64,000 nt of DNA from Streptomyces sp. SW4. GTDB taxonomy: Bacteria; Actinomycetota; Actinomycetes; Streptomycetales; Streptomycetaceae. The stretch covers positions 1,302,001 to 1,366,000 of the forward strand of contig QKWM01000004.1 in NCBI GenBank assembly GCA_003248315.1, written 5' to 3'. This document shows positions 1-64,000 of this stretch, in pieces; position 1 is the stretch's first letter, and each line of letters starts with the position of its first letter. The notes beneath the pieces are model-generated. The model was not told the origin of the DNA, did not search any database, and saw nothing but the letters and a program-made list of their open reading frames with translations. A program made the translations under genes and the position numbers.

Positions 1-1
1 C

Positions 2-826
2 ACGGCGCTGGGCCTGGCGGTGGTGGCGTCGTTCGTCGCGGCCTGGGGGATCTTCGCCGTGGGCGACCGTCTCCACGGCCGCCGTACGGGCGTCCTGGTC
101 ACCGCGCTGTGGGCGGCGTTCCCGGTCGGTCTGGTGCAGTGGATGGGCTACACGGAATCACTGTTCACCGCGCTGGCGGCCTGGTCGCTGTACGCGGTGC
201 TCACCGGCCGCTGGCTGTGGGCGGCCGGCTTCGCCTCGCTCGCGGGCCTGACCCGCCCGACCGGCATCGCGGTGGCGGCGGCGGTCAGCGTGGCGGCGCT
301 GCTCGCCCTGCGGCACCGCCCGGTGCGCCGGCGCGCGGCCGCGGCGGCCGTCCTGGCGCCGCTGGGCTGGTGCGGTTACGTGGCCTGGGTGGGCCTGCGC
401 CTGGACCGCTGGGACGGCTACTTCGCGGTGCAGCGGCTCTGGTACAACGACGTCGACTTCGGCCTGAAGACCCTGCGCCAGTTCCGGCTGCTGCTGGTGT
501 ACGACCCGACGCCCCACCTGTTCCTGGTCGTGGTGACGCTCACGCTGATCGCGGCGACCGTGCTGTTCGGCCTGTCGCTCTGGGACCGCCAGCCACTGCC
601 GCTGCTGGTCTTCACCGGCGTGATGCTGGCGATCGTGCTGGGCAGCGGCGGCGTGTACTTCCCGCGGGCCCGGTTCCTGCTGCCGGCCTTCCCGCTGCTG
701 CTGCCGGTAGCGCTGCACCTGTCCCGGGCCTCACGCCGCTACCGGATGGTCGTCCTGGCGACGGCGGTGCTGGGCTCGGCGTACTGCGGAGCCCACATGC
801 TGCTCCTCTGGCCGAGCGCCCCGTAG
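2..826 (+). CDS. Membrane glycosyltransferase-like protein (5' end outside window)
   Basis: The reading frame is open from the left edge, so the start lies upstream; about 275 residues are visible. They are strongly hydrophobic with at least seven membrane segments. A Y-T-E-S-L motif after a proline-bearing hydrophobic stretch, followed by a G-L-T-R-P-T-G loop, resembles the PIG-V/GT39-type family of polyprenyl-phosphate-dependent mannosyltransferases. The family call rests on topology and these short motifs only; acceptor and donor cannot be told. It converges with the PH-domain gene across a 54-bp tandem repeat. Confidence 0.6.
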   Translation, partial: TALGLAVVASFVAAWGIFAVGDRLHGRRTGVLVTALWAAFPVGLVQWMGYTESLFTALAAWSLYAVLTGRWLWAAGFASLAGLTRPTGIAVAAAVSVAALLALRHRPVRRRAAAAAVLAPLGWCGYVAWVGLRLDRWDGYFAVQRLWYNDVDFGLKTLRQFRLLLVYDPTPHLFLVVVTLTLIAATVLFGLSLWDRQPLPLLVFTGVMLAIVLGSGGVYFPRARFLLPAFPLLLPVALHLSRASRRYRMVVLATAVLGSAYCGAHMLLLWPSAP

Positions 827-848
827 CGCCCCCAAAGCAAGGCCACCC

Positions 849-972
849 AACCAGCCGCACCAAACCGACCTGCCCGACCTGCACCCCCAAAACAAAGCCC
901 CCAACCACCCGCACCAAACCGACCCGCCCGACCTGCACCCCCCAAAACAAAGCCCCCAACCACCCGCACAAG
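849..972. repeat. 54-55 bp tandem repeat, about 2.2 copies
   Basis: Units begin at 849, 903 and 958 with the same AACCASCCGCAC start and the same CAAAACAAAGCCCCC end. The second unit is one C longer than the first. It lies between two convergent gene ends and may act in place of a hairpin terminator; no strong hairpin is visible here. Confidence 0.8.
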
Positions 973-1061
973 GCCCCGGCCCGAGCCCCGAACCCCGGCC
1001 TCGAACCCCGGCCCCCGGCACCCAGCCCGAAGCCCCGCAGCAAGCCCCGAAGCCCCCGACG

Positions 1062-1774
1062 TCACCCCACCGCGAGCAGCACGGCCAGCAGTACCGCCCC
1101 GGCCACGGCGGGCCCCACGACCTCGTAGGCCCACCGCACCGTCACCTCGCCCTGCGCGCTCGCCGCCTTCCCCGCGTCTCGAGCATCTCGCGCAACTCGT
1201 GGATGATCTTGTCGCTCTCGGCGCGGACCGGCCCGTCGTCCGCCGCCGCCCCCGCGGCGGCCCCGCCGCCGGACAGCCCCCGAGCCCGCCGACCACGGTG
1301 CCCGCTCCGGCCCCGCGCCCGCGCCGCCCGCCCCCGGAGGCCTCCGCGGTCCGCCGGGCCTCCAGCCGGGCCGCCCGCTTGCGGGCGCGCAGGGAGACGG
1401 GGATCGCCCAGAGCTGGTACTTGGTGCCGGACTCGGCGACGACCTCGTTGGAGTAGCCGGACCGCACGGAGGCGACCTGCCCCCAGGGGAGCACGATGAC
1501 GCGCAGCGGGTTGCGGATGCGCAGCCGGTCGTCACCGGCGAAGACGGCGGGCCGCAGCGTGTAGGCGGCGACCAGCGGCACCAGCACCAGCAGGACGGCC
1601 AGCGCCAGCCACGGCGTGCGCCCTCGCCCCTGACCAGCGCGTCGATGCCCAGCCACAGGACGATGGCGAGCAGCAGGGCGCCGCCGACGAGGCCGGCGGG
1701 CGAGCGGTAGACCCGGTCCCGGGTCTCGGGCCCCGAGGGCCGCGGCGTGGGTGACTGGTGGTCCGGGTCGTCAT
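1062..1774 (-). CDS. PH-domain membrane protein (bPH_6-like)
   Basis: About 238 residues once four one-base losses are restored (runs at 1765-1767, 1621-1623, 1277-1281 and 1170-1173). An N-terminal cytoplasmic stretch is followed by two membrane segments (around residues 25-45 and 52-70). A beta-rich domain then contains the D-D-R-L-R-I-R-N-P and L-P-W-G-Q-V motifs typical of short bacterial PH domains, then a basic Ala/Gly-rich linker and a C-terminal membrane helix. The ATG at 1774 was chosen because it gives the whole protein; its ribosome site is weak. The function of these PH proteins is generally unknown, and envelope localisation is inferred. Confidence 0.65.
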
Positions 1775-1849
1775 GCTGCCGATTGTGCCCGACGCCCCGG
1801 CGAAGGCTCATACGCGGTGCCCGGCGGCCCGGCGACCGCCCGTAACACA

Positions 1850-1940
1850 AGCGCCCCGCAGGCCGGCCCAGCAACCGCGATCACACACAGCAGCGCCACA
1901 CCGCGCCCCACGGCCCGGCAACCGCGATCACACAGCGCCC
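1850..1940. repeat. Imperfect direct repeat, about 48 bp apart
   Basis: The string GCAACCGCGATCACAC occurs at about 1870 and again at about 1918, each preceded by a similar GCGCCCC-rich stretch. GCTCATACGCG also occurs twice nearby (about 1807 and 1956). It lies between the PH-domain gene and deoC. No function is apparent. Confidence 0.5.
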
Positions 1941-2005
1941 GACCCCCTAGGAACCGCTCATACGCGCCCCCCGCCCGCAGAACGAGCGCCGGGGCTGTAC
2001 AGCCG

Positions 2006-2024
2006 CTACGCGCGTAGATATGCT
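2006..2024 (+). promoter_or_regulatory. Nucleoside-regulon operator and -10 of deoC
   Basis: CTACGCGCGTAG (2006-2017) is a perfect 12-bp palindrome. One base later comes TATGCT (2019-2024), a good TANNNT -10 box, and six bases after that the GTG at 2031. A repressor on the palindrome would sit between -35 and -10. The same palindrome stands before add and the ABC operon, and a variant before both BMP genes. The central CG pairs suggest a LacI-type regulator, but that is inference. Confidence 0.65.
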
Positions 2025-2030
2025 CGGCTG

Positions 2031-3047
2031 GTGACCATGCCCACCACTGCATCAGCCGCACCCGGTACCCCCGCCGCGTCCGCTGCGCCCACGCCCCGGG
2101 CACACGGAGCGCACGGCCTCCAGGACGTCACCGCGTCCGCCAGCACGCTGCGCCGCTTCCTGCACGGGCTGCCCGGCGTCGACGCGGTCGGCCTGGAGGC
2201 GCGCGCCGCCTCCCTCGGTACCCGTTCCATCAAGACCACCGCGAAGGCGTACGCCCTCGACCTCGCCATCTCGATGGTCGACCTGACGACGCTGGAAGGC
2301 GCGGACACGCCGGGCAAGGTACGGGCGCTCGGCGCCAAGGCGGTCCGCCCCGACCCGACCGACCGCACCGCCCCCACCACGGCCGCGGTCTGCGTCTATC
2401 CCGACATGGTGCCCGTGGCCAAGGAGGCCGTCGCCGGCTCCGGCGTGAAGGTCGCCTCCGTGGCCACCGCCTTCCCGGCGGGCCGCGCCTCGCTCGCGGT
2501 GAAGCTGGCCGACGTGCGGGAGGCCGTCGCGGCGGGCGCGGACGAGGTCGACATGGTCATCGACCGTGGCGCGTTCCTCGCGGGCGACTACCTGAAGGTG
2601 TACGACGAGATCGTCGCCGTGAAGGAGGCCTGCGGCACGGACGCCCGCCTGAAGGTCATCTTCGAGACGGGCGAGCTGTCGACGTACGACAACATCCGCC
2701 GCGCCAGCTGGCTCGGCATGCTGGCGGGCGCCGACTTCATCAAGACGTCGACCGGCAAGGTCGCGGTGAACGCGACCCCGGCGAACACCCTGCTGATGCT
2801 GGAGGCGGTCCGCGACTTCCGGGCGCAGACGGGCGTCCAGGTCGGCGTGAAGCCGGCCGGCGGCATCCGCACGGCGAAGGACGCGATCAAGTTCCTCGTC
2901 CTGGTCAACGAGACGGCGGGCGAGGACTGGCTGGACCCCCACTGGTTCCGCTTCGGCGCCTCCTCGCTCCTGAACGACCTGCTGATGCAGCGCCAGAAGC
3001 TGGCCACCGGCCGCTACTCCGGCCCCGACTACGTGACGGTGGACTGA
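2031..3047 (+). CDS. deoC: Deoxyribose-phosphate aldolase
   Basis: 338 residues, intact. The class I aldolase core is clear: the Schiff-base lysine lies in F-I-K-T-S-T-G-K, a second lysine in G-V-K-P-A-G-G-I-R, and E-V-D-M-V-I-D supplies the acidic site. DeoC cleaves 2-deoxyribose-5-phosphate to glyceraldehyde-3-phosphate and acetaldehyde in deoxynucleoside catabolism. The N-terminus is Ala/Thr/Pro-rich and longer than in E. coli DeoC. GTG 2031 sits at the expected transcription start, so the mRNA is probably leaderless; ATG 2037 is the alternative. The aldehyde dehydrogenase genes follow after 5 bp, so the acetaldehyde product has a likely partner enzyme. Confidence 0.95.
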   Translation: MTMPTTASAAPGTPAASAAPTPRAHGAHGLQDVTASASTLRRFLHGLPGVDAVGLEARAASLGTRSIKTTAKAYALDLAISMVDLTTLEGADTPGKVRALGAKAVRPDPTDRTAPTTAAVCVYPDMVPVAKEAVAGSGVKVASVATAFPAGRASLAVKLADVREAVAAGADEVDMVIDRGAFLAGDYLKVYDEIVAVKEACGTDARLKVIFETGELSTYDNIRRASWLGMLAGADFIKTSTGKVAVNATPANTLLMLEAVRDFRAQTGVQVGVKPAGGIRTAKDAIKFLVLVNETAGEDWLDPHWFRFGASSLLNDLLMQRQKLATGRYSGPDYVTVD

Positions 3048-3052
3048 TCACC

Positions 3053-4603
3053 ATGACCACGGACAAGACCACGGCCGACAAGACCACGGCGGACAAGACC
3101 GCTGCGGACAAGGCCACGGCCGACAAGGCCACGGCAAACAAGCCCACGTCCGACAAGACCACGGCAGGGCGGTCGCCCGCGTTCGCGTACGCCCCGGCGC
3201 CCGAGTCCCGCGCGGTCGTCGACATCGCCCCGTCCTACGGGCTGTTCATCGACGGCGAGTTCACCGAGGCGGCCGGCGGAAAGGTCTTCAAGACGGTCTC
3301 GCCGTCGACGGAGGAGGTGCTCTCCGAGGTCGCCGAGGGCACCGAGGAGGACGTCGACCGCGCGGTGAAGGCCGCCCGCAGGGCGTTCGAGAAGTGGTCG
3401 GCGCTGCCCGGCTCCGAGCGCGCCAAGTACCTCTTCCGCATCGCCCGCATCATCCAGGAGCGCTCCCGGGAGCTGGCCGTCCTGGAGACCCTGGACAACG
3501 GCAAGCCGATCAGGGAGACCCGCGACGCGGACCTCCCCTGGTCGCGGCGCACTTCTTCTACTACGCGGGCTGGGCGGACAAGCTGGAGCACGCCGGCTTC
3601 GGCGCGAACCCGCGGCCGCTGGGCGTCGCGGGCCAGGTCATCCCCTGGAACTTCCCGCTCCTGATGCTGGCGTGGAAGATCGCGCCGGCGCTCGCGACCG
3701 GCAACACGGTGGTGCTCAAGCCCGCCGAGACGACCCCGCTGTCCGCCCTGTTCTTCGCGGACATCTGCCGCCAGGCCGGGCTGCCCAGGGGTGTCGTCAA
3801 CATCGTCACCGGTGACGGCCGTACCGGCGCCGCCCTGGTGGCGCACCCGGACGTGAACAAGGTGGCGTTCACCGGCTCCACGGCGGTCGGCAAGGAGATC
3901 GCCCGCACGGTCGCGGGCACCCGCAAGAAGCTCACGCTGGAGCTGGGCGGCAAGGGCGCGAACATCGTCTTCGACGACGCCCCGATCGACCAGGCCGTCG
4001 AGGGCATCGTCAGCGGCATCTTCTTCAACCAGGGCCAGGTCTGCTGCGCCGGCAGCCGCCTTCTGGTGCAGGAGTCGATCCACGACGAACTCCTCGACTC
4101 CCTCAAGCGCCGCCTGTCCACCCTCCGCCTCGGCGACCCGCTGGACAAGAACACCGACATCGGCGCGATCAACTCCGCCGAGCAGCTGGCCCGGATCACC
4201 GCGCTCGCCGACCAGGGCGAGGCGGAGGGCGCCGAGCGCTGGTCGCCGGCGTGTGAACTCCCCTCGTCGGGCTACTGGTTCGCCCGACGCTGTTCACCAA
4301 CGTCACCCAGGCGCACACCATCGCCCGCGACGAGATCTTCGGCCCGGTGCTGTCGGTCCTCACCTTCCGCACCCCGGACGAGGCGGTCGCCAAGGCGAAC
4401 AACACCCGTACGGCCTGTCCGCGGGCATCTGGACGGAGAAGGGCTCGCGCATCCTGGCGGTCGCGAACAAGCTGCGGGCGGGCGTCGTCTGGTCCAACAC
4501 GTTCAACAAGTTCGACCCGACCTCGCCGTTCGGCGGCTACAAGGAGTCGGGCTTCGGCCGCGAGGGCGGCCGCCACGGCCTGGAGGCGTACCTCGATGTC
4601 TGA
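3053..4603 (+). CDS. Aldehyde dehydrogenase (NAD(P)+-dependent)
   Basis: About 517 residues when three one-base losses are restored (3535-3538, 4283-4285, 4405-4407). The catalytic cysteine lies in N-Q-G-Q-V-C-C-A-G-S, the general-base glutamate in L-E-L-G-G-K, and the cofactor-loop motif in P-W-N-F-P. It ends with the normal P-F-G-G-Y-K-E-S-G oligomerisation segment. From its position after deoC it likely oxidises acetaldehyde from deoxyribose breakdown to acetate (inference). The first about 38 residues are an unusual Lys/Thr/Asp pentapeptide repeat before the normal dehydrogenase start. It overlaps the next gene by 8 bp, so translation is coupled. Confidence 0.9.
3056..3166 (+). repeat. 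15-bp in-frame repeat coding T-A-D-K-T/A units
   Basis: About seven degenerate 15-bp units at the 5' end of the aldehyde dehydrogenase gene encode (T/A)-T-A-D-K-like pentapeptides. The protein core starts well after them. The pattern looks like replication slippage, and copy number may vary between strains. Confidence 0.8.
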
Positions 4604-5502
4604 GAAGACGGAAAAGACCGAACCGCGACTTTCGGTGCTCAAGACCTACAAGCTGTACGTCGGCGGGAAGTTCCCGCGTTCCGAGAGCGGCCGGGTGTAC
4701 GAGGTGACGGACTCCAAGGGCAACTGGCTGGCGAACGCCCCGCAGGCCTCCCGCAAGGACGCCCGGGACGCGGTGGTCGCCGCCCGCAAGGCGTTCGGCG
4801 CGTGGTCGGGCGCGACGGCGTACAACCGCGGCCAGATCCTCTACCGCATCGCCGAGATGCTGGAGGGGCGCCGCGACCAGTACGTCCGCGAGGTGGCCGA
4901 CGCGGAGGGGCTGTCGAAGTCGAAGGCGGCCGTGCAGGTCGACGCGGCGATCGACCGCTGGGTCTGGTACGCGGGCTGGACCGACAAGATCACCCAGGTG
5001 GTCGGCGGCGGCAACCCGGTCGCGGGCCCGTTCTTCAACCTGTCCTCCCGGAGCCCACCGGCGTGGTCGCCGTCCTGGCCCGCAGGAGTCGTCGTTCCTG
5101 GGTCTGGTCTCGGTCGTCGCCCCGGTGATCGCCACGGGCAACACGGCGGTCGTGGTGGCCTCCGAGAGGTCGCCGCTGCCCGCCCTCTCCCTGGGCGAGG
5201 TGCTGGCCACCTCGGACCTGCCCGGCGGCGTGGTGAACGTCCTGTCCGGCCGTACGGCGGAGATCGCGGCGCCGCTCGCCGCGCACCAGGACGTCAACGC
5301 GATCGACCTCGCGGGCGCCGACGAGGTGCTGGCGAAGGAGCTGGAGATCGCGGCGGCGGACAACCTCAAGCGCGTCCTTCGTCCACAGCCTGTGGACGAC
5401 TGGGCGGCGGCGCCGGGCCTCGACCGCATGACGGCGTTCCTGGAGACCAAGACGGTCTGGCACCCGACGGGTTCGCTGGGGGCGTCCGGCTCCGCCTACT
5501 GA
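4596..5502 (+). CDS. Truncated aldehyde dehydrogenase-family protein (no catalytic domain)
   Basis: About 302 residues after restoring two one-base losses (5047-5049, 5079-5081). It matches the N-terminal, cofactor-binding half of the family: the substrate-side helices, T-G-V-V-A-V-L-A-P, and G-N-T-A-V-V-V-A-S. It then ends shortly after G-A-D-E-V-L without the domain that carries the catalytic cysteine. The stop at 5500-5502 is followed by a strong terminator, so the short form is real rather than another frameshift. It starts inside the end of the first gene (ATGTCTGA overlap). It may be a non-catalytic partner of the full-length enzyme; that is inference. Confidence 0.8.
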
Positions 5503-5619
5503 GCCCGCCGGCCACCGAGCCCCGCCCGCACACGGCCCACCCCGCCGGCACACGGCCCGCCACCGCCGGCGCACGGCCGTCGGCCGCCCTCGCCGGCCGC
5601 CCGGGCGCGCCACGAGCAG

Positions 5620-5658
5620 AGAGCCGCGCCTCCCCTCCGTCCGGGGAGGCGCGGCTCT
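5620..5658. terminator. Bidirectional terminator hairpin
   Basis: A perfect 16-bp stem (5620-5635 with 5643-5658) and 7-nt loop lie between the aldehyde dehydrogenase pair and the convergent secreted-protein gene. There is no U-tract, as usual in Streptomyces. Confidence 0.85.
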
Positions 5659-5686
5659 CGCCGTGCGTCGCCGCGGGGCCGCCGCG

Positions 5687-6093
5687 TCAGCCGCCCAGCA
5701 GCCCCGTGGCCTGCCCCAGCACCGGGACGCTGCCGATCGAGGGGGCCTGCGCGACCGGACCCGTCAGGGCCTGCGAGGTCAGCGGCCGGAAGTCGGCGAC
5801 CTGGGTGCCGACGCCGTTGTCGAGGGGGTCGACGCCCGTGCCGGCCAGCGGGTTGGGCTTGAGGCCGGCGACCGGTCCCGTGACGTAGCCGACGGTGCCC
5901 GTCGTGGCCTTCAGTCCGGCGTCCGGGTCGATCCGGCCGAGCGAGGTGGGGCTGGTGTGCACCATGCCGCCGAGGGAGTCGCCGCTGTCGGCCGAGGCGG
6001 TCGCCGCGCCGGCGCCCAGGGCCACCCCGGCGGTCGCGAGGGCGATCAGGGCGCGCTGGGCGGTCGGGTTGTGGGGGACGCGTGTCGGGCCAT
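5687..6093 (-). CDS. Small secreted protein
   Basis: About 135 residues after restoring one G in the run at 6073-6077. The restored start (ATG at 6093) has an AGGTGG ribosome site and yields a classic signal peptide: basic N-terminus, an Ala/Leu/Gly core, and cleavage after A-T-A-S-A. The mature part is Gly/Pro/Leu-rich with no cysteine and no known domain. It resembles the secreted protein at 14413 in size and style, but clear homology is not shown. Confidence 0.7.
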
Positions 6094-6259
6094 CGCTGCT
6101 GCCACCTCTGCTGCGGAGTGCCACCGGGTACGCGGGGTACGCGATCGCACTGCGGAGTGTAATCGGGTCGACGCGAAGCGTAGTTGAGGTGTGACGCGGG
6201 CTTCAAAGCCGACCCGCGGGGTCGTACGGCGGCCGAAGGATGCCTCACACTGGTGTCCC

Positions 6260-6895
6260 GTGAGCTCCCATCCGCCCATACCGACGCGCGTCGTGCTGCT
6301 CTGCGGCCCCTCCGGCTCCGGCAAGTCCCTTCTCGCCGCCCGTTCCGGTCTTCCGGTGCTGCGGCTCGACGACTTCTACAAGGAGGGCACCGACCCGTCG
6401 CTGCCGCTGGTCGACGGCAGCCGGGACATCGACTGGGACCATCCGGACTCGTGGGACGCGGACGCCGCGCTCACCGCGATCGGGGAGCTGTGCCGCACGG
6501 GCCGCGCCCGTGTGCCGGTCTACGACCTCGCGCTCAGCGCCCGCACCGGGGCGGAGACGGTCGACATCGGCCGGACCCCGCTGTTCATCGCGGAGGGCGT
6601 CTTCGCCGCCGAGATCGTCGGGCGCTGCCGTGCGGCGGGCGTGCTCGCGGACGCCCTGTGCCTGAGCCGGGGCCCGCTGACGACGTTCCGCCGCCGCTTT
6701 CTGCGGGACCTGAGGGAGGGCCGCAAGTCGGTGCCGTTCCTGCTGCGCCGCGGCTGGCGGCTGATGCGGCAGGAACGGACGATCATCGCGCGTCAGACGG
6801 CCCTGGGGGCGCACGCCTGTGACCGGGACGAGGCGATGGGCCGTCTGGCGGCTGCGGCGGCGGGCCGCTGCGCGTCGGCCCGCACGGCGGCCTGA
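6260..6895 (+). CDS. Uridine kinase-like P-loop protein
   Basis: 211 residues, intact. The Walker A motif G-P-S-G-S-G-K-S is near the start, followed by L-R-L-D-D-F-Y-K, the signature of the uridine/phosphoribulokinase family. An L-F-I-A-E-G-V-F segment serves as the second acidic motif. The substrate could be a nucleoside or another small alcohol. GTG 6260 was chosen because it puts the P-loop at the usual distance from the N-terminus; the frame is open further upstream. It stands alone, though its possible pyrimidine-salvage role fits the nucleoside genes elsewhere in the window. Confidence 0.75.
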   Translation: MSSHPPIPTRVVLLCGPSGSGKSLLAARSGLPVLRLDDFYKEGTDPSLPLVDGSRDIDWDHPDSWDADAALTAIGELCRTGRARVPVYDLALSARTGAETVDIGRTPLFIAEGVFAAEIVGRCRAAGVLADALCLSRGPLTTFRRRFLRDLREGRKSVPFLLRRGWRLMRQERTIIARQTALGAHACDRDEAMGRLAAAAAGRCASARTAA

Positions 6896-6912
6896 CGACC
6901 CCACCCCCACCC

Positions 6913-6928
6913 TGTGACGCACGTCACA
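6913..6928. promoter_or_regulatory. TGTGACGCACGTCACA inverted repeat upstream of flavin oxidoreductase
   Basis: TGTGA-N6-TCACA matches the classical Crp half-sites and the looser Streptomyces Crp pattern. The right half also resembles the TGTCACA -35 box reported for ECF41 sigma factors, one of which is encoded two genes downstream. I cannot decide between these from sequence. Confidence 0.5.
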
Positions 6929-7014
6929 GAAGACTCCTGTCAGCAATCGGGGCGCTGTTCCGCTCAATCCGCGAAAGCAGGACACGGAAGCAGGACAACC
7001 GACAGGAGCACCCC

Positions 7015-8214
7015 ATGAAGCACCGCATCGTGGTCCTCGGCGCCGGCTACGCCGGGGCCTTCGCCGCCGGGTCCCTGGCCCGCCGGCTGTCCCCGGCGGA
7101 CACCGAGATCACCGTCGTCAACGCCGAGCCGGACTTCGTGCAGCGGATGCGGCTGCACCAGCTCGCGGCCGGCCAGGAGATCCAGGCGCCCCGGCTCTCC
7201 GACGTCTTCGCGGGCACCGGGATACGGCTGCGGGTGGCCCGGGTCACCGCCATCGACCCCGAGCGCCGGGTGGTCGCCGTGGCCGACGCCGACGGCGGCG
7301 GCGAGATCGGCTACGACACGCTCGTCCACGCGCTCGGCAGCCGCGCCGCCGACCACGGCGTCCCCGGCGTGGCCGAACACGCCCACGACGTCGCCGGCCG
7401 CCCCTCGGCGCTGCGTCTGCGCGAGCGGCTGGACGACCTGGAGCGCGGCGCCGGCGGGAACGTGGTGGTCGTCGGCGAGGGTCTGACCGGCATCGAGACC
7501 GCCACCGAGATCGCCGAGTCCCGGCCCGGTCTGTCGGTGACCCTGGTCGCCCGCGGGGAGCTGGGCGCCCGTCTCTCCGACGGGGCCCGCGACCACCTGC
7601 GCCGGACCTGCGACCGGCTCGGCGTCACGGTCGTGGAGCACACCCCCGTCGAGGCCGTCGAGGCCGCCCGGGTGCTGTGCGCCGACGGCACCGTCCTGGC
7701 GTCCGACGCGACCGTGTGGACGGCCGGGTTCGCGGTCGACCCCCTCGCGGCCGCCGCGGGGCTGGAGGTCACCGACAGCGGCAGGATCGTCGTCGACCGT
7801 CTCCTGCGGTCCGTCTCGCACCCCGACGTCTACGCCATCGGCGACGGCGCCCACGTCATCGGGGACAACGGCCGTCCGCTGCCGATGTCCTGCGCCACGG
7901 CCGGCTACACGGCGCAGCAGGCCGCGGGCGCGATCGTCGGGCATCTGACCGGCCGCAAGGTCCCGCACACCAAGCTGGAGTACGTGGGCAACCACATCAG
8001 CCTCGGCCGGCGGGACGGACTCCTGCAGATGGTCGACGGCGAGGCGCGGCCGAAGCCGAAGTACCTGGGCGGGCGGAAGGCGGCCCGGGTCAAGGCCGGC
8101 ATCCTCGCCATGGCGATGTGGACCATCGCCCACCCGACCTACGGCCTGCCCAAGCGCAGGCTCCGCACGGCCGTCGCGCCGGAAGCGGCCACCGAGCAGC
8201 GCCTCGCCGCCTAG
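7015..8214 (+). CDS. NAD(P)/FAD-dependent oxidoreductase (NDH-2-like)
   Basis: 399 residues, intact, with an AGGAG ribosome site before ATG 7015. There are two dinucleotide folds: G-A-G-Y-A-G-A-F at the N-terminus for FAD, and V-V-V-G-E-G-L-T-G-I-E near residue 155 for NAD(P)H. V-Y-A-I-G-D-G-A-H near residue 280 contacts FAD. This layout matches type-II NADH dehydrogenases and related single-component reductases. The ECF41 sigma gene follows 9 bp later, a pairing known for this sigma group, so the two are probably one transcriptional unit. Confidence 0.85.
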   Translation: MKHRIVVLGAGYAGAFAAGSLARRLSPADTEITVVNAEPDFVQRMRLHQLAAGQEIQAPRLSDVFAGTGIRLRVARVTAIDPERRVVAVADADGGGEIGYDTLVHALGSRAADHGVPGVAEHAHDVAGRPSALRLRERLDDLERGAGGNVVVVGEGLTGIETATEIAESRPGLSVTLVARGELGARLSDGARDHLRRTCDRLGVTVVEHTPVEAVEAARVLCADGTVLASDATVWTAGFAVDPLAAAAGLEVTDSGRIVVDRLLRSVSHPDVYAIGDGAHVIGDNGRPLPMSCATAGYTAQQAAGAIVGHLTGRKVPHTKLEYVGNHISLGRRDGLLQMVDGEARPKPKYLGGRKAARVKAGILAMAMWTIAHPTYGLPKRRLRTAVAPEAATEQRLAA

Positions 8215-8223
8215 GATGCCCGC

Positions 8224-9176
8224 GTGGACACCGCCGCCGTCGATCACTTCGACACCGGCCGCTTCGAGGCCAGCCGCAACCGGCTGGCCTCGCTGGCGTA
8301 CCGGATGCTGGGCTCCGCCGTCGACGCCGAGGACACGGTGCAGGACGCGTTCCTGCACTGGCAGGCCGCCGACCGGGAGCGGATCAGGGTTCCGGAGGCC
8401 TGGCTGACCAAGGTCGTCACCAACCTGTGCCTGGACCGGCTCCGTTCGGCCCGGGCCCGCCGGGAGCGCTCCGTCGGCGCCTGGCTGCCCGAGCCGCTCC
8501 TCGACGGCGACCCGATGCTCGGCCCGGCCGACACCTTCGAGCAGCGCGAATCGGTCTCCCTGGCGGTGCTGACCCTCATGGAGCGCCTGTCCCCCTGGAG
8601 CGGGCCGTCTACGTCCTGCGCGAGGCGTTCTCCTACAGCCACGCCGAGATCGCCGGGATCCTCGACATCACCGAGTCCGCGAGCCAGCAGCACCTGCACC
8701 GGGCGCGGCGCCGCGTCACCACCGCGCGTCGCCGCGAGGCCGAGCCCGACCCGGCCTCCGCCCGCAGGATCGTCGAGGAGTTCCTCGCCGCCGCCACCTC
8801 GGGCCGCACGGACCGGCTGGTGTCGCTGCTCACGGACGACGCGACGGCGGTCTCCGACGGTGCCGGCCTGAGCGCGAAGCTGCTGCGCTTCGACACCCCG
8901 CAGCGCGTCGCCGCCGTCGCACGGGCCGGCTTCAGGTCCACGCCGGCGAAGCGGCGCATGATGGGCGGCACGCCCGCCATCCACTACGCGGTGGTCAACG
9001 GCGCCCCCGCCGTCCTCAGCGTGCTGGACGACCGGGTCGTCGGCTCCGTCACGTTCGACATCGTCCACGGGAAGATCGCGGCCGTGCGCGGTATCGCCTC
9101 CCCCGCCCGGCTCACCCGTCTCACCGAGGCCTGGCGCCGGCACGAGCCCGGCCCGCCCCTGCTCGCCTCCTGGTGA
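8224..9176 (+). CDS. ECF41-type RNA polymerase sigma factor with SnoaL-like C-terminus (SigJ family)
   Basis: About 317 residues after one lost C (run at 8591-8595). Sigma region 2 contains the Y-R-M-L-G-S...D-A-E-D-T-V-Q-D core. Region 4 contains S-Y-S-H-A-E-I-A-G-I-L. A roughly 120-residue SnoaL-like domain follows, where classical ECF factors stop. ECF41 proteins lack an anti-sigma factor; their fused C-terminal domain tunes activity, and they sit beside oxidoreductase, decarboxylase or epimerase genes, as here. It likely drives its own operon. Confidence 0.85.
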
Positions 9177-9231
9177 CCCCGGGCGCGGCGACGGGCGGCG
9201 GACGCCGGCCGGCAGACGGCCGGACAGCACA

Positions 9232-9271
9232 GAGCGGGACTGGACGGACCCCCGGCCCTCCAGTCCCGCTC
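9232..9271. terminator. Terminator hairpin after ECF41 gene
   Basis: A perfect 13-bp stem, GAGCGGGACTGGA (9232-9244) with its complement at 9259-9271, encloses a 14-nt loop. It lies 56 bp after the sigma gene stop. Confidence 0.8.
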
Positions 9272-9277
9272 CTTCGT

Positions 9278-9390
9278 GCCCCCCGTGTCCCCCGCCCCCC
9301 CCCCGGCGGGGTCCCCGTGTTCCCCCGTTCCCCCGTGGGGTTCCCCCGTGTCTCCCCCGTCCCCCGGGTCCCCCGTGGTGCTTCCCCGTG
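9278..9390. repeat. C-rich low-complexity tract with repeated CCCCCGTG
   Basis: Irregular repeats of TTCCCCCGTG-like units follow the terminator in the intergenic space between the ECF41 gene and sigQ. No coding capacity is supported. Because runs of C are under-called elsewhere in this sequence, its exact length is uncertain. Confidence 0.6.
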
Positions 9391-9423
9391 AGTAAGAGCA
9401 CGGGGCTCCCCTCCTGATACACC

Positions 9424-9449
9424 CCGGGCCCGTACGTTTTCGGGCCCGG
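9424..9449 (-). terminator. Terminator of sigQ
   Basis: CCGGGCCCG and CGGGCCCGG arms (9-bp stem) enclose an 8-nt loop, immediately beyond the sigQ stop. Confidence 0.75.
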
Positions 9450-9453
9450 ACCT

Positions 9454-10234
9454 TCAGGCGACCAGTTCGCCGAAGGCGTCCTCCCGGTCACGGCCGAAGC
9501 TGAGGACCTCGTCCTCGCGCAGCCGGCGCAGCGACCGCCAGATGCTCGACTTCACCGTGCCGACGCTGATGTCGAGGATGTCCGCGATCTCCGGGTCCGT
9601 GCGGCCCTCGTAGTAGCGCAGGACCAGCATGGTGCGTTGGAGTTCGGGCAGCCGGGCGAGCGCCTGCCACAGGACCGCGCGCAGCTCGGTGCCGCGCATC
9701 GCGTCCGTGTCGCCGGGCGTCTCCGGCAGTTCCTCGGTCGGGTACTCGTTCAGCTTGCGGCGGCGCCACGCGCTGATGTGCAGGTTGGTCATGGTGCGGC
9801 GGAGGTATCCGCCGACGGCCGCCTTGTCGCTGATCCGGTCCCACGCCCGATAGGTCGAGAACAGGGCGCTCTGCAGCAGGTCCTCGGCCTCGTGGCGGTC
9901 GCCGGTCAGGTGGTAGGCGGTGGCGTACAGGGAGGCGCGGCGCTCCTGGACGTAGGCGGTGAACTCCGCCTCCGACAGCGAGCGCTGCTCCCCCGGGACC
10001 TCCCCGTACGCGGTTCCCCGTGCGTCTCCCCCCTCGGGCCCGGGCGTCGACCACCGTCATGTACCCGGTGTGCTGACGCCCGGTGCCGCGGGCGCACCCC
10101 CGGCCTCCCCCGCGCTCGTAACCGCTCGCGCGGGAGGCACCCCCGTCGGCACCGGTCCGGTCCGAACCCCTGCCGTGCACGTCGTGCAGACGCGTGATCA
10201 CTGCGCTGGTGCTGGTGCCGTGCAGCGTGTTCAT
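9454..10234 (-). CDS. sigQ: ECF sigma factor SigQ
   Basis: About 260 residues from ATG 10234 after restoring two lost bases (plus-strand C runs at 10028-10033 and 10002-10005). Region 2 reads E-A-E-D-L-L-Q-S-A-L-F and region 4 R-T-D-P-E-I-A-D-I-L-D-I-S-V-G-T-V-K-S-S. The protein matches what I recall of S. coelicolor SigQ, divergent from afsQ1. Known there: AfsQ1 activates sigQ, and SigQ counteracts the AfsQ regulon during antibiotic production. The first about 60 residues are low-complexity, and ATG 10060 would give a more ordinary ECF length, so the start is uncertain. Confidence 0.88.
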
Positions 10235-10344
10235 CTCGCGCCCCCCGTCGTGGACTTCCGGTGTTCGACTGCTGTGGTGCGGCGTGCTGTGGTGCCTGTG
10301 CCGAAAATCCTGCCGGGGCGACTTCATGGCCGTGTCCGTCGACT

Positions 10345-10373
10345 GTCACAGACCTGTCACAGGGGACCGTCAC
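10345..10373. promoter_or_regulatory. AfsQ1 binding box between sigQ and afsQ1
   Basis: GTCAC-N6-GTCAC (10345-10360) exactly fits the reported AfsQ1 consensus GTnAC-n6-GTnAC. A third GTCAC follows at 10369-10373. It lies in the divergent sigQ/afsQ1 intergenic region, where AfsQ1 is known to act in S. coelicolor. Confidence 0.85.
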
Positions 10374-10471
10374 ACGAGCACCACAGGTCCTTCACGGCTC
10401 CGGGTGCCGGGGCGGTCCCCAACCGCACCCACAGGTCGAACAGCACCCCCTCCATGGGCCAGAATGAGCGC

Positions 10472-11149
10472 GTGCCTTCCCTGTTGCTGATCGAGGACGA
10501 CGACGCCATCCGCACGGCCCTGGAGCTCTCCCTGACGCGCCAGGGACACCGGGTGGCCACCGCTGCCAGCGGTGAGGACGGTCTGAAACTGCTGCGCGAG
10601 CAGCGGCCGGACCTGATCGTGCTGGACGTGATGCTGCCCGGCATCGACGGCTTCGAGGTGTGCCGGCGCATCCGGCGCACCGACCAGCTGCCGATCATCC
10701 TGCTGACCGCGCGCAGCGACGACATCGACGTCGTCGTCGGTCTGGAGTCCGGCGCCGACGACTATGTCGTCAAGCCGGTGCAGGGGCGGGTGCTCGACGC
10801 CCGGATCCGGGCCGTGCTGCGGCGCGGGGAGCGCGAGTCCAGCGACTCAGCGACCTTCGGCAGCCTGGTGATCGACCGGGCCGCGATGACCGTCACCAAG
10901 AACGGCGAGGACCTCCAGCTCACGCCGACCGAGCTGCGGCTCCTCCTCGAACTGAGCCGGCGGCCCGGGCAGGCGCTGTCGCGGCAGCAGCTGCTGCGGC
11001 TGGTGTGGGAGCACGACTACCTCGGCGACTCGCGGCTGGTGGACGCGTGCGTGCAGCGGCTGCGCGCCAAGGTCGAGGACGTGCCGTCGTCCCCGACGCT
11101 GATCCGCACCGTGCGGGGCGTGGGCTACCGGCTGGATCCGCCTCAGTGA
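10472..11149 (+). CDS. afsQ1: Two-component response regulator AfsQ1
   Basis: 225 residues, intact, matching the length and sequence of AfsQ1 as I know it. The receiver domain has the acidic triad E-D-D-D, phosphorylatable Asp52 in L-I-V-L-D-V-M, and the conserved lysine in D-Y-V-V-K-P. An OmpR/PhoB winged helix follows (L-T-P-T-E-L-R-L-L ... T-V-R-G-V-G-Y-R). Known role: with AfsQ2 it controls antibiotic production and nitrogen and carbon metabolism in response to glutamate-rich conditions. GTG 10472 overlaps nothing upstream; afsQ2 starts in its last codons (GTGA). Confidence 0.96.
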   Translation: MPSLLLIEDDDAIRTALELSLTRQGHRVATAASGEDGLKLLREQRPDLIVLDVMLPGIDGFEVCRRIRRTDQLPIILLTARSDDIDVVVGLESGADDYVVKPVQGRVLDARIRAVLRRGERESSDSATFGSLVIDRAAMTVTKNGEDLQLTPTELRLLLELSRRPGQALSRQQLLRLVWEHDYLGDSRLVDACVQRLRAKVEDVPSSPTLIRTVRGVGYRLDPPQ

Positions 11150-12771
11150 CACGGCAGCACCCGGGGGGTCTTCGCGGCTGGGCCGCGGCACGCAAGGGAG
11201 TCTGGTCGCGGCTGCGCTTCACCAGCCTGCGGCTGCGGCTCGTCGTCGTCTTCGGGCTGGTGGCGCTCACCGCCGCGGTGTCCGCGTCCGGCATCGCGTA
11301 CTGGCTCAACCGCGAGGCCGTCCTCACCCGCACCCAGGACGCCGTGCTGCGCGACTTCGAGCAGGAGATGCAGAACCGGGCCGGTGCGCTGCCCGAGCAC
11401 CCCACGCAGGACGAACTGCAGCACACCGCCGGGCAGATGGCCGGCAGCGGGCAGCGGTTCAGCGTGCTGCTGGTCGGCGAGAACGCGGCCGGGCGGACGG
11501 TGTACGGCAGTTCCGGCGGGCTGGGCGGCTTCTCGCTCGCCGACGTGCCCGCGTCGCTGCGCACCGCGGTGAACAAGGAGCAGAAGGTCACCGCGAACAA
11601 CGCCTCCCCGTACCACCTGTACTGGCAGCGGATCGTCGAGGACGACACCCCGTACCTGGTGGCGGGCACCCGGGTGATCGGCGGCGGGCCGACCGGCTAC
11701 ATGCTCAAGTCGCTGGAGCCGGAGGCGAGGGACCTCAACTCGCTGGCCTGGTCGCTGGGGATCGCGACCGCGCTGGCGCTGATCGGTTCGGCCCTGCTGG
11801 CGCAGGCCGCGGCGTCCACGGTGCTGAAGCCGGTGCAGCGGCTCGGCACGGCCGCCCGGCGGCTCGGCGAGGGCAAGCTCGACACCCGGCTCAGGGTGTC
11901 CGGCACCGACGAACTGGCCGAGCTGTCCCGGACGTTCAACCGGGCCGCCGAGAACCTGGAGAAGCGGGTCGCGGACATGGCCGCCCGGGAGCAGGCCTCC
12001 CGGCGCTTCGTCGCGGACATGAGCCATGAGCTGCGTACGCCGCTGACCGCGATCACCGCCGTGACGGAGGTGCTGGAGGAGGAGCTGGACTCCGAGGGCG
12101 GCGGCATCGACCCGATGATCGAGCCGGCCGTGCGGCTGGTGGTGAGCGAGACCCGGCGGCTCAACGACCTGGTCGAGAACCTGATGGAGGTCACCCGTTT
12201 CGACGCGGGCACCGCCAAGCTGGTCCTCGACGACGTCGACGTCGCCGACCAGATCACCGCCTGCATCGACGCCCGCGCCTGGCTGGACGCCGTCGAGCTG
12301 GACGCCGAGCGCGGCATCCACGCCCGGCTGGACCCGCGCCGCCTGGACGTGATCCTGGCCAACCTCATCGGCAACGCGCTCAAGCACGGCGGCTCGCCGG
12401 TCCGGGTGTCGGTGCGGGAGGCGGACGACGCCGTGGTGATCGCCGTCCGCGACCACGGGCCCGGCATCCCCGAGGACGTGCTGCCGCACGTCTTCGACCG
12501 CTTCTACAAGGCCAGCGCCTCCCGGCCGCGGTCCGAGGGCAGCGGGCTCGGGCTGTCCATCGCCCTGGAGAACGCGCACATCCACGGCGGCGAGATCACG
12601 GCCGCCAACTCGCCCGAGGGCGGCGCGGTGTTCACGCTGCGGCTGCCGCGGGACGCCTCCTCGCTGACGGAGGCGGACGCCGGCGGTGCGGCCGGTGCCG
12701 GCGACCGGGCCGGGGCCGGGAACGCGGCGGGTGACGAGGGCAAGGGCAAGGACGCGAAGGGACAGGCCTGA
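11146..12771 (+). CDS. afsQ2: Sensor histidine kinase AfsQ2
   Basis: 541 residues, intact. One membrane segment near residues 32-55, an extracytoplasmic sensor region of roughly 130 residues, a second membrane segment near 205-225, then HAMP. The phospho-acceptor histidine lies in F-V-A-D-M-S-H-E-L-R-T-P-L. The ATP-binding site shows N-L-I-G-N-A-L-K-H, D-H-G-P-G-I-P and G-S-G-L-G-L-S. The tail is Gly/Ala/Lys-rich. It is the cognate kinase of AfsQ1, translationally coupled by GTGA, and overlaps the next lipoprotein gene by one base. Confidence 0.96.
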   Translation: MTRQHPGGLRGWAAARKGVWSRLRFTSLRLRLVVVFGLVALTAAVSASGIAYWLNREAVLTRTQDAVLRDFEQEMQNRAGALPEHPTQDELQHTAGQMAGSGQRFSVLLVGENAAGRTVYGSSGGLGGFSLADVPASLRTAVNKEQKVTANNASPYHLYWQRIVEDDTPYLVAGTRVIGGGPTGYMLKSLEPEARDLNSLAWSLGIATALALIGSALLAQAAASTVLKPVQRLGTAARRLGEGKLDTRLRVSGTDELAELSRTFNRAAENLEKRVADMAAREQASRRFVADMSHELRTPLTAITAVTEVLEEELDSEGGGIDPMIEPAVRLVVSETRRLNDLVENLMEVTRFDAGTAKLVLDDVDVADQITACIDARAWLDAVELDAERGIHARLDPRRLDVILANLIGNALKHGGSPVRVSVREADDAVVIAVRDHGPGIPEDVLPHVFDRFYKASASRPRSEGSGLGLSIALENAHIHGGEITAANSPEGGAVFTLRLPRDASSLTEADAGGAAGAGDRAGAGNAAGDEGKGKDAKGQA

Positions 12772-13373
12772 TGACCGTACGCCGCCTGCCGGCGCTTGGT
12801 GTGCTCGCGGTGCTGCTCGCCGGGTGCGGCATCCGGGCCACGGAGGTGCCGACGGACTTCGGGCCGGCGCCCTCGCGGGTGCGGTGCTCGCTCGCCGAGC
12901 CGGACACGACGACGCGGACCGCGCCCGGCATCGCGGTGCGGGTGTTCCTGCTGTGCGGCTCGTCGCTGGTGGCCGTGGACCGCACGGTACGGGTGCCGGA
13001 CGGCGCGGCGGACTCCCAGCGGCGGGTGCTGGTGGCGCAGGGCCTGCTGGACGAACTGGCCGAGCCGCCGTCGGCCGCGGAGAAGGAGGCCGGGTACACC
13101 ACCGACGTGCGCGGCGGGACGGCGGTGAAGGGGCCGCGGCCCGGCGACCCCGAGGACGCGCTGCGGCTCGGCACCGCGCCGGACGACCTCACCTCGTACG
13201 CCCTGGCGCAGATCGTCTGCACCTTCGCCGACTCGGCCGCGGCCGAGGGCGACGGTTCGGTGATCCTGGGCGGGCCCGGCGACGGGCCGCCGCGCCGCTA
13301 CTCGTGCACGGACGAGGTCCGGGCGCGTCCCGGCAGCAACGAGCCGCCGTCGACGGAGGTCACCGCCGGCTGA
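12771..13373 (+). CDS. Lipoprotein of the afsQ operon
   Basis: 200 residues, intact. A lipobox L-L-A-G-C sits at residues 15-19 after a short basic start and hydrophobic core, so the mature protein is lipid-anchored outside the membrane. Its domain resembles the GerMN-like lipoprotein part found beside some actinobacterial kinases (for example LpqB near MtrB), but that match is weak by eye. TGATG coupling to afsQ2 suggests it modulates the kinase; this is inference. Confidence 0.75.
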   Translation: MTVRRLPALGVLAVLLAGCGIRATEVPTDFGPAPSRVRCSLAEPDTTTRTAPGIAVRVFLLCGSSLVAVDRTVRVPDGAADSQRRVLVAQGLLDELAEPPSAAEKEAGYTTDVRGGTAVKGPRPGDPEDALRLGTAPDDLTSYALAQIVCTFADSAAAEGDGSVILGGPGDGPPRRYSCTDEVRARPGSNEPPSTEVTAG

Positions 13374-13393
13374 GCGCCGTGCGGGTGCGCGTG

Positions 13394-13409
13394 GCCGGGC
13401 GTGCCCGGC
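13394..13409. terminator. Weak hairpin after the afsQ operon
   Basis: GCCGGGC and GCCCGGC face each other almost without a loop, so the effective structure is a 5-bp stem with a 6-nt loop. It lies 21 bp after the lipoprotein stop. Confidence 0.35.
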
Positions 13410-13485
13410 GCGTGTGGCGTACGCCTCACGGGTGTGGGGGCGGGCCCGCGGAACCGACCGTGGCGAAGGCCGCGTCTAGGGGTTC

Positions 13486-14040
13486 GTGCAGCGTCAAGGG
13501 TCCATCGGCGGCGGGAGCGCCGCGGTCCGTGTCCGGGTGGCGGGGAGTCTCCTCCTGGTCGCGCATCTCGCGTTCGTCGCCTGGCTGACGCTGCGGCCCC
13601 TGGACGTGCCCTGGGTGATGCCCGCCAACCTGCATCCGCTCGACGGCATCCGGGCCGATCTGGCGCTGGGCTGGCCGGAGGCGGCCCGGCGGATCGGTGA
13701 GGGACTGGCGCTGCTGGCGCCGCTGGGCGTGCTGCTGCCCATGGCGAACGGCAGGCTGACCGTTTCTCCGGTCGCCTCGCTGCTGCGGACGGCCGCCGCC
13801 GGGGCGCTGCTGTCGCTGGCCATCGAACTGCTGCAGACCGGGGTGCCGGGCCAGGTGGTGGACGTCGACTCGCTGCTGCTGAACACGGCGGGCGTGGCCC
13901 TGGCGCACCTGGCCGTGGTGCCCGCGGCCCGGGCGCGGCTCCGCCGCAGGTCGCAGGGGGCGGGCCGGCGGGACGTCCGTCAGGAGGAGCCCTCTCAGGG
14001 GCGGACCCCGACGATTCCCAGGGTCGGGATCGCCCCGTAG
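13486..14040 (+). CDS. VanZ-like membrane protein
   Basis: 184 residues with four membrane segments. L-T-L-R-P in the first, I-E-L-L-Q near residue 110 and V-D-S-L-L-L-N-T-A-G near 130 are the hallmarks of the VanZ family. VanZ of enterococci gives low-level teicoplanin resistance by an unknown route; many Streptomyces copies have no assigned role. GTG 13486 has little ribosome site. The basic C-terminal tail is not conserved in the family. Confidence 0.8.
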   Translation: MQRQGSIGGGSAAVRVRVAGSLLLVAHLAFVAWLTLRPLDVPWVMPANLHPLDGIRADLALGWPEAARRIGEGLALLAPLGVLLPMANGRLTVSPVASLLRTAAAGALLSLAIELLQTGVPGQVVDVDSLLLNTAGVALAHLAVVPAARARLRRRSQGAGRRDVRQEEPSQGRTPTIPRVGIAP

Positions 14041-14129
14041 AGCGACGCTCGCCCCCTTTTGTCTCCGTAGCGTGGGTACCAGACGAGGCGAACGGAACGC
14101 CTCCGACCGACGCTCATGAAGGAGCCGCC

Positions 14130-14333
14130 ATGTCCCGCCTTGCCCGCCCGACCCACGGCCGCGTGATCGGCGGAGTGTGTGCCGCGCTGGCGCGGCGCTT
14201 CGGCACCTCCGCGACGACCATGCGCGTGGTCTTCCTGGTCTCGTGCCTGCTGCCCGGTCCGCAGTTCCTGCTCTACCTGGCGCTGTGGATCCTCCTCCCG
14301 GCGGAGGGGAAGACGGCGCGCACGGCCTGGTAG
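14130..14333 (+). CDS. PspC-domain small membrane protein
   Basis: 67 residues, with AAGGAG ahead of ATG 14130. It consists of a single PspC domain: R-L-A-R-P...G-R-V-I-G-G-V-C-A-A-L-A-R-R-F-G, followed by one or two hydrophobic helices ending L-L-P. PspC proteins take part in membrane-stress responses in other bacteria. It stands alone in front of a strong terminator. Confidence 0.9.
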   Translation: MSRLARPTHGRVIGGVCAALARRFGTSATTMRVVFLVSCLLPGPQFLLYLALWILLPAEGKTARTAW

Positions 14334-14355
14334 GCCTTCCTCCCTCTGGTACGCC

Positions 14356-14394
14356 GACGGGGCGCGCCCGGCATGACACCGGGCGCGCCCCGTC
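14356..14394. terminator. Bidirectional terminator hairpin
   Basis: A perfect 16-bp stem (14356-14371 with 14379-14394) and 7-nt loop lie between the PspC gene and the convergent secreted-protein gene. Confidence 0.88.
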
Positions 14395-14412
14395 CGTGCG
14401 CGAGGCGCGGGC

Positions 14413-14778
14413 TCAGCCCAGCGGGATGCCGTTCACCGGCAGGCCCTGGGTGGGCAGCCCCTGCACCGGCAGCCCGCCGAGCAGGCCGGCGACCGGCGCC
14501 GTCGGGCCGTTGGCGAGCTGGTCGGTGAGCAGCTGCTCGGCGATCGGCTGGGCGGCGCCCAGGCCCTGGCCGGCGGCGCCCTGGCCCTCCTCCAGCACCT
14601 GGTCGGAGCCCGGCACCGCCTGGGAGACGTTCTCGGCGGGGAGCGTCTTGGTGACACCGTCCAGCGTCTGGGCGACGTCCGGGAGCTCCGGGGCCGCGTT
14701 GGCCGCGCCCGCGCCGGCGGCGGCGAAGGCGGCACCGAGGGCGGCGACGCCGAGGGTCTTGGCAGCAGACTGCTTCAT
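14413..14778 (-). CDS. Small secreted protein
   Basis: 121 residues, intact, with GAGGACG before ATG 14778. The signal peptide (M-K-Q-S then an Ala/Gly core) is cleaved after A-N-A. The mature part is Ala/Gly/Leu/Pro-rich and has no cysteine. A short repeat, G-L-P-V-Q-G-L-P-T-Q-G-L-P-V, closes the protein. No function recognised; possibly a surface or sporulation-associated protein. Confidence 0.75.
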   Translation of the reverse strand: MKQSAAKTLGVAALGAAFAAAGAGAANAAPELPDVAQTLDGVTKTLPAENVSQAVPGSDQVLEEGQGAAGQGLGAAQPIAEQLLTDQLANGPTAPVAGLLGGLPVQGLPTQGLPVNGIPLG

Positions 14779-14915
14779 GAAATGCGTCCTCGAATGGGAT
14801 GTCGGGGATATGAGCGGTCCTCGACCGTAAACATGCGCGGACGCCCGCCGCAAACATCGAAATGCGGACGGATGGTGAATGCCCGTCCACATTTCTCGGT
14901 GCCGATCGCCCCGAC

Positions 14916-16073
14916 TCAGCTTTCCGTGGTGACAGAAGCGCTGGTGGAGGCGGTCTGCTGGAACAGCCATTCGGATTTAAGCTCGGCATATCCGGGCTTG
15001 ATCACGTCATTGATCATGGCCAGTCGTTCATCGAAAGGAATGAACGCTGATTTCATCGCATTGACGGAGAACCACTGCATGTCGTCGAGCGTGTAACCGA
15101 ATGCGTCGACCAGGTGCTCGAATTCCCGGCTCATGCTGGTGTGGGACATCAGCCGGTTGTCCGTGTTGACCGTGGCCCGGAAGTGCAGCCGCCGCAGCAG
15201 CCCGATGGGGTGCTCGGCGTAGGAGGCCGCGGCCCCGGTCTGGAGGTTGGAGCTGGGGCACAGCTCCAGCGGGATCCGCTTGTCGCGGACGTAGGAGGCG
15301 AGCCGCCCCAGCTCCACCGTGCCGTCCTCGTGGACCTGGATGTCGTCGATGATGCGCACCCCGTGCCCGAGGCGGTCGGCGCCGCACCACTGGAGGGCCT
15401 GCCAGATGGACGGCAGTCCGAAGGCCTCGCCCGCGTGGATCGTGAAGTGGTTGTTCTCCCGCTTCAGATACTCGAAGGCGTCGAGGTGCCGGGTGGGCGG
15501 GTAGCCGGCCTCGGCGCCCGCGATGTCGAAGCCGACCACGCCGAGATCCCGGTAGCGGTTGGCGAGTTCGGCGATCTCCAGGGCGCGGGCGGCGTGCCGC
15601 ATGGCGGTGAGCAGCGCGCCGACGCGGATGCGGTGGCCGTTCGCCTTCGCGCGCCGCTCGCCCTCCCGGAAGCCCTCGTTGACGGCCTCGACGACCTCTT
15701 CGAGGGTGAGCCCCTTCTCCAGGTGCTGCTCGGGGGCGTAGCGCACCTCGGCGTAGACGACGCCGTCCTCGGCGAGGTCCTCGGCGCACTCGGCGGCGAC
15801 CCGGACGAGCGCCTCCCGGGTCTGCATGACGCCGACGGTGTGCGAGAAGGTCTCCAGGTACCGCTCCAGGGAGCCGGAGTCGGCGGCCTCGTGGAACCAG
15901 GTGCCGAGCTTGTCGGGGTCGGTCTCGGGGAGCTGGTCGTACCCGCTGTCGCGGGCGAGTTCGACGACGGTGCCGGGGCGGAGCCCGCCGTCGAGGTGGT
16001 CGTGCAGCAGAACCTTGGGCGCCCGGCGGATCTGGTCCGGCGTCGGGCTCTTCGCGGTGGTCTGGCTCGTCAT
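14916..16073 (-). CDS. add: Adenosine deaminase
   Basis: 385 residues, intact. Zinc ligands appear in H-D-H-L-D-G, H-A-G-E-A and the late N-T-D-N-R aspartate motif. The H-G-V-R-I segment supplies the catalytic histidine, and H-A-G-E the glutamate. The enzyme converts adenosine and deoxyadenosine to inosine and deoxyinosine. ATG 16073 lies six bases after the -10 box TACAGT, so the message is probably leaderless. A CTACGCGCGTAG operator just upstream ties it to the deoC and BMP-transporter genes. Confidence 0.95.
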
Positions 16074-16079
16074 TTCCGC

Positions 16080-16101
16080 ACTGTAACTCCTACGCGCGTA
16101 G
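16080..16101 (-). promoter_or_regulatory. Nucleoside-regulon operator and -10 of add
   Basis: On the minus strand CTACGCGCGTAG (16101-16090) is followed by GAGT and then the -10 TACAGT (16085-16080), six bases before the ATG. The arrangement mirrors the deoC promoter. Confidence 0.65.
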
Positions 16102-16189
16102 AACACACCGGGGTGTACGGAAGCGTCGATATGTAACGGTGACTGCCCGGACAGGTGGCGTACACCCGCACTTCTGACACTGTTCTGCC

Positions 16190-16949
16190 ATGGCACAGGA
16201 AGCGAGGCCGGCCCCCGGGCCCCGGCTGGGGCGAGCGCTGGGTCCGGAGCCGACGTCGGTGAGCGGGGTGGTGCTGCTGCTGCCCTCCGGTGACCAGGTC
16301 TCCCGGCGCAGACCGTCGCCCCTGCTGGCGACGGCGTCCGTGCGCGCGCTCGGGCGCCGGCTGGTGCGGGCGGGACGGGACGAGGGCCTGGCCGCGCACG
16401 TCGTGCACTACCGGTACCGGGGCTGGAACGGCAGCGAGGCGCATCTCGCCCGGGACGCCGCCTGGGCCGCCGACGAGACCGTCCGGCGCTACGGCGACGT
16501 CCCCGTCTGTCTCGTCGGGCACGGCATGGGCGGCCGGGCGGCGCTGCGCGCGGGCGGGCACGAGGCCGTCAACTCCGCCGTGGCGATCGCCCCTTGGCTG
16601 CCCGAGGAGGACGTGGCCGCACCACCCGAACCGGTGAAACAGCTCGTCGGGCGGCGGGTGCTGATCGTGCACGGCACCAACGACGAACGCAGCGACCCGG
16701 AGCTGTCGTTCCGCCTGGCGGCGCGGGCCAAGAAGGCCAACCGGGACGTGTGCCGGTTCGAAGTGCACTCCGACGGGCACGCGTTGCACCACTACCGGGA
16801 CGAGGTCGCCGCCCTGACGGAGGACTTCGTGCTCGGGCGCTGTTCGGCCGCGCCCTGTCCCGGCCGGTGCGGGACGCGCTGGCGGCGCCCCTCCGCTCGG
16901 GCTGCGGATGCCGCTCGCGACGGGATTCGGGGCGACCCGCAGGCGGTAG
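16190..16949 (+). CDS. Alpha/beta-hydrolase family protein
   Basis: About 253 residues after restoring two lost bases (16835-16837, 16893-16894); the restored frame ends at the TAG at 16947-16949. An early beta strand is followed by a nucleophile-elbow position reading G-H-G-M-G-G, where serine is replaced by histidine or glycine. H-G-T-N-D-E near residue 160 and D-G-H-A-L near 195 occupy the usual Asp and His sites. Without a clear serine nucleophile the fold is likely but hydrolase activity is doubtful. It diverges from add. Confidence 0.65.
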
Positions 16950-16958
16950 CGCCGCCGT

Positions 16959-16985
16959 GGGCGTCCGGGCCGGAGCCGGACGCCC
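16959..16985. terminator. Bidirectional terminator hairpin
   Basis: GGGCGTCCGG (16959-16968) pairs with CCGGACGCCC (16976-16985) around a 7-nt loop, between the hydrolase gene and the convergent LysR gene. Confidence 0.75.
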
Positions 16986-17009
16986 GGCGCGGGGCACGCC
17001 CGTTTCCGG

Positions 17010-17959
17010 TCAGGGCAGCAGGCTGCCCCGGCGGGACAGCAGGAACTTCTTGAAGGCCGCCACCGGCGGGGTGTCCGGGTGACCCGCCAGCCAGGCGACA
17101 CCGATCTCGCGGACCGCGCGCGGCGCGGTCACCGTCAGCTCGGTCACCCCCGGCCGGGGCACGGTGGGCGGCGGCAGCAGGGCGACGCCCAGACCGGCCG
17201 CGACCAGTCCGCGCAGCGTCTCGGCCTCCTCGCCCTCGAAGGCCACCTTGGGCCGGAAGCCGGCCTCCTTGCACAGGTCGTCCGTGATGCGCCGCAGGCC
17301 GTAACCCGGCTCCAGGGTCACGAAGTTCTCCTCGGCGGCCTCGGCGAGGCGGATGCGGCGCCGGCCGGCCAGGCGGTGGTCGGCCGGGACGACCAGGCGC
17401 AGCTTCTGCTCGTCGAGGCGGCGGGCGACGAGGTCGGGGGCGTCGGGGACGGCGAGGTGAGGCACAGGTCCAGCTCGCCGGCGCGCAGCCGCTCGAGCAT
17501 GGCCTCGCCGTAGTTCTGGACCAGGCTGAAGCGGACCTTGGGGTGGTCGGCGCGGAAGGCGTGCAGCAGGCCGGGCACGGTCTCGGCGCCCATCGTGTGC
17601 AGGAAGCCGAAGGCGACCTTGCCGGTGGCCGCGTCGGCGTCGGCGCGGACCTCGTCGGCGGCCCGCTCGATCTCGCCGAGGGCGCGTTCGACGGAGGCGA
17701 GGAAGGTGCGTCCGGCCGGGGTGAGGGAGAGGGTGCGGCCGTGGCGGGCGAACAGGTGGACGCCGAGGTCCTCCTCCAGCCGGGCCAGGGAGCGGGAGAG
17801 CGTCGACTGGGGGACGTTCATCTCCTGGGCGGCACGGGTGACGTGCTCGGTGCGGGCCACGCCCGCGAAGTGGACGAGCCGCGGCGCGAGCAGCGCGACG
17901 ATGTCTTCTGTGTCACCGGACGGTGACAGTCGGGTCCCTGACCTCTGTTGATGCACCAT
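17010..17959 (-). CDS. LysR-family transcriptional regulator
   Basis: About 316 residues after restoring one base at 17451-17452. The N-terminal winged helix shows [18 protein letters not shown] linker and a periplasmic-binding-like effector domain follow. It is divergent from an MFS exporter gene with 63 bp between them, the classical LysR arrangement, so it probably controls that exporter. An A+T-richer stretch around 17960-17975 with ATCG/CGAT inverted pieces is the likeliest binding site. Confidence 0.85.
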
Positions 17960-18022
17960 GGGATCGATTATCGCGATTCCATGCATTGGACGGATCAGTG
18001 CGGGTCTTCGTACCGTCGCAGC

Positions 18023-19303
18023 ATGACTCCCGCCGATACCGGGGCGTCCACCACCGTGGGCGCCGCCTCCGCTCTCCCCGTCCCCGACTCCCCCGCCGCC
18101 GACTCGCGGGTGGCCCCCGGCGGCCCCGGCTACCGCCGGATGAGCCTCGCCCTGTTCCTCGCGGGCGTCGCGACCTTCGCCCTGCTGTACTCCACCCAGG
18201 CCCTGCTGCCGCTGCTCTCCGGCGACCTGGGTGTGACGGCGGGCGACGCGAGCTGGACGGTGGCCGCCGCGACCGGCGGTCTGGCGCTGTTCGTGCTGCC
18301 GATGAGCGCCCTGTCCGAGCGCTACGGACGGCGTACGGTCATGACGGCGTCCCTGGCGGTCGCCGTGACCGTCGGGCTGCTGGTCCCCTTCGCTCCCTCG
18401 CTGCCGGCGCTGGTGGCGCTGCGGGCGGTGCAGGGCGCGGCGCTGGCCGGGCTGCCGGCGTCGGCGACGGCGTACCTCGCCGAGGAGGTCACCCCGCGGG
18501 CGCTGGTGACGGCGATCGGGCTGTTCGTCGCGGGCAACAGCGTCGGCGGCATGAGCGGCCGGGTCATCACCGGCTGGGTCGCGCAGGAGTGGGGCTGGCG
18601 GGTCGCCGTCGGCGTGCTCGGCGTGATCGCGGTGGCGTGCGCGGTCGCCTTCCGGCTGCTGCTGCCGAGGCCGCGGCACTTCACGCCCGGTTCGCTGCGG
18701 CCCCGGGTGCTGGCCCGCACGGTCCGCGCCCACCTCTCCGACCCGCTGCTGCGCCGGCTGTACGCGATCGGCGCCCTGTTCATGACGGTCTTCGGCGGCG
18801 TCTACACGGTGATCGGCTACCGCCTGACCGAGGCGCCCTTCTCGCTTCCGCAGGGCGTCGTCGGGTCGGTCTTCCTGGTCTACCTGGTGGGCACGGTCTC
18901 CGCGTCGGCGGCGGGGAGGCTGGTGGGCCGGCTCGGGCGGCGCGGCGCGCTGTACCTGGGCGGCGGGACGACGGCGGCGGGCCTGGCGCTGTCGCTGGCG
19001 GACACGCTGGTGCCGGTGCTGCTGGGGCTGGTGCTGATCACGGCCGGCTTCTTCGCGGGACACGCGGTGGCGTCGTCGGCGGTCAGCAAGACGGCCACGC
19101 ACGGCCGGGCGCAGGCCTCCGCGCTGTACCAGTCGGCGTACTACGTCGGCTCCAGCGCGGGCAGCACGGTGGGCGCGGTGGCGTTCCACGCGGGCGGCTG
19201 GGCCGGGACGGTCGGGGTCGGGCTGCTGGCGGTGCTGGGGGTCGTGGCGATCACCGTGTCCGGTTCGCTGGCGGCGCGCCGCCAGGTCGCCGCGGCGGCC
19301 TGA
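18023..19303 (+). CDS. MFS transporter
   Basis: 426 residues, intact, with twelve predicted membrane segments after a cytoplasmic N-terminus of about 45 residues. The loop 2-3 signature appears as S-E-R-Y-G-R-R-T-V near residue 95. The second half repeats it as R-L-G-R-R. It most resembles the DHA1/YnfM-like branch of drug and metabolite exporters. The neighbouring divergent LysR gene suggests inducible expression by its own substrate, which is unknown. Confidence 0.88.
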
Positions 19304-19437
19304 GGCCGGTACCGCACCCACCGTCTTCCACCTGCGCTTTTCCCAACTCCGCAGGCCATTGTCAGTGGCCTGCGGTAGCTTCCGGAGTGCGAGGCGCGAA
19401 GAAGCGCACGACGGACGGCCACAGGGGTGGGTGGACG

Positions 19438-20450
19438 ATGACCAACGGCACGGCGACGGCGGAGCTGGACTCCGCACTGGAAAAGCACCGGGTCGAGCTG
19501 ACCGGGTACTGCTACCGGATGCTCGGCTCCTCCTTCGAGGCGGAGGACGCGGTGCAGGACACCCTGGTCCGGGCCTGGCGGAGCTACGACAAGTTCGAGG
19601 GCCGCTCCAGCCTCCGCTCCTGGCTCTACCGCATCGCGACCAACGTCTGCCTGGACATGCTGACGGCGGGCAACAAGCGCGCCCGCCCGATGGACCTGAC
19701 CGATTCGACGCCGCTCGCCCAGGCGGCCCTGGCGCCCCGCCCGGACAACACGTGGCTGGAGCCGATGCCGGACGCCCGGGTGCTGCCGACGACGGACGAC
19801 CCGGCGGAGGCGGCGGTCGCCAAGGAGTCGGTGCGCCTCGCCTTCATGGCCGCGCTCCAGCAGCTGCCGCCCAAGCAGCGCGCGGTGCTGATCCTGCGCG
19901 AAGTGCTGGCGTGGAAGGCGAGCGAGGTCGCCGAGCTGCTCGGCACGTCGGTCGCCTCGGTCAACAGCGCCCTGCAGCGGGCCCGCGCGACGCTCGCCGA
20001 GCGGGACGACGCGAGCCGGGCGGGGCGGTCTCCGACCCGCTGGACGAGGAGCAGCAGAAACTGCTCGACCGCTATGTGGCGGCGTTCGAGGGGTACGACA
20101 TGACGGCCCTGACCGCCCTGCTGCACGAGGACGCGATCATGACGATGCCGCCGTTCGACCTGTGGCTGTCCGGCCCGGCGGACATCACCGGCTTCATGAC
20201 CACGCTCGGCGCCTCCTGCGCCCACTCCCGGCTGCTGCCGGTGCGGGCCAACGGGCTGCCGGCGTTCGCGCACTACAAGCCGGACCCGGAGGCCGGTGGT
20301 TTCGCCCCGTGGGCGATCCAGGTGCTGGAGACCTCAGAGGGCCGGATCACCGGATTCCACTGCTTCCTCGACACCAAGCGGTGGTTCCCGCTGTTCGGGC
20401 TGCCCCTCCGTCTCGAAGCGGAGTCCGACCAGCTCCAGAAGGGCGTGTAG
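19438..20450 (+). CDS. ECF sigma factor with SnoaL-like C-terminal domain (SigX5/SigG type)
   Basis: About 337 residues after restoring one G at 20022-20025. Region 2 has [18 protein letters not shown]; region 4 has [19 protein letters not shown]. After a D-P-L-D-E-E-Q linker a SnoaL-like domain begins ([10 protein letters not shown]). It is distinct from the ECF41 protein at 8224 but shares the idea of a fused regulatory domain. Its end overlaps the convergent STAS gene by 117 bp. Confidence 0.85.
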
Positions 20451-20720
20451 CGCGGGGTCGGGGTCGCGCAGCCTTATCCGGCCGCCGGCCCGCCGGGCGT
20501 GGAGCTCCAGCCGCGCCAGCAGGTCGACGACACCGAGGCCCGGCGGCCCCAGCCCTCCCACGTCACAGACGACGACTCCGGCCCCGGTGGCCTCCAGCAG
20601 CGCGCGCACCTCGTCGCAGAGCCGGGGCAGCTCCTCACGGGAGACAGGCCCCGGCAGCACGAGTACGGCGGGTGTCACGGCATCCACGTCCGGTAGACCG
20701 GGCATGGACACGGAACTCAT
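20334..20720 (-). CDS. STAS-domain protein (anti-sigma-factor-antagonist type)
   Basis: 128 residues. L-V-L-P-G-P-V-S-R-E-E-L near the start and V-V-C-D-V-G-G-L-G-P-P-G-L-G-V-V-D near residue 50 fit the STAS fold, with glycine or proline where SpoIIAA proteins have the phosphorylatable serine. It may therefore not be a phospho-switch. The last about 38 codons overlap the end of the sigma gene on the other strand. Confidence 0.65.
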   Translation of the reverse strand: MSSVSMPGLPDVDAVTPAVLVLPGPVSREELPRLCDEVRALLEATGAGVVVCDVGGLGPPGLGVVDLLARLELHARRAGGRIRLRDPDPALHALLELVGLRFETEGQPEQREPPLGVEEAVESGDPAL

Positions 20721-20787
20721 CGGCGGGCGCGCGGCTCCCGGCGCGGTCCGCCGGGAGCCCGTCGGTGCCGATCGGTCCGGCGCCTGG

Positions 20788-22068
20788 TCAGGCGACCTTC
20801 TCCAGGACCACCGGCGGGGCGGTGAAGTCCGTGCCGGCCGGGGCGATGTCGTAGGAGCCCTCCACCGCCGCCAGTGCGTACGCGAAGCGCTCGGGCGTGT
20901 CGGTGTGGAGGGTGAGCAGGGGCTGCCCTCGCGGATCTCGTCGCCGGGCTTGGCGTGCAGTTCCACGCCCGCCGCCGCCTGCACCGGGTCCTCCTTGCGG
21001 GCGCGGCCCGCGCCGAGGCGCCAGGCGGCGACGCCGATGTCGTAGGCGTCGAGGCGGGTCAGGACGCCGGAGGCGGGGGCCTTGACGACGTGCTGCTCCC
21101 TCGACGTGGGCAGCGGCGCGTCCGGGTCGCCGCCCTGGGCGGCGATCATGCGGCGCCAGACGTCCATCGCCGAGCCGTCGGCGAGGGCCTTCGCCGGGTC
21201 GGCGTCCTTCAGGCCCGCCGCGTCGAGCATCTCGCGGGCGAGCGCGAGGGTCAGTTCGACGACGTCCGCCGGGCCGCCGCCCGCCAGGACCTCCACGGAC
21301 TCGCGGACCTCCAGGGCGTTGCCGGCGGTCAGTCCGAGCGGGGTGGACATGTCGGTGAGGAGCGCGACCGTCTTCACGCCGTGGTCGGTGCCGAGGCCCA
21401 CCATCGTGGACGCCAGCTCCCGGGCGTCCTCGATCGTCTTCATGAAGGCACCGCTGCCGACCTTCACGTCCAGGACGAGGGAGCCGGTGCCCTCCGCGAT
21501 CTTCTTGGACATGATCGAGGAGGCGATCAGCGGGATGGCCTCGACGGTGCCGGTGACGTCGCGCAGGGCGTACAGCTTCTTGTCGGCGGGGCGAGCCCGT
21601 CGCCGGCGGCGCAGATCACCGCGCCGACCTCGTCCAGCACCGACAGCATCTCCTCGTTGGAGAGCAGGGCGCGCCAGCCGGGGATCGACTCCAGCTTGTC
21701 CAGGGTGCCGCCGGTGTGGCCGAGGCCCCGGCCGGAGAGCTGGGGGACGGCCGCGCCGCAGGCCGCGACCAGCGGCGCGAGCGGCAGGGTGATCTTGTCG
21801 CCGACGCCGCCGGTGGAGTGCTTGTCGGCGGTCGGGCGGGACAGCGAGGAGAAGTCCATGCGCTCGCCGGAGGCGATCATCGCGGCCGTCCAGCGGGCGA
21901 TCTCGGCGCGGTTCATGCCGTTGAGCAGGATCGCCATCGCGAGCGACGACATCTGCTCGTCGGCGACCTCCCGCGGGTGTACGCGTCGATGACCCAGTCG
22001 ATCTGCTCGTCGCTGAGCTCGCCGCGGTCCCGCTTGGTGCGGATGACGGAGATGGCGTCCATGGCCAT
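20788..22068 (-). CDS. deoA: Thymidine phosphorylase
   Basis: About 427 residues when three one-base losses are restored (20926-20928, 21588-21591, 21970-21972). The family signature S-G-R-G-L-G-H-T-G-G-T-L-D-K-L-E is complete, and K-H-S-T-G-G-V-G-D-K is the phosphate-binding loop. It splits thymidine or deoxyuridine into base and deoxyribose-1-phosphate. Last gene of the ABC-cdd-deoA operon, 23 bp after cdd. ATG 22068 suits the GGAAGGAA ribosome site; ATG 22062 is also possible. Confidence 0.93.
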
Positions 22069-22091
22069 GTGCCGGGCGTTCCTTCCGGGAG

Positions 22092-22484
22092 TCAGGGGGT
22101 GAGGTGGTCGGGGCCGAAGGCCTGCGGGAGCATCTCGGCCAGGGGGAGGATCCCGGCCGGCGTGTCCAGCAGCATGCCGGGGCCGCCGAACTCGTACAGC
22201 AGCTGGCGGCAGCGGCCGCAGGGCACCAGGACGTCGCCCCGGCCGTCGACGCAGACGAAGTGCGTCAGCCGTCCGCCGCCGGTCAGCTGCAACTGCGAGA
22301 CCAGGCCGCACTCGGCGCACAGGCCGATGCCGTAGCTGGCGTTCTCGACGTTGCAGCCGGTGACGGTGCGGCCGTCGTCGACCAGGGCGGCGGCGCCGAC
22401 CGGGTAGCCCGAGTAGGGGGCGTACGCCCGGGACATGGCGTCCCGGGCCGCCGCCCTGAGTGTCTCCCAGTCGGCGTCGCTCAC
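22092..22484 (-). CDS. cdd: Cytidine deaminase
   Basis: 130 residues, intact. The zinc site is complete: C-A-E-C for the first ligand and catalytic glutamate, and P-C-G-R-C for the other two. G-C-N-V-E-N-A-S-Y binds the nucleoside. It converts cytidine and deoxycytidine to uridine and deoxyuridine, the substrates of the downstream phosphorylase. GTG 22484 overlaps the stop of the permease gene (GTGA), so it is translationally coupled. Confidence 0.96.
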   Translation of the reverse strand: MSDADWETLRAAARDAMSRAYAPYSGYPVGAAALVDDGRTVTGCNVENASYGIGLCAECGLVSQLQLTGGGRLTHFVCVDGRGDVLVPCGRCRQLLYEFGGPGMLLDTPAGILPLAEMLPQAFGPDHLTP

Positions 22485-23755
22485 TTGCCCTGTCCCTTCC
22501 GGTACGCCATGCCGTTCGCCTTGGGCATGCGCAGCCGTTGCGCGGACAGCGCGAGCACGACGAGGGTGACGACGTACGGCGTGGCGGAGACGACCTGGTT
22601 GGGGACGTCGTCGGTGGTGGCGTACCAGGCGAAGACCAGGACGCCGACGGCCAGCGTGACGGCGGCCTTGACGTAGGCCTTGCGGATCACCAGCCAGACG
22701 GCACCGGCGACCAGGAGCAGTGCGCCGAGCAGCAGCAGGGCGTGCACATTGGTGGCGCCGCCGCGCAGGTTGAGGCTGTCGGTGTAGCCGAACAGTCCGG
22801 CGGCGATGGCGAGTCCGCCCGGCATCCAGTTGCCGAAGATCATCGCCGCGAGGCCGATGTAGCCGCGTCCGCTGGTCTGGCCCTCCAGGTAGAACGGGTT
22901 GGCCACGATGGACAGGAAGACGCCGCCGAGGCCGGCCAGGCCGCCGGAGATGAGCACGGCCAGGTACTTGTACTTGTAGACGTTGACGCCGAGCGACTCG
23001 GCCGCGACCGGGTTCTCGCCGCAGGAGCGCAGCCGCAGGCCGAACGAGGTGCGCCACAGCACCCACCAGGTGCCGGGGATCAGCGCGACGGCGACCAGGG
23101 TGAGCCAGGAGACGTCGGTGACCAGGCCGCCGAGCAGGCCGGCGATGTCCGAGATCAGGAACCAGCCCTTGTCGTTGAGGGTCTGGAGTCCGTCGGAGAG
23201 TCCGGGGACCGTGAAGTGGCCGAGCGACTCCACCGGCGGCGACTGCTTGGCCGAGCCGCCCTGGTGGCCCTCGAAGGCCAGCGGGGCGAGATAGCGGGTG
23301 GCGCCCAGGGCGAGGATGTTGATGGCCACACCGGAGACGATGTGGTTGACGTTGAAGGTGACGGTGACGATCGCGTGCAGCAGGCCGCCGAGCGCGCCGC
23401 CGGCGATGCCGACCAGGACACCGGTCCACGGGCCCCACTGGAAGCCGGCCCAGGCGCCGAACCAGGTGCCGAGGATCATCATGCCCTCGAGGCCGATGTT
23501 GATCACGCCCGCGCGCTCGGCCCACAGGCCGCCGAGACCGGCGAGGCCGATGGGCACCGCGAGCTGGAGCGCGGTGGACATCTGGCTGACGTTGGTGATG
23601 CCGTCGGCGCCGGTGATGATGCGGACCAGCGAGGTCAGCGCCAGGGCGCCGGCGATGATCAGCAGCAGGACCGGCAGCGAGAGGCGGCGGCCGGTGGGCG
23701 CCGCGGGTTGCAGCGTGGGCTGGTTGACGTCGGTCGCGGAAACCGGGGCGGTCAT
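22481..23755 (-). CDS. Nucleoside ABC transporter permease, second subunit
   Basis: 424 residues, intact, with about ten membrane segments. The E-R-A-G-V-I-N-I-G-L-E-G-M-M motif is typical of BPD_transp_2 permeases of the BMP/nucleoside class. G-Y-I-G-L-A-A-M-I-F-G-N-W-P lies in the last third. It overlaps both neighbours by four bases (ATGA and GTGA). It forms the channel with the permease just upstream. Confidence 0.92.
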   Translation of the reverse strand: MTAPVSATDVNQPTLQPAAPTGRRLSLPVLLLIIAGALALTSLVRIITGADGITNVSQMSTALQLAVPIGLAGLGGLWAERAGVINIGLEGMMILGTWFGAWAGFQWGPWTGVLVGIAGGALGGLLHAIVTVTFNVNHIVSGVAINILALGATRYLAPLAFEGHQGGSAKQSPPVESLGHFTVPGLSDGLQTLNDKGWFLISDIAGLLGGLVTDVSWLTLVAVALIPGTWWVLWRTSFGLRLRSCGENPVAAESLGVNVYKYKYLAVLISGGLAGLGGVFLSIVANPFYLEGQTSGRGYIGLAAMIFGNWMPGGLAIAAGLFGYTDSLNLRGGATNVHALLLLGALLLVAGAVWLVIRKAYVKAAVTLAVGVLVFAWYATTDDVPNQVVSATPYVVTLVVLALSAQRLRMPKANGMAYRKGQGK

Positions 23756-24870
23756 CGGCCAGCCACCTCCTTCGTGTTGTGGGCGCCGAGGACGTGACCG
23801 GCGGCCAGTTCGGCGCCGACCCGGCGCTGCTGGCGGCGCAGGCCCCACTCGCGGACGGCCTCGTAGGAGACGACGACCGAGAGCACGATCAGGCCCTGCA
23901 TGATGACCGCGATCTCCTTGTCGTAGCCGTGGAAGTCCAGCTCGGGGCTGGCCTTGTCGAGCCAGGCCCACAGCAGGGCGGCGAAGGCGATGCCGACGGG
24001 GCTGTTGCGGCCGAGCAGGGCGATGCCGATGCCGAGGAAACCGATGCCGGTGGGGAAGTTCAGGCTGTAGGTGTGGGTGTCGCCGAGCAGGATCGGCAGA
24101 CCCGCGAGGCCGGCGATGGCGCCGGAGAGCAGCATGGCGGTGAGCACCATCCGCTTGGGGTCGACACCGCTGGCCGCGGCGGCGGTCTCCGAGGCGCCGG
24201 AGGCGCGCAGGTCGAAGCCGAAGCGGGTGCGGTTGAGCGCGACCCAGTAGCCGATGCCGAGCAGGACGGCGAGGAGGACCAGGCCGTAGACCTCGCCGGC
24301 GGCGCCCAGGTCGATGCCGGGGATCCAGCCGGAGGCGTGCATCTCGCCGGTGGTGTTGTTGTTGCCGACCTTCACGCCGAAGACGTCCGGACGCCACATG
24401 TAGACGATGAGGGAGGTGGCGATGGCGTTGAGCATGATCGTCGCGACGACCTCGCTGACGCCCCGGGTCACCTTCAGGACGCCGGCGATACCGGACCAGA
24501 AGGCGCCGGTGAACAGGGCGGTCAGCAGCAGCAGCGGGACCTGGACGACGGCCGGCAGGTCGAGGTGGGCGCCGACGATCGCCGTCATCATGGCGGCGAG
24601 CTGGTACTGGCCGTCGACGCCGATGTTGAACAGGTTCATCCGGAAGCCGATCGCCACCGCGAGCGCGGCGATGTAGTACATCGACGCCTGGTTGACGATG
24701 AGGACCTGGATGTCGGAGAAGCCGGCCTGCTCGAACATGAGGGCGAACGGCTCGACCGGGTTCTTGCCGGAGGCGACCAGCACGATCGCGCTCAGGACGA
24801 AGGCCACGGCGAGCGCGATGACCGGCCCGGCCACGGCGAGGAGCAGGCGCTCCTTGTCGAACTTCTTCAT
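23752..24870 (-). CDS. Nucleoside ABC transporter permease, first subunit
   Basis: 372 residues, intact, with eight or more membrane segments. G-F-R-M-N-L-F-N-I-G-V-D-G-Q corresponds to the cytoplasmic coupling segment of this family. G-V-S-E-V-V-A-T-I-M-L-N is a second conserved stretch. It starts at the base where the ATPase gene stops and overlaps the next permease by ATGA, so the four genes are tightly coupled. Confidence 0.92.
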   Translation of the reverse strand: MKKFDKERLLLAVAGPVIALAVAFVLSAIVLVASGKNPVEPFALMFEQAGFSDIQVLIVNQASMYYIAALAVAIGFRMNLFNIGVDGQYQLAAMMTAIVGAHLDLPAVVQVPLLLLTALFTGAFWSGIAGVLKVTRGVSEVVATIMLNAIATSLIVYMWRPDVFGVKVGNNNTTGEMHASGWIPGIDLGAAGEVYGLVLLAVLLGIGYWVALNRTRFGFDLRASGASETAAAASGVDPKRMVLTAMLLSGAIAGLAGLPILLGDTHTYSLNFPTGIGFLGIGIALLGRNSPVGIAFAALLWAWLDKASPELDFHGYDKEIAVIMQGLIVLSVVVSYEAVREWGLRRQQRRVGAELAAGHVLGAHNTKEVAGR

Positions 24871-26494
24871 CAGCGGGCCTCGTCTTCCTCGGACCCGGGG
24901 GCCTTGGACGCCTCGGCCGGGGTCTCAGGGGTCTCGTCGTGTTCCAGGTGGCCCGTCGCGGCGCCGGTCATGGCCGAACCCAGTTCCTCCGGGGTGATCG
25001 TGGCCGGATCGGCGTCGGCGACCAGCTTGCCGTCGTAGATCACGCGCAGGGTGTCGGACAGGCCGATCAGCTCGTCCAGGTCGGCGGAGATCAGCAGGAC
25101 GGCGAGTCCCTCGCGACGGGCCTCGCGGATGTGGTCCCAGATCGCGGCCTGGGCGCCGACGTCCACACCGCGGGTGGGGTGGGCGGCGATCAGGAAGCGC
25201 GGCTTGTGGCTCATCTCCCGGCCGACGATCAGCTTCTGCTGGTTGCCGCCGGACAGGGAGGCGGCGGTGACGTCGATGCCGGGGGTGCGCACGTCGTACT
25301 TCTCGACGATCCGGCGGGTGTCCTCCTGCGCGGCCTTCGGGTTCAGCCAGACGCCCTTGGCGTTGGGCTGCTCGGTGACGTGGCCGAGGATGCGGTTCTC
25401 CCAGAGGGGGCCTCCAGCAGCAGGCCGTGGCGGTGGCGGTCCTCGGGGATGTAGCCGATGCCCTCCTCGCGGCGCTTGCGGGTGGGCCAGGAGGTGATCT
25501 CCTCGTCGGCCAGCCGGATGGTGCCGGAGTCGGCGGGGCGCAGGCCGATGAGCGCGTCGACCAGTTCGGTCTGGCCGTTGCCCTCGACACCGGCGATGCC
25601 GAGGACCTCGCCGGCGTGGATGGTGAAGGTGACGTCGTCGAGCAGGGCCTTGCCGCCGGGCGCGGCCAGGCGCAGCTTGTCCACGGTGATGACCGGGCGG
25701 TCGGTGACGGTGGACTCGGCCGTCTCCGGCGTGGGCAGTTCGCTGCCGACCATCATCTCGGCGAGCTGACGCGGCGTCGTCTCGGCCGGCACCGCCGTGC
25801 CGACCGTGGTGCCGCGGCGGATGACGGTGATCTCGTCGGCGACGGAGAGCACCTCGCCCAGCTTGTGGGAGATGAAGATGACGGACAGGCCCTCCGACTT
25901 CAGCTCGCGCAGGTTGTCGAAGAGGGCGTCCACCTCCTGCGGGACCAGGACGGCCGTCGGCTCGTCCAGGATCAGCGTGCGGGCGCCGCGGTAGAGGACC
26001 TTGAGGATCTCCACGCGCTGGCGGGCGGCGACACCGAGCTCCTCGACCAGGCGGTCGGGCTCCACGCCGAGGCCGTACCGCTCGGAGATCTCCTTGATCT
26101 TCCGGCGGGCGCGGGCGCCGATGCCGTGCAGCTTCTCGCTGCCGAGGACCACGTTCTCCAGGACCGTGAGGTTGTCGGCGAGCATGAAGTGCTGGTGGAC
26201 CATGCCGATGCCGCGGGCGATGGCGTCGGCCGGGGACGAGAAGGCCACCTTCTCGCCGTCGACCGCGATGGTGCCCTCGTCCGGCTTCTGCATGCCGTAG
26301 AGGATCTTCATCAGCGTCGACTTGCCGGCGCCGTTCTCGCCGACGAGGGCGTGGACGGTGCCCTTGCGGACGGTGAGGTGGATGTCGTGGTTGGCCACGA
26401 CACCGGGGAATCGCTTGGTGATCCCGGCGAGCTCGACGGCGGTCTCCCGACCACCCGCCGCCGCTCCGGCCGGAGGGCTGCTGGACGCGTTGAT
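24870..26494 (-). CDS. Nucleoside ABC transporter, duplicated ATPase subunit
   Basis: About 541 residues after restoring one base in the run at 25406-25410. There are two ABC cassettes. The first has G-E-N-G-A-G-K-S-T and D-E-P-T-A-V-L, with V-A-A-R-Q-R in place of a good signature. The second has a degenerate P-loop G-V-E-G-N-G-Q and a good signature L-S-G-G-N-Q-Q-K. This is normal for sugar and nucleoside importers. No ATG, GTG or TTG opens the conserved N-terminus in frame. The codon at the right distance from AGGAGAG is ATC (26494). GTG 26398 would remove the first beta strand, and GTG 26501 is out of frame. Confidence 0.88.
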
Positions 26495-26522
26495 GGCGCA
26501 CTCTCCTGGGGACGGGGGTCGT

Positions 26523-26534
26523 CTACGCGCGTAG
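26523..26534. promoter_or_regulatory. Nucleoside-regulon operator of the ABC operon
   Basis: A perfect CTACGCGCGTAG palindrome lies 28 bp upstream of the ATPase gene, between it and the terminator that follows the first BMP gene. It implies a second, regulated promoter for the transporter and salvage genes. Confidence 0.65.
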
Positions 26535-26571
26535 CGCCCCTACGGCATGGAAAGCGGTGGCGCACCTGCTC

Positions 26572-26609
26572 CGGCGGGGTACGGGGAGGCGCCCTCCCGT
26601 ACCCCGCCG
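26572..26609 (-). terminator. Terminator after first BMP lipoprotein gene
   Basis: A perfect 14-bp stem, CGGCGGGGTACGGG (26572-26585) with 26596-26609, encloses a 10-nt loop. It stands 49 bp after the BMP gene stop and before the ABC operon. This would let the lipoprotein be made in excess of the membrane subunits. Confidence 0.8.
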
Positions 26610-26657
26610 AGCGGCAACGCGACCGCGGTTGCACGCTGCTCAGAGTGTTGCTGGGTG

Positions 26658-27707
26658 TCAGCTGCTCTTGACCTTGATCTCGCCGCTGATGATCTTCTCC
26701 TTGGCCGCTTCGATGGCTTCCTGGAGCTCGGCATTGTCCGCGAATTTCGGGTTGGAGTTCGACAGGCTCACCTCGCCGGTCTTCAGATCGCCCCGAACGA
26801 TACCGGTCTCGGGCTTGCCGTCCTCGACGGACTTCGCCAGGTTGTAGACCGCCTTGGCGACGTCCTTCATCGCGGAGGTCAGGATCCAGTCCTTGTACTT
26901 CGCGAGCGGCTCCTGCCGGTACTGGTCGGAGTCGACGCCGATCGCCCACACCTTGTTGGCGGCGGCGGCCTCGATCACGCCCTGGCCGGAGAGGCCGGCC
27001 GCCGCGTACACGACGTCGGCCTTCTTCTCGATCTGGCCCTCGGCGGCGGTCTTGCCCTTGTCGGGGCTGGAGAAGCCGCCCTCCTCCGCGGTCTGCGTCA
27101 GGAACTGGGAGAGGACCTTGACCTTCGGGTCGGTGTCCTTGACGCCCTGCTCGAAGCCCGCCCGGAACTTGTGGATCAGCGGGATGTTCACGCCGCCCAC
27201 GAAGCCGACCGTCTTGGTCTTGGTGCTCTTGGCGGCGGCGACGCCGGCCAGGTAGGAGGCCTGCTCCTCGTTGAAGACCAGGTCGGCCACGTTCTTCGCC
27301 TCGATCGTGGCGTCGTCCACGATGCCGAAGGTGGTGTCCGGGAACTTCTCGGCGGCGCCCTTCACGGCGGCGGCGTAGGCGTAGCCGACCCCGACGACCG
27401 GGTTGTAGCCCTGCTTGGCCAGGGACTCCAGGCGCTGCTGCTTGTCGGCGTCGGTCTCGCCCTCGGTGGGCTCGATGTCGGCCGTCTCGTACTTGAACTC
27501 CTTCTTCGCCTGCTCCAGGCCCGCGTACGCGGCGTCGTTGAAGGACTGGTCGCCCTTGCCGCCGACGTCGTAGGCGATGGCGAGGCCCTTGTTGCCCTTC
27601 GACTCCGCGGAGGACGAGGACGTCGAGGTGCCGCCGCAGGCGGAGAGGGCGAGAGCCAGGGAGGCGGTCGCTGCGCCTGCGACCGTGATCCGGGAAATCC
27701 GGCGCAT
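26658..27707 (-). CDS. BMP-family nucleoside-binding lipoprotein 1
   Basis: 349 residues, intact, with AGGAG before ATG 27707. A lipobox L-S-A-C follows a typical signal peptide. The mature protein opens with a Ser/Thr-rich tether, then the BMP fold: G-L-A-I-A-Y-D-V-G-G-K-G-D-Q-S-F-N-D, G-Y-N-P-V-V-G-V, and V-W-A-I-G-V-D-S-D-Q. BMP proteins (TmpC/PnrA) bind purine and other nucleosides and deliver them to the ABC permease encoded downstream. It is about 70% similar by eye to the second copy at 28155. Confidence 0.93.
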   Translation of the reverse strand: MRRISRITVAGAATASLALALSACGGTSTSSSSAESKGNKGLAIAYDVGGKGDQSFNDAAYAGLEQAKKEFKYETADIEPTEGETDADKQQRLESLAKQGYNPVVGVGYAYAAAVKGAAEKFPDTTFGIVDDATIEAKNVADLVFNEEQASYLAGVAAAKSTKTKTVGFVGGVNIPLIHKFRAGFEQGVKDTDPKVKVLSQFLTQTAEEGGFSSPDKGKTAAEGQIEKKADVVYAAAGLSGQGVIEAAAANKVWAIGVDSDQYRQEPLAKYKDWILTSAMKDVAKAVYNLAKSVEDGKPETGIVRGDLKTGEVSLSNSNPKFADNAELQEAIEAAKEKIISGEIKVKSS

Positions 27708-27766
27708 GTGTGGTGCTCCTGTCGTACTAGCGCCGGACGGTTCGGCTTCGGCGCTGGCTTCGCCGC

Positions 27767-27782
27767 AGATTAACGCGCGTAG
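27767..27782 (-). promoter_or_regulatory. Variant nucleoside-regulon operator and -10, BMP gene 1
   Basis: On the minus strand CTACGCGCGTTA (27782-27771) runs into the -10 box TAATCT (27772-27767). The palindrome core ACGCGCGT is kept; the second half-site is altered in a way that creates the -10. A TTTTCA about 17 bp upstream is a plausible -35. Confidence 0.6.
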
Positions 27783-28089
27783 ACCTGCCTGAAAACCCCT
27801 TCTGTCCACCTTGTTATCCGCCCGTGCCCAAGCGGGCTCGCGGGCCGGTGCGGGGCCTTGCCGGGCGCAAACGGAGGATGGCGGAGGGTGACGCGGACAG
27901 CCCCGGACGCCTCCCGGCCCCCGGCGGGCACTCCCCGGACACCTCGCCCGGGCCCGCGGGCACTCCCCGGACACCTCGCCCGGACCCCCGGCGAGCACTC
28001 CCCTCCGGCCCCTCGCCCCGGACCCCCGGCGGGCACTCCCCGGACACCCGGCCCGGACGCCGGCTGCCGGCGGGTGCCGGGGCATGGGG
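27783..28089. repeat. Intergenic region with imperfect tandem repeats
   Basis: This stretch between the two BMP genes carries no supported gene. From about 27917 to 28060 a unit beginning GGCGGGCACTCCCCGGACACC recurs four times at 33-38 bp spacing, with drift in the third copy. The repeats may form alternating hairpins. The open frames across it are compositional. Confidence 0.7.
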
Positions 28090-28122
28090 AAGCGGGCGGG
28101 GCCCGGAGGCGCCCGCCCGCTT
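28090..28122 (-). terminator. Terminator after second BMP lipoprotein gene
   Basis: AAGCGGGCGGG (28090-28100) pairs perfectly with 28112-28122 around an 11-nt loop, 33 bp after the gene stop. Confidence 0.8.
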
Positions 28123-28154
28123 CGCGTGGTGCGTGCCCGTCGTGCGGGACCGGC

Positions 28155-29210
28155 CTACGGCTCGGTCCGCACCTTGATCGAACCGCTGACGATGCCCTCC
28201 TTGGCCTTCTCGACGGCCTCCTTCAGACCGGGCACCTCGGCGTACTCCGGGTTGCTCTCCGACAGGCCCACGCCGTCGGACTTCAGGTCGAAGGTCTGCA
28301 CGCCGTTCAGCGGCTTGCCGTCCTCCACCGACTTGGCCAGCGCGTACACCGCGCCGTCGATGTCCTTCAGGGCGGAGGTGAGGATGCGGTCCTTGTAGGC
28401 CGCCAGCGCCTCCTGCCGGTACTGGTCGGAGTCGACGCCGATCGCCCAGACCTTGGCCTTGGCGGCGGCCTCGATCACGCCCTGCCCGGACAGGCCGGCC
28501 GCCTGGTACAGCACGTCGGCCTTCTTCTCGATCTGCCCCTCGGCCGCGGCCTTGCCCTTGTCCGGGCTGGAGAAGCCGCCCTCCTCGGCGGTCTGCGTCA
28601 GGTACTGCGGGATCACCTTCACCGCGGGGTCGGTGTCCTTGACGCCCTGCTCGAAGCCGGCCTGGAACTTGTGGATCAGCGGGACGTCCACGCCGCCCAC
28701 GAAACCGACCGTCTTGGTCTTGGTGGCCTTGGCGGCGGCGACGCCCGCGAGGTAGGAGGCCTCGTTCTCGGCGAAGACCAGGGAGGCGACGTTGTCGCCC
28801 TCGACCACGGAGTCCACGATGCCGAAGGTCGTGTCGGGGTACTTCGAGGCCACGGCCTTCATCGCCGGGCCGTAGGCGAAGCCGACGCCGATCACCGGGT
28901 TGTAGCCCTGCCGGGCCAGCGAGGCCAGACGCTGTTCCTTGTCGGCGTCCGTCTCGCCCTCGTTGGGCTCGATGTCGGCCGTCTCGTACTTGAACTCCTT
29001 CTTGGCCTTCTCCAGGCCCGCGAAGGCGGCGTCGTTGAAGGACTGGTCGCCCCTGCCGCCGATGTCGTAGGCGATGGCCAGGCCCTTGTCGTCCTTGGTG
29101 CCGCCCTCGCCGCCACCGCCCTCGCTGCTGGTGCCGCCGCACGCGGTCGCGGCCAGGGCGAGCGAGGCGACCCCCACCGCGACGCGGGTCAGTTTCGATA
29201 TCCGACGCAT
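28155..29210 (-). CDS. BMP-family nucleoside-binding lipoprotein 2
   Basis: 351 residues, intact. Lipobox A-T-A-C, then a Gly-rich tether, then the same BMP core as the gene at 26658 (G-L-A-I-A-Y-D-I-G-G-R-G-D-Q-S-F-N-D; V-W-A-I-G-V-D-S-D-Q). The two are clearly tandem duplicates. They differ mainly in the tether, in the segment after F-G-I-V-D and at the C-terminus, so they may differ in ligand preference. Each has its own promoter with the variant operator and its own terminator. Confidence 0.93.
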   Translation of the reverse strand: MRRISKLTRVAVGVASLALAATACGGTSSEGGGGEGGTKDDKGLAIAYDIGGRGDQSFNDAAFAGLEKAKKEFKYETADIEPNEGETDADKEQRLASLARQGYNPVIGVGFAYGPAMKAVASKYPDTTFGIVDSVVEGDNVASLVFAENEASYLAGVAAAKATKTKTVGFVGGVDVPLIHKFQAGFEQGVKDTDPAVKVIPQYLTQTAEEGGFSSPDKGKAAAEGQIEKKADVLYQAAGLSGQGVIEAAAKAKVWAIGVDSDQYRQEALAAYKDRILTSALKDIDGAVYALAKSVEDGKPLNGVQTFDLKSDGVGLSESNPEYAEVPGLKEAVEKAKEGIVSGSIKVRTEP

Positions 29211-29260
29211 CTGAAGTTCCCCATTCTCCAAAACCCCGCAGCGGGCGCTCGGTTCGGCGC

Positions 29261-29276
29261 ACATTAACGCGCGTAG
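29261..29276 (-). promoter_or_regulatory. Variant nucleoside-regulon operator and -10, BMP gene 2
   Basis: On the minus strand CTACGCGCGTTA (29276-29265) overlaps the -10 box TAATGT (29266-29261), the same design as at BMP gene 1. A TTCCCA lies about 17 bp upstream. Confidence 0.6.
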
Positions 29277-29410
29277 ACACTCCTGGGAACGGGGTTCCTC
29301 GGGGCCGTTATCCATTCGTGCCGATGGCCGGTGACGCCCCTGTGAGCGTGGTCCACAGGCTGCCCCGTCCCGCTCCGGCCGCAACCGGAGCGGGAGGTGC
29401 GGCGGACATG

Positions 29411-30654
29411 TCAGACGGCGCCGTCGATGAGGGCGGCGGCGGTGAACAGCTCCACCCCGACCTTGATGGCGTGCTCGTCCACGTCGAAGTCGCCCTGGTG
29501 CAGATCGCGCACCGTGCGCTCGCCGGGCGGGCGGACGCCGAGCCGGGCCATCGCTCCGGGCACGTGCTCCAGGTACCAGGAGAAGTCCTCGCCGCCCAGG
29601 CTCTGCTCGGTGCTCTCGACCGAGTCCGTGCCGCGCCGGGCGACCATGGCGGTCTGGAGCAGTTCGACGCTGGTCACCTCGTTGACCACCGGCGGCACTC
29701 CCCGTACGTAGGTGATCTCGGACTTGGCGCCGTGCAGGTTGGCGACCTCGTCGATGGCGGCGACCACCAGGTCGGGGCCTGGCGCCAGGTGTCGAGGTTC
29801 AGGCAGCGCACGGTCCCGGCGAGTTCCGCGTGCTGCGGGATCACGTTCGGGGCGTGCCCGGACTCGATCCGGCCCCAGGTCAGCGACAGGCCGCTGCGGC
29901 TGTCGACGCGGCGGGAGAGGAGCGCCGGTGCGTCGGTGGCGACGCGTGCGGCGGCGGTGACCAGGTCGGTGGTCAGGTGCGGGCGGGCGGTGTGGCCGCC
30001 GGGGCCGTCGAGCGCGATCTCCAGACGGTCGCAGGCGGAGGTGATGGGCCCCTCGCGCAGGCCGATCCGTCCGGCGTCCACCCGCGGGTCGCAGTGCACG
30101 GCGAGGATGCGGTCGACCCCGTCGAGCGCCCCGTCCTCGATGGCGTCCTTGGCGCCGCCGGGCAGCACCTCCTCGGCGGGCTGGAAGACCAGCCGGACGG
30201 GCCGCGGCAGCAGGCCCTGCCGGTGCAGGTCGGCGAGGACCAGTCCGGTGCCGAGGACGACGGTGGTGTGCACGTCGTGGCCGCAGGCGTGGGCGCGGTC
30301 CGGCACGGTCGAGCGGTAGGCGCACTCGGTCTTGGTGTCCGGGATGGGCAGCGCGTCGATGTCGGCCCGCAGGGCGAGCACACCCTGGGCGCCGGGCCGC
30401 TCCCCCGTGTCCGTGCCGATGTCGCAGATGAGCCCGGTCCCGACGGCGAGTACGCGCGGCCGCAGGCCGGCCCGCTCGAGCCGTTCCTTGATCGCGGCGG
30501 TGGTGCGGAACTCCTGGTTGCCCAGCTCGGGGTGCATGTGCAAGTCGCGGCGGAAGGCCACGAGTTCGGCACGCAGTTCCTCCGGCAGGGTGCCGGGAAG
30601 CAGGGCTCCTCCGGGAAGGTCGGCCTCGGACTTAGGGGAGATCAATTGCTTCAC
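29411..30654 (-). CDS. M20-family amidohydrolase
   Basis: About 414 residues after restoring one base at 29774-29777. Metal-binding motifs are present in order: H-M-H-P-E-L, R-A-D-I-D-A-L, H-A-C-G-H-D-V-H, Q-P-A-E-E, and the late G-G-E-D-F. G-P-G-G-H-T-A-R-P marks the dimerisation domain. It belongs to the aminoacylase/hippurate-hydrolase group that removes acyl groups from amino acids; the substrate is unknown. GTG 30654 follows AGAGGG. Its position behind the BMP genes need not imply a nucleoside role, since it lacks the operator. Confidence 0.88.
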
Positions 30655-31353
30655 CCTCTGAAGGGTAGGACGCCCGAGCGGCCAATTGACCCACGATCAA
30701 CAAAAGTTCAGCCCGTTAGGGGAAGAAAATCTGGCCGCCCTGCGCATACGTATCGACTGTGTTGGGTAGACTCGCCGGTTCTCGGAGTAAGAGCCGGGGC
30801 GAGCCGGTCACGGGACCGCCGCAGGCCGCCGGGACGCCTCCGGCGCGGTCACGGGACCGCCGGGACGCGACCGCCCCCCGCCGGGACCGCCGCTTCCCCG
30901 TACCGTCCTCTCCTCACGGATACCACGCCCCGCGGACCCCACGCGCGCCGGTTCACCAGGCGGACGCCGCCGGAGCACGGCCCCACCGGAAGGCCGGGTC
31001 GCACGGGGCCTCGCCGGCGCCGCCGTGGGGTCGGCCGGGCAGAGGGTCGCGGGCAGGCGGTCGTACTCGTCCTTCACGCAGTCAGTGACACCGACGGGGT
31101 CCCACTGGTCGAGCAGGTGCCACAGGTCGCGCTCCGTGGAGGATCTCCAGGGTCTGATCGGCCCGGACTGCCACCCGGGCCCCGTGGCCTCGCGAAGATC
31201 CGGCTCCGGCTCCGCTCCGGCTCCGGGGAGTAGATCCATTGTCCCGGTGCCGCGCGGTGGCTGTCACCGTTCTCCGGGATGATCTTTATAGCCGATGTGC
31301 GCCTCTAGGCTTCCTGGCTGACGCGAAGCACGGACCCGACCTCGGAGTTGAGA
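30655..31353. other. Long intergenic region, mostly without supported genes
   Basis: About 700 bp. The first 120 bp are A+T-richer (for example TTGACCCACGATCAACAAAAG) and may hold promoters. From 30800 to 30900 the string CGGGACCGCCG recurs several times. On the minus strand a degenerate gene fragment can be read around 31054-31140. No other feature is supported. Confidence 0.5.
31054..31140 (-). pseudogene. Possible fragment of a small Streptomyces protein gene
   Basis: One frame reads D-L-W-H-L-L-D-Q-W-D-P-V-G-V followed by D-E-Y-D. This recalls the W-D-P-I-G-V ... D-E-Y-D-C pattern of a family of small Streptomyces proteins of unknown function. The rest of such a protein is not found in any one frame, so it is a remnant or a frameshifted copy. 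Confidence 0.3.
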
Positions 31354-31860
31354 GTGGCGCAGGACATCACCGCGCTGGCAGCGGAACTCGTGGACATGGC
31401 TGCGGCCGATCACCGGCTGGCGGCCGGCGCGAACAGCGACGACCCCGCCGAGCAGCTGGCCTGGCGGCGGCTGACCGCCCGGCACGGTGACCGGCTGCGC
31501 GAAATCATGGACGAGTACGGCTGGCCGACGGCCGAACTGGTCGGCGAGGAGGCCGCACGCGCGGCGTGGCTCGTCGCTCAGCACGCCGACCGGCAGCTCG
31601 ACGTTCAGCGCCGCGCCCTCCAGCTGATGCAGCAGGCGGTCTCGGCTGGCTCGGCCGGCCCGCGTGAGCTGGCCTTCCTGCGCGACCGCACGCTGGTCAA
31701 CGAGGGCCGCAAGCAGGTCTACGGCACTCAGATCGCCGGGGTGAAGGACGGGGCGCCGGTTCCGTGGCCCTGTGAGGAGCCCGAGCGCCTGGACGAACTC
31801 CGTGCGGAAGTCGGCATCGAGCCGTTCGACGAGTACGTCGCCAGGTTCTCCTCGGCCTGA
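31354..31860 (+). CDS. DUF6624-like protein of unknown function
   Basis: 168 residues, intact. GTG 31354 lies six bases after GGAG; TTG 31348 is too close to it. The sequence is soluble and helix-rich. W-R-R-L-T-A-R-H-G-D-R-L-R-E-I-M-D-E-Y-G-W-P, A-A-W-L-V-A-Q-H-A-D, and F-L-R-D-R-T-L-V-N-E-G-R-K-Q-V-Y-G-T-Q are the features of the DUF6624 family as I recall it. No catalytic role is known. It is an isolated gene in a poorly coding region. Confidence 0.65.
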   Translation: MAQDITALAAELVDMAAADHRLAAGANSDDPAEQLAWRRLTARHGDRLREIMDEYGWPTAELVGEEAARAAWLVAQHADRQLDVQRRALQLMQQAVSAGSAGPRELAFLRDRTLVNEGRKQVYGTQIAGVKDGAPVPWPCEEPERLDELRAEVGIEPFDEYVARFSSA

Positions 31861-31939
31861 CGCCCCTGTGCCGGTCGCGCCGGCGGCCTGCTGCCCGGAC
31901 CCGTCCGCCGCGAGCCCGGCATGATCGGCGAGACGCCCC

Positions 31940-33004
31940 CTAGGCCGTGCCCGTCACCGCCGAGAGCCGGTGGACGTCGCGGGCCGAGCCCGTCACGCCG
32001 GACAGGAAGCCGCGGGCCCGGGGGGAGGCGTGCCGGGTGAGCCAGGCGGGGTCGATGTCGCAGACGGCGACCTTGACCTCCGTGCCGGACAGGGCCAGCG
32101 GCAGGGTGTGGACCACCGTGGAGGGGAAGCTGAGGATGGTGCGGCCGACCGGGCCGCGGCGGGCGATCAGTTCCAGGGGGAGGTCGGGCGGACGACCTCC
32201 AGGCCCGTCTCCACCGCCAGCCGGTGCAGCTTCTCGGCGCTCTCGCGGCGGTGGGCGAAGTAGCGGGTGGCGCCGTGGAGCCGGGCGAGGGTGCGGACGG
32301 CCTCCAGGTAGCGGTCGCCGTCGACGACGCCGGTCTCCACCAGCGAGGTGCCGACCATGTCGGCGCCCTTGGTGATGCGCGGTGGCCCGAAGCGCGCGCG
32401 GGTCCAGGCGAAGGTGTTGGCGGTGACCTCGACGCCCTCGGGGTCTCCTCGATCGGCATGGAGGAGAAGATCGAGACCTGACGCCGGCCGGCCGGGGTGA
32501 GCCTGCGGCGCGCCGACGACGACACCGGGGCGAAGAGCAGGTCGCGCGGGCCGGGGCGGCTGCCCTTGCGGTGCCAGCGCACCAGGCGCTCACCGCGGGC
32601 GAGCTGGGTGACGAACTCCATGGTCGCGGTGCCGTCGTCGACGACGACCAGCTCGCGGGCGCGGGTGATGGTCAGCAGCAGTTGCACGTAGCGGGAGAAC
32701 GGGTCGCCCATCACGATGCGCTGCGCCCGGCGCAGGGCGCCGGTCAGGCCGCCGACCGTGCGGAAGGGGGCCGTGGCCCCTCCCCGGGCCTCCTCCCAGC
32801 GGACCTCGTGGCCCTCCTGCCGGGCCAGCTCCGCCATGCGGCGGAGCTGGCCACGGGTCATCGGGTCGACGGGGGACAGCACGACGAGGGTGAGCCGCGT
32901 CCAGGGGGCGCTGGCGTGCGCCCACTCCAGCACGTTCAGGAGCTGTACCGGGCTCTCGACGAAGGCGAGAGTGTGGGGGCCGGCATTCCCGGCGCGGGGC
33001 TCAT
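31940..33004 (-). CDS. Sialyltransferase-like glycosyltransferase (GT52-like)
   Basis: About 355 residues after restoring three lost bases (32975-32979, 32440-32443, 32186-32188). The start A-F-V-E-S-P-V-Q-L-L-N and the middle V-V-V-D-D-G-T-A-T resemble the lipooligosaccharide sialyltransferase group. There is no signal peptide or membrane segment, so it works in the cytoplasm. It lies 50 bp after the NeuB-like gene, on the same strand, in a cluster built around a sialic-acid-type sugar, which supports a role in transferring that sugar. The family assignment is by eye and tentative. ATG 32986 is an alternative start. Confidence 0.55.
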
Positions 33005-33054
33005 CGGCGTACGACCGTCCCGTCTAGGGCGTGGGGAGGGGTGGGTGGGGCGGG

Positions 33055-33990
33055 TCAGACGGTGACCGGCTCGCCCGCCGCCGCGGCGATCTCGGCCTCG
33101 GCGACCACGCCGGTGACGCGGCGCAGCTTCTTCATCGGGCCCAGCTCGGACTCGTAGACCTTCTTGACGCCGTCGCCGAGGGAGGCCTCGATGGTGCGGA
33201 TGTCGCGGACGAGGCGCTGAAGGCCCTGCGGCTCCACGGAGGCGGCCTGGTCGGAGCCCCACATGGCGCGGTCCAGGGTGATGTGGCGCTCGACGAAGAC
33301 GGCGCCGAGGGCGACGGCGGCCAGCGTGGTCTGCAGGCCGGTCTCGTGGCCGGAGTAGCCGATCGGGACGTTCGGGTACTCCTGCTGGAGGGTGTTGATC
33401 ACGCGGAGGTTCAGCTCCTCCGCCTTCGCCGGGTAGGTGGAGGTGGCGTGGCAGAGGAGGATGTTGTCGCTGCCCAGGACCTCGACGGCGTGGCGGATCT
33501 GCTTCGGGGTGGACATGCCGGTGGAGAGGATGATCGTCCGGCCCGTGGCGCGCAGGGCGCGCAGCAGCTCGTCGTCGGTGAGGGAGGCGGAGGCCACCTT
33601 GTGGGCGGGGACGTCGAACTTCTCCAGGAAGGCGACGGCCTCGGTGTCCCACGGGGAGGCGAACCAGTCGATCCCCTTCTCCTTGCAGTACTCGTCGATC
33701 TGGCGGTACTCGTCCTCGCCGAACTCCACGCGGTGGCGGTAGTCGATGTAGGTCATCCGGCCCCAGGGGGTGTCGCGCTCGATGTCCCACTGGTCGCGCG
33801 GGGTGCAGATCTCCGGCGTGCGCTTCTGGAACTTGACGGCGTCGCAGCCGGCGTCGGCGGCCACGTCGATGAGCTTGAAGGCGTTCTCCAGCTCGCCGTT
33901 GTGGTTGATGCCGATCTCGCCGGTGATGTAGACGGGGCGGCCGGGGCCGGCCTCGCGCGAACCGAGGGTGCGGATGCGGGAGTTGCTCAT
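33055..33990 (-). CDS. neuB: NeuB-family nonulosonate synthase lacking the SAF domain
   Basis: 311 residues, intact. The TIM-barrel core is clear: G-E-I-G-I-N-H-N-G at the start, D-A-V-K-F-Q-K-R-T, F-A-S-P-W-D, K-V-A-S-A-S-L-T, L-S-T-G-M-S, C-H-A-T-S-T-Y-P, G-Y-S-G-H-E and E-R-H-I-T-L-D-R. The family condenses phosphoenolpyruvate with ManNAc or mannose, free or 6-phosphate, to Neu5Ac, Kdn or relatives. It stops after the barrel, about 35-40 residues short of the usual length, so the C-terminal antifreeze-like (SAF) domain is absent. It lies 14 bp after the NeuA-HAD gene. Confidence 0.85.
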   Translation of the reverse strand: MSNSRIRTLGSREAGPGRPVYITGEIGINHNGELENAFKLIDVAADAGCDAVKFQKRTPEICTPRDQWDIERDTPWGRMTYIDYRHRVEFGEDEYRQIDEYCKEKGIDWFASPWDTEAVAFLEKFDVPAHKVASASLTDDELLRALRATGRTIILSTGMSTPKQIRHAVEVLGSDNILLCHATSTYPAKAEELNLRVINTLQQEYPNVPIGYSGHETGLQTTLAAVALGAVFVERHITLDRAMWGSDQAASVEPQGLQRLVRDIRTIEASLGDGVKKVYESELGPMKKLRRVTGVVAEAEIAAAAGEPVTV

Positions 33991-34004
33991 GACAGGGGGT
34001 TTCC

Positions 34005-35325
34005 TTACGTGGGGAGGGAATCGAGAGAGGGACCGAGGATCCAGCCGGCGATCTCCCGGATCGCGCCGTCGCCGCCGGGGACGGTGGTGACCGCGCGTGC
34101 GGCGCCGCGGACGACGTCGTGTGCGCCGGCGACCGCCACGGGCCAGCCCACGAGGGCGAAGCACGGGAGGTCGTTGACGTCGTTGCCGACGTAGAGCACG
34201 CGCTCCGGCGCGATGCCCTGGTCCTCGCACCACTGCTTGAGCGCGAGGTCCTTGCGGTCGACGCCGTGCAGCACGGGCAGCTTCAGCTTGCGTGCGCGGG
34301 CGGCGACGACCGGGTTCTGCTCCGTGGACAGGACGAGCATCTTCAGGCCGCTGCGGCGCAGGGCGGCGATGCCGAGGCCGTCGCCGCGGTGCACGGCGAC
34401 GAACTCCCGTCCGTCGGAGTCGATCAGCACCCTGTCGTCGGTCTGGGTGCCGTCGAAGTCGAGTACGACCGCGTCGATGTCCTCGGCGGTCGGCAGCGCG
34501 CCGGGGCGCGCGGAGTCGAAGAGGGGGCGAGGGCGCGGGCGCGGGCCAGGTCGTGCGGGTCGTCGACCTCCAGCACCCGGGCCGGGTCGGTGCGCACCAG
34601 CTCGGTGCGGCCGAAGAAGCGGTGCCCGTGCTCGCGGAAGCCGGCCGCGTCCATCGCGTAGGCGGCGCCGGTCTCCAGGAGATCCTGGGGGCGGTCCTGG
34701 CGGCGCGGGCGGAAGGACTTGTCGTGGTTGACGCCGTAGCCGCCGGAGCCGGAGCGGGCGGTGGCCGCCGCGTTCCCGGCGTCCACCGTGGCCTGGGCGC
34801 CCGTCGCGCCTTCGGCGCCCGCCGTGCCCTCGGCGTTCTCGGCGCCCTCCTCGGCGTCGCGCCAGAGGAACCCGTGGAACGGGGCCACGGTCACGGCGGT
34901 GTCGGCGCCGCCCTCGGCGACCGCGCCGGCCACGCCGTCGATGTCCTCGCGGACGAGGAAGGGCTGGTGCACTGCACGAGCAGCACCACGTCGACGGCGG
35001 CGCCGTGCAGCGCCTCGTGGGCGTCCATGGCGTGCAGCACCGCGGCCTCGGAGGTGGCGGTGTCGCCGGCGATGGCGGCCGGGCGCAGCACGACCTCGGC
35101 GCCGGCCTCGCGGGCGGCGGCGGCGATGGCCTGGTCGTCGGTGGAGACGACGACGTCGGTGACGAGCCGGGTGGCCAGGCACTCGCGCACGGCGCGGGCC
35201 ACCAGGGGGACGCCGCCGACGGGGGCGAGGTTCTTCGCGGGGACGCCCTTGGAGCCGCCGCGGGCGGGGACGACCGCGAGGATCCGGCGCACGGATGCGC
35301 CCGGGCCCGCTTCGGTTCGGGACAT
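34005..35325 (-). CDS. neuA: Acylneuraminate cytidylyltransferase fused to a HAD phosphatase
   Basis: About 440 residues after restoring two bases (34523-34527, 34961-34963). The N-terminal half is a CMP-sugar synthetase: P-A-R-G-G-S-K-G-V-P-A-K-N for nucleotide binding and L-L-V-Q-C-T-S-P-F. An Ala/Glu/Gly low-complexity insert lies near residues 150-185. The C-terminal half is a HAD phosphatase of the KdsC/CMAS type: V-V-L-D-F-D-G-T-Q-T-D-D-R for the nucleophile, L-S-T-E, and G-N-D-V-N-D-L. It likely dephosphorylates a nonulosonate-9-phosphate and then activates the sugar with CTP. GAGGGG precedes ATG 35325. Confidence 0.85.
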
Positions 35326-35357
35326 GGGTACCCCTCCTCGGGTACGGGTCACGGGGG

Positions 35358-36692
35358 TCACAGCTCCCCCATGCGCCGGATCACCGGGGCGACCCGCTGC
35401 ACGCCGTGCCGGTAGGCGCCGCGCGCCGCACGGCGCACGATCTGCCGGACGGGGCCGGGTTCGCGGTCGGCGGCGGGCGCGCCGGGCAGCGGCGTGCCGT
35501 CGGGGCCGAGGTGGTGCCGGGCGAGGATGCCGGGCAGGTATCCGGGCGCGGTGACGGGTGTGTAGTACGGGGTGAGCGGGGGCAGTCCGCCGGGCCGGGC
35601 CAGCAGCTCGGTGATCCGCTCCCGGGCGGTGTCGAAGGCCGTCGCGTACGAGCCGTCGGCCGCGACCCCTGCCGGGCCACCCACTCCGGGTCGGGGTGGG
35701 CCGGTGGCCGGCGTCGAGCTGGTCCCAGGAGGCGAGGCAGCCGGAGCCGACGAAGTGGTGGTTGCCGAGCGCCTCGCGCACCCCGAGGTCGGTGAGCACG
35801 ACCGTCGGGATCCGGCGGTGCAGGGACTCCAGGGCGGCCGTGGAGCTGACGGTGACCAGCAGGTCGGTGCGGTCCAGGACCTCGCCCATGTGCCCGTAGA
35901 CCAGGCGGAAGTTGGGCGGCGGGTCGGCCTTCTGCGCCAGCTTCTGGTACGGCAGTTCCTCGATGTGCGTGGTGTGTTCGCCCGGCCTGGAGCGCAGCTT
36001 GAGCAGGACCTCGCGCTCGGGGTGCCGGCGGGCGTGCCGGATGAGCCGGTCCAGCAGGTAGGTGCGGTCCCCGCGGCTCTCCGGCACGGAGGGCTGGGCG
36101 GCGAAGACGACCGTGTAGGGCCTGTCCTGCGGCCGCGTGGAGGGGCCGGGTCCGCCGGTGTAGGGGGCGCCGCCGAGGAAGGGCAGGGCCACCTCGGTGA
36201 CGGCCGAGGCGTCCGCGCCGACCCCCTCGTACACGGCCCGGAAACGCTCCGCGTCCTGGCGGGAGTTGGCGAGGACCAGGTCGGCTCCGTGCCGCAGCAG
36301 CAGGCCGTCGGCGAGCTTCTCGTAGACGACGCCGACGTAGCCGGTGACGACGACGGGGCGGTCGGTGCGGCCCTCCCAGGTGCGCTTCAGGCCGTGCAGC
36401 ATCGCCTGGACGCCGCCGCCGACCAGGGCGAGGACGAGCACGTCGTAGCTCTCCTCGCCCATCGTCCGCAGGAATTCGAGGGCGGTGACCTCGCGCAGGG
36501 AGTCCGCCCGGACGCCGACCTCCTGGAGCTGGCGGGGGTCGGGGTCGCCCGGCCGCGCAGCAGATAGCCGTCCAGACGGAGGTTCGATTCCTCCGGGACG
36601 ATACGACTGGCGGTGAGGGAGCCCCATTTCCATCGGGTGTCGGAGTCCGCGAGGACGGCCACCCGCAGGGCCTTCGTTGCACTTACTGGCAC
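35358..36692 (-). CDS. Putative glycosyltransferase (DUF6716-like)
   Basis: About 445 residues after restoring three bases (35666-35669, 35693-35696, 36548-36550). The N-terminal half begins with V-A-V-L-A-D-S-D-T-R-W-K-W-G and has a Rossmann-like pattern. The second half holds a G-H-M-G-E-V-L-D-R-T-D-L-L-V-T-V-S-S-T-A-A-L-E-S segment, typical of GT-B folds near the nucleotide-sugar site. The GTG start lies seven bases after a TAGCGT -10 box, so it is probably leaderless. It is first in the minus-strand half of the glycopolymer cluster, divergent from the GT2 gene. Confidence 0.65.
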
Positions 36693-36699
36693 GCCGAAG

Positions 36700-36705
36700 A
36701 CGCTA
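36700..36705 (-). promoter_or_regulatory. -10 box for leaderless transcript (minus strand)
   Basis: Minus-strand TAGCGT is followed by seven bases and the GTG start of the DUF6716-like gene. The mirror-image promoter drives the GT2 gene at 36877. Confidence 0.5.
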
Positions 36706-36876
36706 GGAAGCCATTTCTAGGAACTGCCCAACCGGAATCCAACAAATGGTTAACAGCACACCGCCGAATGGCGAATCGGCCCGCTCGACCTGCCGGAATT
36801 CGTTCGCTTCACGGCTTCGCCACGCGTCGTTCACCTGGCATCAAGCCAAGAGTAAAGGCGAAGGCCGGGCCGCCCC

Positions 36877-36882
36877 TAACGT
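36877..36882 (+). promoter_or_regulatory. -10 box for leaderless transcript (plus strand)
   Basis: TAACGT is followed by seven bases and the GTG start of the GT2 gene at 36890. The context TA(A/G)CGTC...GCGTG is nearly the same as on the opposite strand at 36705-36690. Confidence 0.5.
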
Positions 36883-36889
36883 CGGCTGC

Positions 36890-37867
36890 GTGCTCAAGCT
36901 CTCCGTCATCGTGCCGTTCTACAACGTGCGGCAATACGTCCCCGATGCCCTGCGGAGTCTGCGCGCGAACGCGCGGGACGACTTCGAATTCATTCTCGTC
37001 GACGACTGCTCCACCGACGGGACCGCGGACCTCCTCGCGCGCGCCGAGCGCGAGCTGCCGGGGGCGGTGCTGGTCAGACACGAGCGGAACGGCGGCCTGG
37101 CGACCGCCCGCAACACCGGCCTGGACCGGGCGCGCGGCGAGTACGTGACCTTCCTGGACGGCGACGACTGGCTGGCCCCCGGCTACTACGCGCGGCTGGT
37201 CGCCGCGATCGAGGGCTGGGCTGCGACTTCGTGCGCACCGACCACGTGCAGTGCACGGGCGGTCCCGTTCCGTCCACCGGGTCCCGCACGGGCGCCGCAA
37301 CGTCGTGCTGAGCCCGCGGGAGGCGATCCTGCCCGCCCACCGCTCCACGTCCGTCGACTACGCCTTCGCCTGGGCCGGGATCTACCACCGGAGGCTGGCC
37401 GACCGCGGCCTGCTCCGCTTCACCGACGGGCTGCGCACGGCCGAGGACCGGCCGTGGATCTGGAAGCTGCACCGGGAGGCGGAGTCCTTCGCGGTGACCG
37501 GTCTGCTCGGCGTCTTCTACCGGCGCGGGGTCGCCTCGTCGCTGACCCAGATCGGGGACGCCCGCCAGCTCGACTTCATCCGCGCCTTCGACCAGGTCGT
37601 CGAGGAGACCGCGCGGGACGCGGACGCCGCGCGGCTGCTGCCGAAGGCCGTGCGCACCTACTGCGCCATCATTTCCCATCACCTCGGTTCCATCGAAAGG
37701 TTCGAGCCGCCCGTGGCCCGGAAGCTGAAGGCGATGAGCGCCGCCGCGCTGCGGCGCATGCCGCAGGACGTCCTCGACGAGGCGCTGGACTCGATGGACA
37801 CCGAGCGCGCCACCCGGCTGCGCCGGCTGCGCCGCCGTCCGGTGCCGGCCGCGGGGTGGCGGCGTGA
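36890..37867 (+). CDS. Family 2 glycosyltransferase
   Basis: About 326 residues after restoring three bases (37213-37215, 37257-37259, 37853-37856). The GT-A fold is clear: L-S-V-I-V-P-F-Y-N-V, V-D-D-C-S-T-D-G-T, R-N-G-G-L-A-T-A-R-N-T-G, and the metal site F-L-D-G-D-D-W. The remaining 200 residues resemble tails of capsule and wall-polymer transferases. GTG 36890 is probably a leaderless start. The restored C-terminus ends at TGA 37865-37867, overlapping the GTG of the next gene. Confidence 0.82.
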   Translation: MLKLSVIVPFYNVRQYVPDALRSLRANARDDFEFILVDDCSTDGTADLLARAERELPGAVLVRHERNGGLATARNTGLDRARGEYVTFLDGDDWLAPGYYARLVAAIEGWAATSCAPTTCSARAVPFRPPGPARAPQRRAEPAGGDPARPPLHVRRLRLRLGRDLPPEAGRPRPAPLHRRAAHGRGPAVDLEAAPGGGVLRGDRSARRLLPARGRLVADPDRGRPPARLHPRLRPGRRGDRAGRGRRAAAAEGRAHLLRHHFPSPRFHRKVRAARGPEAEGDERRRAAAHAAGRPRRGAGLDGHRARHPAAPAAPPSGAGRGVAA

Positions 37868-39197
37868 CCACGCAGATCTTCCTCGCCTCGACGCTGTACG
37901 GCACGGCCACCCTGGCCGCCGCCCTGGACGCCGGCTGCTTCCCGCCGGCCGACCGCCGGGTGCTGCTGGTGTCCAACAACGCGGCGACGCCGGAGACGGC
38001 CCCGGCCGTGGACGAGATGCCGGGGTTCGAGACGCTGCGGCCCCGGTTCGACGACGTGGTGTCGTGGAACGAGGTCGTCTCGCCGCTGCACCCCTCCGGC
38101 TGGGCGCCCCGGCCGGACGACGTCCCCCTGTGGGAGCGGCACCTGCGCCTGGCCTGGGGCATCGGGGACGACGACGTGGCGCTCGCCGTGGAGTCGATCC
38201 AGGTCAATCCGGCGCTCGGCGTGGCGCAGATCTTCACCGACGCCCCGGTGACCGTCTACGCGGACGGCCTGATGAGCTACGGCCCGACCCGCAGCAAGAT
38301 CGACCCGCTGGTGGGCACGCGCGTGGAGCGCCTGCTCCACCTCGATCTGGTGCCCGGTCTGGAGCCGCTGCTGCTGACCGAGTTCGGCGTCGGTGCCGAG
38401 GTGGTGCCGACCCCGGCGTTCACCAAGGTCCTGGCCGAACTGGCCGGCACCGGCGACGCGCTGCCGGAGGTGCCGGAGCCGGCGCTGCTGCTGGGCCAGT
38501 ACCTGTCGGCGCTGAACATCCTCTCCGCCGAGGAGGAGGAGAGCCTGCACGTGCGGATGCTCCGGGGCGCCGTCGGGCTGGGCCACACCCGGGTGGTGTT
38601 CAAGCCGCACCCCACGGCCCCGGCCCGCTTCACCCGCACCCTGGAGCAGGAGGCCGGGCGGCTCGGCGCCGAGCTGACGGTGCTGGACACCCCGGTGCTG
38701 GCGGAGGTGCTCTACCAGCGGATGCGCCCGGCGCTGGTCGTCGGCTGCTTCTCCACCGCGCTGCTCACCGCGTCCGCGCTGTACGGGCTGCCGGTGGCCC
38801 GGGTGGGCACCGAGGTGCTGCTGGAGCGGCTGACGCCGTACGAGAACAGCAACCGGGTCCCGGTCACCGTCGTCGACGCGCTGCTGCCGGACGTCACCGA
38901 CGCCCGCGCGGTGCAGGAGCAGCGCCGGGCCTGGACGCCGAGGCCCTGACGGAGCTGGTCCGCACCGTCGGCTACGCCATGCAGCCCCGGATCCTGCCCG
39001 AGCTGCGGCCGACGGCCGAGCGGTATCTGGCGGCCCGGCTGGACGCCCACACCCGGCGGTACTTCAAGAAGCGGCGGCTGACCTCGCTGGGTCTGCCGGG
39101 CGGCATCCCGCAGCGGCTGGCGTTCCTGCCCCGCAGTGCCGCGGCCCGCAAGGTGGTGCGCCGGGCCCGGTCGATCCGTCGCTCGATCAAGCGGTGA
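37864..39197 (+). CDS. Alpha-2,8-polysialyltransferase-family protein (GT-B)
   Basis: About 444 residues after restoring one base at 38927-38929. The middle shows L-L-L-G-Q-Y-L-S, V-V-F-K-P-H-P-T-A and V-V-G-C-F-S-T-A-L-L-T-A. These are the conserved C-terminal motifs of the bacterial polysialyltransferase family, including the K-P-H-P loop that binds the CMP part of the donor. It is a strong hint that the cluster polymerises a CMP-activated nonulosonate. Start and stop overlap both neighbours by GTGA. Confidence 0.75.
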
Positions 39198-39211
39198 GAA
39201 GAGAGCAGAGC

Positions 39212-40375
39212 GTGACCTACACGGTCGTGAGGACGGCGACGGCGGCACCGGAGCCCGCCGCGCGGGAGGCGGCCCCGTCCGCTCGCCGGACGGCGGCGCC
39301 GGGCCGGCTGCGCGCCCTGGACGGGCTGCGGCTGGTGGCCGCGCTGATGGTGGCCGCGTACCACTTCGGCGGGCGCGGCGGCGAGGTCACCGAGGCGTGG
39401 GGCACCTCGCCCCGGGACCAGTTCCCGACCCTGCACACGCTGTTCTCGTACGGCTGCCTGGGTGTGCAGGTCTTCTTCGTGATCAGCGGCTTCGTGATCT
39501 GTCTGAGCGGCTGGGGCCGTCCCCTGAGGTCGTTCTTCGCCTCCCGCGCCGCCCGGCTGCTGCCCGCGTACTGGGTCGCGGTCGTGCTGGTGACGGCGGT
39601 GTTCGCGCTGCCGCCGGTGGTGTACGAGGCGGTGTCGCCGAGCGACGCGCTGGTGAACCTGACCATGCTGCAGCAGCCGCTGGGCGCGGACCGGGTGCTG
39701 GGCGTGTGCTGGACGCTGTGGGTGGAGATCCGCTTCTACGCGCTGTTCGCGGTGTGCGTGGTGCTGCCCGGCGTCACCCGGCGGCGGGTGATCATGTTCT
39801 GTGCGTGCTGGACGCTGGCGGCGGCGCTGGCCCATGCCGCCGACGAGCCGCTGCTGGACCTGGTGCTGATGCCCGAGTACGCGCCGTTCTTCATCGGCGG
39901 CATCGGCCTGTACCTGGTGCACCGCGACCGGCGGGACGCCTACGCGTGGGGCATCGTCGCGGTGAGCTGGCTGACCGGGCAGCACTACGCGGTGGCCGGG
40001 CTGTGGCACGCGCCCGACGTGGAGGCGTTCTCCTACCGGTCCTCGCTGGGCATCGTGGCCGTCGTCGCCTTCGGCTTCGCGGCGGTCGCCGCGATCGCGC
40101 TGGGCTGGCTGCGGTGGGCGGACTGGCGCTGGCTGACGGTGGCGGGCGCGCTGACGTACCCGTTCTACCTCGTCCACGAGCATCTGGGCTGGGTGGTGAT
40201 CCGTCTCCTGCACCGCACGCTGCACGTGCCGTCGGCCGTGACGTTCCTGCTCACCGTCGTGTCGATGCTGGCGCTCGCCTGGCTGCTGAATCGGTTCGTC
40301 GAGAAGCCGCTGACCCCGCGGATCCGGTCGGCATTGTCGGGGGTGCGCAAGACCCGTGACGTGCCCTCGCGATGA
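39212..40375 (+). CDS. Acyltransferase-3 family membrane protein (OafA-like)
   Basis: 387 residues from GTG 39212, which follows AAGAGAG; GTG 39194 would overlap the previous stop. About ten membrane segments. R-A-L-D-G-L-R-L-V-A-A-L and the Y-H-F-G-G-R histidine motif are typical of enzymes that acetylate sugars at the membrane, as is V-F-F-V-I-S-G-F-V. It ends with the usual R-F-V-E-K-P-L. In this operon it probably O-acetylates the glycopolymer. Confidence 0.85.
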   Translation: MTYTVVRTATAAPEPAAREAAPSARRTAAPGRLRALDGLRLVAALMVAAYHFGGRGGEVTEAWGTSPRDQFPTLHTLFSYGCLGVQVFFVISGFVICLSGWGRPLRSFFASRAARLLPAYWVAVVLVTAVFALPPVVYEAVSPSDALVNLTMLQQPLGADRVLGVCWTLWVEIRFYALFAVCVVLPGVTRRRVIMFCACWTLAAALAHAADEPLLDLVLMPEYAPFFIGGIGLYLVHRDRRDAYAWGIVAVSWLTGQHYAVAGLWHAPDVEAFSYRSSLGIVAVVAFGFAAVAAIALGWLRWADWRWLTVAGALTYPFYLVHEHLGWVVIRLLHRTLHVPSAVTFLLTVVSMLALAWLLNRFVEKPLTPRIRSALSGVRKTRDVPSR

Positions 40376-40438
40376 TTTGTTTGTGCGACATTCGACAATG
40401 GGCTGGATTGCGATGCCCTCAGGAGGCAGTCTCCCTGC

Positions 40439-41388
40439 ATGGCCACTGCACAGCACACCGAAAGCCGCCCCGGCGAGCTGAAGGACGTCCCGGGCTGGTT
40501 CTGGCCGCTGGACCAGGTGCTTTTCACCTGGTTCCTGGAGCGGCAGACGGAGCGGGGAGTATCCGGCGATCTGCTGGAACTCGGCGCGTACATGGGCAAG
40601 AGCGCAATTCTCCTCGGGCATCACCTGCAGGACGGCGAGACCTTCACGGTCTGCGACCTTTTCGGCAGCGACGCCCCCGACCAGGCCAACCGCGCCGAGT
40701 CGGCCGGCTCCTACTCGACCCTGACCCGGCAGGCCTTCGAGCAGAACTACCTCGCCTTCCACGACTCCCTGCCCACCGTCGTCCAGGCCCCGACGTCCGT
40801 GATCACCAAGGAGGTGAAGCCGGCCAGCTGCCGGTTCGTCCACATCGACGCCTCGCACCTGTACGAGCACGTGCGCGGCGACATCGAGGCCGCCCGTGAG
40901 CTGCTGCTCCCGGACGGCGTCGTGGTCCTGGACGACTTCCGCTCCGAGCACACCCCGGGCGTCTCCGTCGCCGCGTGGGAGGCGGTCCTCAACGGCGGAC
41001 TGCGCCCGATCTGCCTGAGCACGCAGAAGATGTACGCCACCTGGGGGGACCCCGAGCCCGTCCAGGAGGAGCTGCTCGCCATGCTGCGGGGGCGCGACGA
41101 CTGCTCGGTGAGCGTGCAGCAGGCCGCCGGGCACCGGCTGGTCCGGGCCCGCGCCAAGACGATGCAGCCGCCGCCGTTCCCCCGTTCCCGGCACTACACG
41201 GCCCCGGTGCCCAAGCCGGCGCGGGAGCCCGCCCCGGACACCGCCCGGCGCCGGCCCGTGCCGCGGGTTCCGACCGGGCCCGCCGGCTCGCCCTGGACCT
41301 GCTGCCCCCGGTCGTCACCCGTGCGGTGCGCCGCTACCGCGCCGGGCAGCGCGCCCGCAACGCCTCCCGGGCCTCGACGCCCCGCTGA
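40439..41388 (+). CDS. SAM-dependent methyltransferase (TylF/class I)
   Basis: About 316 residues after restoring one base at 41265-41267. AGGAGG precedes ATG 40439. Motif I reads L-L-E-L-G-A-Y-M-G-K-S; V-C-D-L-F-G is the acidic strand 2; F-V-H-I-D-A-S-H-L-Y-E-H and V-V-V-L-D-D-F carry the metal-binding residues seen in macrocin O-methyltransferases. The tail is basic and Pro/Arg-rich. As last gene of the plus-strand half of the cluster it may methylate the sugar chain. Confidence 0.8.
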
Positions 41389-41401
41389 CCGCGCCGCCGG
41401 G

Positions 41402-42052
41402 TCAGTCGATGCCGTAGCGGGCGGCGATGCCCGCGATCAGCAGTGCCAGCCCCTCTTCGAAGTGGGCGTCGTAATCCGTGAACATCTCCGCGCCCGCCTC
41501 GGCCGACAACGGGAAGTCGGCCATGAGGCGGGCGCGTTCCGTGACGTCGAAGCCCTCGCGCCGCTCGCCGGGCAGCGGTTCGACGCCCTGCTCCTCGGTG
41601 ACGAAGCCGAGCGTGTAGAGGTACGTCGTCATGGTCGCGCGCGCCGCCTGGGCGAGGGTGAGGCCGGCGCCGGTGAACAGGCGCAGGTTGTCCTCCATCT
41701 GCGCGGCGTGCTCCAGGCCGGTGAAGCGTGAGCCGCTGAAGACCTTGGCGCCGTCGCGGTAGCCGAGCAGGGCGGTGCGCAGGCCCCGGTTGACCGTGAG
41801 CAGGCGCTCCCGCCAGGTGTCGGCCGGGTCGAGGGGGGTCCGCGCGGCCATCCGCCGGTACATCTCGGTGGCCATCTCGTCCAGCAGCGCCTGCTTGTCC
41901 TTGAAGTGCCAGTACAGGGCCGGGGCCTTGACGTCCAGTTCCCTGGCGATGGCGCGCAGGGTGAGGCCGTCGAGGCCCACCTCGTTCAGCAGTCTCAGCG
42001 CCGTGTCCGCGACCCGTCGGCGGTCGAGGGGGGCGCGTCGTTCCGATCCCAC
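41402..42052 (-). CDS. TetR-family repressor (TetR_C class)
   Basis: 216 residues, intact, from GTG 42052. The helix-turn-helix reads L-T-L-R-A-I-A-R-E-L-D-V-K-A-P-A-L-Y-W-H-F-K-D-K. This is the A-L-Y-W-H-F subgroup that includes tetracycline-resistance repressors and regulators of drug-modifying enzymes. It is divergent from a flavin monooxygenase, with two identical operators between, so it almost surely represses both. Confidence 0.9.
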   Translation of the reverse strand: MGSERRAPLDRRRVADTALRLLNEVGLDGLTLRAIARELDVKAPALYWHFKDKQALLDEMATEMYRRMAARTPLDPADTWRERLLTVNRGLRTALLGYRDGAKVFSGSRFTGLEHAAQMEDNLRLFTGAGLTLAQAARATMTTYLYTLGFVTEEQGVEPLPGERREGFDVTERARLMADFPLSAEAGAEMFTDYDAHFEEGLALLIAGIAARYGID

Positions 42053-42061
42053 GCTTGACAG

Positions 42062-42113
42062 CTTAACGGCGTTAAGTCCACGCTGGGACCCCAGGGCACT
42101 TAACGGCGTTAAG
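42062..42113. promoter_or_regulatory. Twin TetR operators
   Basis: CTTAACGGCGTTAAG occurs at 42062-42076 and 42099-42113. Each is a 15-bp palindrome around a central G, and their centres are 37 bp apart. The first lies next to the TetR start; the second overlaps the ribosome site of the monooxygenase gene. Confidence 0.85.
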
Positions 42114-42125
42114 GAGAGGGGCGGG

Positions 42126-43547
42126 ATGACGGGAGACCGCGGCAGGGACACGGACGTGCTGGTCGTCGGTGCGGGCCCCACCGGGCTCGCCCTCGGCGTG
42201 GACCTGGCCCGGCGCGGGGTGGACGCGCTGGTCCTGGAGCGGGCGGACGGACTCTTCCCGGCTCCCGGGAAAGGGGATCCAGCCCCGCACCATGGAGGTC
42301 TTCGACGACCTCGGCGTCCTCGACGCGATCCGCGCGGCCGGCGGCGGCTACCCGCCCGGCCTGGTCTGGCGGGACGGCCGGCCCGCGGCGGGCACTCCCT
42401 GTTCGACAGCGCCGAGCCCGACGAGGGCGCGCCGTACAGCGAGCCGTGGATGGTGCCCCAGTGGCGCACCCAGGAGATCCTGCTGGCGCGGCTGGAGGAG
42501 CTGGGCGGCCGGGTCCTGTTCGGCCGGGAGGTGCGGCACCTCGGCCAGGACGCGGACGGCGTGACCGTGCGCTGCGCCGACGGCACCCGGCTGCGCGCCC
42601 GGTACGCGGTCGCCGCCGACGGCGGGCGCTCGGCGGTGCGGCGGGCGCTGGGCATCGGGATGACCGGCGAGACCGTCGATCCGCAGCCGATCCTGGTGGC
42701 GGACGTCCGGATCCGGGGACTGGACCGGGGCCACTGGCACATCTTCCCGCCGCCCGGCGAGGACGGCGCCGGGTTCCTGGCCGTCTGCCCCCTCGCCGGC
42801 ACCGAGGACTTCCAGGTCGTCGCGCGGTTCCCGGAGGGCAGCGAGGTCGACCTGTCCGCCGACGGCGTCCGGGCGACGGTCGCCGCCCGCTCCCATCTCG
42901 CCGCGCGGGACGTGACGCAGGTGCGGTGGGCCTCCGACTTCCGGCCCCGCGCGGCACTGGCGGACCGTTTCCGGGCGGGCCGGGTCCTCCTCGCCGGGGA
43001 CGCCGCGCACGTCCACTCGCCGGCCGGCGGACAGGGGCTGAACACCAGCGTCCAGGACGCCTACAACCTGGGCTGGAAACTGGGCGCGGTGCTGCGCGAC
43101 GGCGCACCCGCCGAACTGCTGGACAGCTACGAGGAGGAACGCCGCCCCGTGGCCGCGCGGATGCTCGGCCTGTCGACCGGCGTCCACCGCGGCGAGGTGC
43201 GGCGCGGCGCCGCGACCCGGCAGCTGGGGATCACCTACCGCACGTCGTCGCTCGCCCGGGAGACCCGCCCGGCGCCGGGTCCGGTGCGGGCCGGGGACCG
43301 GGCACCCGACGCCACGGCGGACGGCGTCCGGCTGTTCGAGGCCTTCCGCGGGCCGCACTGGACGCTGCTGGCCGCGGCGGTCCCGCCGCCCCCGGTGCCG
43401 GCGGCGGTGCGGGTCGTGCGCACCCCGGCCGTCGCGCCCTACGGGGCCGGCCTCTTCCTCGTACGGCCGGACGGGCACGTCGGCTGGGCCGCCGACGCGG
43501 GGGCAGCCGGGCTCACCGGATACCTGGCCCGCGTCGGCCTGCGGTAG
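42126..43547 (+). CDS. FAD-dependent aromatic monooxygenase (group A)
   Basis: About 474 residues after restoring three bases (42264-42266, 42267-42269, 42390-42392). G-A-G-P-T-G-L at the start binds FAD; G-K-G-I-Q-P-R-T-M-E, restored across two of the losses, is the loop typical of PgaE/TetX-like hydroxylases. G-D-A-A-H-V-H-S-P-A-G-G-Q-G-L-N-T closes the FAD site. A thioredoxin-like C-terminal domain follows. It hydroxylates aromatic or polyketide compounds using NAD(P)H. Paired with a drug-type TetR, it may inactivate an antibiotic. Confidence 0.85.
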   Translation: MTGDRGRDTDVLVVGAGPTGLALGVDLARRGVDALVLERADGLFPAPGKGDPAPHHGGLRRPRRPRRDPRGRRRLPARPGLAGRPARGGHSLFDSAEPDEGAPYSEPWMVPQWRTQEILLARLEELGGRVLFGREVRHLGQDADGVTVRCADGTRLRARYAVAADGGRSAVRRALGIGMTGETVDPQPILVADVRIRGLDRGHWHIFPPPGEDGAGFLAVCPLAGTEDFQVVARFPEGSEVDLSADGVRATVAARSHLAARDVTQVRWASDFRPRAALADRFRAGRVLLAGDAAHVHSPAGGQGLNTSVQDAYNLGWKLGAVLRDGAPAELLDSYEEERRPVAARMLGLSTGVHRGEVRRGAATRQLGITYRTSSLARETRPAPGPVRAGDRAPDATADGVRLFEAFRGPHWTLLAAAVPPPPVPAAVRVVRTPAVAPYGAGLFLVRPDGHVGWAADAGAAGLTGYLARVGLR

Positions 43548-43559
43548 GGACGCCGGGCG

Positions 43560-44213
43560 TCAGGCGCTGGAGAGCGACAGCTTGACCGCGAAGCCCAGGA
43601 AGAGCGCGCCCGCCGCCGAGGTCGCCCCCGCCGACAGACGCCGGCGGCGGCGGAAGGCGGCGGCCAGCCGGGTGCCGCCGAATATCAGCGCGCTCAGGTA
43701 CAGGAGGCTGGCCAGCTGCGCGAAGGCGCCGAGCACCACGAAGGACAGGGCCGGGTAGGCGTACCCCGGGTCGACGAACTGCACGAAGAACGCGACGAAG
43801 AACAGGATCGCCTTCGGGTTGACGAGGCTGATGACCAGCGCCCGGCGGTAGGGGCGCTCGTCGGCGCCGGCCGCGTCCGGGGCCACCGCCCGCTCGGCGG
43901 TCCGCCGCCGCGTCCGCCACATCCCCCAGGCGGCGCGCAGCATGCCGACGGCCAGCCAGGTCAGATAGCCGGCGCCCGCGTACTTCACGATGCCGAACAG
44001 CACGGCGTTGGCCTGGAGCAGCGAGGCGACGCCGGCGGCCGACAGCGTCATCAGCACCGTGTCGCCGCAGAACACGCCGGCGGCGGCGCGGTACCCGGCG
44101 CGCACCCCGTGGCGGGCGGCGACCGAGAGGACGTACAGCGAGTTGGGACCGGGGAGCAGGACGATGAGGAGCACGCCCGCCAGGTAGGTGGGCAGATCGA
44201 TGACGCCGAACAT
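43560..44213 (-). CDS. LysE-family amino-acid exporter
   Basis: 217 residues from ATG 44213. Six membrane segments. L-P-G-P-N-S-L-Y-V near the start and S-L-V-N-P-K-A-I-L-F-F in the second half are the RhtB/LysE family motifs. It exports amino acids or homoserine-lactone-like molecules. GTG 44243 would add ten residues and has a more purine-rich leader, so the start is uncertain. It ends 12 bp from the monooxygenase gene. Confidence 0.88.
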   Translation of the reverse strand: MFGVIDLPTYLAGVLLIVLLPGPNSLYVLSVAARHGVRAGYRAAAGVFCGDTVLMTLSAAGVASLLQANAVLFGIVKYAGAGYLTWLAVGMLRAAWGMWRTRRRTAERAVAPDAAGADERPYRRALVISLVNPKAILFFVAFFVQFVDPGYAYPALSFVVLGAFAQLASLLYLSALIFGGTRLAAAFRRRRRLSAGATSAAGALFLGFAVKLSLSSA

Positions 44214-44221
44214 GGAAGGGA

Positions 44222-44243
44222 GTGTCGCACGCGCCTGCGACAC
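44222..44243. promoter_or_regulatory. 8-bp inverted repeat between mutase and lysE-like genes
   Basis: GTGTCGCA and TGCGACAC are separated by six bases. It may be an operator for the exporter gene or a short terminator for the mutase gene. Confidence 0.4.
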
Positions 44244-44258
44244 TCCCCGCCCGGCCCG

Positions 44259-45851
<1,593 letters not shown>

Positions 45852-45976
45852 GGTCTGCCGCCTTTCGCGTCGTCGCCGTCTCCCCCACGATGCCGCGCCG
45901 TTCGCCGCCCGTCATCCGCGGGGAACATCTCAGGTGACGCCCGGGGGTGGTCATGGCGAGAGGCAGGGGTGCGGCG

Positions 45977-46871
45977 ATGGTGCGGTGGAGGGGCTCGGGG
46001 AGGGGCGGGGCCGGTGTGCTGGCGGTGTCGGTGGCGGTCGCGATGGCGGCGGGCGGCTGCACCGTGCGGCCGGCCGACGGGGGCCGGGCTCGCCGGTGCG
46101 GGTCGAGGTCACCAGGACCGCGCCGCCACCGGCCGGCGACCGCACGGACGGCCCTGCGCCGGCCGACCGCACGGACGACCCGGCCGGCGGCCGCGCGGAC
46201 GACCGGCCGGGCCCCGGCGGCGGGCGCCGCGGACGCCCGGTCCGGTGCTCTGGTCGCGCGGCGACACCGGCCGGGACGTGCGCGAACTCCAGGCCCGGCT
46301 GCGGCAGGTGGAATGGCTCTTCGACGGGCCGACCGGCACCTACGACGACCTCACGGAACGGGCCGTGCGCGGCTTCCAGGGCAAGCGCGGGCTGCCGCGG
46401 ACCGGCCGGACGGACACCGTCACCTGGCAGCGGCTGCTGCGGATGACACGCGAACCGGGGAAGTGGGAGCTGTACTTGATGGGCGGGCAGCCGCCCGCGC
46501 CGCCCGACCCGCGCTGCCGGACCGGCCGGGTGCTGTGCGTCAGCAAGGAGAGCCGGACCCTGCGCTGGATGATCGACGGGCGGACGGTGTCCACCATGGC
46601 GGTGCGGTTCGGCTCCCGGTACACGCCGACCCGGGAGGGCGTGTTCAAGGTCTACTGGAAGTCCCGGAACCACTGGTCGACGCTGTACGACACCCCGATG
46701 CCGTACGCGATGTTCTTCAGCGGCGGGCAGGCCGTGCACTTCTCGTCCGACTTCGCGGCCCGCGGCTACGCCGGCGCCTCGCACGGCTGCGTCAACGTCG
46801 GCGACGAGGCGGCCGTCGCCGCGCTGTACGCGCAGGTGAGGACGGGGGACAAGGTCGTCGTGCACCGGTGA
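45977..46871 (+). CDS. L,D-transpeptidase lipoprotein with peptidoglycan-binding domain
   Basis: About 298 residues from ATG 45977 after restoring two bases (46086-46088, 46236-46238). The signal peptide ends in a lipobox M-A-A-G-G-C. A Pro/Asp/Arg-rich linker leads to a peptidoglycan-binding domain (L-Q-A-R-L-R-Q-V-E-W...F-Q-G-K-R-G-L). The YkuD domain ends in S-H-G-C-V-N-V, carrying the catalytic cysteine, with an upstream histidine in Q-A-V-H-F. Such enzymes make 3-3 cross-links in the wall or attach proteins to it. GTG 45947 or ATG 45953 are possible longer starts. Confidence 0.85.
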
Positions 46872-46931
46872 GGGCGGTGGGCTGCGACGGCCGTACCGCG
46901 GCGGGAGCCGCGCGGCGGCGGTGAGAGCGGG

Positions 46932-46968
46932 GCGCGGGCGGGACCGGGGGAACGTGTCCCGCCCGCGC
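46932..46968. terminator. Bidirectional terminator hairpin
   Basis: GCGCGGGCGGGAC (46932-46944) pairs perfectly with 46956-46968 around an 11-nt loop, between the transpeptidase gene and the convergent sigma-module gene. Confidence 0.85.
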
Positions 46969-47065
46969 CAGGTGCACGAGCCGTGGGTACGGGGGAACCC
47001 CGGCTCGGTGCGACAGCCGATGACCAGTCGGCTCACTCAGTACTGCGCCGCGGCGCCGAAAAGTG

Positions 47066-48310
47066 TCACACCCCCGGGAAGAACTTTTCCGCGAACCCGG
47101 AACGCCGCAGGTCGGAGCCGGTGTCGGCGGGACGGAGGCCGGTGCCGGCGTGCACGGCGCGGGCCGGGCGGCTCGCGCGGCCCGGCCGGTCCTGGGCGCC
47201 GCGGGCCCGCGGGCGTGTGCCGGGGCCGTCGCCCGCGGCGTCGCCGCTTCCCGCCTTCTTGCCGCCCCTGCCCTTCTTGTCCCGGCCGCCCTTGTCCTGC
47301 CTGCCGCCGCCGTCGGTACGGCCCGTGCCGTCGGCCCGGCCGGTGCCGTCGTCCTGGTCCTTGTCGTCGTCCTCGTCCGTGCCGCCGCGGCCGTCGCCGC
47401 CCGACAGGACGTCGCCGGGCCGGGTGGCCGTGCCGCCGTCCTCGCCCCCGCGGCGCTCCGCGTCGGCGCCGGCCAGCAGGGCCTTGCAGTACGTCCACAC
47501 CCGGGCGGCGCCGCCGCTGCCGGCCGCGTCGGTGAGGGCACGCCGGCGCACCCGGTCGAGGTCCTTGCCCGCCCGCAGGTCCCGGCAGGCGGTGACGATG
47601 CCGTTGCGCCCGCCCGCCGAACGGCCCTCGCCGTCGCCGGTCGCGTCGCCGGTGGTGTCACCGGGCAGGGCGGCCGTGCCGTCGTCCGCCGTGTCCCGCG
47701 CCGTGCCGCCGGCCCCGGGATCGGCGGGGCCGGTCCGGTCGGCGGCACCGGGGCCGGCCGTGGTGGCGCCGGCGGAGCCCGGCACCGACGGCACCGGCGG
47801 CTCCACCAGCGGCTGATCGGTTCCGTCGGGGCTCACGGCGGCGGAGACGGACGCGCCGGGCGTGGGCTCGTCCCCGCCGAACGGCGTCGGCAGGACTCCG
47901 GTTCCGGCCGCTGCCGCCGCCCCGCCGATGAGCCCGACGGTCAGCGACGCGGCCAGCGCCAGGCGCAGCGGGCGCCACCGGCGCGGGGGCGCGGGGGCGT
48001 CGCCCGGGCCGCCGATGCGGACCAGCCCGGCGTCGCGGGGCCGGGCACCGGAGCCGTCGGCGAGGGCGGCGGGCATGCCGTCCCGCGCGTCGGCCCGCTC
48101 GGCGCGCGCCTTGCGGAACGCGGCCAGGGCGGCGGCCTCGCCGGGGAGTTCCTCGCTGGTCGGAGGGGGTACGGGGGTGAGGGCGGCGAGCGTGGCGGCG
48201 AGCCGTTCGGCCCGCTGCCGGGCCGCGGGGTCCACGGCGTCCGGTGAGGTTCCGCGCAGCAAGAGCTCCGCCGTCCTGCGGTCCAGCCACCTGTCCTGCT
48301 CGTCGGCCAT
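47066..48310 (-). CDS. Membrane partner (anti-sigma-like) of ECF module 1
   Basis: 414 residues, intact. A cytoplasmic N-terminus of about 110 residues includes an A-A-A-L-A-A-F-R-K-A-R motif. One membrane segment (L-A-L-A-A-S-L-T-V-G-L-I-G-G) follows, then a long Gly/Asp/Thr/Pro-rich outer region. In it stands a compact conserved piece with two cysteines: A-C-R-D-L-R-A-G...A-R-V-W-T-Y-C-K-A-L-L. The ATG overlaps the sigma stop (TGATG). No ZAS zinc motif is present, so the anti-sigma role is inferred from coupling, topology and the second module. Confidence 0.7.
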   Translation of the reverse strand: MADEQDRWLDRRTAELLLRGTSPDAVDPAARQRAERLAATLAALTPVPPPTSEELPGEAAALAAFRKARAERADARDGMPAALADGSGARPRDAGLVRIGGPGDAPAPPRRWRPLRLALAASLTVGLIGGAAAAAGTGVLPTPFGGDEPTPGASVSAAVSPDGTDQPLVEPPVPSVPGSAGATTAGPGAADRTGPADPGAGGTARDTADDGTAALPGDTTGDATGDGEGRSAGGRNGIVTACRDLRAGKDLDRVRRRALTDAAGSGGAARVWTYCKALLAGADAERRGGEDGGTATRPGDVLSGGDGRGGTDEDDDKDQDDGTGRADGTGRTDGGGRQDKGGRDKKGRGGKKAGSGDAAGDGPGTRPRARGAQDRPGRASRPARAVHAGTGLRPADTGSDLRRSGFAEKFFPGV

Positions 48311-48972
48311 CACATGTCCTTCTGCGTCCGCGCAACGCTTTGCGTCACACTCGCGGACGTCACCGCGCGCCCGCGCGGTTCTCGCGGCGCGGGCAGGGCG
48401 TCGAGCGCGCCCGCCGATTCCGGATCGTCGCCGATCAGCTCGGCCAGGCGCTTCAGGCCGCGGTGGGCCGCGGTGCGGACGGCGCCGGGACGCTTGCCCA
48501 GGGTCTCGGCGGCGGTCTTGGCGTCGAGGCCCACGACGACCCGCAGCACGACGGCCTCCGCCTGGTCCTGCGGCAGGCGGGCGATCAGCGACAGGGCGTT
48601 GCCCGTGGCCAGCGCCTCGATGGCCTCGCCGGCGGTGTCGGACTCGGCGGGCTTGCCGGTCAGCTCGGTCTCGTCGCCGCCGATCGCGGGCCGGCGTCCG
48701 CGCATACGGATGTGGTCCAGGGCGCGGTTGCGGGCGATCCGGGCGGCCCAGCCGCGGAAGCGGTCCGCGTCGCCGCTGAACCGGTCCAGGTCACGGGCGA
48801 TCTGCAGCCACGCCTCGGACGCCACGTCCTCGGCGTCCGGATCGCCGACCAGCGTCCGTACATACCCGAGCAGCCGCGGGTGCACCGTGCGGTACACAGT
48901 CCGGAACGCCGTCTCGTCTCCGTCCTGTGCCGCGCGCACCGCGGCGGTCAGATCCGCGTCGTCCCCCAGCAC
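48310..48972 (-). CDS. ECF sigma factor, module 1
   Basis: 220 residues, intact, from GTG 48972. Region 2: L-G-Y-V-R-T-L-V-G-D-P-D-A-E-D-V-A-S-E-A-W-L. Region 4: L-P-Q-D-Q-A-E-A-V-V-L-R-V-V-V-G-L and L-G-K-R-P-G-A-V-R-T-A-A-H-R-G. It is clearly paralogous to the sigma factor at 50743. A short variable tail follows region 4. It is the first gene of its two-gene unit. Confidence 0.9.
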   Translation of the reverse strand: MLGDDADLTAAVRAAQDGDETAFRTVYRTVHPRLLGYVRTLVGDPDAEDVASEAWLQIARDLDRFSGDADRFRGWAARIARNRALDHIRMRGRRPAIGGDETELTGKPAESDTAGEAIEALATGNALSLIARLPQDQAEAVVLRVVVGLDAKTAAETLGKRPGAVRTAAHRGLKRLAELIGDDPESAGALDALPAPREPRGRAVTSASVTQSVARTQKDM

Positions 48973-49439
48973 CCCGCGCGCCTCTCTTTGCGCCTGAATC
49001 TGCCTGGCTCCCCGCGGTGGTCCACCGCGGTCTGACGCGGGGGCACCGCCCTCCGCACTCCGGCGCGAAAGGCACGTTACGTCTTGAAACCGCTCCCCGT
49101 CCATGTCCCCTCGGATGGCCGTACAAGCTGCAACTAACCCGTGACGCTCAGGGGTGTGACACAAAACGCAGCGTCGGCGCTGTAGGTAGTACGGGCCGCC
49201 GCGCGGCCCGTGCCGCGCGACGGCCGGGGCCTCTCCTGTGGGGGGTGGCGGCCCCGGCCGTTGCCTTGGCGCCGCCGCCCGCCCCGGGCGCACCCGCGCA
49301 GCCGGCCGGCGCCCGTCCCCGCGCGGGCAGCACGGCCCGCACGCGGAGACCGCCGGCGTCAGCGCCGGCGAGGGCTCACGTACCTCTTCCCCGTCGCCCC
49401 CGGCCGGCGCTTCTGCGGCCGCGCGGGACGGGGCCGGCC
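48973..49439. other. Intergenic region between the two sigma modules
   Basis: No gene is supported. It holds the promoter region of sigma module 1 (minus strand, about 48975-49170) and a terminator at 49221-49260 for module 2. From 49300 to 49439 the sequence is C/G-rich and featureless. Confidence 0.5.
49221..49260 (-). terminator. Terminator of sigma module 2
   Basis: CGGCCGGGGCC (49221-49231) pairs perfectly with GGCCCCGGCCG (49250-49260); the loop is 18 nt. It lies 180 bp beyond the module 2 membrane-protein stop. Confidence 0.65.
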
Positions 49440-50746
49440 TCACCCGTTCCCGTCGGCGCCGCCGCCGTTGCCGTCTGAGCCGTTCCCGCCGGTCCTGCTG
49501 GAATCGCCGTTCCCGCCGGTCCGGCCGGTGTCGGCGCCCGGCTGCCCGCCGGAAGCCGGCTCCTCGCCCGTGCGCGGCTGCTCGCCTCCGCCCGAGGTCC
49601 CGCCGGAGCCCGGCTGTGCGTCCGCGTCCGCTCCGCGCCCGCCGCCGGTCTCCGATGCCCCGGCCCCGGGGTCGCCGGAGCCGCCCGCACCACCGGTACC
49701 GCCCGCGTCCCGGGCACCGTCCGCTCCACCCGAGCCGCCCGAGCCGCTGGCACCGCCCGAGCCACCGGAACCGCCGGCGCCGCCCGGGCCGCCCGGACGG
49801 TCCGAACCGTCGGGCCCGTCCGCGCCGCCCGTGTCGGCGGCCTCGCCCCTGCGGCCGGGCGCGGTCAGCTCCGCGCAGTACGCGGCGATCCGGTCCGCCC
49901 CTCCCGCGGCGTCGGCGAGTCGCCGCCACGCCGTGGAGTCGAGGGCCCGGCCGCGGCCGTCGATGTTCTCGTTCTCGTAGGCACGGCACCGTGCCTCGGC
50001 GTCCTCCGCGGCCGCGTCACGGCCGGGAGCGTCGGAGCGGCCCGCCGGGCCGGCCGGCCCACCGCCGGGGGACGTCCGCGGCGAGGCGGATCCGCCGGCG
50101 CCGGGCACGGTCCCGGCGGACGCGCTCGGCTCGGCCCGCTCAGGCTCGCCGCGCCCCTCGTCCGGGGAGCCGGCCGAGCCGATGGCCGCCACCGCGACAC
50201 CGCCCAGCGTGAGGCTGGCGAGGAAGACCGTCAGGGTGGCCCGGAGCGAACGCCGGGTGCGCCGGCCCGCGGCCGGCCGCCAGTCGTCCCGGCGCCTGGT
50301 GCGCGCCCGGTGGGCGCCGGCGTCGCGGGCGGCGCGGAAGGCGGCCACCGCGTGGGCCTCGCCCTCCGGGTCGACGGCGCCCTCGCGCACGGCCGCGGCC
50401 AGCACCGCCTCCAGGGCGGCCAGGCCGTCCACGGGACCGGAAGCAGAGGGGGGCGTACGGCCGGGCGCGGCCTCGGACGCGGGGGCGGGCGTCGGGCCGG
50501 GCGAAGGGCTGGGCGCTGCCTCGGACGCGGGGGCGGGTGTCGAGCCGGGTGCGGGGGCGGGCGTCGAGCCGGACGCGGGGCGGGCGTCGAGCCGGGCGCG
50601 ACCTCGGGTGCGGGGTGGTGCGCCGGGGGCGGCGCGGTGCGGTGTGTGTGCCGGCGGCCCGGGGCTCCGTCGTGCCTGTGCGGTTCACCCATGTCCGATT
50701 CCCGTCCGGCGTCCGTGTCCGGCGGTCCGCCGTCCCTCGCGTTCAT
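49440..50746 (-). CDS. Membrane partner (anti-sigma-like) of ECF module 2
   Basis: About 435 residues after restoring one base at 50577-50580. The N-terminus is acidic/His-rich, then S-T-P-A-P-A-type proline repeats (about residues 45-95), then a helix with A-V-A-A-F-R-A-A-R. One membrane segment (L-T-V-F-L-A-S-L-T-L-G-G-V-A-V-A-A) follows. The outer region has the same two-cysteine piece as module 1 (A-R-C-R-A-Y...D-R-I-A-A-Y-C-A-E-L). It ends in about 130 residues of Gly/Ser/Ala/Asp. The ATG overlaps the sigma stop (ATGA). Function inferred as above. Confidence 0.68.
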
Positions 50747-51463
50747 TCCGACTCCCCCAGCGTTCCGGGCTTCCCGGGCGTCACACCCGTACCGCCGAGG
50801 GCGCGGGCCAGCCGCCGCAGGCCCCGGTAGGCGGCGGTGCGCACGGCGCCCGGCCGCTTGCCCAGCACGCGCGCCGCGGCGGGGCCGTCCAGGCCGACGA
50901 CGACCCGCAGCAGCACGGCCTCGGCCTGGTCGCGCGGCAGTCCCGCACCAGGTCCAGGGCCCGCTCCGTGGAGAGGGACTCCAGGGCCTGGTCGTGGGTG
51001 CTGTGCGGCGCCGGCAGTTGCAGGACGTCCTGCTCCAGCGCCGCCGTCCGCGGCCGTACCCGCTGCCGTCGCAGATGGTCCAGCGCCCGGTGCCGGGCGA
51101 TCGTCGCGGTCCAGCCCCGGAAACCGGCGCCGTCCCCCTGGAAGCGGCCCAGGTCCCGGGCGATCTCCAGCCAGGCGTCGGACGCCACGTCCTCGGCGTC
51201 GTCGCCGACGATGCCCGCAGATAGCCGAGCAGCCCGGGCTGCACCAGCCGGTAGGCGACGGCGAACGCGGCCTCGTCCCCGCGCTGGGCACGCTCGACCG
51301 CGGCGCCCAGTTCCCCGTCGTACGCCTGTACGCGGCGGGGTTCCCCTCCCTGGCCCAAGACCGTCCTCGTTCGTACCGGTTCGGTTGGTGCCGGGCGCTG
51401 GTGCCCCGGCAGGTCGTGCGTCGGGCCCTGCGCACCCGGTCCGCGTCGACGCCCCAAGGTCAT
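50743..51463 (-). CDS. ECF sigma factor, module 2
   Basis: About 240 residues after restoring two bases (51214-51216, 50942-50944). Region 2: L-L-G-Y-L-R-G-I-V-G-D-D-A-E-D-V-A-S-D-A-W-L. Region 4: L-P-R-D-Q-A-E-A-V-L-L-R-V-V-V-G-L and L-G-K-R-P-G-A-V-R-T-A-A-Y-R-G. These match module 1 almost residue for residue. About 45 extra residues precede region 2 from ATG 51463; the true start is uncertain and may be GTG 51490. Confidence 0.85.
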
Positions 51464-51508
51464 CAGCGCCGTGGCGCACGGAAACGTCACAGCCGGCCGG
51501 GGCGGGCC

Positions 51509-51970
51509 TCAGGCCGGCGCCCGCCGTGCCCGGCCGTGCAGCGTCAGCCAGAAGGTCTGCAACGACTCCTCCGGCCCGCCCAGTTCGAACCGCTTGCGCA
51601 CCTTGCCGAGGGGGTTCCACACCCGCCCGTCCGGCATCCGCACCCCGACGGGCTGTCCGAAGAGGGCCCGCTGGGCGGCGTCGAAGTCCACCCACACCGC
51701 CCCGCCCCGGCGCACGAGCACCTCGCCCACGTACACGCCGAGCCCGAACAGCACCTCCTGCGCCCGTTCCGGCCCCGCCCCGCCCTTGCGCAGGCCGTCG
51801 ACCATGAAGTCGACCACGCGGAGGCTGGCCACGGAGTAGTCCAGCGGCAGCCGGTTGCGGGCCGTGACACGGGCGACGAAGGCCGCCGCGTACGACGGCA
51901 TCTCGCGCGCGTGCGCCACCCGCCCGTGCGCCACCCGTGCGTGCGCCACCCGCCCGTCCGCCCGGCCCAT
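51509..51970 (-). CDS. Hypothetical protein, paralogue A
   Basis: 153 residues, intact. GGAG stands at the right distance from ATG 51970; ATG 51901 is the alternative. The protein is paralogous to the one at 55128. Shared pieces are R-L-x-L-D-Y-S-x-x-S-L-x-x-V-D-x-M-I/V-D, G-x-Y-x-G-E-V and R-x-P-D-G-R-x-W-(N/D)-P. No enzyme motif is apparent. The longer start translates a 15-bp repeat as R-V-A-H-(A/G). Confidence 0.65.
   Translation of the reverse strand: MGRADGRVAHARVAHGRVAHAREMPSYAAAFVARVTARNRLPLDYSVASLRVVDFMVDGLRKGGAGPERAQEVLFGLGVYVGEVLVRRGGAVWVDFDAAQRALFGQPVGVRMPDGRVWNPLGKVRKRFELGGPEESLQTFWLTLHGRARRAPA
51911..51955. repeat. Three tandem 15-bp units
   Basis: GTGCGCCACCCGCCC, GTGCGCCACCCGTGC and GTGCGCCACCCGCCC follow head to tail at 51911, 51926 and 51941. 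They lie at the 5' end of paralogue A and keep its frame. Confidence 0.9.
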
Positions 51971-52165
51971 CGGATCTCCGCCCCTCGCTCGACCGCGGTG
52001 CGCGGCACCCCGCCGCGTCCGTAAAGGGCACGCCCCGGCCCTCCGCCTCTCCCAGCGGATCCCGCCCCGCGATCGACACGGGCGCCGGAGGTGCCGATGT
52101 TCACACCCCCGATCGGCGCCCGCCGTACAACCCTTCGCGCCTGTCGTACGTCGTCACCCGACCCG

Positions 52166-52278
52166 CACCGGTCACCGGCGCACCACCCGAGAGGTGACTC
52201 TCGTCACTTCCCGCGCTGCGGTGTGATGTTTTCCCACCGCGCTCCGCTGGGGGACAGCGAGCCATCCCGTGACCGGTG
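52166..52278 (+). ncRNA. Candidate structured leader upstream of amidase gene
   Basis: CACCGGTCAC (52166-52175) pairs perfectly with GTGACCGGTG (52269-52278) to close a 113-nt domain. Inside are the alternative hairpins GAGAG-GTGA-CTCTC and GTGAC-TCTC-GTCAC, a GCGGTG/CACCGC stem, and CGCTG-GGGGA-CAGCG (52245-52259). It ends 66 bp before the start codon. The known ydaO/c-di-AMP motifs are not recognisable. It may be a riboswitch-like element or only stable GC-rich DNA. Confidence 0.4.
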
Positions 52279-52344
52279 AGCCTCGCCCACTCTTCTTCCG
52301 CGGCCGTCCCGGCCGCCCACGGCGTTCTTTGAGGTGTATTCGTC

Positions 52345-55079
52345 TTGAGCCGACGTAAGTCGTCGCACGCGTACAGACCCCTGAGTCTGAAGCGCAGAGC
52401 CTGGATCACGCTCGGTGCGGTGGTCCTGGGGGTGGGGGCGTGGTGACGTACGCCCTCGCCGGTCCCTCCGCGGAGCCCGGTGCCACCGGCCGGGACAAGC
52501 GGCCGGTGAAGGTCCGCAGCATCGCGCTGAAGGGAACCGGCAACGGCAGGCACGAACTGCCGCGCACCGGCACGGAGGAGTTCTCCCTCCTCGGGGTCTC
52601 CTGGACCGGGGCGGCCAAGAAGCTCGACGGCACGGCGCAGGTGCGCACCCGGAGCGTCGCGGACGGCGAGTGGAGCGCGTGGCGGGAGCTGGAGCCGGGC
52701 GCGGACCGGCCGGAGCGGATACGGCCCGGCATGCGGGGCGCGTCGGAGCCGCTGTGGGTCGGCCCGTCCGACGGTGTCGAGGTCCGGGTCGTGCACGCGG
52801 ACGGCACGTCGAGCACGGGCCTGCCGAAGGGTCTCCGGGTCGACCTCGTGGACCCGGGCGTGGTGACCGAGGCCGAGACCCGGCCCGGCGCCGACGCCCT
52901 CGAACCGGCCGCGTTCGCCGCCGAGACCGCCACGCCGGAGCCGACGGCCACGCAGACGGCCCCGGGCACGGCGGAGCCCACCGCGTCGCCGGAACCGGGC
53001 GACGGCACCGCCACCGGCTCCCCCACCGGCACCGCCACGGACACCGCGCCGTCCCCCTCGGACAGCGGCGCCCCCTCGGACCCGGCGTCGCCCTCGGCCT
53101 CCGTGTCGCCCTCCCCGACCGCGACCGTGCCCACCGCCCCGCCGTCCACCGTCACCCGGCCGCCCCTCACCAGCCGGGCGCAGTGGGGCGCGGACGAGTC
53201 GAAGGTCGAGGACCCGCCCACCTACCTCGACGCCGTCCAGGCCGTGTTCGTCCACCACACGGTCGGCTCGAACAGCTACAGCTGCGCCCAGTCGGCGTCG
53301 ATCGTGCGCGGCATCATGGCGTACCACACCGACGTCAACGGCTGGAACGACATCGGCTACAACTTCCTGGTCGACAAGTGCGGCCAGATCTTCGAGGGCC
53401 GCGGCGGCGGCGCCGACCTGCCGGTGCAGGGCGCGCACACCTACGGCTTCAACGGCTACTCCACCGGCATCGCCGTCCTCGGCGACTTCCACGGCGACCC
53501 CGCCAAGGGCGTCCCGGCCGGCCGGCCGTCCCGGGCCGCGCTGGAGTCGGTGGCCCGCGTCGCCGCGTGGAAGCTGGGCCAGTACGGCGGTGACCCGGAC
53601 GGCAAGGTCACGCTGACCGCCGCCGGTGACACCGGGGTGTGGAAGGCCGGCGACGAGGCCACGCTGAACACCATCTCCGGTCACCGCGACGGCTACGCCA
53701 CCGCATGCCCGGGCGAGGCGCTGTACGCCCGGCTCGGTGAGATCCGCCGCTTCGCCGCCGGCCCCGGCGCCGGCTCGGCGATCCCGACCTCCGACACCGA
53801 CCGCGACGGCGTCACCGAGCTGGTCGCCGGCCTGCCGCGGACGTCGAGCTGGGCCGGGAGCCTGGTCGTCGTGCCCGGCGGCACCGAGGGCCCGGTCGGC
53901 TCGGCCCGGTTCACGCTGACCCAGAACAGCCCCGGCGTGCCCGGCGGTGCCGAGTCCGGCGACGACTTCGGCGCCACGACCGCGTGGGGCGACGTCAACG
54001 GCGACGGCCACGCCGACCTGGTGGCCGGCGCACCCGGCGAGGACTGGACGCAGGCCGACCGCGGCTCCGTGACGGTGCTGTACGGCCCCGGTCTCGACTC
54101 CGGCCACACGTACACCACCACCGGGGTCACCGGCTCCGGCGCCCGGCTGGGCACGGCCCTCGCCGTCGGCGACTTCGACGCCGACGGCAAGGCCGACGTC
54201 TTCGCCGCGGGCACCGGCAACGGCGGCAGCTGGAACGTCCGGCTGAGCGCGGGCACCACCCAGTACGGCAAGCTGACCTCCGCGACCGGCGCGGTCGCCG
54301 CCACCGACGCCGCCTCGGGCGACTTCAACCGCGACGGCTACGCGGACGTCGCGCTCAACTACCGCGACCAGTCCGGCACCGGCCGCATCACCTGGTTCAA
54401 GGGCTCGGCGTCGGGCCTGGTCAAGGTGAGCGTGCTGTCGGTCAAGGGCGGACGCGCCCTCGACGCGGGCGACGTCGACGGCGACGGCTACGACGACATC
54501 GCCGTCGGCCAGCCGTACACCTCCGAGTCCGGAGCGCACACCGGCGGGCAGGTCACCGTCGTGCCGGGCAGTGCGACCGGGTTCACCACCAGCGGCATGC
54601 GCACCGTCCACCAGGACACCTCCGGGGTCCCGGGCGGCGGCGAGGGCGGTGACGCCCTGGGCGTGTCGGTCTCCGTCGGCGACCAGGACGGGGACGGCCA
54701 CGCCGACGTGCTGGCCGGCATGCCCGGTGAGGACATCACCCGCAGCGGCGCGAACCAGACCGACGCGGGCATGGTCCTGCTGTTCCGGGGCACCTCCTCG
54801 GGCCTGACCGGCTCCGGGGCGCAGGGCTTCCACCAGGACACCGCCGGCATCGGCGGCGCGACCGAGCCGCACGACCGGCTCGGCTCCTCGGTGGTCCTGA
54901 AGGACCTGTCCGGCTGGGGCCGTGCCGACCTCGCCCTGGGCGCGGAGGGCGAGAACGCCTACGACGGCACCGTCCTCCAGCTCGACAGCGGCAGCAGCGG
55001 AATCAGCACCGACGGCCACGTGTACTACTGGCGCAGCACCCTCGGCACCCCGCGGGGGCCCGCCTCGGCCAGACGCTGA
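52345..55079 (+). CDS. Secreted N-acetylmuramoyl-L-alanine amidase with FG-GAP repeats
   Basis: About 911 residues from TTG 52345 (GAGGTG nine bases ahead) after restoring one G at 52434-52438. The signal peptide spans the repaired site. A beta-rich domain and a Thr/Pro/Ser linker come first. The PGRP/amidase_2 domain is at about residues 270-465, with zinc ligands in F-V-H-H-T and S-G-H-R-D-G...A-C-P-G. Then come six to seven FG-GAP/VCBS units (D-x-D-G-x-x-D type), expected to form a calcium-binding propeller. It cleaves peptide stems from glycan strands. It is far longer than ordinary amidases. Confidence 0.9.
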
Positions 55080-55106
55080 CCCCGTAGGGCCGTCCGCCGG
55101 CCGCCG

Positions 55107-55130
55107 TGGGCGGGGATCCGTCCCCGCCTA
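55107..55130. terminator. Bidirectional terminator hairpin
   Basis: GGCGGGGA-TCCG-TCCCCGCC with one or two further pairs (55107-55130). It lies between the amidase gene and the convergent paralogue B, touching its stop codon. Confidence 0.65.
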
Positions 55131-55543
55131 CGGCAGCCGGGCGTTCCCGGTCATCGCGTCGCGGCACAGCAGCCGCAGGGAGCCGTGGCCGGCGAAGCAG
55201 CGGCGGGCCTCGTCGAAGGGGTCCCAGAGGCGGCCGTCGGGGGTGCGCACCCAGTGGTCGCCGCCGGTCGCCCACCACTCGGCGCCCGTCTGCCGGGCGA
55301 TCACCTCGCCCGCGTAGGCGCCGAAGCCGCGCAGCACCGTCTCCACGGCGGCCGTCGGCGCTCCCTCGCCCGGATGTCGTCGATCATCCGGTCGACGCGC
55401 CACAGGCTCTGCGCGGAGTAGTCCAGGCGCAGCCGTGCGCCCTCGCGCATCGTCGCCACCATGTCCGCGGCCCACCGGGCGGGCTTGGCCGCCGCCGAGG
55501 GCCTGGTCTGCTGTGCCGTCGTACCGGTCGTCTCAGTCGTCAC
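55128..55543 (-). CDS. Hypothetical protein, paralogue B
   Basis: About 138 residues from GTG 55543 after restoring one base at 55369-55371. Paralogous to the protein at 51509: R-L-R-L-D-Y-S-A-Q-S-L-W-R-V-D-R-M-I-D, F-G-A-Y-A-G-E-V-I, and V-R-T-P-D-G-R-L-W-D-P. The two genes lie on either side of the amidase and face it in the same direction. Soluble; function unknown. Confidence 0.62.
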
Positions 55544-55664
55544 ACCAGCAAAAGCGCTGCCGGGCGGCGATTCGTCACGGGGATCCGGGGGCTTTCCGCA
55601 ACCGGCGCAGGACCACCCCACGGCCACCCCGGCTCCCCCGCAGGACGGTCACAGACGCGGTCCG

Positions 55665-56218
55665 TCAGCCCGTGCCGCGCGCCCGGCGGGAGACGACCGC
55701 GCGCAGCACGCGGCGGCCCTCGGTGGTCACGTCCAGGGCGCGGCGCAGCCCGCTCGGGCCGTGTCCGGCGAGCAGTTCGAGCACGGTGACCTGCCGGCGC
55801 AGCTCGGCGGCGACGAGCGGGGACGCGTCCTGCGCGCCGCCCTCGCCGCGCACGTCGGCCGCGCCCGGGTCGGCGCCGGGGTCGAGGAGCCGGTGGATCT
55901 GGAGGGAGGCGACGGAGCAGGCGTCGGCCCAGGCCCGCAGGCCCGGGTCCGGCCAGGCGACGGGCGCGGCGGCCAGCATGCGCCGGGCGAGGTCGCCGGC
56001 CTCGTCACCGGACTGCGCGGCGGCGGGGAGGGCGGCGCGGGCCTCGTCGAGCAGCGTGCCCCAGGCCTTCGCGTCGCCGTCGGCGGCGAGGCTGCCCCAC
56101 AGGGGCGCAGCACGTCGTCGTCACCGCCCAGCAGGGGCACGCACCGATCCAGACAAGCCAGCCCGCTCGCGGCCAGCCCGCGCTCGTCGGCCTGCGCGAT
56201 CAGCTCCACCAGGCTCAT
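55665..56218 (-). CDS. Hypothetical soluble protein
   Basis: About 184 residues after restoring one base in the run at 56102-56105. It is helical and Ala/Leu/Asp-rich, beginning L-V-E-L-I-A-Q-A-D-E-R-G-L. No membrane segment, cysteine pair or known domain was recognised. It lies in a row of small minus-strand genes between the amidase and hexosaminidase genes. Confidence 0.55.
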
Positions 56219-56304
56219 GCATGCCTCCCATTTCGTGCCGTTTCGGCCCGCTCGCAGTCACGGAACCCGGACTTCCCTTTACTGCGTGCGACGGCTCGGG
56301 AGTG

Positions 56305-56806
56305 TCACAGCGGGACGACGCCCAGCCGGTCGAGGAAGCGGAAGAAGAGGTTTTCGGCCTGGGGACCGGGTTCGGCGGTGAGGAGGTCGACCAGCTCCCG
56401 CGGGTTCGCGTCGCGTCCGGCCTCGGCGGCCCAGGCGACGGCCCGGTCGGCCGCGTCGCGGGGGTCGAGGAAGTAGTCCTCCAGCGTCAGGCCCTCGTTC
56501 TCCGCGCCGAGGTAGCCGGCCATGGCGGCCCGCACCAGGCAGGTCGTCCACGCCCCGCTCTCGGGGCCGCCGCCTCCAGGACGACGCAGTCGCTGTCCAT
56601 GACGTAGCCGAACAGCGCCGGGGCTCCGGTCTCGTCGGCCAGGTCCCGCATGTTGCCGACGTCGCCGTCGGCGCCCGGGTACTCCCACACCTGCCATCCG
56701 TCCGGCGCGGAGGTGCGCCGCGTCATGCCCTCGGCGCCCGCCAGCGCGTCCAGTTCCGCGAGCGGCCGCTGCGCGCGGCCCACGACGAAGTACCCCAGTA
56801 GCCCAT
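56305..56806 (-). CDS. Hypothetical protein of the M-G-Y-W-G-Y-F type
   Basis: About 167 residues after restoring two bases (56563-56566, 56793-56796). GGGAG precedes ATG 56806. The restored start M-G-Y-W-G-Y-F-V-V is familiar from many Streptomyces proteins of unknown function. A W-Q-V-W-E-Y motif and an acidic C-terminal half follow. Soluble, with no enzyme motif recognised. Confidence 0.6.
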
Positions 56807-56915
56807 GTCCCGGCTCCCCCCGGCGTGTGTTCGACTCGTCCACACATCACCACAGCCGTACGGCGGTCCGCAGCCGTATCGGACAATCCGTGGCGCCGGT
56901 GAGCTGCGCCGCCGC

Positions 56916-58535
56916 TCAGGTCAGGCGGTCCGCCAGGGCCCGGAAGGAGTCCCAGGACAGCTCGGGCCGCCCGGGTCCCACAGCTTCTGGACGGTCGCCG
57001 CGAGGGGCAGCCGGATGCCGTCCGCGACCTGGGCCTGGGTCTGGGCGTTGGCGATGTCGCCCCACACCGCGAAGCTGCCGCCGAGGATCTGGTCGTCGTA
57101 CTCGGCCGGGACCGGCTGGGTGCCGCGCAGCACGCGCGGGTCCACTGCTCGTAGATGCGCTCGCCGGTCGGGTAGACGAAGGTCTGCGGCTCGCCGAGCA
57201 CGTAGTAGAGGAACTCGTCGTTGTAGTTGATCACCTCGCGTCCGGCCGCCAGGTACTCCACGGGCTGCCGGGCGCCGATCTCCTTGCCGGTCCAGTAGGC
57301 GACCTGGAGACCGGCCGCGGGGCGCACGGAGGTGTCGCGGAAGAAGCCGTCGTTCCAGGCCCGCGGCGTGCGGTCGTGCGCCCGGACCGTCCTGGCCCGG
57401 TCGTCGAGCCAGCCGGTGGTCAGGTCGGCGACGGTGGCGCCGGGGCCGTAGCGCTCGCGGGCGGCGGCGGCCAGCTGCGGGTAGGAGGCCTGCGGGTCGG
57501 ACACGGTCAGCGCCTGGTACTCGTCGCCGCCGAGGTGCCACTGGGAGCCGGGGAAGACGTCGGCGTACTCGTTCAGCAGGTCGTCGACGATCTCGGCCGA
57601 CTCGGCCTTGGAGATGTCGATGGCGCCGCGGGTCGGGGTGCCCTGGGCGTTGCGCAGCTGGAGGTCGGGGTGGGCGGCGATGACGGCGCCGAGGTGGCCG
57701 GGCGAGTCGATCTCGGGCACGACCTCGATGTGCCGTTCGGCCGCGAGGTCGACGATCTCCTTGACCTGCGCCTTGGTCAGGTGGTCGGCGGAGACGACCT
57801 CGGGGTGCGAGTCGGACTCGATGCGGAAGCCCTGGTCGTCGGAGAAGTGCAGGCCCAGCTCGTTGAACTTCAGGTCGCCCAGCTCGCGTATCCGGTCCTT
57901 GATCCACTCGGCGTCGTAGTGCTTGCGGGCGATGTCCAGCATGAACCCGCGCCGCTCCTTGGCCGGCTCGTCGCGGACGACGCCCTCGGGCGCCGTGCCC
58001 CCGTCGTGCACCGCCTGCTTCAGGGTGCGGGTGCCGTAGAAGACGCCCGCGTCGGCCGGTGCGCTGATCGTCACCCGCCCGTCCCGGACGGTGAGGGTGT
58101 AGGACTCGGGCCGGCCCCTCGCCGGCGTTGCCGCCGCCCACCTCCAGCCGCAGGTCCCCGGGCCGCTCGTCGTCCTTCTCGCCCGCGTACGCCATGCCCA
58201 GCTCGCGGGCTATGAGCCGCCCTCGTCGGCGAGCCGGCGGTCGTCGGCGACGACGACCCGGTGGCCGCGCTCCGGCTGCCAGCCGGGGCCGCGCGCGGCC
58301 TCGTGCTCGCGCACGGCGGGTATGGTGCGCGGCTCCTCGGAGAGCGGGTAGGAGCGGCTGGGACTCGGCCGGGCGCTGGTCGGCGCCTCGGCGGGCGACA
58401 CCGCGGACCGTCCGCCGCCGTCCCCGCCGGCGGCCCACACCCCACGCCGGCGCCGAGCGCGACGACCGCCGCGCCGGCGACGATCGCCCGCTGCCTGACC
58501 TTCCGCGCCGGGGACCGGCGCCCGTGCTGGCTCAC
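56916..58535 (-). CDS. Beta-N-acetylhexosaminidase (GH20), exported
   Basis: About 541 residues after restoring six bases (56970-56972, 57138-57140, two near 58108-58118, 58220-58222, 58440-58443). The N-terminus has a basic stretch and one hydrophobic segment, so it is secreted or anchored. The catalytic barrel carries W-H-L-G-G-D-E, the Asp-Glu pair of GH20, after R-K-H-Y-D and G-L-H-F-S-D-D-Q-G-F. It releases terminal GlcNAc or GalNAc from chitin-like or wall fragments. It has the most errors of any gene here. No DasR site was seen upstream. Confidence 0.88.
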
Positions 58536-58688
58536 GACGTCAACCTACGGCCGCCGACGCCACCCTGCGTCCACCACATGTTCCGAAACTCTCCCGTTCG
58601 GGTGAAATCCGGGCACCCCTCGGACATCCATGGCCTCACTCGGTAACGTGACGTCACAACTCTCACAAGATCCCCTGCCGACACACAC

Positions 58689-59350
58689 GTGACGCCCACG
58701 AGGACCCCACGCTGCCTGCGCACCGTCTTCCAGACCTCTCCGGCCGAGTCGCCATACCGGTGCCGGTGCAAACCCGCGCCGTCCCGGCGGGCGGCGAGCA
58801 CCCCCTGGCCCGCTTCAACGGCGCACCGCACGAGGAGGCCGTCCACACCCTCCTCGCCTGCCTGCGCAGCCGGCGCTGGGCGCACCGCGTCGCCGCCCAC
58901 CGCCCCTACCCCGACCTGCCCGCCCTGCTGGCGGCGGCCGACGAGGCGGCGTACGACCTGACACCGCAGGACCTGGCGGAGGCCCTGGCGACGGAGGCAC
59001 TGCCGCCCCTGCCGCAGGACACGTACTCGGCGGCCCACACGGCCCTGCGCGCGGCCCACGCGGCGTACGAGGCGCGGTTCGGCCATGTGTTCGTCATCTG
59101 CCTCGACGGCATCCCGCCGGCCGAGACGCTCGACCACGTCCTGGAAGCCATCCGGTCACGATTGACCAACGATCCGGACGAGGAGCGGGAGGTGACGGCG
59201 GAAGAACTCCGCCGCCTCGCCGGGGGCGGCTGGCGCACATCCTCCGGGCCCCGGGAACGGCACGAGGGCCCAAATCCCCCGCACCCGGCAATCAGGACCG
59301 GATCCCACCCCGGTAGCCGCCCCGGATACCCCCTTCGCGTGCAACTTTGA
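58689..59350 (+). CDS. OHCU-decarboxylase-like protein with altered active site
   Basis: About 220 residues from GTG 58689 after restoring one C at 58705-58708. L-A-R-F-N-G-A-P-H-E-E-A, S-R-R-W-A-H-R-V-A-A-H-R-P-Y-P-D-L and Y-E-A-R-F-G-H-V-F-V-I-C-L-D-G match the 2-oxo-4-hydroxy-4-carboxy-5-ureidoimidazoline decarboxylase fold. The catalytic H-P-R-I-G-type segment is missing; L-A-T-E-A-L-P-P-L occurs instead. No other urate genes are nearby. It is probably not a working decarboxylase. The C-terminal tail is Pro/Gly/Arg-rich. Confidence 0.65.
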
Positions 59351-59392
59351 TCACACCGGCAGGCCCCTGTGAGCGCCGCAGGCAACCGTCGC

Positions 59393-59398
59393 TACGAT
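59393..59398 (+). promoter_or_regulatory. Possible -10 of the sdhCDAB operon
   Basis: TACGAT fits TANNNT and lies 86 bp before sdhC in the only A+T-richer stretch of the intergenic region. No convincing -35 was found. Confidence 0.3.
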
Positions 59399-59483
59399 GC
59401 TGAGGGCCGGTGGACCGTACCGGCCGGGCCCGACCGACAGAGAAGCCGGCCGGCCCCAATCCCCGCTCCCGGAGGAAACTTCC

Positions 59484-59863
59484 GTGCCGGCTGGAACGCT
59501 GTACCGCGGCCGGGAAGGAATGTGGTCCTGGGTGGCTCACCGAGTCACCGGCGTCCTCATCTTCTTCTTCCTGTTCGTTCACGTGCTGGACACCGCACTC
59601 GTCCGTGTGTCCCCGAGGCCTACGACCAGGTCGTGGCCACGTACAAGTCGCCGATCGTCGCGCTGCTGGAGTACGGCCTCGTCGCCGCCATCCTCTTCCA
59701 CGCACTCAACGGTCTGCGCGTCATCGCCGTCGACTTCTGGATCAAGGGCGCCCGCTACCAGAAGCAGATGCTCTGGACCGTCGTCGTCCTGTGGGTCGTG
59801 CTCATGATCGGGGCGATCTACCCCGTCCTCGGCCACGCCGCTCGTGAACTGTTCGGGAGCTGA
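59484..59863 (+). CDS. sdhC: Succinate dehydrogenase cytochrome b556 subunit
   Basis: About 126 residues after restoring one C at 59611-59614. GTG 59484 follows GGAGGA. Three membrane segments. W-S-W-V-A-H-R-V-T-G-V at the start and F-H-A-L-N-G-L-R in the middle match the family; the H of F-L-F-V-H-V-L is a likely haem ligand. Together with SdhD it anchors the dehydrogenase and passes electrons to menaquinone. Confidence 0.92.
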
Positions 59864-59868
59864 CGCGC

Positions 59869-60357
59869 ATGTCGACCACTGAGAAGACCGCTTCCGGTAT
59901 CGGCCCCGTCGAGGGCGCGGGTTCCTCCGTCTACACGGTGGACAACCCGGCCCCGCTGATCGAGCCCCCGCGCAAGCGCACCAAGAAGACCCCGAAGACC
60001 ACCCGTGGCAACTTCGAGATGGCCGCCTGGCTCTTCATGCGGCTGTCCGGCGTCGTGCTGGTCGTCCTCGTCATCGGCCACCTGCTCATCCAGCTCGTGC
60101 TGGACGGCGGCGTCTCCAAGATCGGCTTCGCCTTCGTGGCCGGCCGCTGGGCCTCCCCGTTCTGGCAGGTCTGGGACCTGCTGATGCTGTGGCTGGCGAT
60201 GCTGCACGGCGCCAACGGCCTGCGCACGGTCATCAACGACTACGCGGAGCGCCCGAACACCCGCCTGTGGCTCAAGGGCCTGCTGTACACCGCCACGGTG
60301 TTCACCATCCTGCTGGGCACGCTGGTGATCTTCACCTTCGACCCGAACATCCGCTAG
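59869..60357 (+). CDS. sdhD: Succinate dehydrogenase membrane anchor subunit
   Basis: 162 residues, intact, starting 5 bp after sdhC. A hydrophilic N-terminus of about 50 residues is followed by three membrane segments. The [15 protein letters not shown] piece and M-L-H-G-A-N-G-L-R are the haem- and quinone-binding region. Its partner is the SdhC product. Confidence 0.92.
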
Positions 60358-60377
60358 GCACGGGGCTGCGAGAACTC

Positions 60378-62132
60378 ATGAAGGTACACAAGTACGACAC
60401 CGTCATCGTCGGCGCCGGTGGCGCCGGTATGCGGGCCGCCATCGAGGCGACCAAGCGCAGCCGCACGGCCGTCCTGACGAAGCTCTACCCGACCCGCTCC
60501 CACACGGGCGCCGCGCAGGGCGGCATGGCCGCCGCGCTGGCCAACGTGGAGGAGGACAACTGGGAGTGGCACACCTTCGACACGGTCAAGGGCGGTGACT
60601 ACCTGGTCGACCAGGACGCCGCCGAGATCCTGGCGAAGGAGGCCATCGACTCCGTCCTCGACCTGGAGAAGATGGGCCTGCCGTTCAACCGGACGCCGAA
60701 CGGCACCATCGACCAGCGCCGCTTCGGCGGTCACTCCCGCAACCACGGCGAGGCCCCGGTCCGCCGGTCCTGCTACGCCGCGGACCGCACCGGTCACATG
60801 ATCCTCCAGACGCTGTACCAGAACTGCGTCAAGGAGGGCGTGGAGTTCTTCAACGAGTTCTACGTCCTGGACCAGCTGATCACCGAGGTCGACGGCGTCA
60901 AGAAGTCCGCCGGTGTGGTCGCCTACGAGCTGGCCACCGGTGAGATCCACGTCTTCCAGGCGAAGTCCGTGATCTACGCCTCCGGCGGCTGCGGCAAGTT
61001 CTTCAAGGTCACCTCCAACGCGCACACCCTCACCGGTGACGGCCAGGCCGCCGTCTACCGCCGGGGCATCCCGCTGGAGGACATGGAGTTCTTCCAGTTC
61101 CACCCGACCGGCATCTGGCGCATGGGCATCCTGCTCACCGAGGGCGCCCGCGGCGAGGGCGGCATCCTGCGCAACAAGGACGGCGAGCGCTTCATGGAGA
61201 AGTACGCGCCCGTCATGAAGGACCTCGCCTCCCGTGACGTCGTCTCCCGCTCCATCTACACGGAGATCCGCGAGGGCCGCGGCTGCGGTCCCGAGGGCGA
61301 CCACGTCTACCTCGACCTGACCCACCTGCCGCCGGAGCAGCTGGACGCCAAGCTGCCCGACATCACCGAGTTCGCGCGGACCTACCTCGGCATCGAGCCC
61401 TACACGGACCCGATCCCGATCCAGCCGACCGCGCACTACGCGATGGGCGGCATCCCGACCAACGTCGAGGGCGAGGTCCTGGCGGACAACACCACCGTCG
61501 TCCCGGGCCTGTACGCCGCCGGCGAGGTCGCCTGCGTGTCCGTGCACGGCGCCAACCGCCTGGGCACCAACTCGCTGCTGGACATCAACGTGTTCGGCAA
61601 GCGGGCCGGCATCGCCGCCGCGGAGTACGCGCAGAAGGCGGACTTCGTGGAGCTTCCGGAGGACCCGGAGTCCTTCGTCGTCGAGCAGATCGAGCGGCTG
61701 CGCGCCTCCACCGGCAACGAGCGGGTGTCGGAGCTGCGCCGCGAGCTGCAGGAGACCATGGACGCCAACGTCATGGTGTTCCGCACCGAGCAGACGATCA
61801 AGACGGCCGTCGAGAAGATCGGCGAGCTGCGCGAGCGCTACAAGAACGTCGCCATCCAGGACAAGGGCAAGCGGTTCAACACCGACCTGCTGGAGGCCGT
61901 GGAGCTGGGCAACCTGCTCGACCTGGCCGAGGTCATGGCCGTCTCGGCGCTGGCCCGCAAGGAGTCCCGCGGCGGTCACTACCGCGAGGACTACCCGAAC
62001 CGCGACGACGTCAACTTCATGCGCCACACCATGGCGTACCGCGAGGTGGGCGCCGACGGCACCGAGACCGTCCGTCTCGACTACAAGCCGGTCGTCCAGA
62101 CCCGCTACCAGCCGATGGAGCGTAAGTACTGA
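60378..62132 (+). CDS. sdhA: Succinate dehydrogenase flavoprotein subunit
   Basis: 584 residues, intact. [10 protein letters not shown] binds [13 protein letters not shown] contains the histidine that carries the covalent flavin. Substrate residues lie in F-H-P-T-G-I and [15 protein letters not shown]. The C-terminal R-G-G-H-Y-R-E-D-Y is normal for the family. It oxidises succinate to fumarate in the citric acid cycle. The sdhB start overlaps its stop (TGATG). Confidence 0.97.
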
Positions 62133-62898
62133 TGGCTACCCCCGTAATGGACAAGGCGGAGGCCGACGCGAAGTCGACGGCGTCCCCGTACATCACCGTC
62201 ACGTTCCGCATCCGGCGGTTCAACCCGGAGGTGTCGGCCGAGGCGACCTGGGAGGACTTCCAGATCGAGCTCGACCCGAAGGAGCGCGTCCTGGACGGCC
62301 TCCACAAGATCAAGTGGGAGCTGGACGGCACGCTGACCTTCCGCCGTTCCTGCGCCCACGGCATCTGCGGGTCGGACGCCATGCGGATCAACGGCAAGAA
62401 CCGGCTGGCCTGCAAGACGCTGATCAAGGACATCAACCCGAGAAGCCGATCACGATCGAGGCCATCAAGGGCCTGACGGTCCTGAAGGACCTGGTCGTGG
62501 ACATGGAGCCGTTCTTCCAGGCGTACCGGGACGTGATGCCCTTCCTGATCACGAAGGACACCAACGAGCCGACGCGCGAGCGGCTGCAGTCGGCCGAGGA
62601 CCGCGAGCGGTTCGACGACACGACGAAGTGCATCCTGTGCGCGGCCTGCACCACGTCCTGCCCGGTGTTCTGGAACGACGGCCAGTACTTCGGCCCGGCC
62701 GCGATCGTCAACGCCCACCGCTTCATCTTCGACAGCCGTGACGAGGCCGGCGAGCAGCGGCTGGAGATCCTGAACGACCGCGACGGCGTCTGGCGCTGCC
62801 GCACGACCTTCAACTGCACGGACGCCTGCCCGCGCGGCATCGAGGTCACCAAGGCGATCGCGGAGGTGAAGCGGGCGCTGATCACGCGCCGCTTCTGA
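62132..62898 (+). CDS. sdhB: Succinate dehydrogenase iron-sulfur subunit
   Basis: About 255 residues after restoring one C at 62437-62439. The N-terminal domain holds the 2Fe-2S site (C-A-H-G-I-C-G-S-D...N-R-L-A-C). The C-terminal domain has C-I-L-C-A-A-C and C-T-D-A-C-P-R-G for the 4Fe-4S and 3Fe-4S clusters. It passes electrons from SdhA to the membrane subunits. Last gene of the operon, before a strong terminator. Confidence 0.96.
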
Positions 62899-62918
62899 CG
62901 CACCCCGTCACCCGCCAC

Positions 62919-62952
62919 GAGGGCCCCGCTTCCTTCCGGAGGCGGGGCCCTC
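62919..62952. terminator. Terminator of sdhCDAB
   Basis: GAGGGCCCCGC (62919-62929) pairs perfectly with GCGGGGCCCTC (62942-62952) around a 12-nt loop, 20 bp after sdhB. Confidence 0.88.
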
Positions 62953-63018
62953 GCGCATCCGGAGCACACAGGGCCGCCAATCACACCTTTCGGACAAACG
63001 CCGCCCTACTCTGACGGT

Positions 63019-63429
63019 ATGTCAGACGACGAGTCGTACGAACTGCTCGGGTTCGACAACGTGCTGCTGCCCGTCGGGGACCTCGGCGAGGCGGTGGCGT
63101 TCTACGAGCGCGCCGGCTTCCCGGTGGCGTTCCGGCTCGACGAGGCCGGGATCGCGCTGCTGAAGGTCGGCGGCGAGACGCCCGGCGTGCTGCTGCGCGC
63201 CGAGGAGGAGTTCGGGCACCGTCCTCCGCCGTGGCCCTCCGCACGGCTGTGGCTGGAGGTGCCGGACGCCCGGACCGCCGCCGACGCGCTGCGCGCCGCG
63301 GGGGTGGCCCTGCTCGACGACCCCTTCCCCGTCGCCACCGGCTGGACCGTGGAGTTCGCCGACCCGTGGGGGAACGTCGTCGGCCTCACCGACTACTCCA
63401 AGCGCCCGGAGCTCGGCCGGCGGCCGTGA
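63019..63429 (+). CDS. Glyoxalase/bleomycin-resistance-type (VOC) protein
   Basis: 136 residues, intact. V-L-L-P-V-G-D-L-G-E-A-V-A-F-Y-E-R-A-G-F-P at the start and F-A-D-P-W-G-N-V-V-G-L near the end are the two halves of a VOC domain. The metal ligands of true glyoxalase are not obvious, so it could be an isomerase-like or binding protein. Independent of the sdh operon. Confidence 0.82.
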   Translation: MSDDESYELLGFDNVLLPVGDLGEAVAFYERAGFPVAFRLDEAGIALLKVGGETPGVLLRAEEEFGHRPPPWPSARLWLEVPDARTAADALRAAGVALLDDPFPVATGWTVEFADPWGNVVGLTDYSKRPELGRRP

Positions 63430-63451
63430 CGGGCGCCACCCACCCGTTGAG

Positions 63452-63510
63452 TTGAACACGTTCAAAAGCAGGTCTAGAGTCTCTCCCGTCAGCGTTTTGA
63501 ACGCGTTCAA
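63452..63510 (+). promoter_or_regulatory. Promoter with twin palindromic operators
   Basis: TTGAAC (63452-63457), 17 bp, then TAGAGT (63475-63480) form a good vegetative-type promoter. TTGAACACGTTCAA (63452-63465) covers the -35; TTGAACGCGTTCAA (63497-63510) lies after the likely start point. Centres are 45 bp apart. They look like sites of a TetR-like repressor encoded outside the window. Confidence 0.7.
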
Positions 63511-63523
63511 GAAGGGGTGGGGC

Positions 63524-63931
63524 ATGGACCGCACCGTCATCGCCTACGTCATCTACCTGGCCGTCAGCGTCGCTCTGACCGTCTGGGTGGCCCGCACGCT
63601 CAGCCGCAACGGCCGGGTCTTCCTCGCCGACGTGCTGCACGGCAACGAGAAGCTCGCCGACGCCGTCAACCACCTCCTGGTGGTCGGCTTCTACCTCGTC
63701 AACCTCGGCTTCGTCGCCCTCTACCTGGGCGACGACGAGACGATCACCGACACCCGGGGCGTCTTCGAGGCGCTGTCGACCAAGCTGGGCGTGGTGCTGC
63801 TCGTCCTCGGCGTCATGCACCTGGGCAACGTCTACGTGCTCAACAGGATCCGGCGGCGCGGGGTGATGGAGCGGGAGCAGGTGCCGCCGGTCCCGCCGCA
63901 GGGCTGGGCGGCCCCGGCGGCCGGGGCCTGA
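63524..63931 (+). CDS. Small membrane protein
   Basis: 135 residues from ATG 63524, intact. Three or four membrane segments with H-L-L-V-V-G-F-Y-L-V-N-L-G-F-V in the second. The C-terminus is Pro-rich and cytoplasmic. No family recognised. It is co-transcribed with the DCC-type gene, whose start follows after 3 bp, under the twin-operator promoter. Confidence 0.72.
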   Translation: MDRTVIAYVIYLAVSVALTVWVARTLSRNGRVFLADVLHGNEKLADAVNHLLVVGFYLVNLGFVALYLGDDETITDTRGVFEALSTKLGVVLLVLGVMHLGNVYVLNRIRRRGVMEREQVPPVPPQGWAAPAAGA

Positions 63932-63934
63932 CCG

Positions 63935-64000
63935 ATGGCGTCCGCTCCCGCGACGGCCGGCGCCCCCGTGCGCCGGCTCACCGTCCTCTACGACGACCGG
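63935..64000 (+). CDS. DCC-type thiol-disulfide oxidoreductase (DUF393), 5' end only
   Basis: Only 22 codons lie in the window. They read M-A-S-A-P-A-T-A-G then R-L-T-V-L-Y-D-D-R, the usual opening of the DUF393/DCC family before its D-x-x-C-x-x-C motif. The motif itself lies outside, so the call is provisional. Confidence 0.5.
   Translation, partial: MASAPATAGAPVRRLTVLYDDR

Follow-up and report, generated by a model that had tools for sequence, protein, structure and literature searches.

In a stretch of 64,000 nucleotides from Streptomyces sp. SW4 (the window), two ECF sigma factor genes are each followed by a gene for a membrane protein, in the minus-strand order sigma2 - partner2 - sigma1 - partner1 (Table 1). 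What are these membrane partners, and what do the two modules control? We consider it reasonably probable that each pair consists of an ECF sigma factor and a membrane-anchored anti-sigma factor of a non-zinc family without a name, which together would form a self-limiting circuit. Gene order, domains, conservation, natural fusions and motif positions were computed directly; anti-sigma action, a disulfide, promoter recognition by the sigma factor, leaderlessness and RNA expression are predictions.

Table 1. Features of the sigma-partner locus and its surroundings, in positions of the window
Feature	Position	Strand	Description
sigma1	48310..48972	-	ECF sigma factor with regions 2 and 4; 220 aa, counted from an inferred GTG start
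partner1	47066..48310	-	one-pass membrane protein, 414 aa from ATG, predicted anti-sigma factor
partner1 inner (cytoplasmic) part	48092..48301	-	candidate for sigma binding; ...AELLLRG...ELPGEAAALAAFRKAR; inner-part profile E 8e-20, the window sequence itself being a row of that profile
partner1 membrane segment	47906..47962	-	19 most hydrophobic residues, hydropathy 1.87
partner1 outer two-Cys domain	47459..47608	-	C-x32-C; domain profile
sigma2	50743..51319	-	ECF sigma factor, here divided among three frames but unbroken in relatives; uncertain start
partner2	49440..50745	-	one-pass membrane protein, frame-broken between N-terminus and core
partner2 inner helix region	50313..50459	-	AVAAFRAARD; inner-part profile E 1.8e-5
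partner2 outer two-Cys domain	49854..50015	-	C-x36-C; domain profile; three helices in AlphaFold, mean pLDDT 72.3
promoter-like element, 3' end of sigma1	48320..48351	-	ends 9 nt before partner1 ATG; PWM 30.3; 90/91 Streptomyces loci
promoter-like element, 3' end of sigma2	50756..50787	-	before partner2, weak here; PWM 14.7; 47/62 loci
promoter-like element upstream of sigma2	51462..51493	-	PWM 20.7; 58/62 loci
promoter-like element A	49153..49184	+	faces away from sigma1; PWM 29.5; 90/91 loci
promoter-like element B	47041..47072	-	at partner1 end; PWM 30.3; 80/84 loci
promoter-like element upstream of hypothetical gene	56280..56311	-	PWM 24.2; 24/24 loci with that gene start found
candidate small RNA A	49186..49264	+	two hairpins, 18-nt loop identical in 86/90 sequences
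candidate small RNA B, or 3' element	46925..47036	-	ends in long GC hairpin; 77 sequences aligned; folding z -5.6
conserved hypothetical gene	55665..56218, lower end approximate	-	MSLVELIAQAD...; predicted target; frame break in the window judged by eye

Sigma factor genes and the integrity of module 2

ECF (group 4) sigma factors contain Sigma-70 regions 2 and 4 within a short protein, and this was found for sigma1, which matches Sigma70_r2 (E 2e-17) and Sigma70_r4_2 (E 1.1e-11) in Pfam, and for sigma2 through a region-4 fragment that matches Sigma70_r4_2 (E 3.6e-9). The best NCBIfam match of the sigma factor is ShbA, at 92.6 bits and under the family cut-off of 209. The GTG start of sigma1 and the DNA upstream of it can be aligned in 92 sequences. 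A quick tree of 70 rows placed 53 partner-tied sigma factors on one side of a branch and 17 other ECF sigma factors of the source genome on the other (SH-aLRT 95). The preliminary description had proposed two paralogous ECF sigma genes, each coupled through an overlapping start to the gene of a one-pass membrane protein. The gene arrangement was confirmed. The overlap stood for module 1, where it spans 4 bases in 82 of 91 loci, and did not hold for module 2, where, with starts chosen automatically, 11 of the 53 intact partner2 ORFs have it (15 for an overlap of any length). In the window, the 4-base overlap with the sigma1 stop is made by a GTG one codon upstream of the partner1 ATG.

Module 2 has at least three frame breaks in the window. 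An intact sigma2 maps onto three frames (51319-51215, 51215-50943 and 50940-50749), and the frame of the partner2 core differs from that of the partner2 start. Such breaks could be those of a pseudogene in decay instead of sequencing errors, a reading that we regard as very unlikely. Of the 64 ORFs of a relative that match the window, some of which are antisense shadows, 22 are likewise split, so that indel errors are likelier than a pseudogene. The genome is also rated 83.4 percent complete, and in relatives 53 of the 64 loci with sigma2 have partner2 as one uninterrupted ORF.

Inner and outer parts of the partners

The cytoplasmic parts of partner1 and most of its kin contain the stretch AERLLxG...LLxAAxxP...ELxGExAAxAAFRxAR. 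The AFRxAR helix noted earlier was recovered with a loose regular expression in 76 of 83 partner1 and 47 of 53 partner2 relatives, and the inner motif is also present in other families and another class. The zinc anti-sigma motif HxxxCxxC, whose presence in the cytoplasmic part defines the zinc-binding anti-sigma (ZAS) class, is absent as had been stated, with no occurrence in the 83 partner1 and 53 partner2 relatives or in 49 ORFs of a wider set. Partner1 and the partner2 core (50432 downwards) matched no Pfam or NCBIfam family at E up to 1. The inner profile gave no convincing match to PDB sequences (best E 1), and no known anti-sigma family was matched in the libraries searched. The suggestion of a new type of sigma-linked, one-pass partner is borne out as a type without a name in the searched libraries, found across genera and in two classes. 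An AlphaFold model of the sigma2-partner2 chain with stops read through was of low confidence (mean pLDDT 49.9) and uninformative, with helices only.

Beyond the membrane helix, 107 residues precede the first cysteine in partner1 and 64 in partner2, and the tails comprise 139 and 144 residues, respectively (window). These spacers are long enough to enter the cell wall; their role in spanning it is putative. The variable spacers of the preliminary description were found, with one correction for partner2. The proline-rich stretch of this protein lies N-terminal to the inner helix and the membrane helix, and it is therefore probably cytoplasmic. Part of it is readable only in the wrong frame.

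The outer part contains a domain of about 50 residues with a near-invariant cysteine pair, three predicted helices and no family name. A regular expression for the pair, which had been seen in both partners, matched 76 of 83 partner1 and 52 of 53 partner2 relatives. Among the seven partner1 misses, L063 and L083 are truncated, L087, L098 and L100 are wrong-frame extractions, L060 has diverged and L124 keeps both cysteines. The second cysteine follows the first by 30, 31 or 33 residues in partner1 and by 35 in 51 of 52 partner2 relatives; the distances in the window are 33 and 37. The pair usually accounts for all cysteines, since exactly two are present in 63 of 83 partner1 and 38 of 53 partner2 proteins. 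A profile of the two-cysteine piece, in whose alignment both window domains are themselves rows, was used to scan 394 genomes of the class and located the domain in at least 74 of them. Comparison of the predicted fold with known folds by Foldseek gave a best E of 6.2. The best PDB profile match, to 24 positions of an aminotransferase (E 0.054), was judged to be chance.

A single, near-invariant cysteine pair outside the membrane would suit the redox or tension sensing proposed at first; in a redox or thiol sensor, oxidation or reduction outside the membrane would alter the outer domain and release the sigma factor. A structural disulfide would fit this one pair in a small predicted three-helix fold at least as well, and it is the likelier reading. 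Cysteine pairs of exported small helical folds are usually structural, the spacing is near-constant within each family, and the fold prediction puts the two cysteines into helices 1 and 3. Tandem copies of the domain exist as well, and one short, apparently secreted protein carries it with no sigma factor. A redox or thiol sensor appears quite improbable.

The genomic company of the domain ties it largely to sigma factors. In 47 fetched loci, 35 of 49 domain ORFs stand behind an ECF sigma gene (a same-strand ORF ending at most 700 bases from the start of the stop-to-stop frame), and three (L160, L219 and L229) are natural fusions to a sigma factor. The remaining 11 have no sigma gene directly upstream. 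Two of these keep the inner motif (L157, on the minus strand, and L216), four consist of membrane segment and domain only (L159, L201, L224 and L226), and L207 is the short, apparently secreted protein; L205 and L212 are cut by contig ends, and L234 and L238 are weak or fragmentary. The outer domain is therefore not bound to sigma control alone.

A promoter-like element and its candidate targets

An element of fixed spacing that resembles ECF promoters, GGTGTRACR-N14-GRCGCWGWA, recurs around the modules. A position weight matrix (PWM) for it gave 424 matches of at least 14 in 91 loci (1.06 Mb), against one with the reversed matrix. Of these, 162 fall outside the three places used for training; the sites upstream of sigma2, at the end of sigma2 and before the hypothetical gene are of this kind. 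The 64-kb window holds six matches of at least 13 and none with the reversed control. In the wider set, which includes many genomes of one family, 22 of 35 sigma-partner junctions score at least 13 and 16 at least 19, as opposed to none of 35 equal windows inside sigma genes at 13 or more; the other 13 junctions score below 13. In 28 of the 35 junction rows, the best 32-mer is followed by an ATG that starts 8 or 9 nt later. A search pattern that assumed one set distance to an ATG gave no match in 41 genomes. The element at the sigma1 end overlaps conserved codons, so its conservation may be partly protein-driven.

Recognition of the element by sigma1 and sigma2 is predicted from position and co-occurrence only, and the same evidence could accommodate an operator for a different regulator, or a promoter read by some other sigma factor, with no connection to sigma1 or sigma2. 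We consider this alternative rather unlikely. ECF promoters have an AAC/GAC-type -35 and a CG-type -10, and the element has both at a fixed spacing. It also stands at the sigma-partner junction in other families. A search of 13 genomes for the exact element gave seven matches, which come from five of them and lie without exception at the sigma-partner locus, and none with the reversed control; with two mismatches allowed, scattered matches and control matches both arise.

Elements A and B each precede a conserved, strongly folding stretch, and these two RNA candidates are perhaps expressed. A 236-nt minus-strand stretch over element A has a folding z of only -1.6. No known RNA family was matched at gathering thresholds in the whole window or at E up to 1 in 48700-49500, and a weak match to raiA-hairpin (16.7 bits against a cut-off of 43.7) was judged to be chance. 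A Pfam search with residues 1-140 of the hypothetical protein from a relative gave no match.

The nearby transpeptidase (an L,D-transpeptidase) and amidase genes had been taken to fit envelope control. Neither gene is preceded by the element in the window, so control of these two genes, and with it an envelope regulon, is not supported, and the transpeptidase is not in the same operon. The transpeptidase is a neighbor in 83 of 91 Streptomyces loci (convergent in 82); in the other eight, the locus stops 203-1647 bases beyond the sigma1 match. Because of this constancy, some functional link with it is possible. The amidase was seen in 33 of the 91 loci, some of which are too short to reach it.

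The proposed circuit and its relation to known systems

Adjacency, the fusions and the element before the partner gene lead us to predict anti-sigma function. The partner could instead activate the sigma factor, serve as its chaperone or tether it to the membrane, as the lack of a match to any known anti-sigma family and the natural fusions would allow. This seems unlikely: membrane proteins encoded next to ECF sigma factors are usually inhibitors, and a sigma-type promoter just before the partner fits negative feedback. In the anti-sigma model, the short cytoplasmic helical stretch of the partner would hold the sigma factor. A single membrane helix would be followed by a flexible outer spacer bearing the small domain of three helices, which a disulfide probably closes and which would receive a signal or dock to the envelope. 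Upon the signal, the sigma factor would be released through a conformational change or proteolysis of the partner. Free sigma factor would then read the predicted bipartite promoter (-35 TGTRAC, 17 nt, -10 CGCWGW), which is located in the last part of the sigma gene or immediately after it. Since this promoter stands before the partner start codon, the sigma factor would switch on the brake that restrains it, possibly through a leaderless mRNA. The elements before sigma2, partner2, the hypothetical gene and the two RNA candidates would complete a narrow, self-limiting circuit in Streptomyces. A more far-reaching version, which is possible and which we hold tentatively, is a stand-alone circuit whose main products are the leaderless brake and two structured RNAs that carry the response, the outer domain being a new actinobacterial surface module with sigma-less, sigma-fused and tandem forms.

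The analysis provides a searchable partner family for an ECF sigma group widespread in actinobacteria, and a concrete promoter element from which the regulon can be predicted. Placing a sigma-type promoter between sigma factor and brake would be a straightforward way to obtain pulse-like responses, and the flanking RNA candidates A and B would be the first outputs to consider. SCO4864 and SCO4866 are the putative S. coelicolor equivalents. Sigma factor lists give SCO4866 as up and SCO4864 as down in acid shock (PMC2631018), and SCO4866 is reported to rise in germination (PMC4367926); these expression clues are too thin for use. A search of the available literature recognized no paper on the sigma-partner system, and the sigma group may already figure in the published ECF classification.

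Promoters of ECF41/SigJ have the form TGTCACA-N16-CGTC. They resemble the present element in their bipartite -35/-10 structure, similar spacing and CG in the -10, whereas the -35 here is TGTRAC and a Pfam search found no SnoaL extension in sigma1. The SigD/RsdA pair of mycobacteria and corynebacteria is similar in that the sigma factor here is SigD/ShbA-like and RsdA is a non-zinc one-pass partner. A Pfam search of partner1 and of the core of partner2 did not reveal RsdA_SigD_bd (PF16751) at E up to 1, and membership was rejected. A scan of 21 genomes gave no match to this domain, a result that proves little, as control genomes gave none either. We know of no two-cysteine domain in RsdA. The fusions L160, L219 and L229 recall ECF48/52/53 (SCO4117), in which sigma factor and membrane part can form one chain. 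According to PMC8999054, the C-terminal membrane extensions of those groups carry a zinc finger, and SCO4117 also a carbohydrate-binding domain. The three fusions differ from this description in their outer domain and in lacking HxxxCxxC, and the window sigma factors end before the partner, so membership was rejected. A further likeness is to the Class I anti-sigma domain proteins (ASDI; RsiW, RskA, RseA and ChrR), which share a cytoplasmic helical part, often one membrane helix and a gene beside that of an ECF sigma factor. An ASDI is built as a helical bundle with an additional helix that grips the sigma factor; for the present partners, the low-confidence read-through model shows helices only. 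The zinc motif may be present or absent in this class, and about 44 percent of ASDIs are reported to lack it (PMC7406223). The partners lack HxxxCxxC, a Pfam or NCBIfam match and a convincing PDB sequence match, and they are set apart from the ASDIs by an outer two-cysteine domain of their own.

Organization and conservation of the sigma-partner modules

The minus-strand gene order is sigma2, partner2, sigma1 and partner1, two paralogous ECF sigma genes and the genes of their one-pass membrane partners. The preliminary description saw the parts of these two modules correctly in the main. Sigma1 is an ECF sigma gene that is intact in the window. Sigma2 and partner2 are identifiable, yet frame-broken: an intact sigma2 from another genome (L096) maps onto the window in three frames, and the partner2 core lies in a different frame from the partner2 start. 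The source genome comprises 7.48 Mb in 4 contigs, with a completeness rating of 83.4 percent. Since 22 of 64 matching ORFs from a relative's genome (including some antisense shadows of others) are also split over several frames, the breaks in module 2 are read as indel errors of the assembly. Frame breaks are common at 9.8-51.4 kb, as mapped with the relative's ORFs, and by eye at 55.1-55.6 kb; as a result, gene calls in this assembly need caution. Beyond the window mapping, analyses of module 2 are based on relatives' sequences.

Conservation was assessed in 91 Streptomyces loci: the best 80 of 429 loci confirmed in a genome scan with sigma1, all from Streptomyces, and 11 further loci of the same genus. 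Sigma2 is present at more than 75 percent identity in 64 of them. Overlapping starts had been described for both modules. In module 1 this holds: in the window, partner1 begins before the sigma1 stop codon ends, and the overlap is 4 bases in 82/91 loci, the other nine being masked or cut loci or automatic start choices. It does not extend to module 2: partner2 is a single ORF in 53 of the 64 sigma2-bearing loci, and among these 53, with starts chosen automatically, the overlap is 4 bases in 11 and of any length in 15. A quick tree of 70 sequences, run with a program warning on long branches, separated 53 partner-linked sigmas from 17 other ECF sigmas of the source genome (SH-aLRT 95) and clustered sigma1 and sigma2 kin together (support 89). 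The 17 come from 40 of the 45 other sigma matches in that genome; 20 of the 40 gave a score and 17 were long enough. The tree therefore serves only as supporting evidence for grouping the partner-linked sigmas.

An L,D-transpeptidase gene comes next in 83/91 loci, convergently oriented in 82, and an amidase gene was observed in 33 loci, every one sigma2-bearing. The suggestion that such neighbors reflect envelope control is not supported by the computational tests that could be made on the window. Two small genes, alike by eye, lie on either side of the amidase gene (Table). DUF6278 gave a weak, below-cut-off match to the first and to a relative's copy of the second. In loci L068 and L070, the promoter-like element stands 6 nt ahead of the start of the second gene's counterpart.

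Inner and outer parts of the partners

A cytoplasmic stretch ahead of the membrane helix, AERLLxG...LLxAAxxP...ELxGExAAxAAFRxAR, is common to the partners. The shared A-F-R-x-A-R helix proposed earlier belongs to this stretch, of which partner2 keeps only the last part clearly. Within the source genome, the inner profile, which includes partner1 itself, scored well against no proteins but the two partners (E 8e-20 for partner1 and 1.8e-5 for partner2, with the next match at 0.01). As originally noted, the usual zinc anti-sigma motif was not found in the partner sequences examined. Two sigma fusions (L160, L229) carry ELADERVxLGAF shortly downstream of region 4. Because of the shared stretch, the lack of the zinc motif and the fusion stretch, an anti-sigma role of the partner is the simplest reading, as a prediction from sequence. 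At locus L216 a partner has the inner motif together with the promoter-like element, yet no adjoining sigma gene was found; this partner is possibly an orphan brake on a sigma encoded elsewhere.

The outer piece forms a compact domain with the pattern C-x-x-x-...-L-...-L-x-x-x-A-G-...-V-x-x-Y-C. AlphaFold models it with moderate confidence (mean pLDDT 72.3, pTM 0.50) as a three-helix fold in which the cysteines sit in helices 1 and 3. No convincing match to it, by sequence or fold, was found in the PDB, and searches of Pfam and NCBIfam gave no convincing named family for any partner tested; beyond the sigma parts, matches were weak or low-complexity. At E up to 0.001, the domain occurs in at least 13/296 genomes across the phylum, in at least 74/394 genomes and 23/137 genera of the class, and in 2/3 genomes of another class; the phylum and class counts are lower bounds since at most 22 and 16 candidates, respectively, were scored per genome. 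Two copies in the source genome score convincingly.

A search with the two-cysteine piece, proposed as a check in the preliminary description, places it mostly behind an ECF sigma. In 47 loci, nearly all from outside Streptomyces (Streptomyces locus L162 was inspected but left out of the counts), 35 of 49 domain ORFs follow an ECF sigma ORF, three are sigma-fused (L160, L219, L229) and 11 are neither, although the profile used to find sigmas was built from sigma1 and sigma2 kin and a more distant sigma beside any of the 11 could escape it. The redox reading of the cysteine pair is not supported by the computational tests that could be made. Partners with two or three tandem domains occur at L155, L156, L158 and L206, and one ORF at L157 has two overlapping partial matches. 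Four further proteins (L159, L201, L224, L226) carry the domain but lack both the inner motif and an upstream sigma, and a short, apparently secreted protein (L207) has it as well.

The promoter-like element and candidate small RNAs

A DNA alignment of 92 sequences contains near-invariant long blocks upstream of sigma1, and the sigma1 upstream alignment yielded a bipartite promoter-like element, GGTGTRACR-N14-GRCGCWGWA. The exact pattern GTGTGACA-N14-GRCGCWGWA has 7 matches in 5/13 genomes, all at the sigma-partner locus, and the reversed pattern has 0. With two mismatches allowed, scattered matches increase and control matches appear too; the source genome has five element matches, four of them at or near the locus, versus one control match. 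A matrix trained on three places (partner1 and elements A and B, which precede candidate small RNAs A and B) gave 424 matches across 1.06 Mb versus 1 control match, and 162 of the 424 fall away from the training places. Six matches lie in the window (Table).

Sites of the promoter-like element and other features of the locus
Feature	Position	Strand	Loci with site	Matrix training
Upstream of sigma2			58/62	non-training place
End of sigma2			47/62	non-training place
Between partner2 and sigma1 (element A)		plus	90/91	training place
End of sigma1, before partner1			90/91	training place
End of partner1 (element B)		minus	80/84	training place
Upstream of hypothetical gene	56.3 kb		24/24	non-training place
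First small gene beside amidase	51509-51970	minus
Second small gene beside amidase	55128-55627	minus
Stretch in element B region	46957-47010	minus

In a wider set, the element occurs at 22/35 sigma-partner junctions (16 strong) and in 0/35 equal windows inside the sigma gene; many of these genomes belong to one family and three junctions are Streptomyces paralogues, so that the 35 cases are not all independent. By hand count, an ATG starts 8 or 9 nt past the best 32-mer in 28/35 rows, a spacing at which transcription would begin at the ATG or right next to it. This local promoter-like element is unusual and well supported.

Downstream of element A, the plus strand can form two hairpins, the second with a loop that 86/90 sequences share unchanged. 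The stem of this second hairpin deviates mainly by A-C when read on the minus strand, equivalent to plus-strand G-U, which points to a candidate plus-strand RNA. RNAalifold, with 32 rows including one wrong site (L060), found 28 pairs, 7 of them with both bases changed in one or more sequences, but the covariation term is small (-0.7 kcal/mol). The folding z-score is -5.1 for candidate RNA A and only -1.6 for a 236-nt minus-strand stretch spanning it. Candidate RNA B scores -5.6 and could equally be a terminator between two convergent genes. The element B region also has a stretch with a weak raiA-hairpin likeness, far under the family cut-off (Table). No Rfam family fits either candidate or its surroundings.

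In summary, the sigma-partner system is real and conserved. The partner family is unnamed in the libraries and literature searched, and the sigma group itself may already be covered by the published ECF classification.
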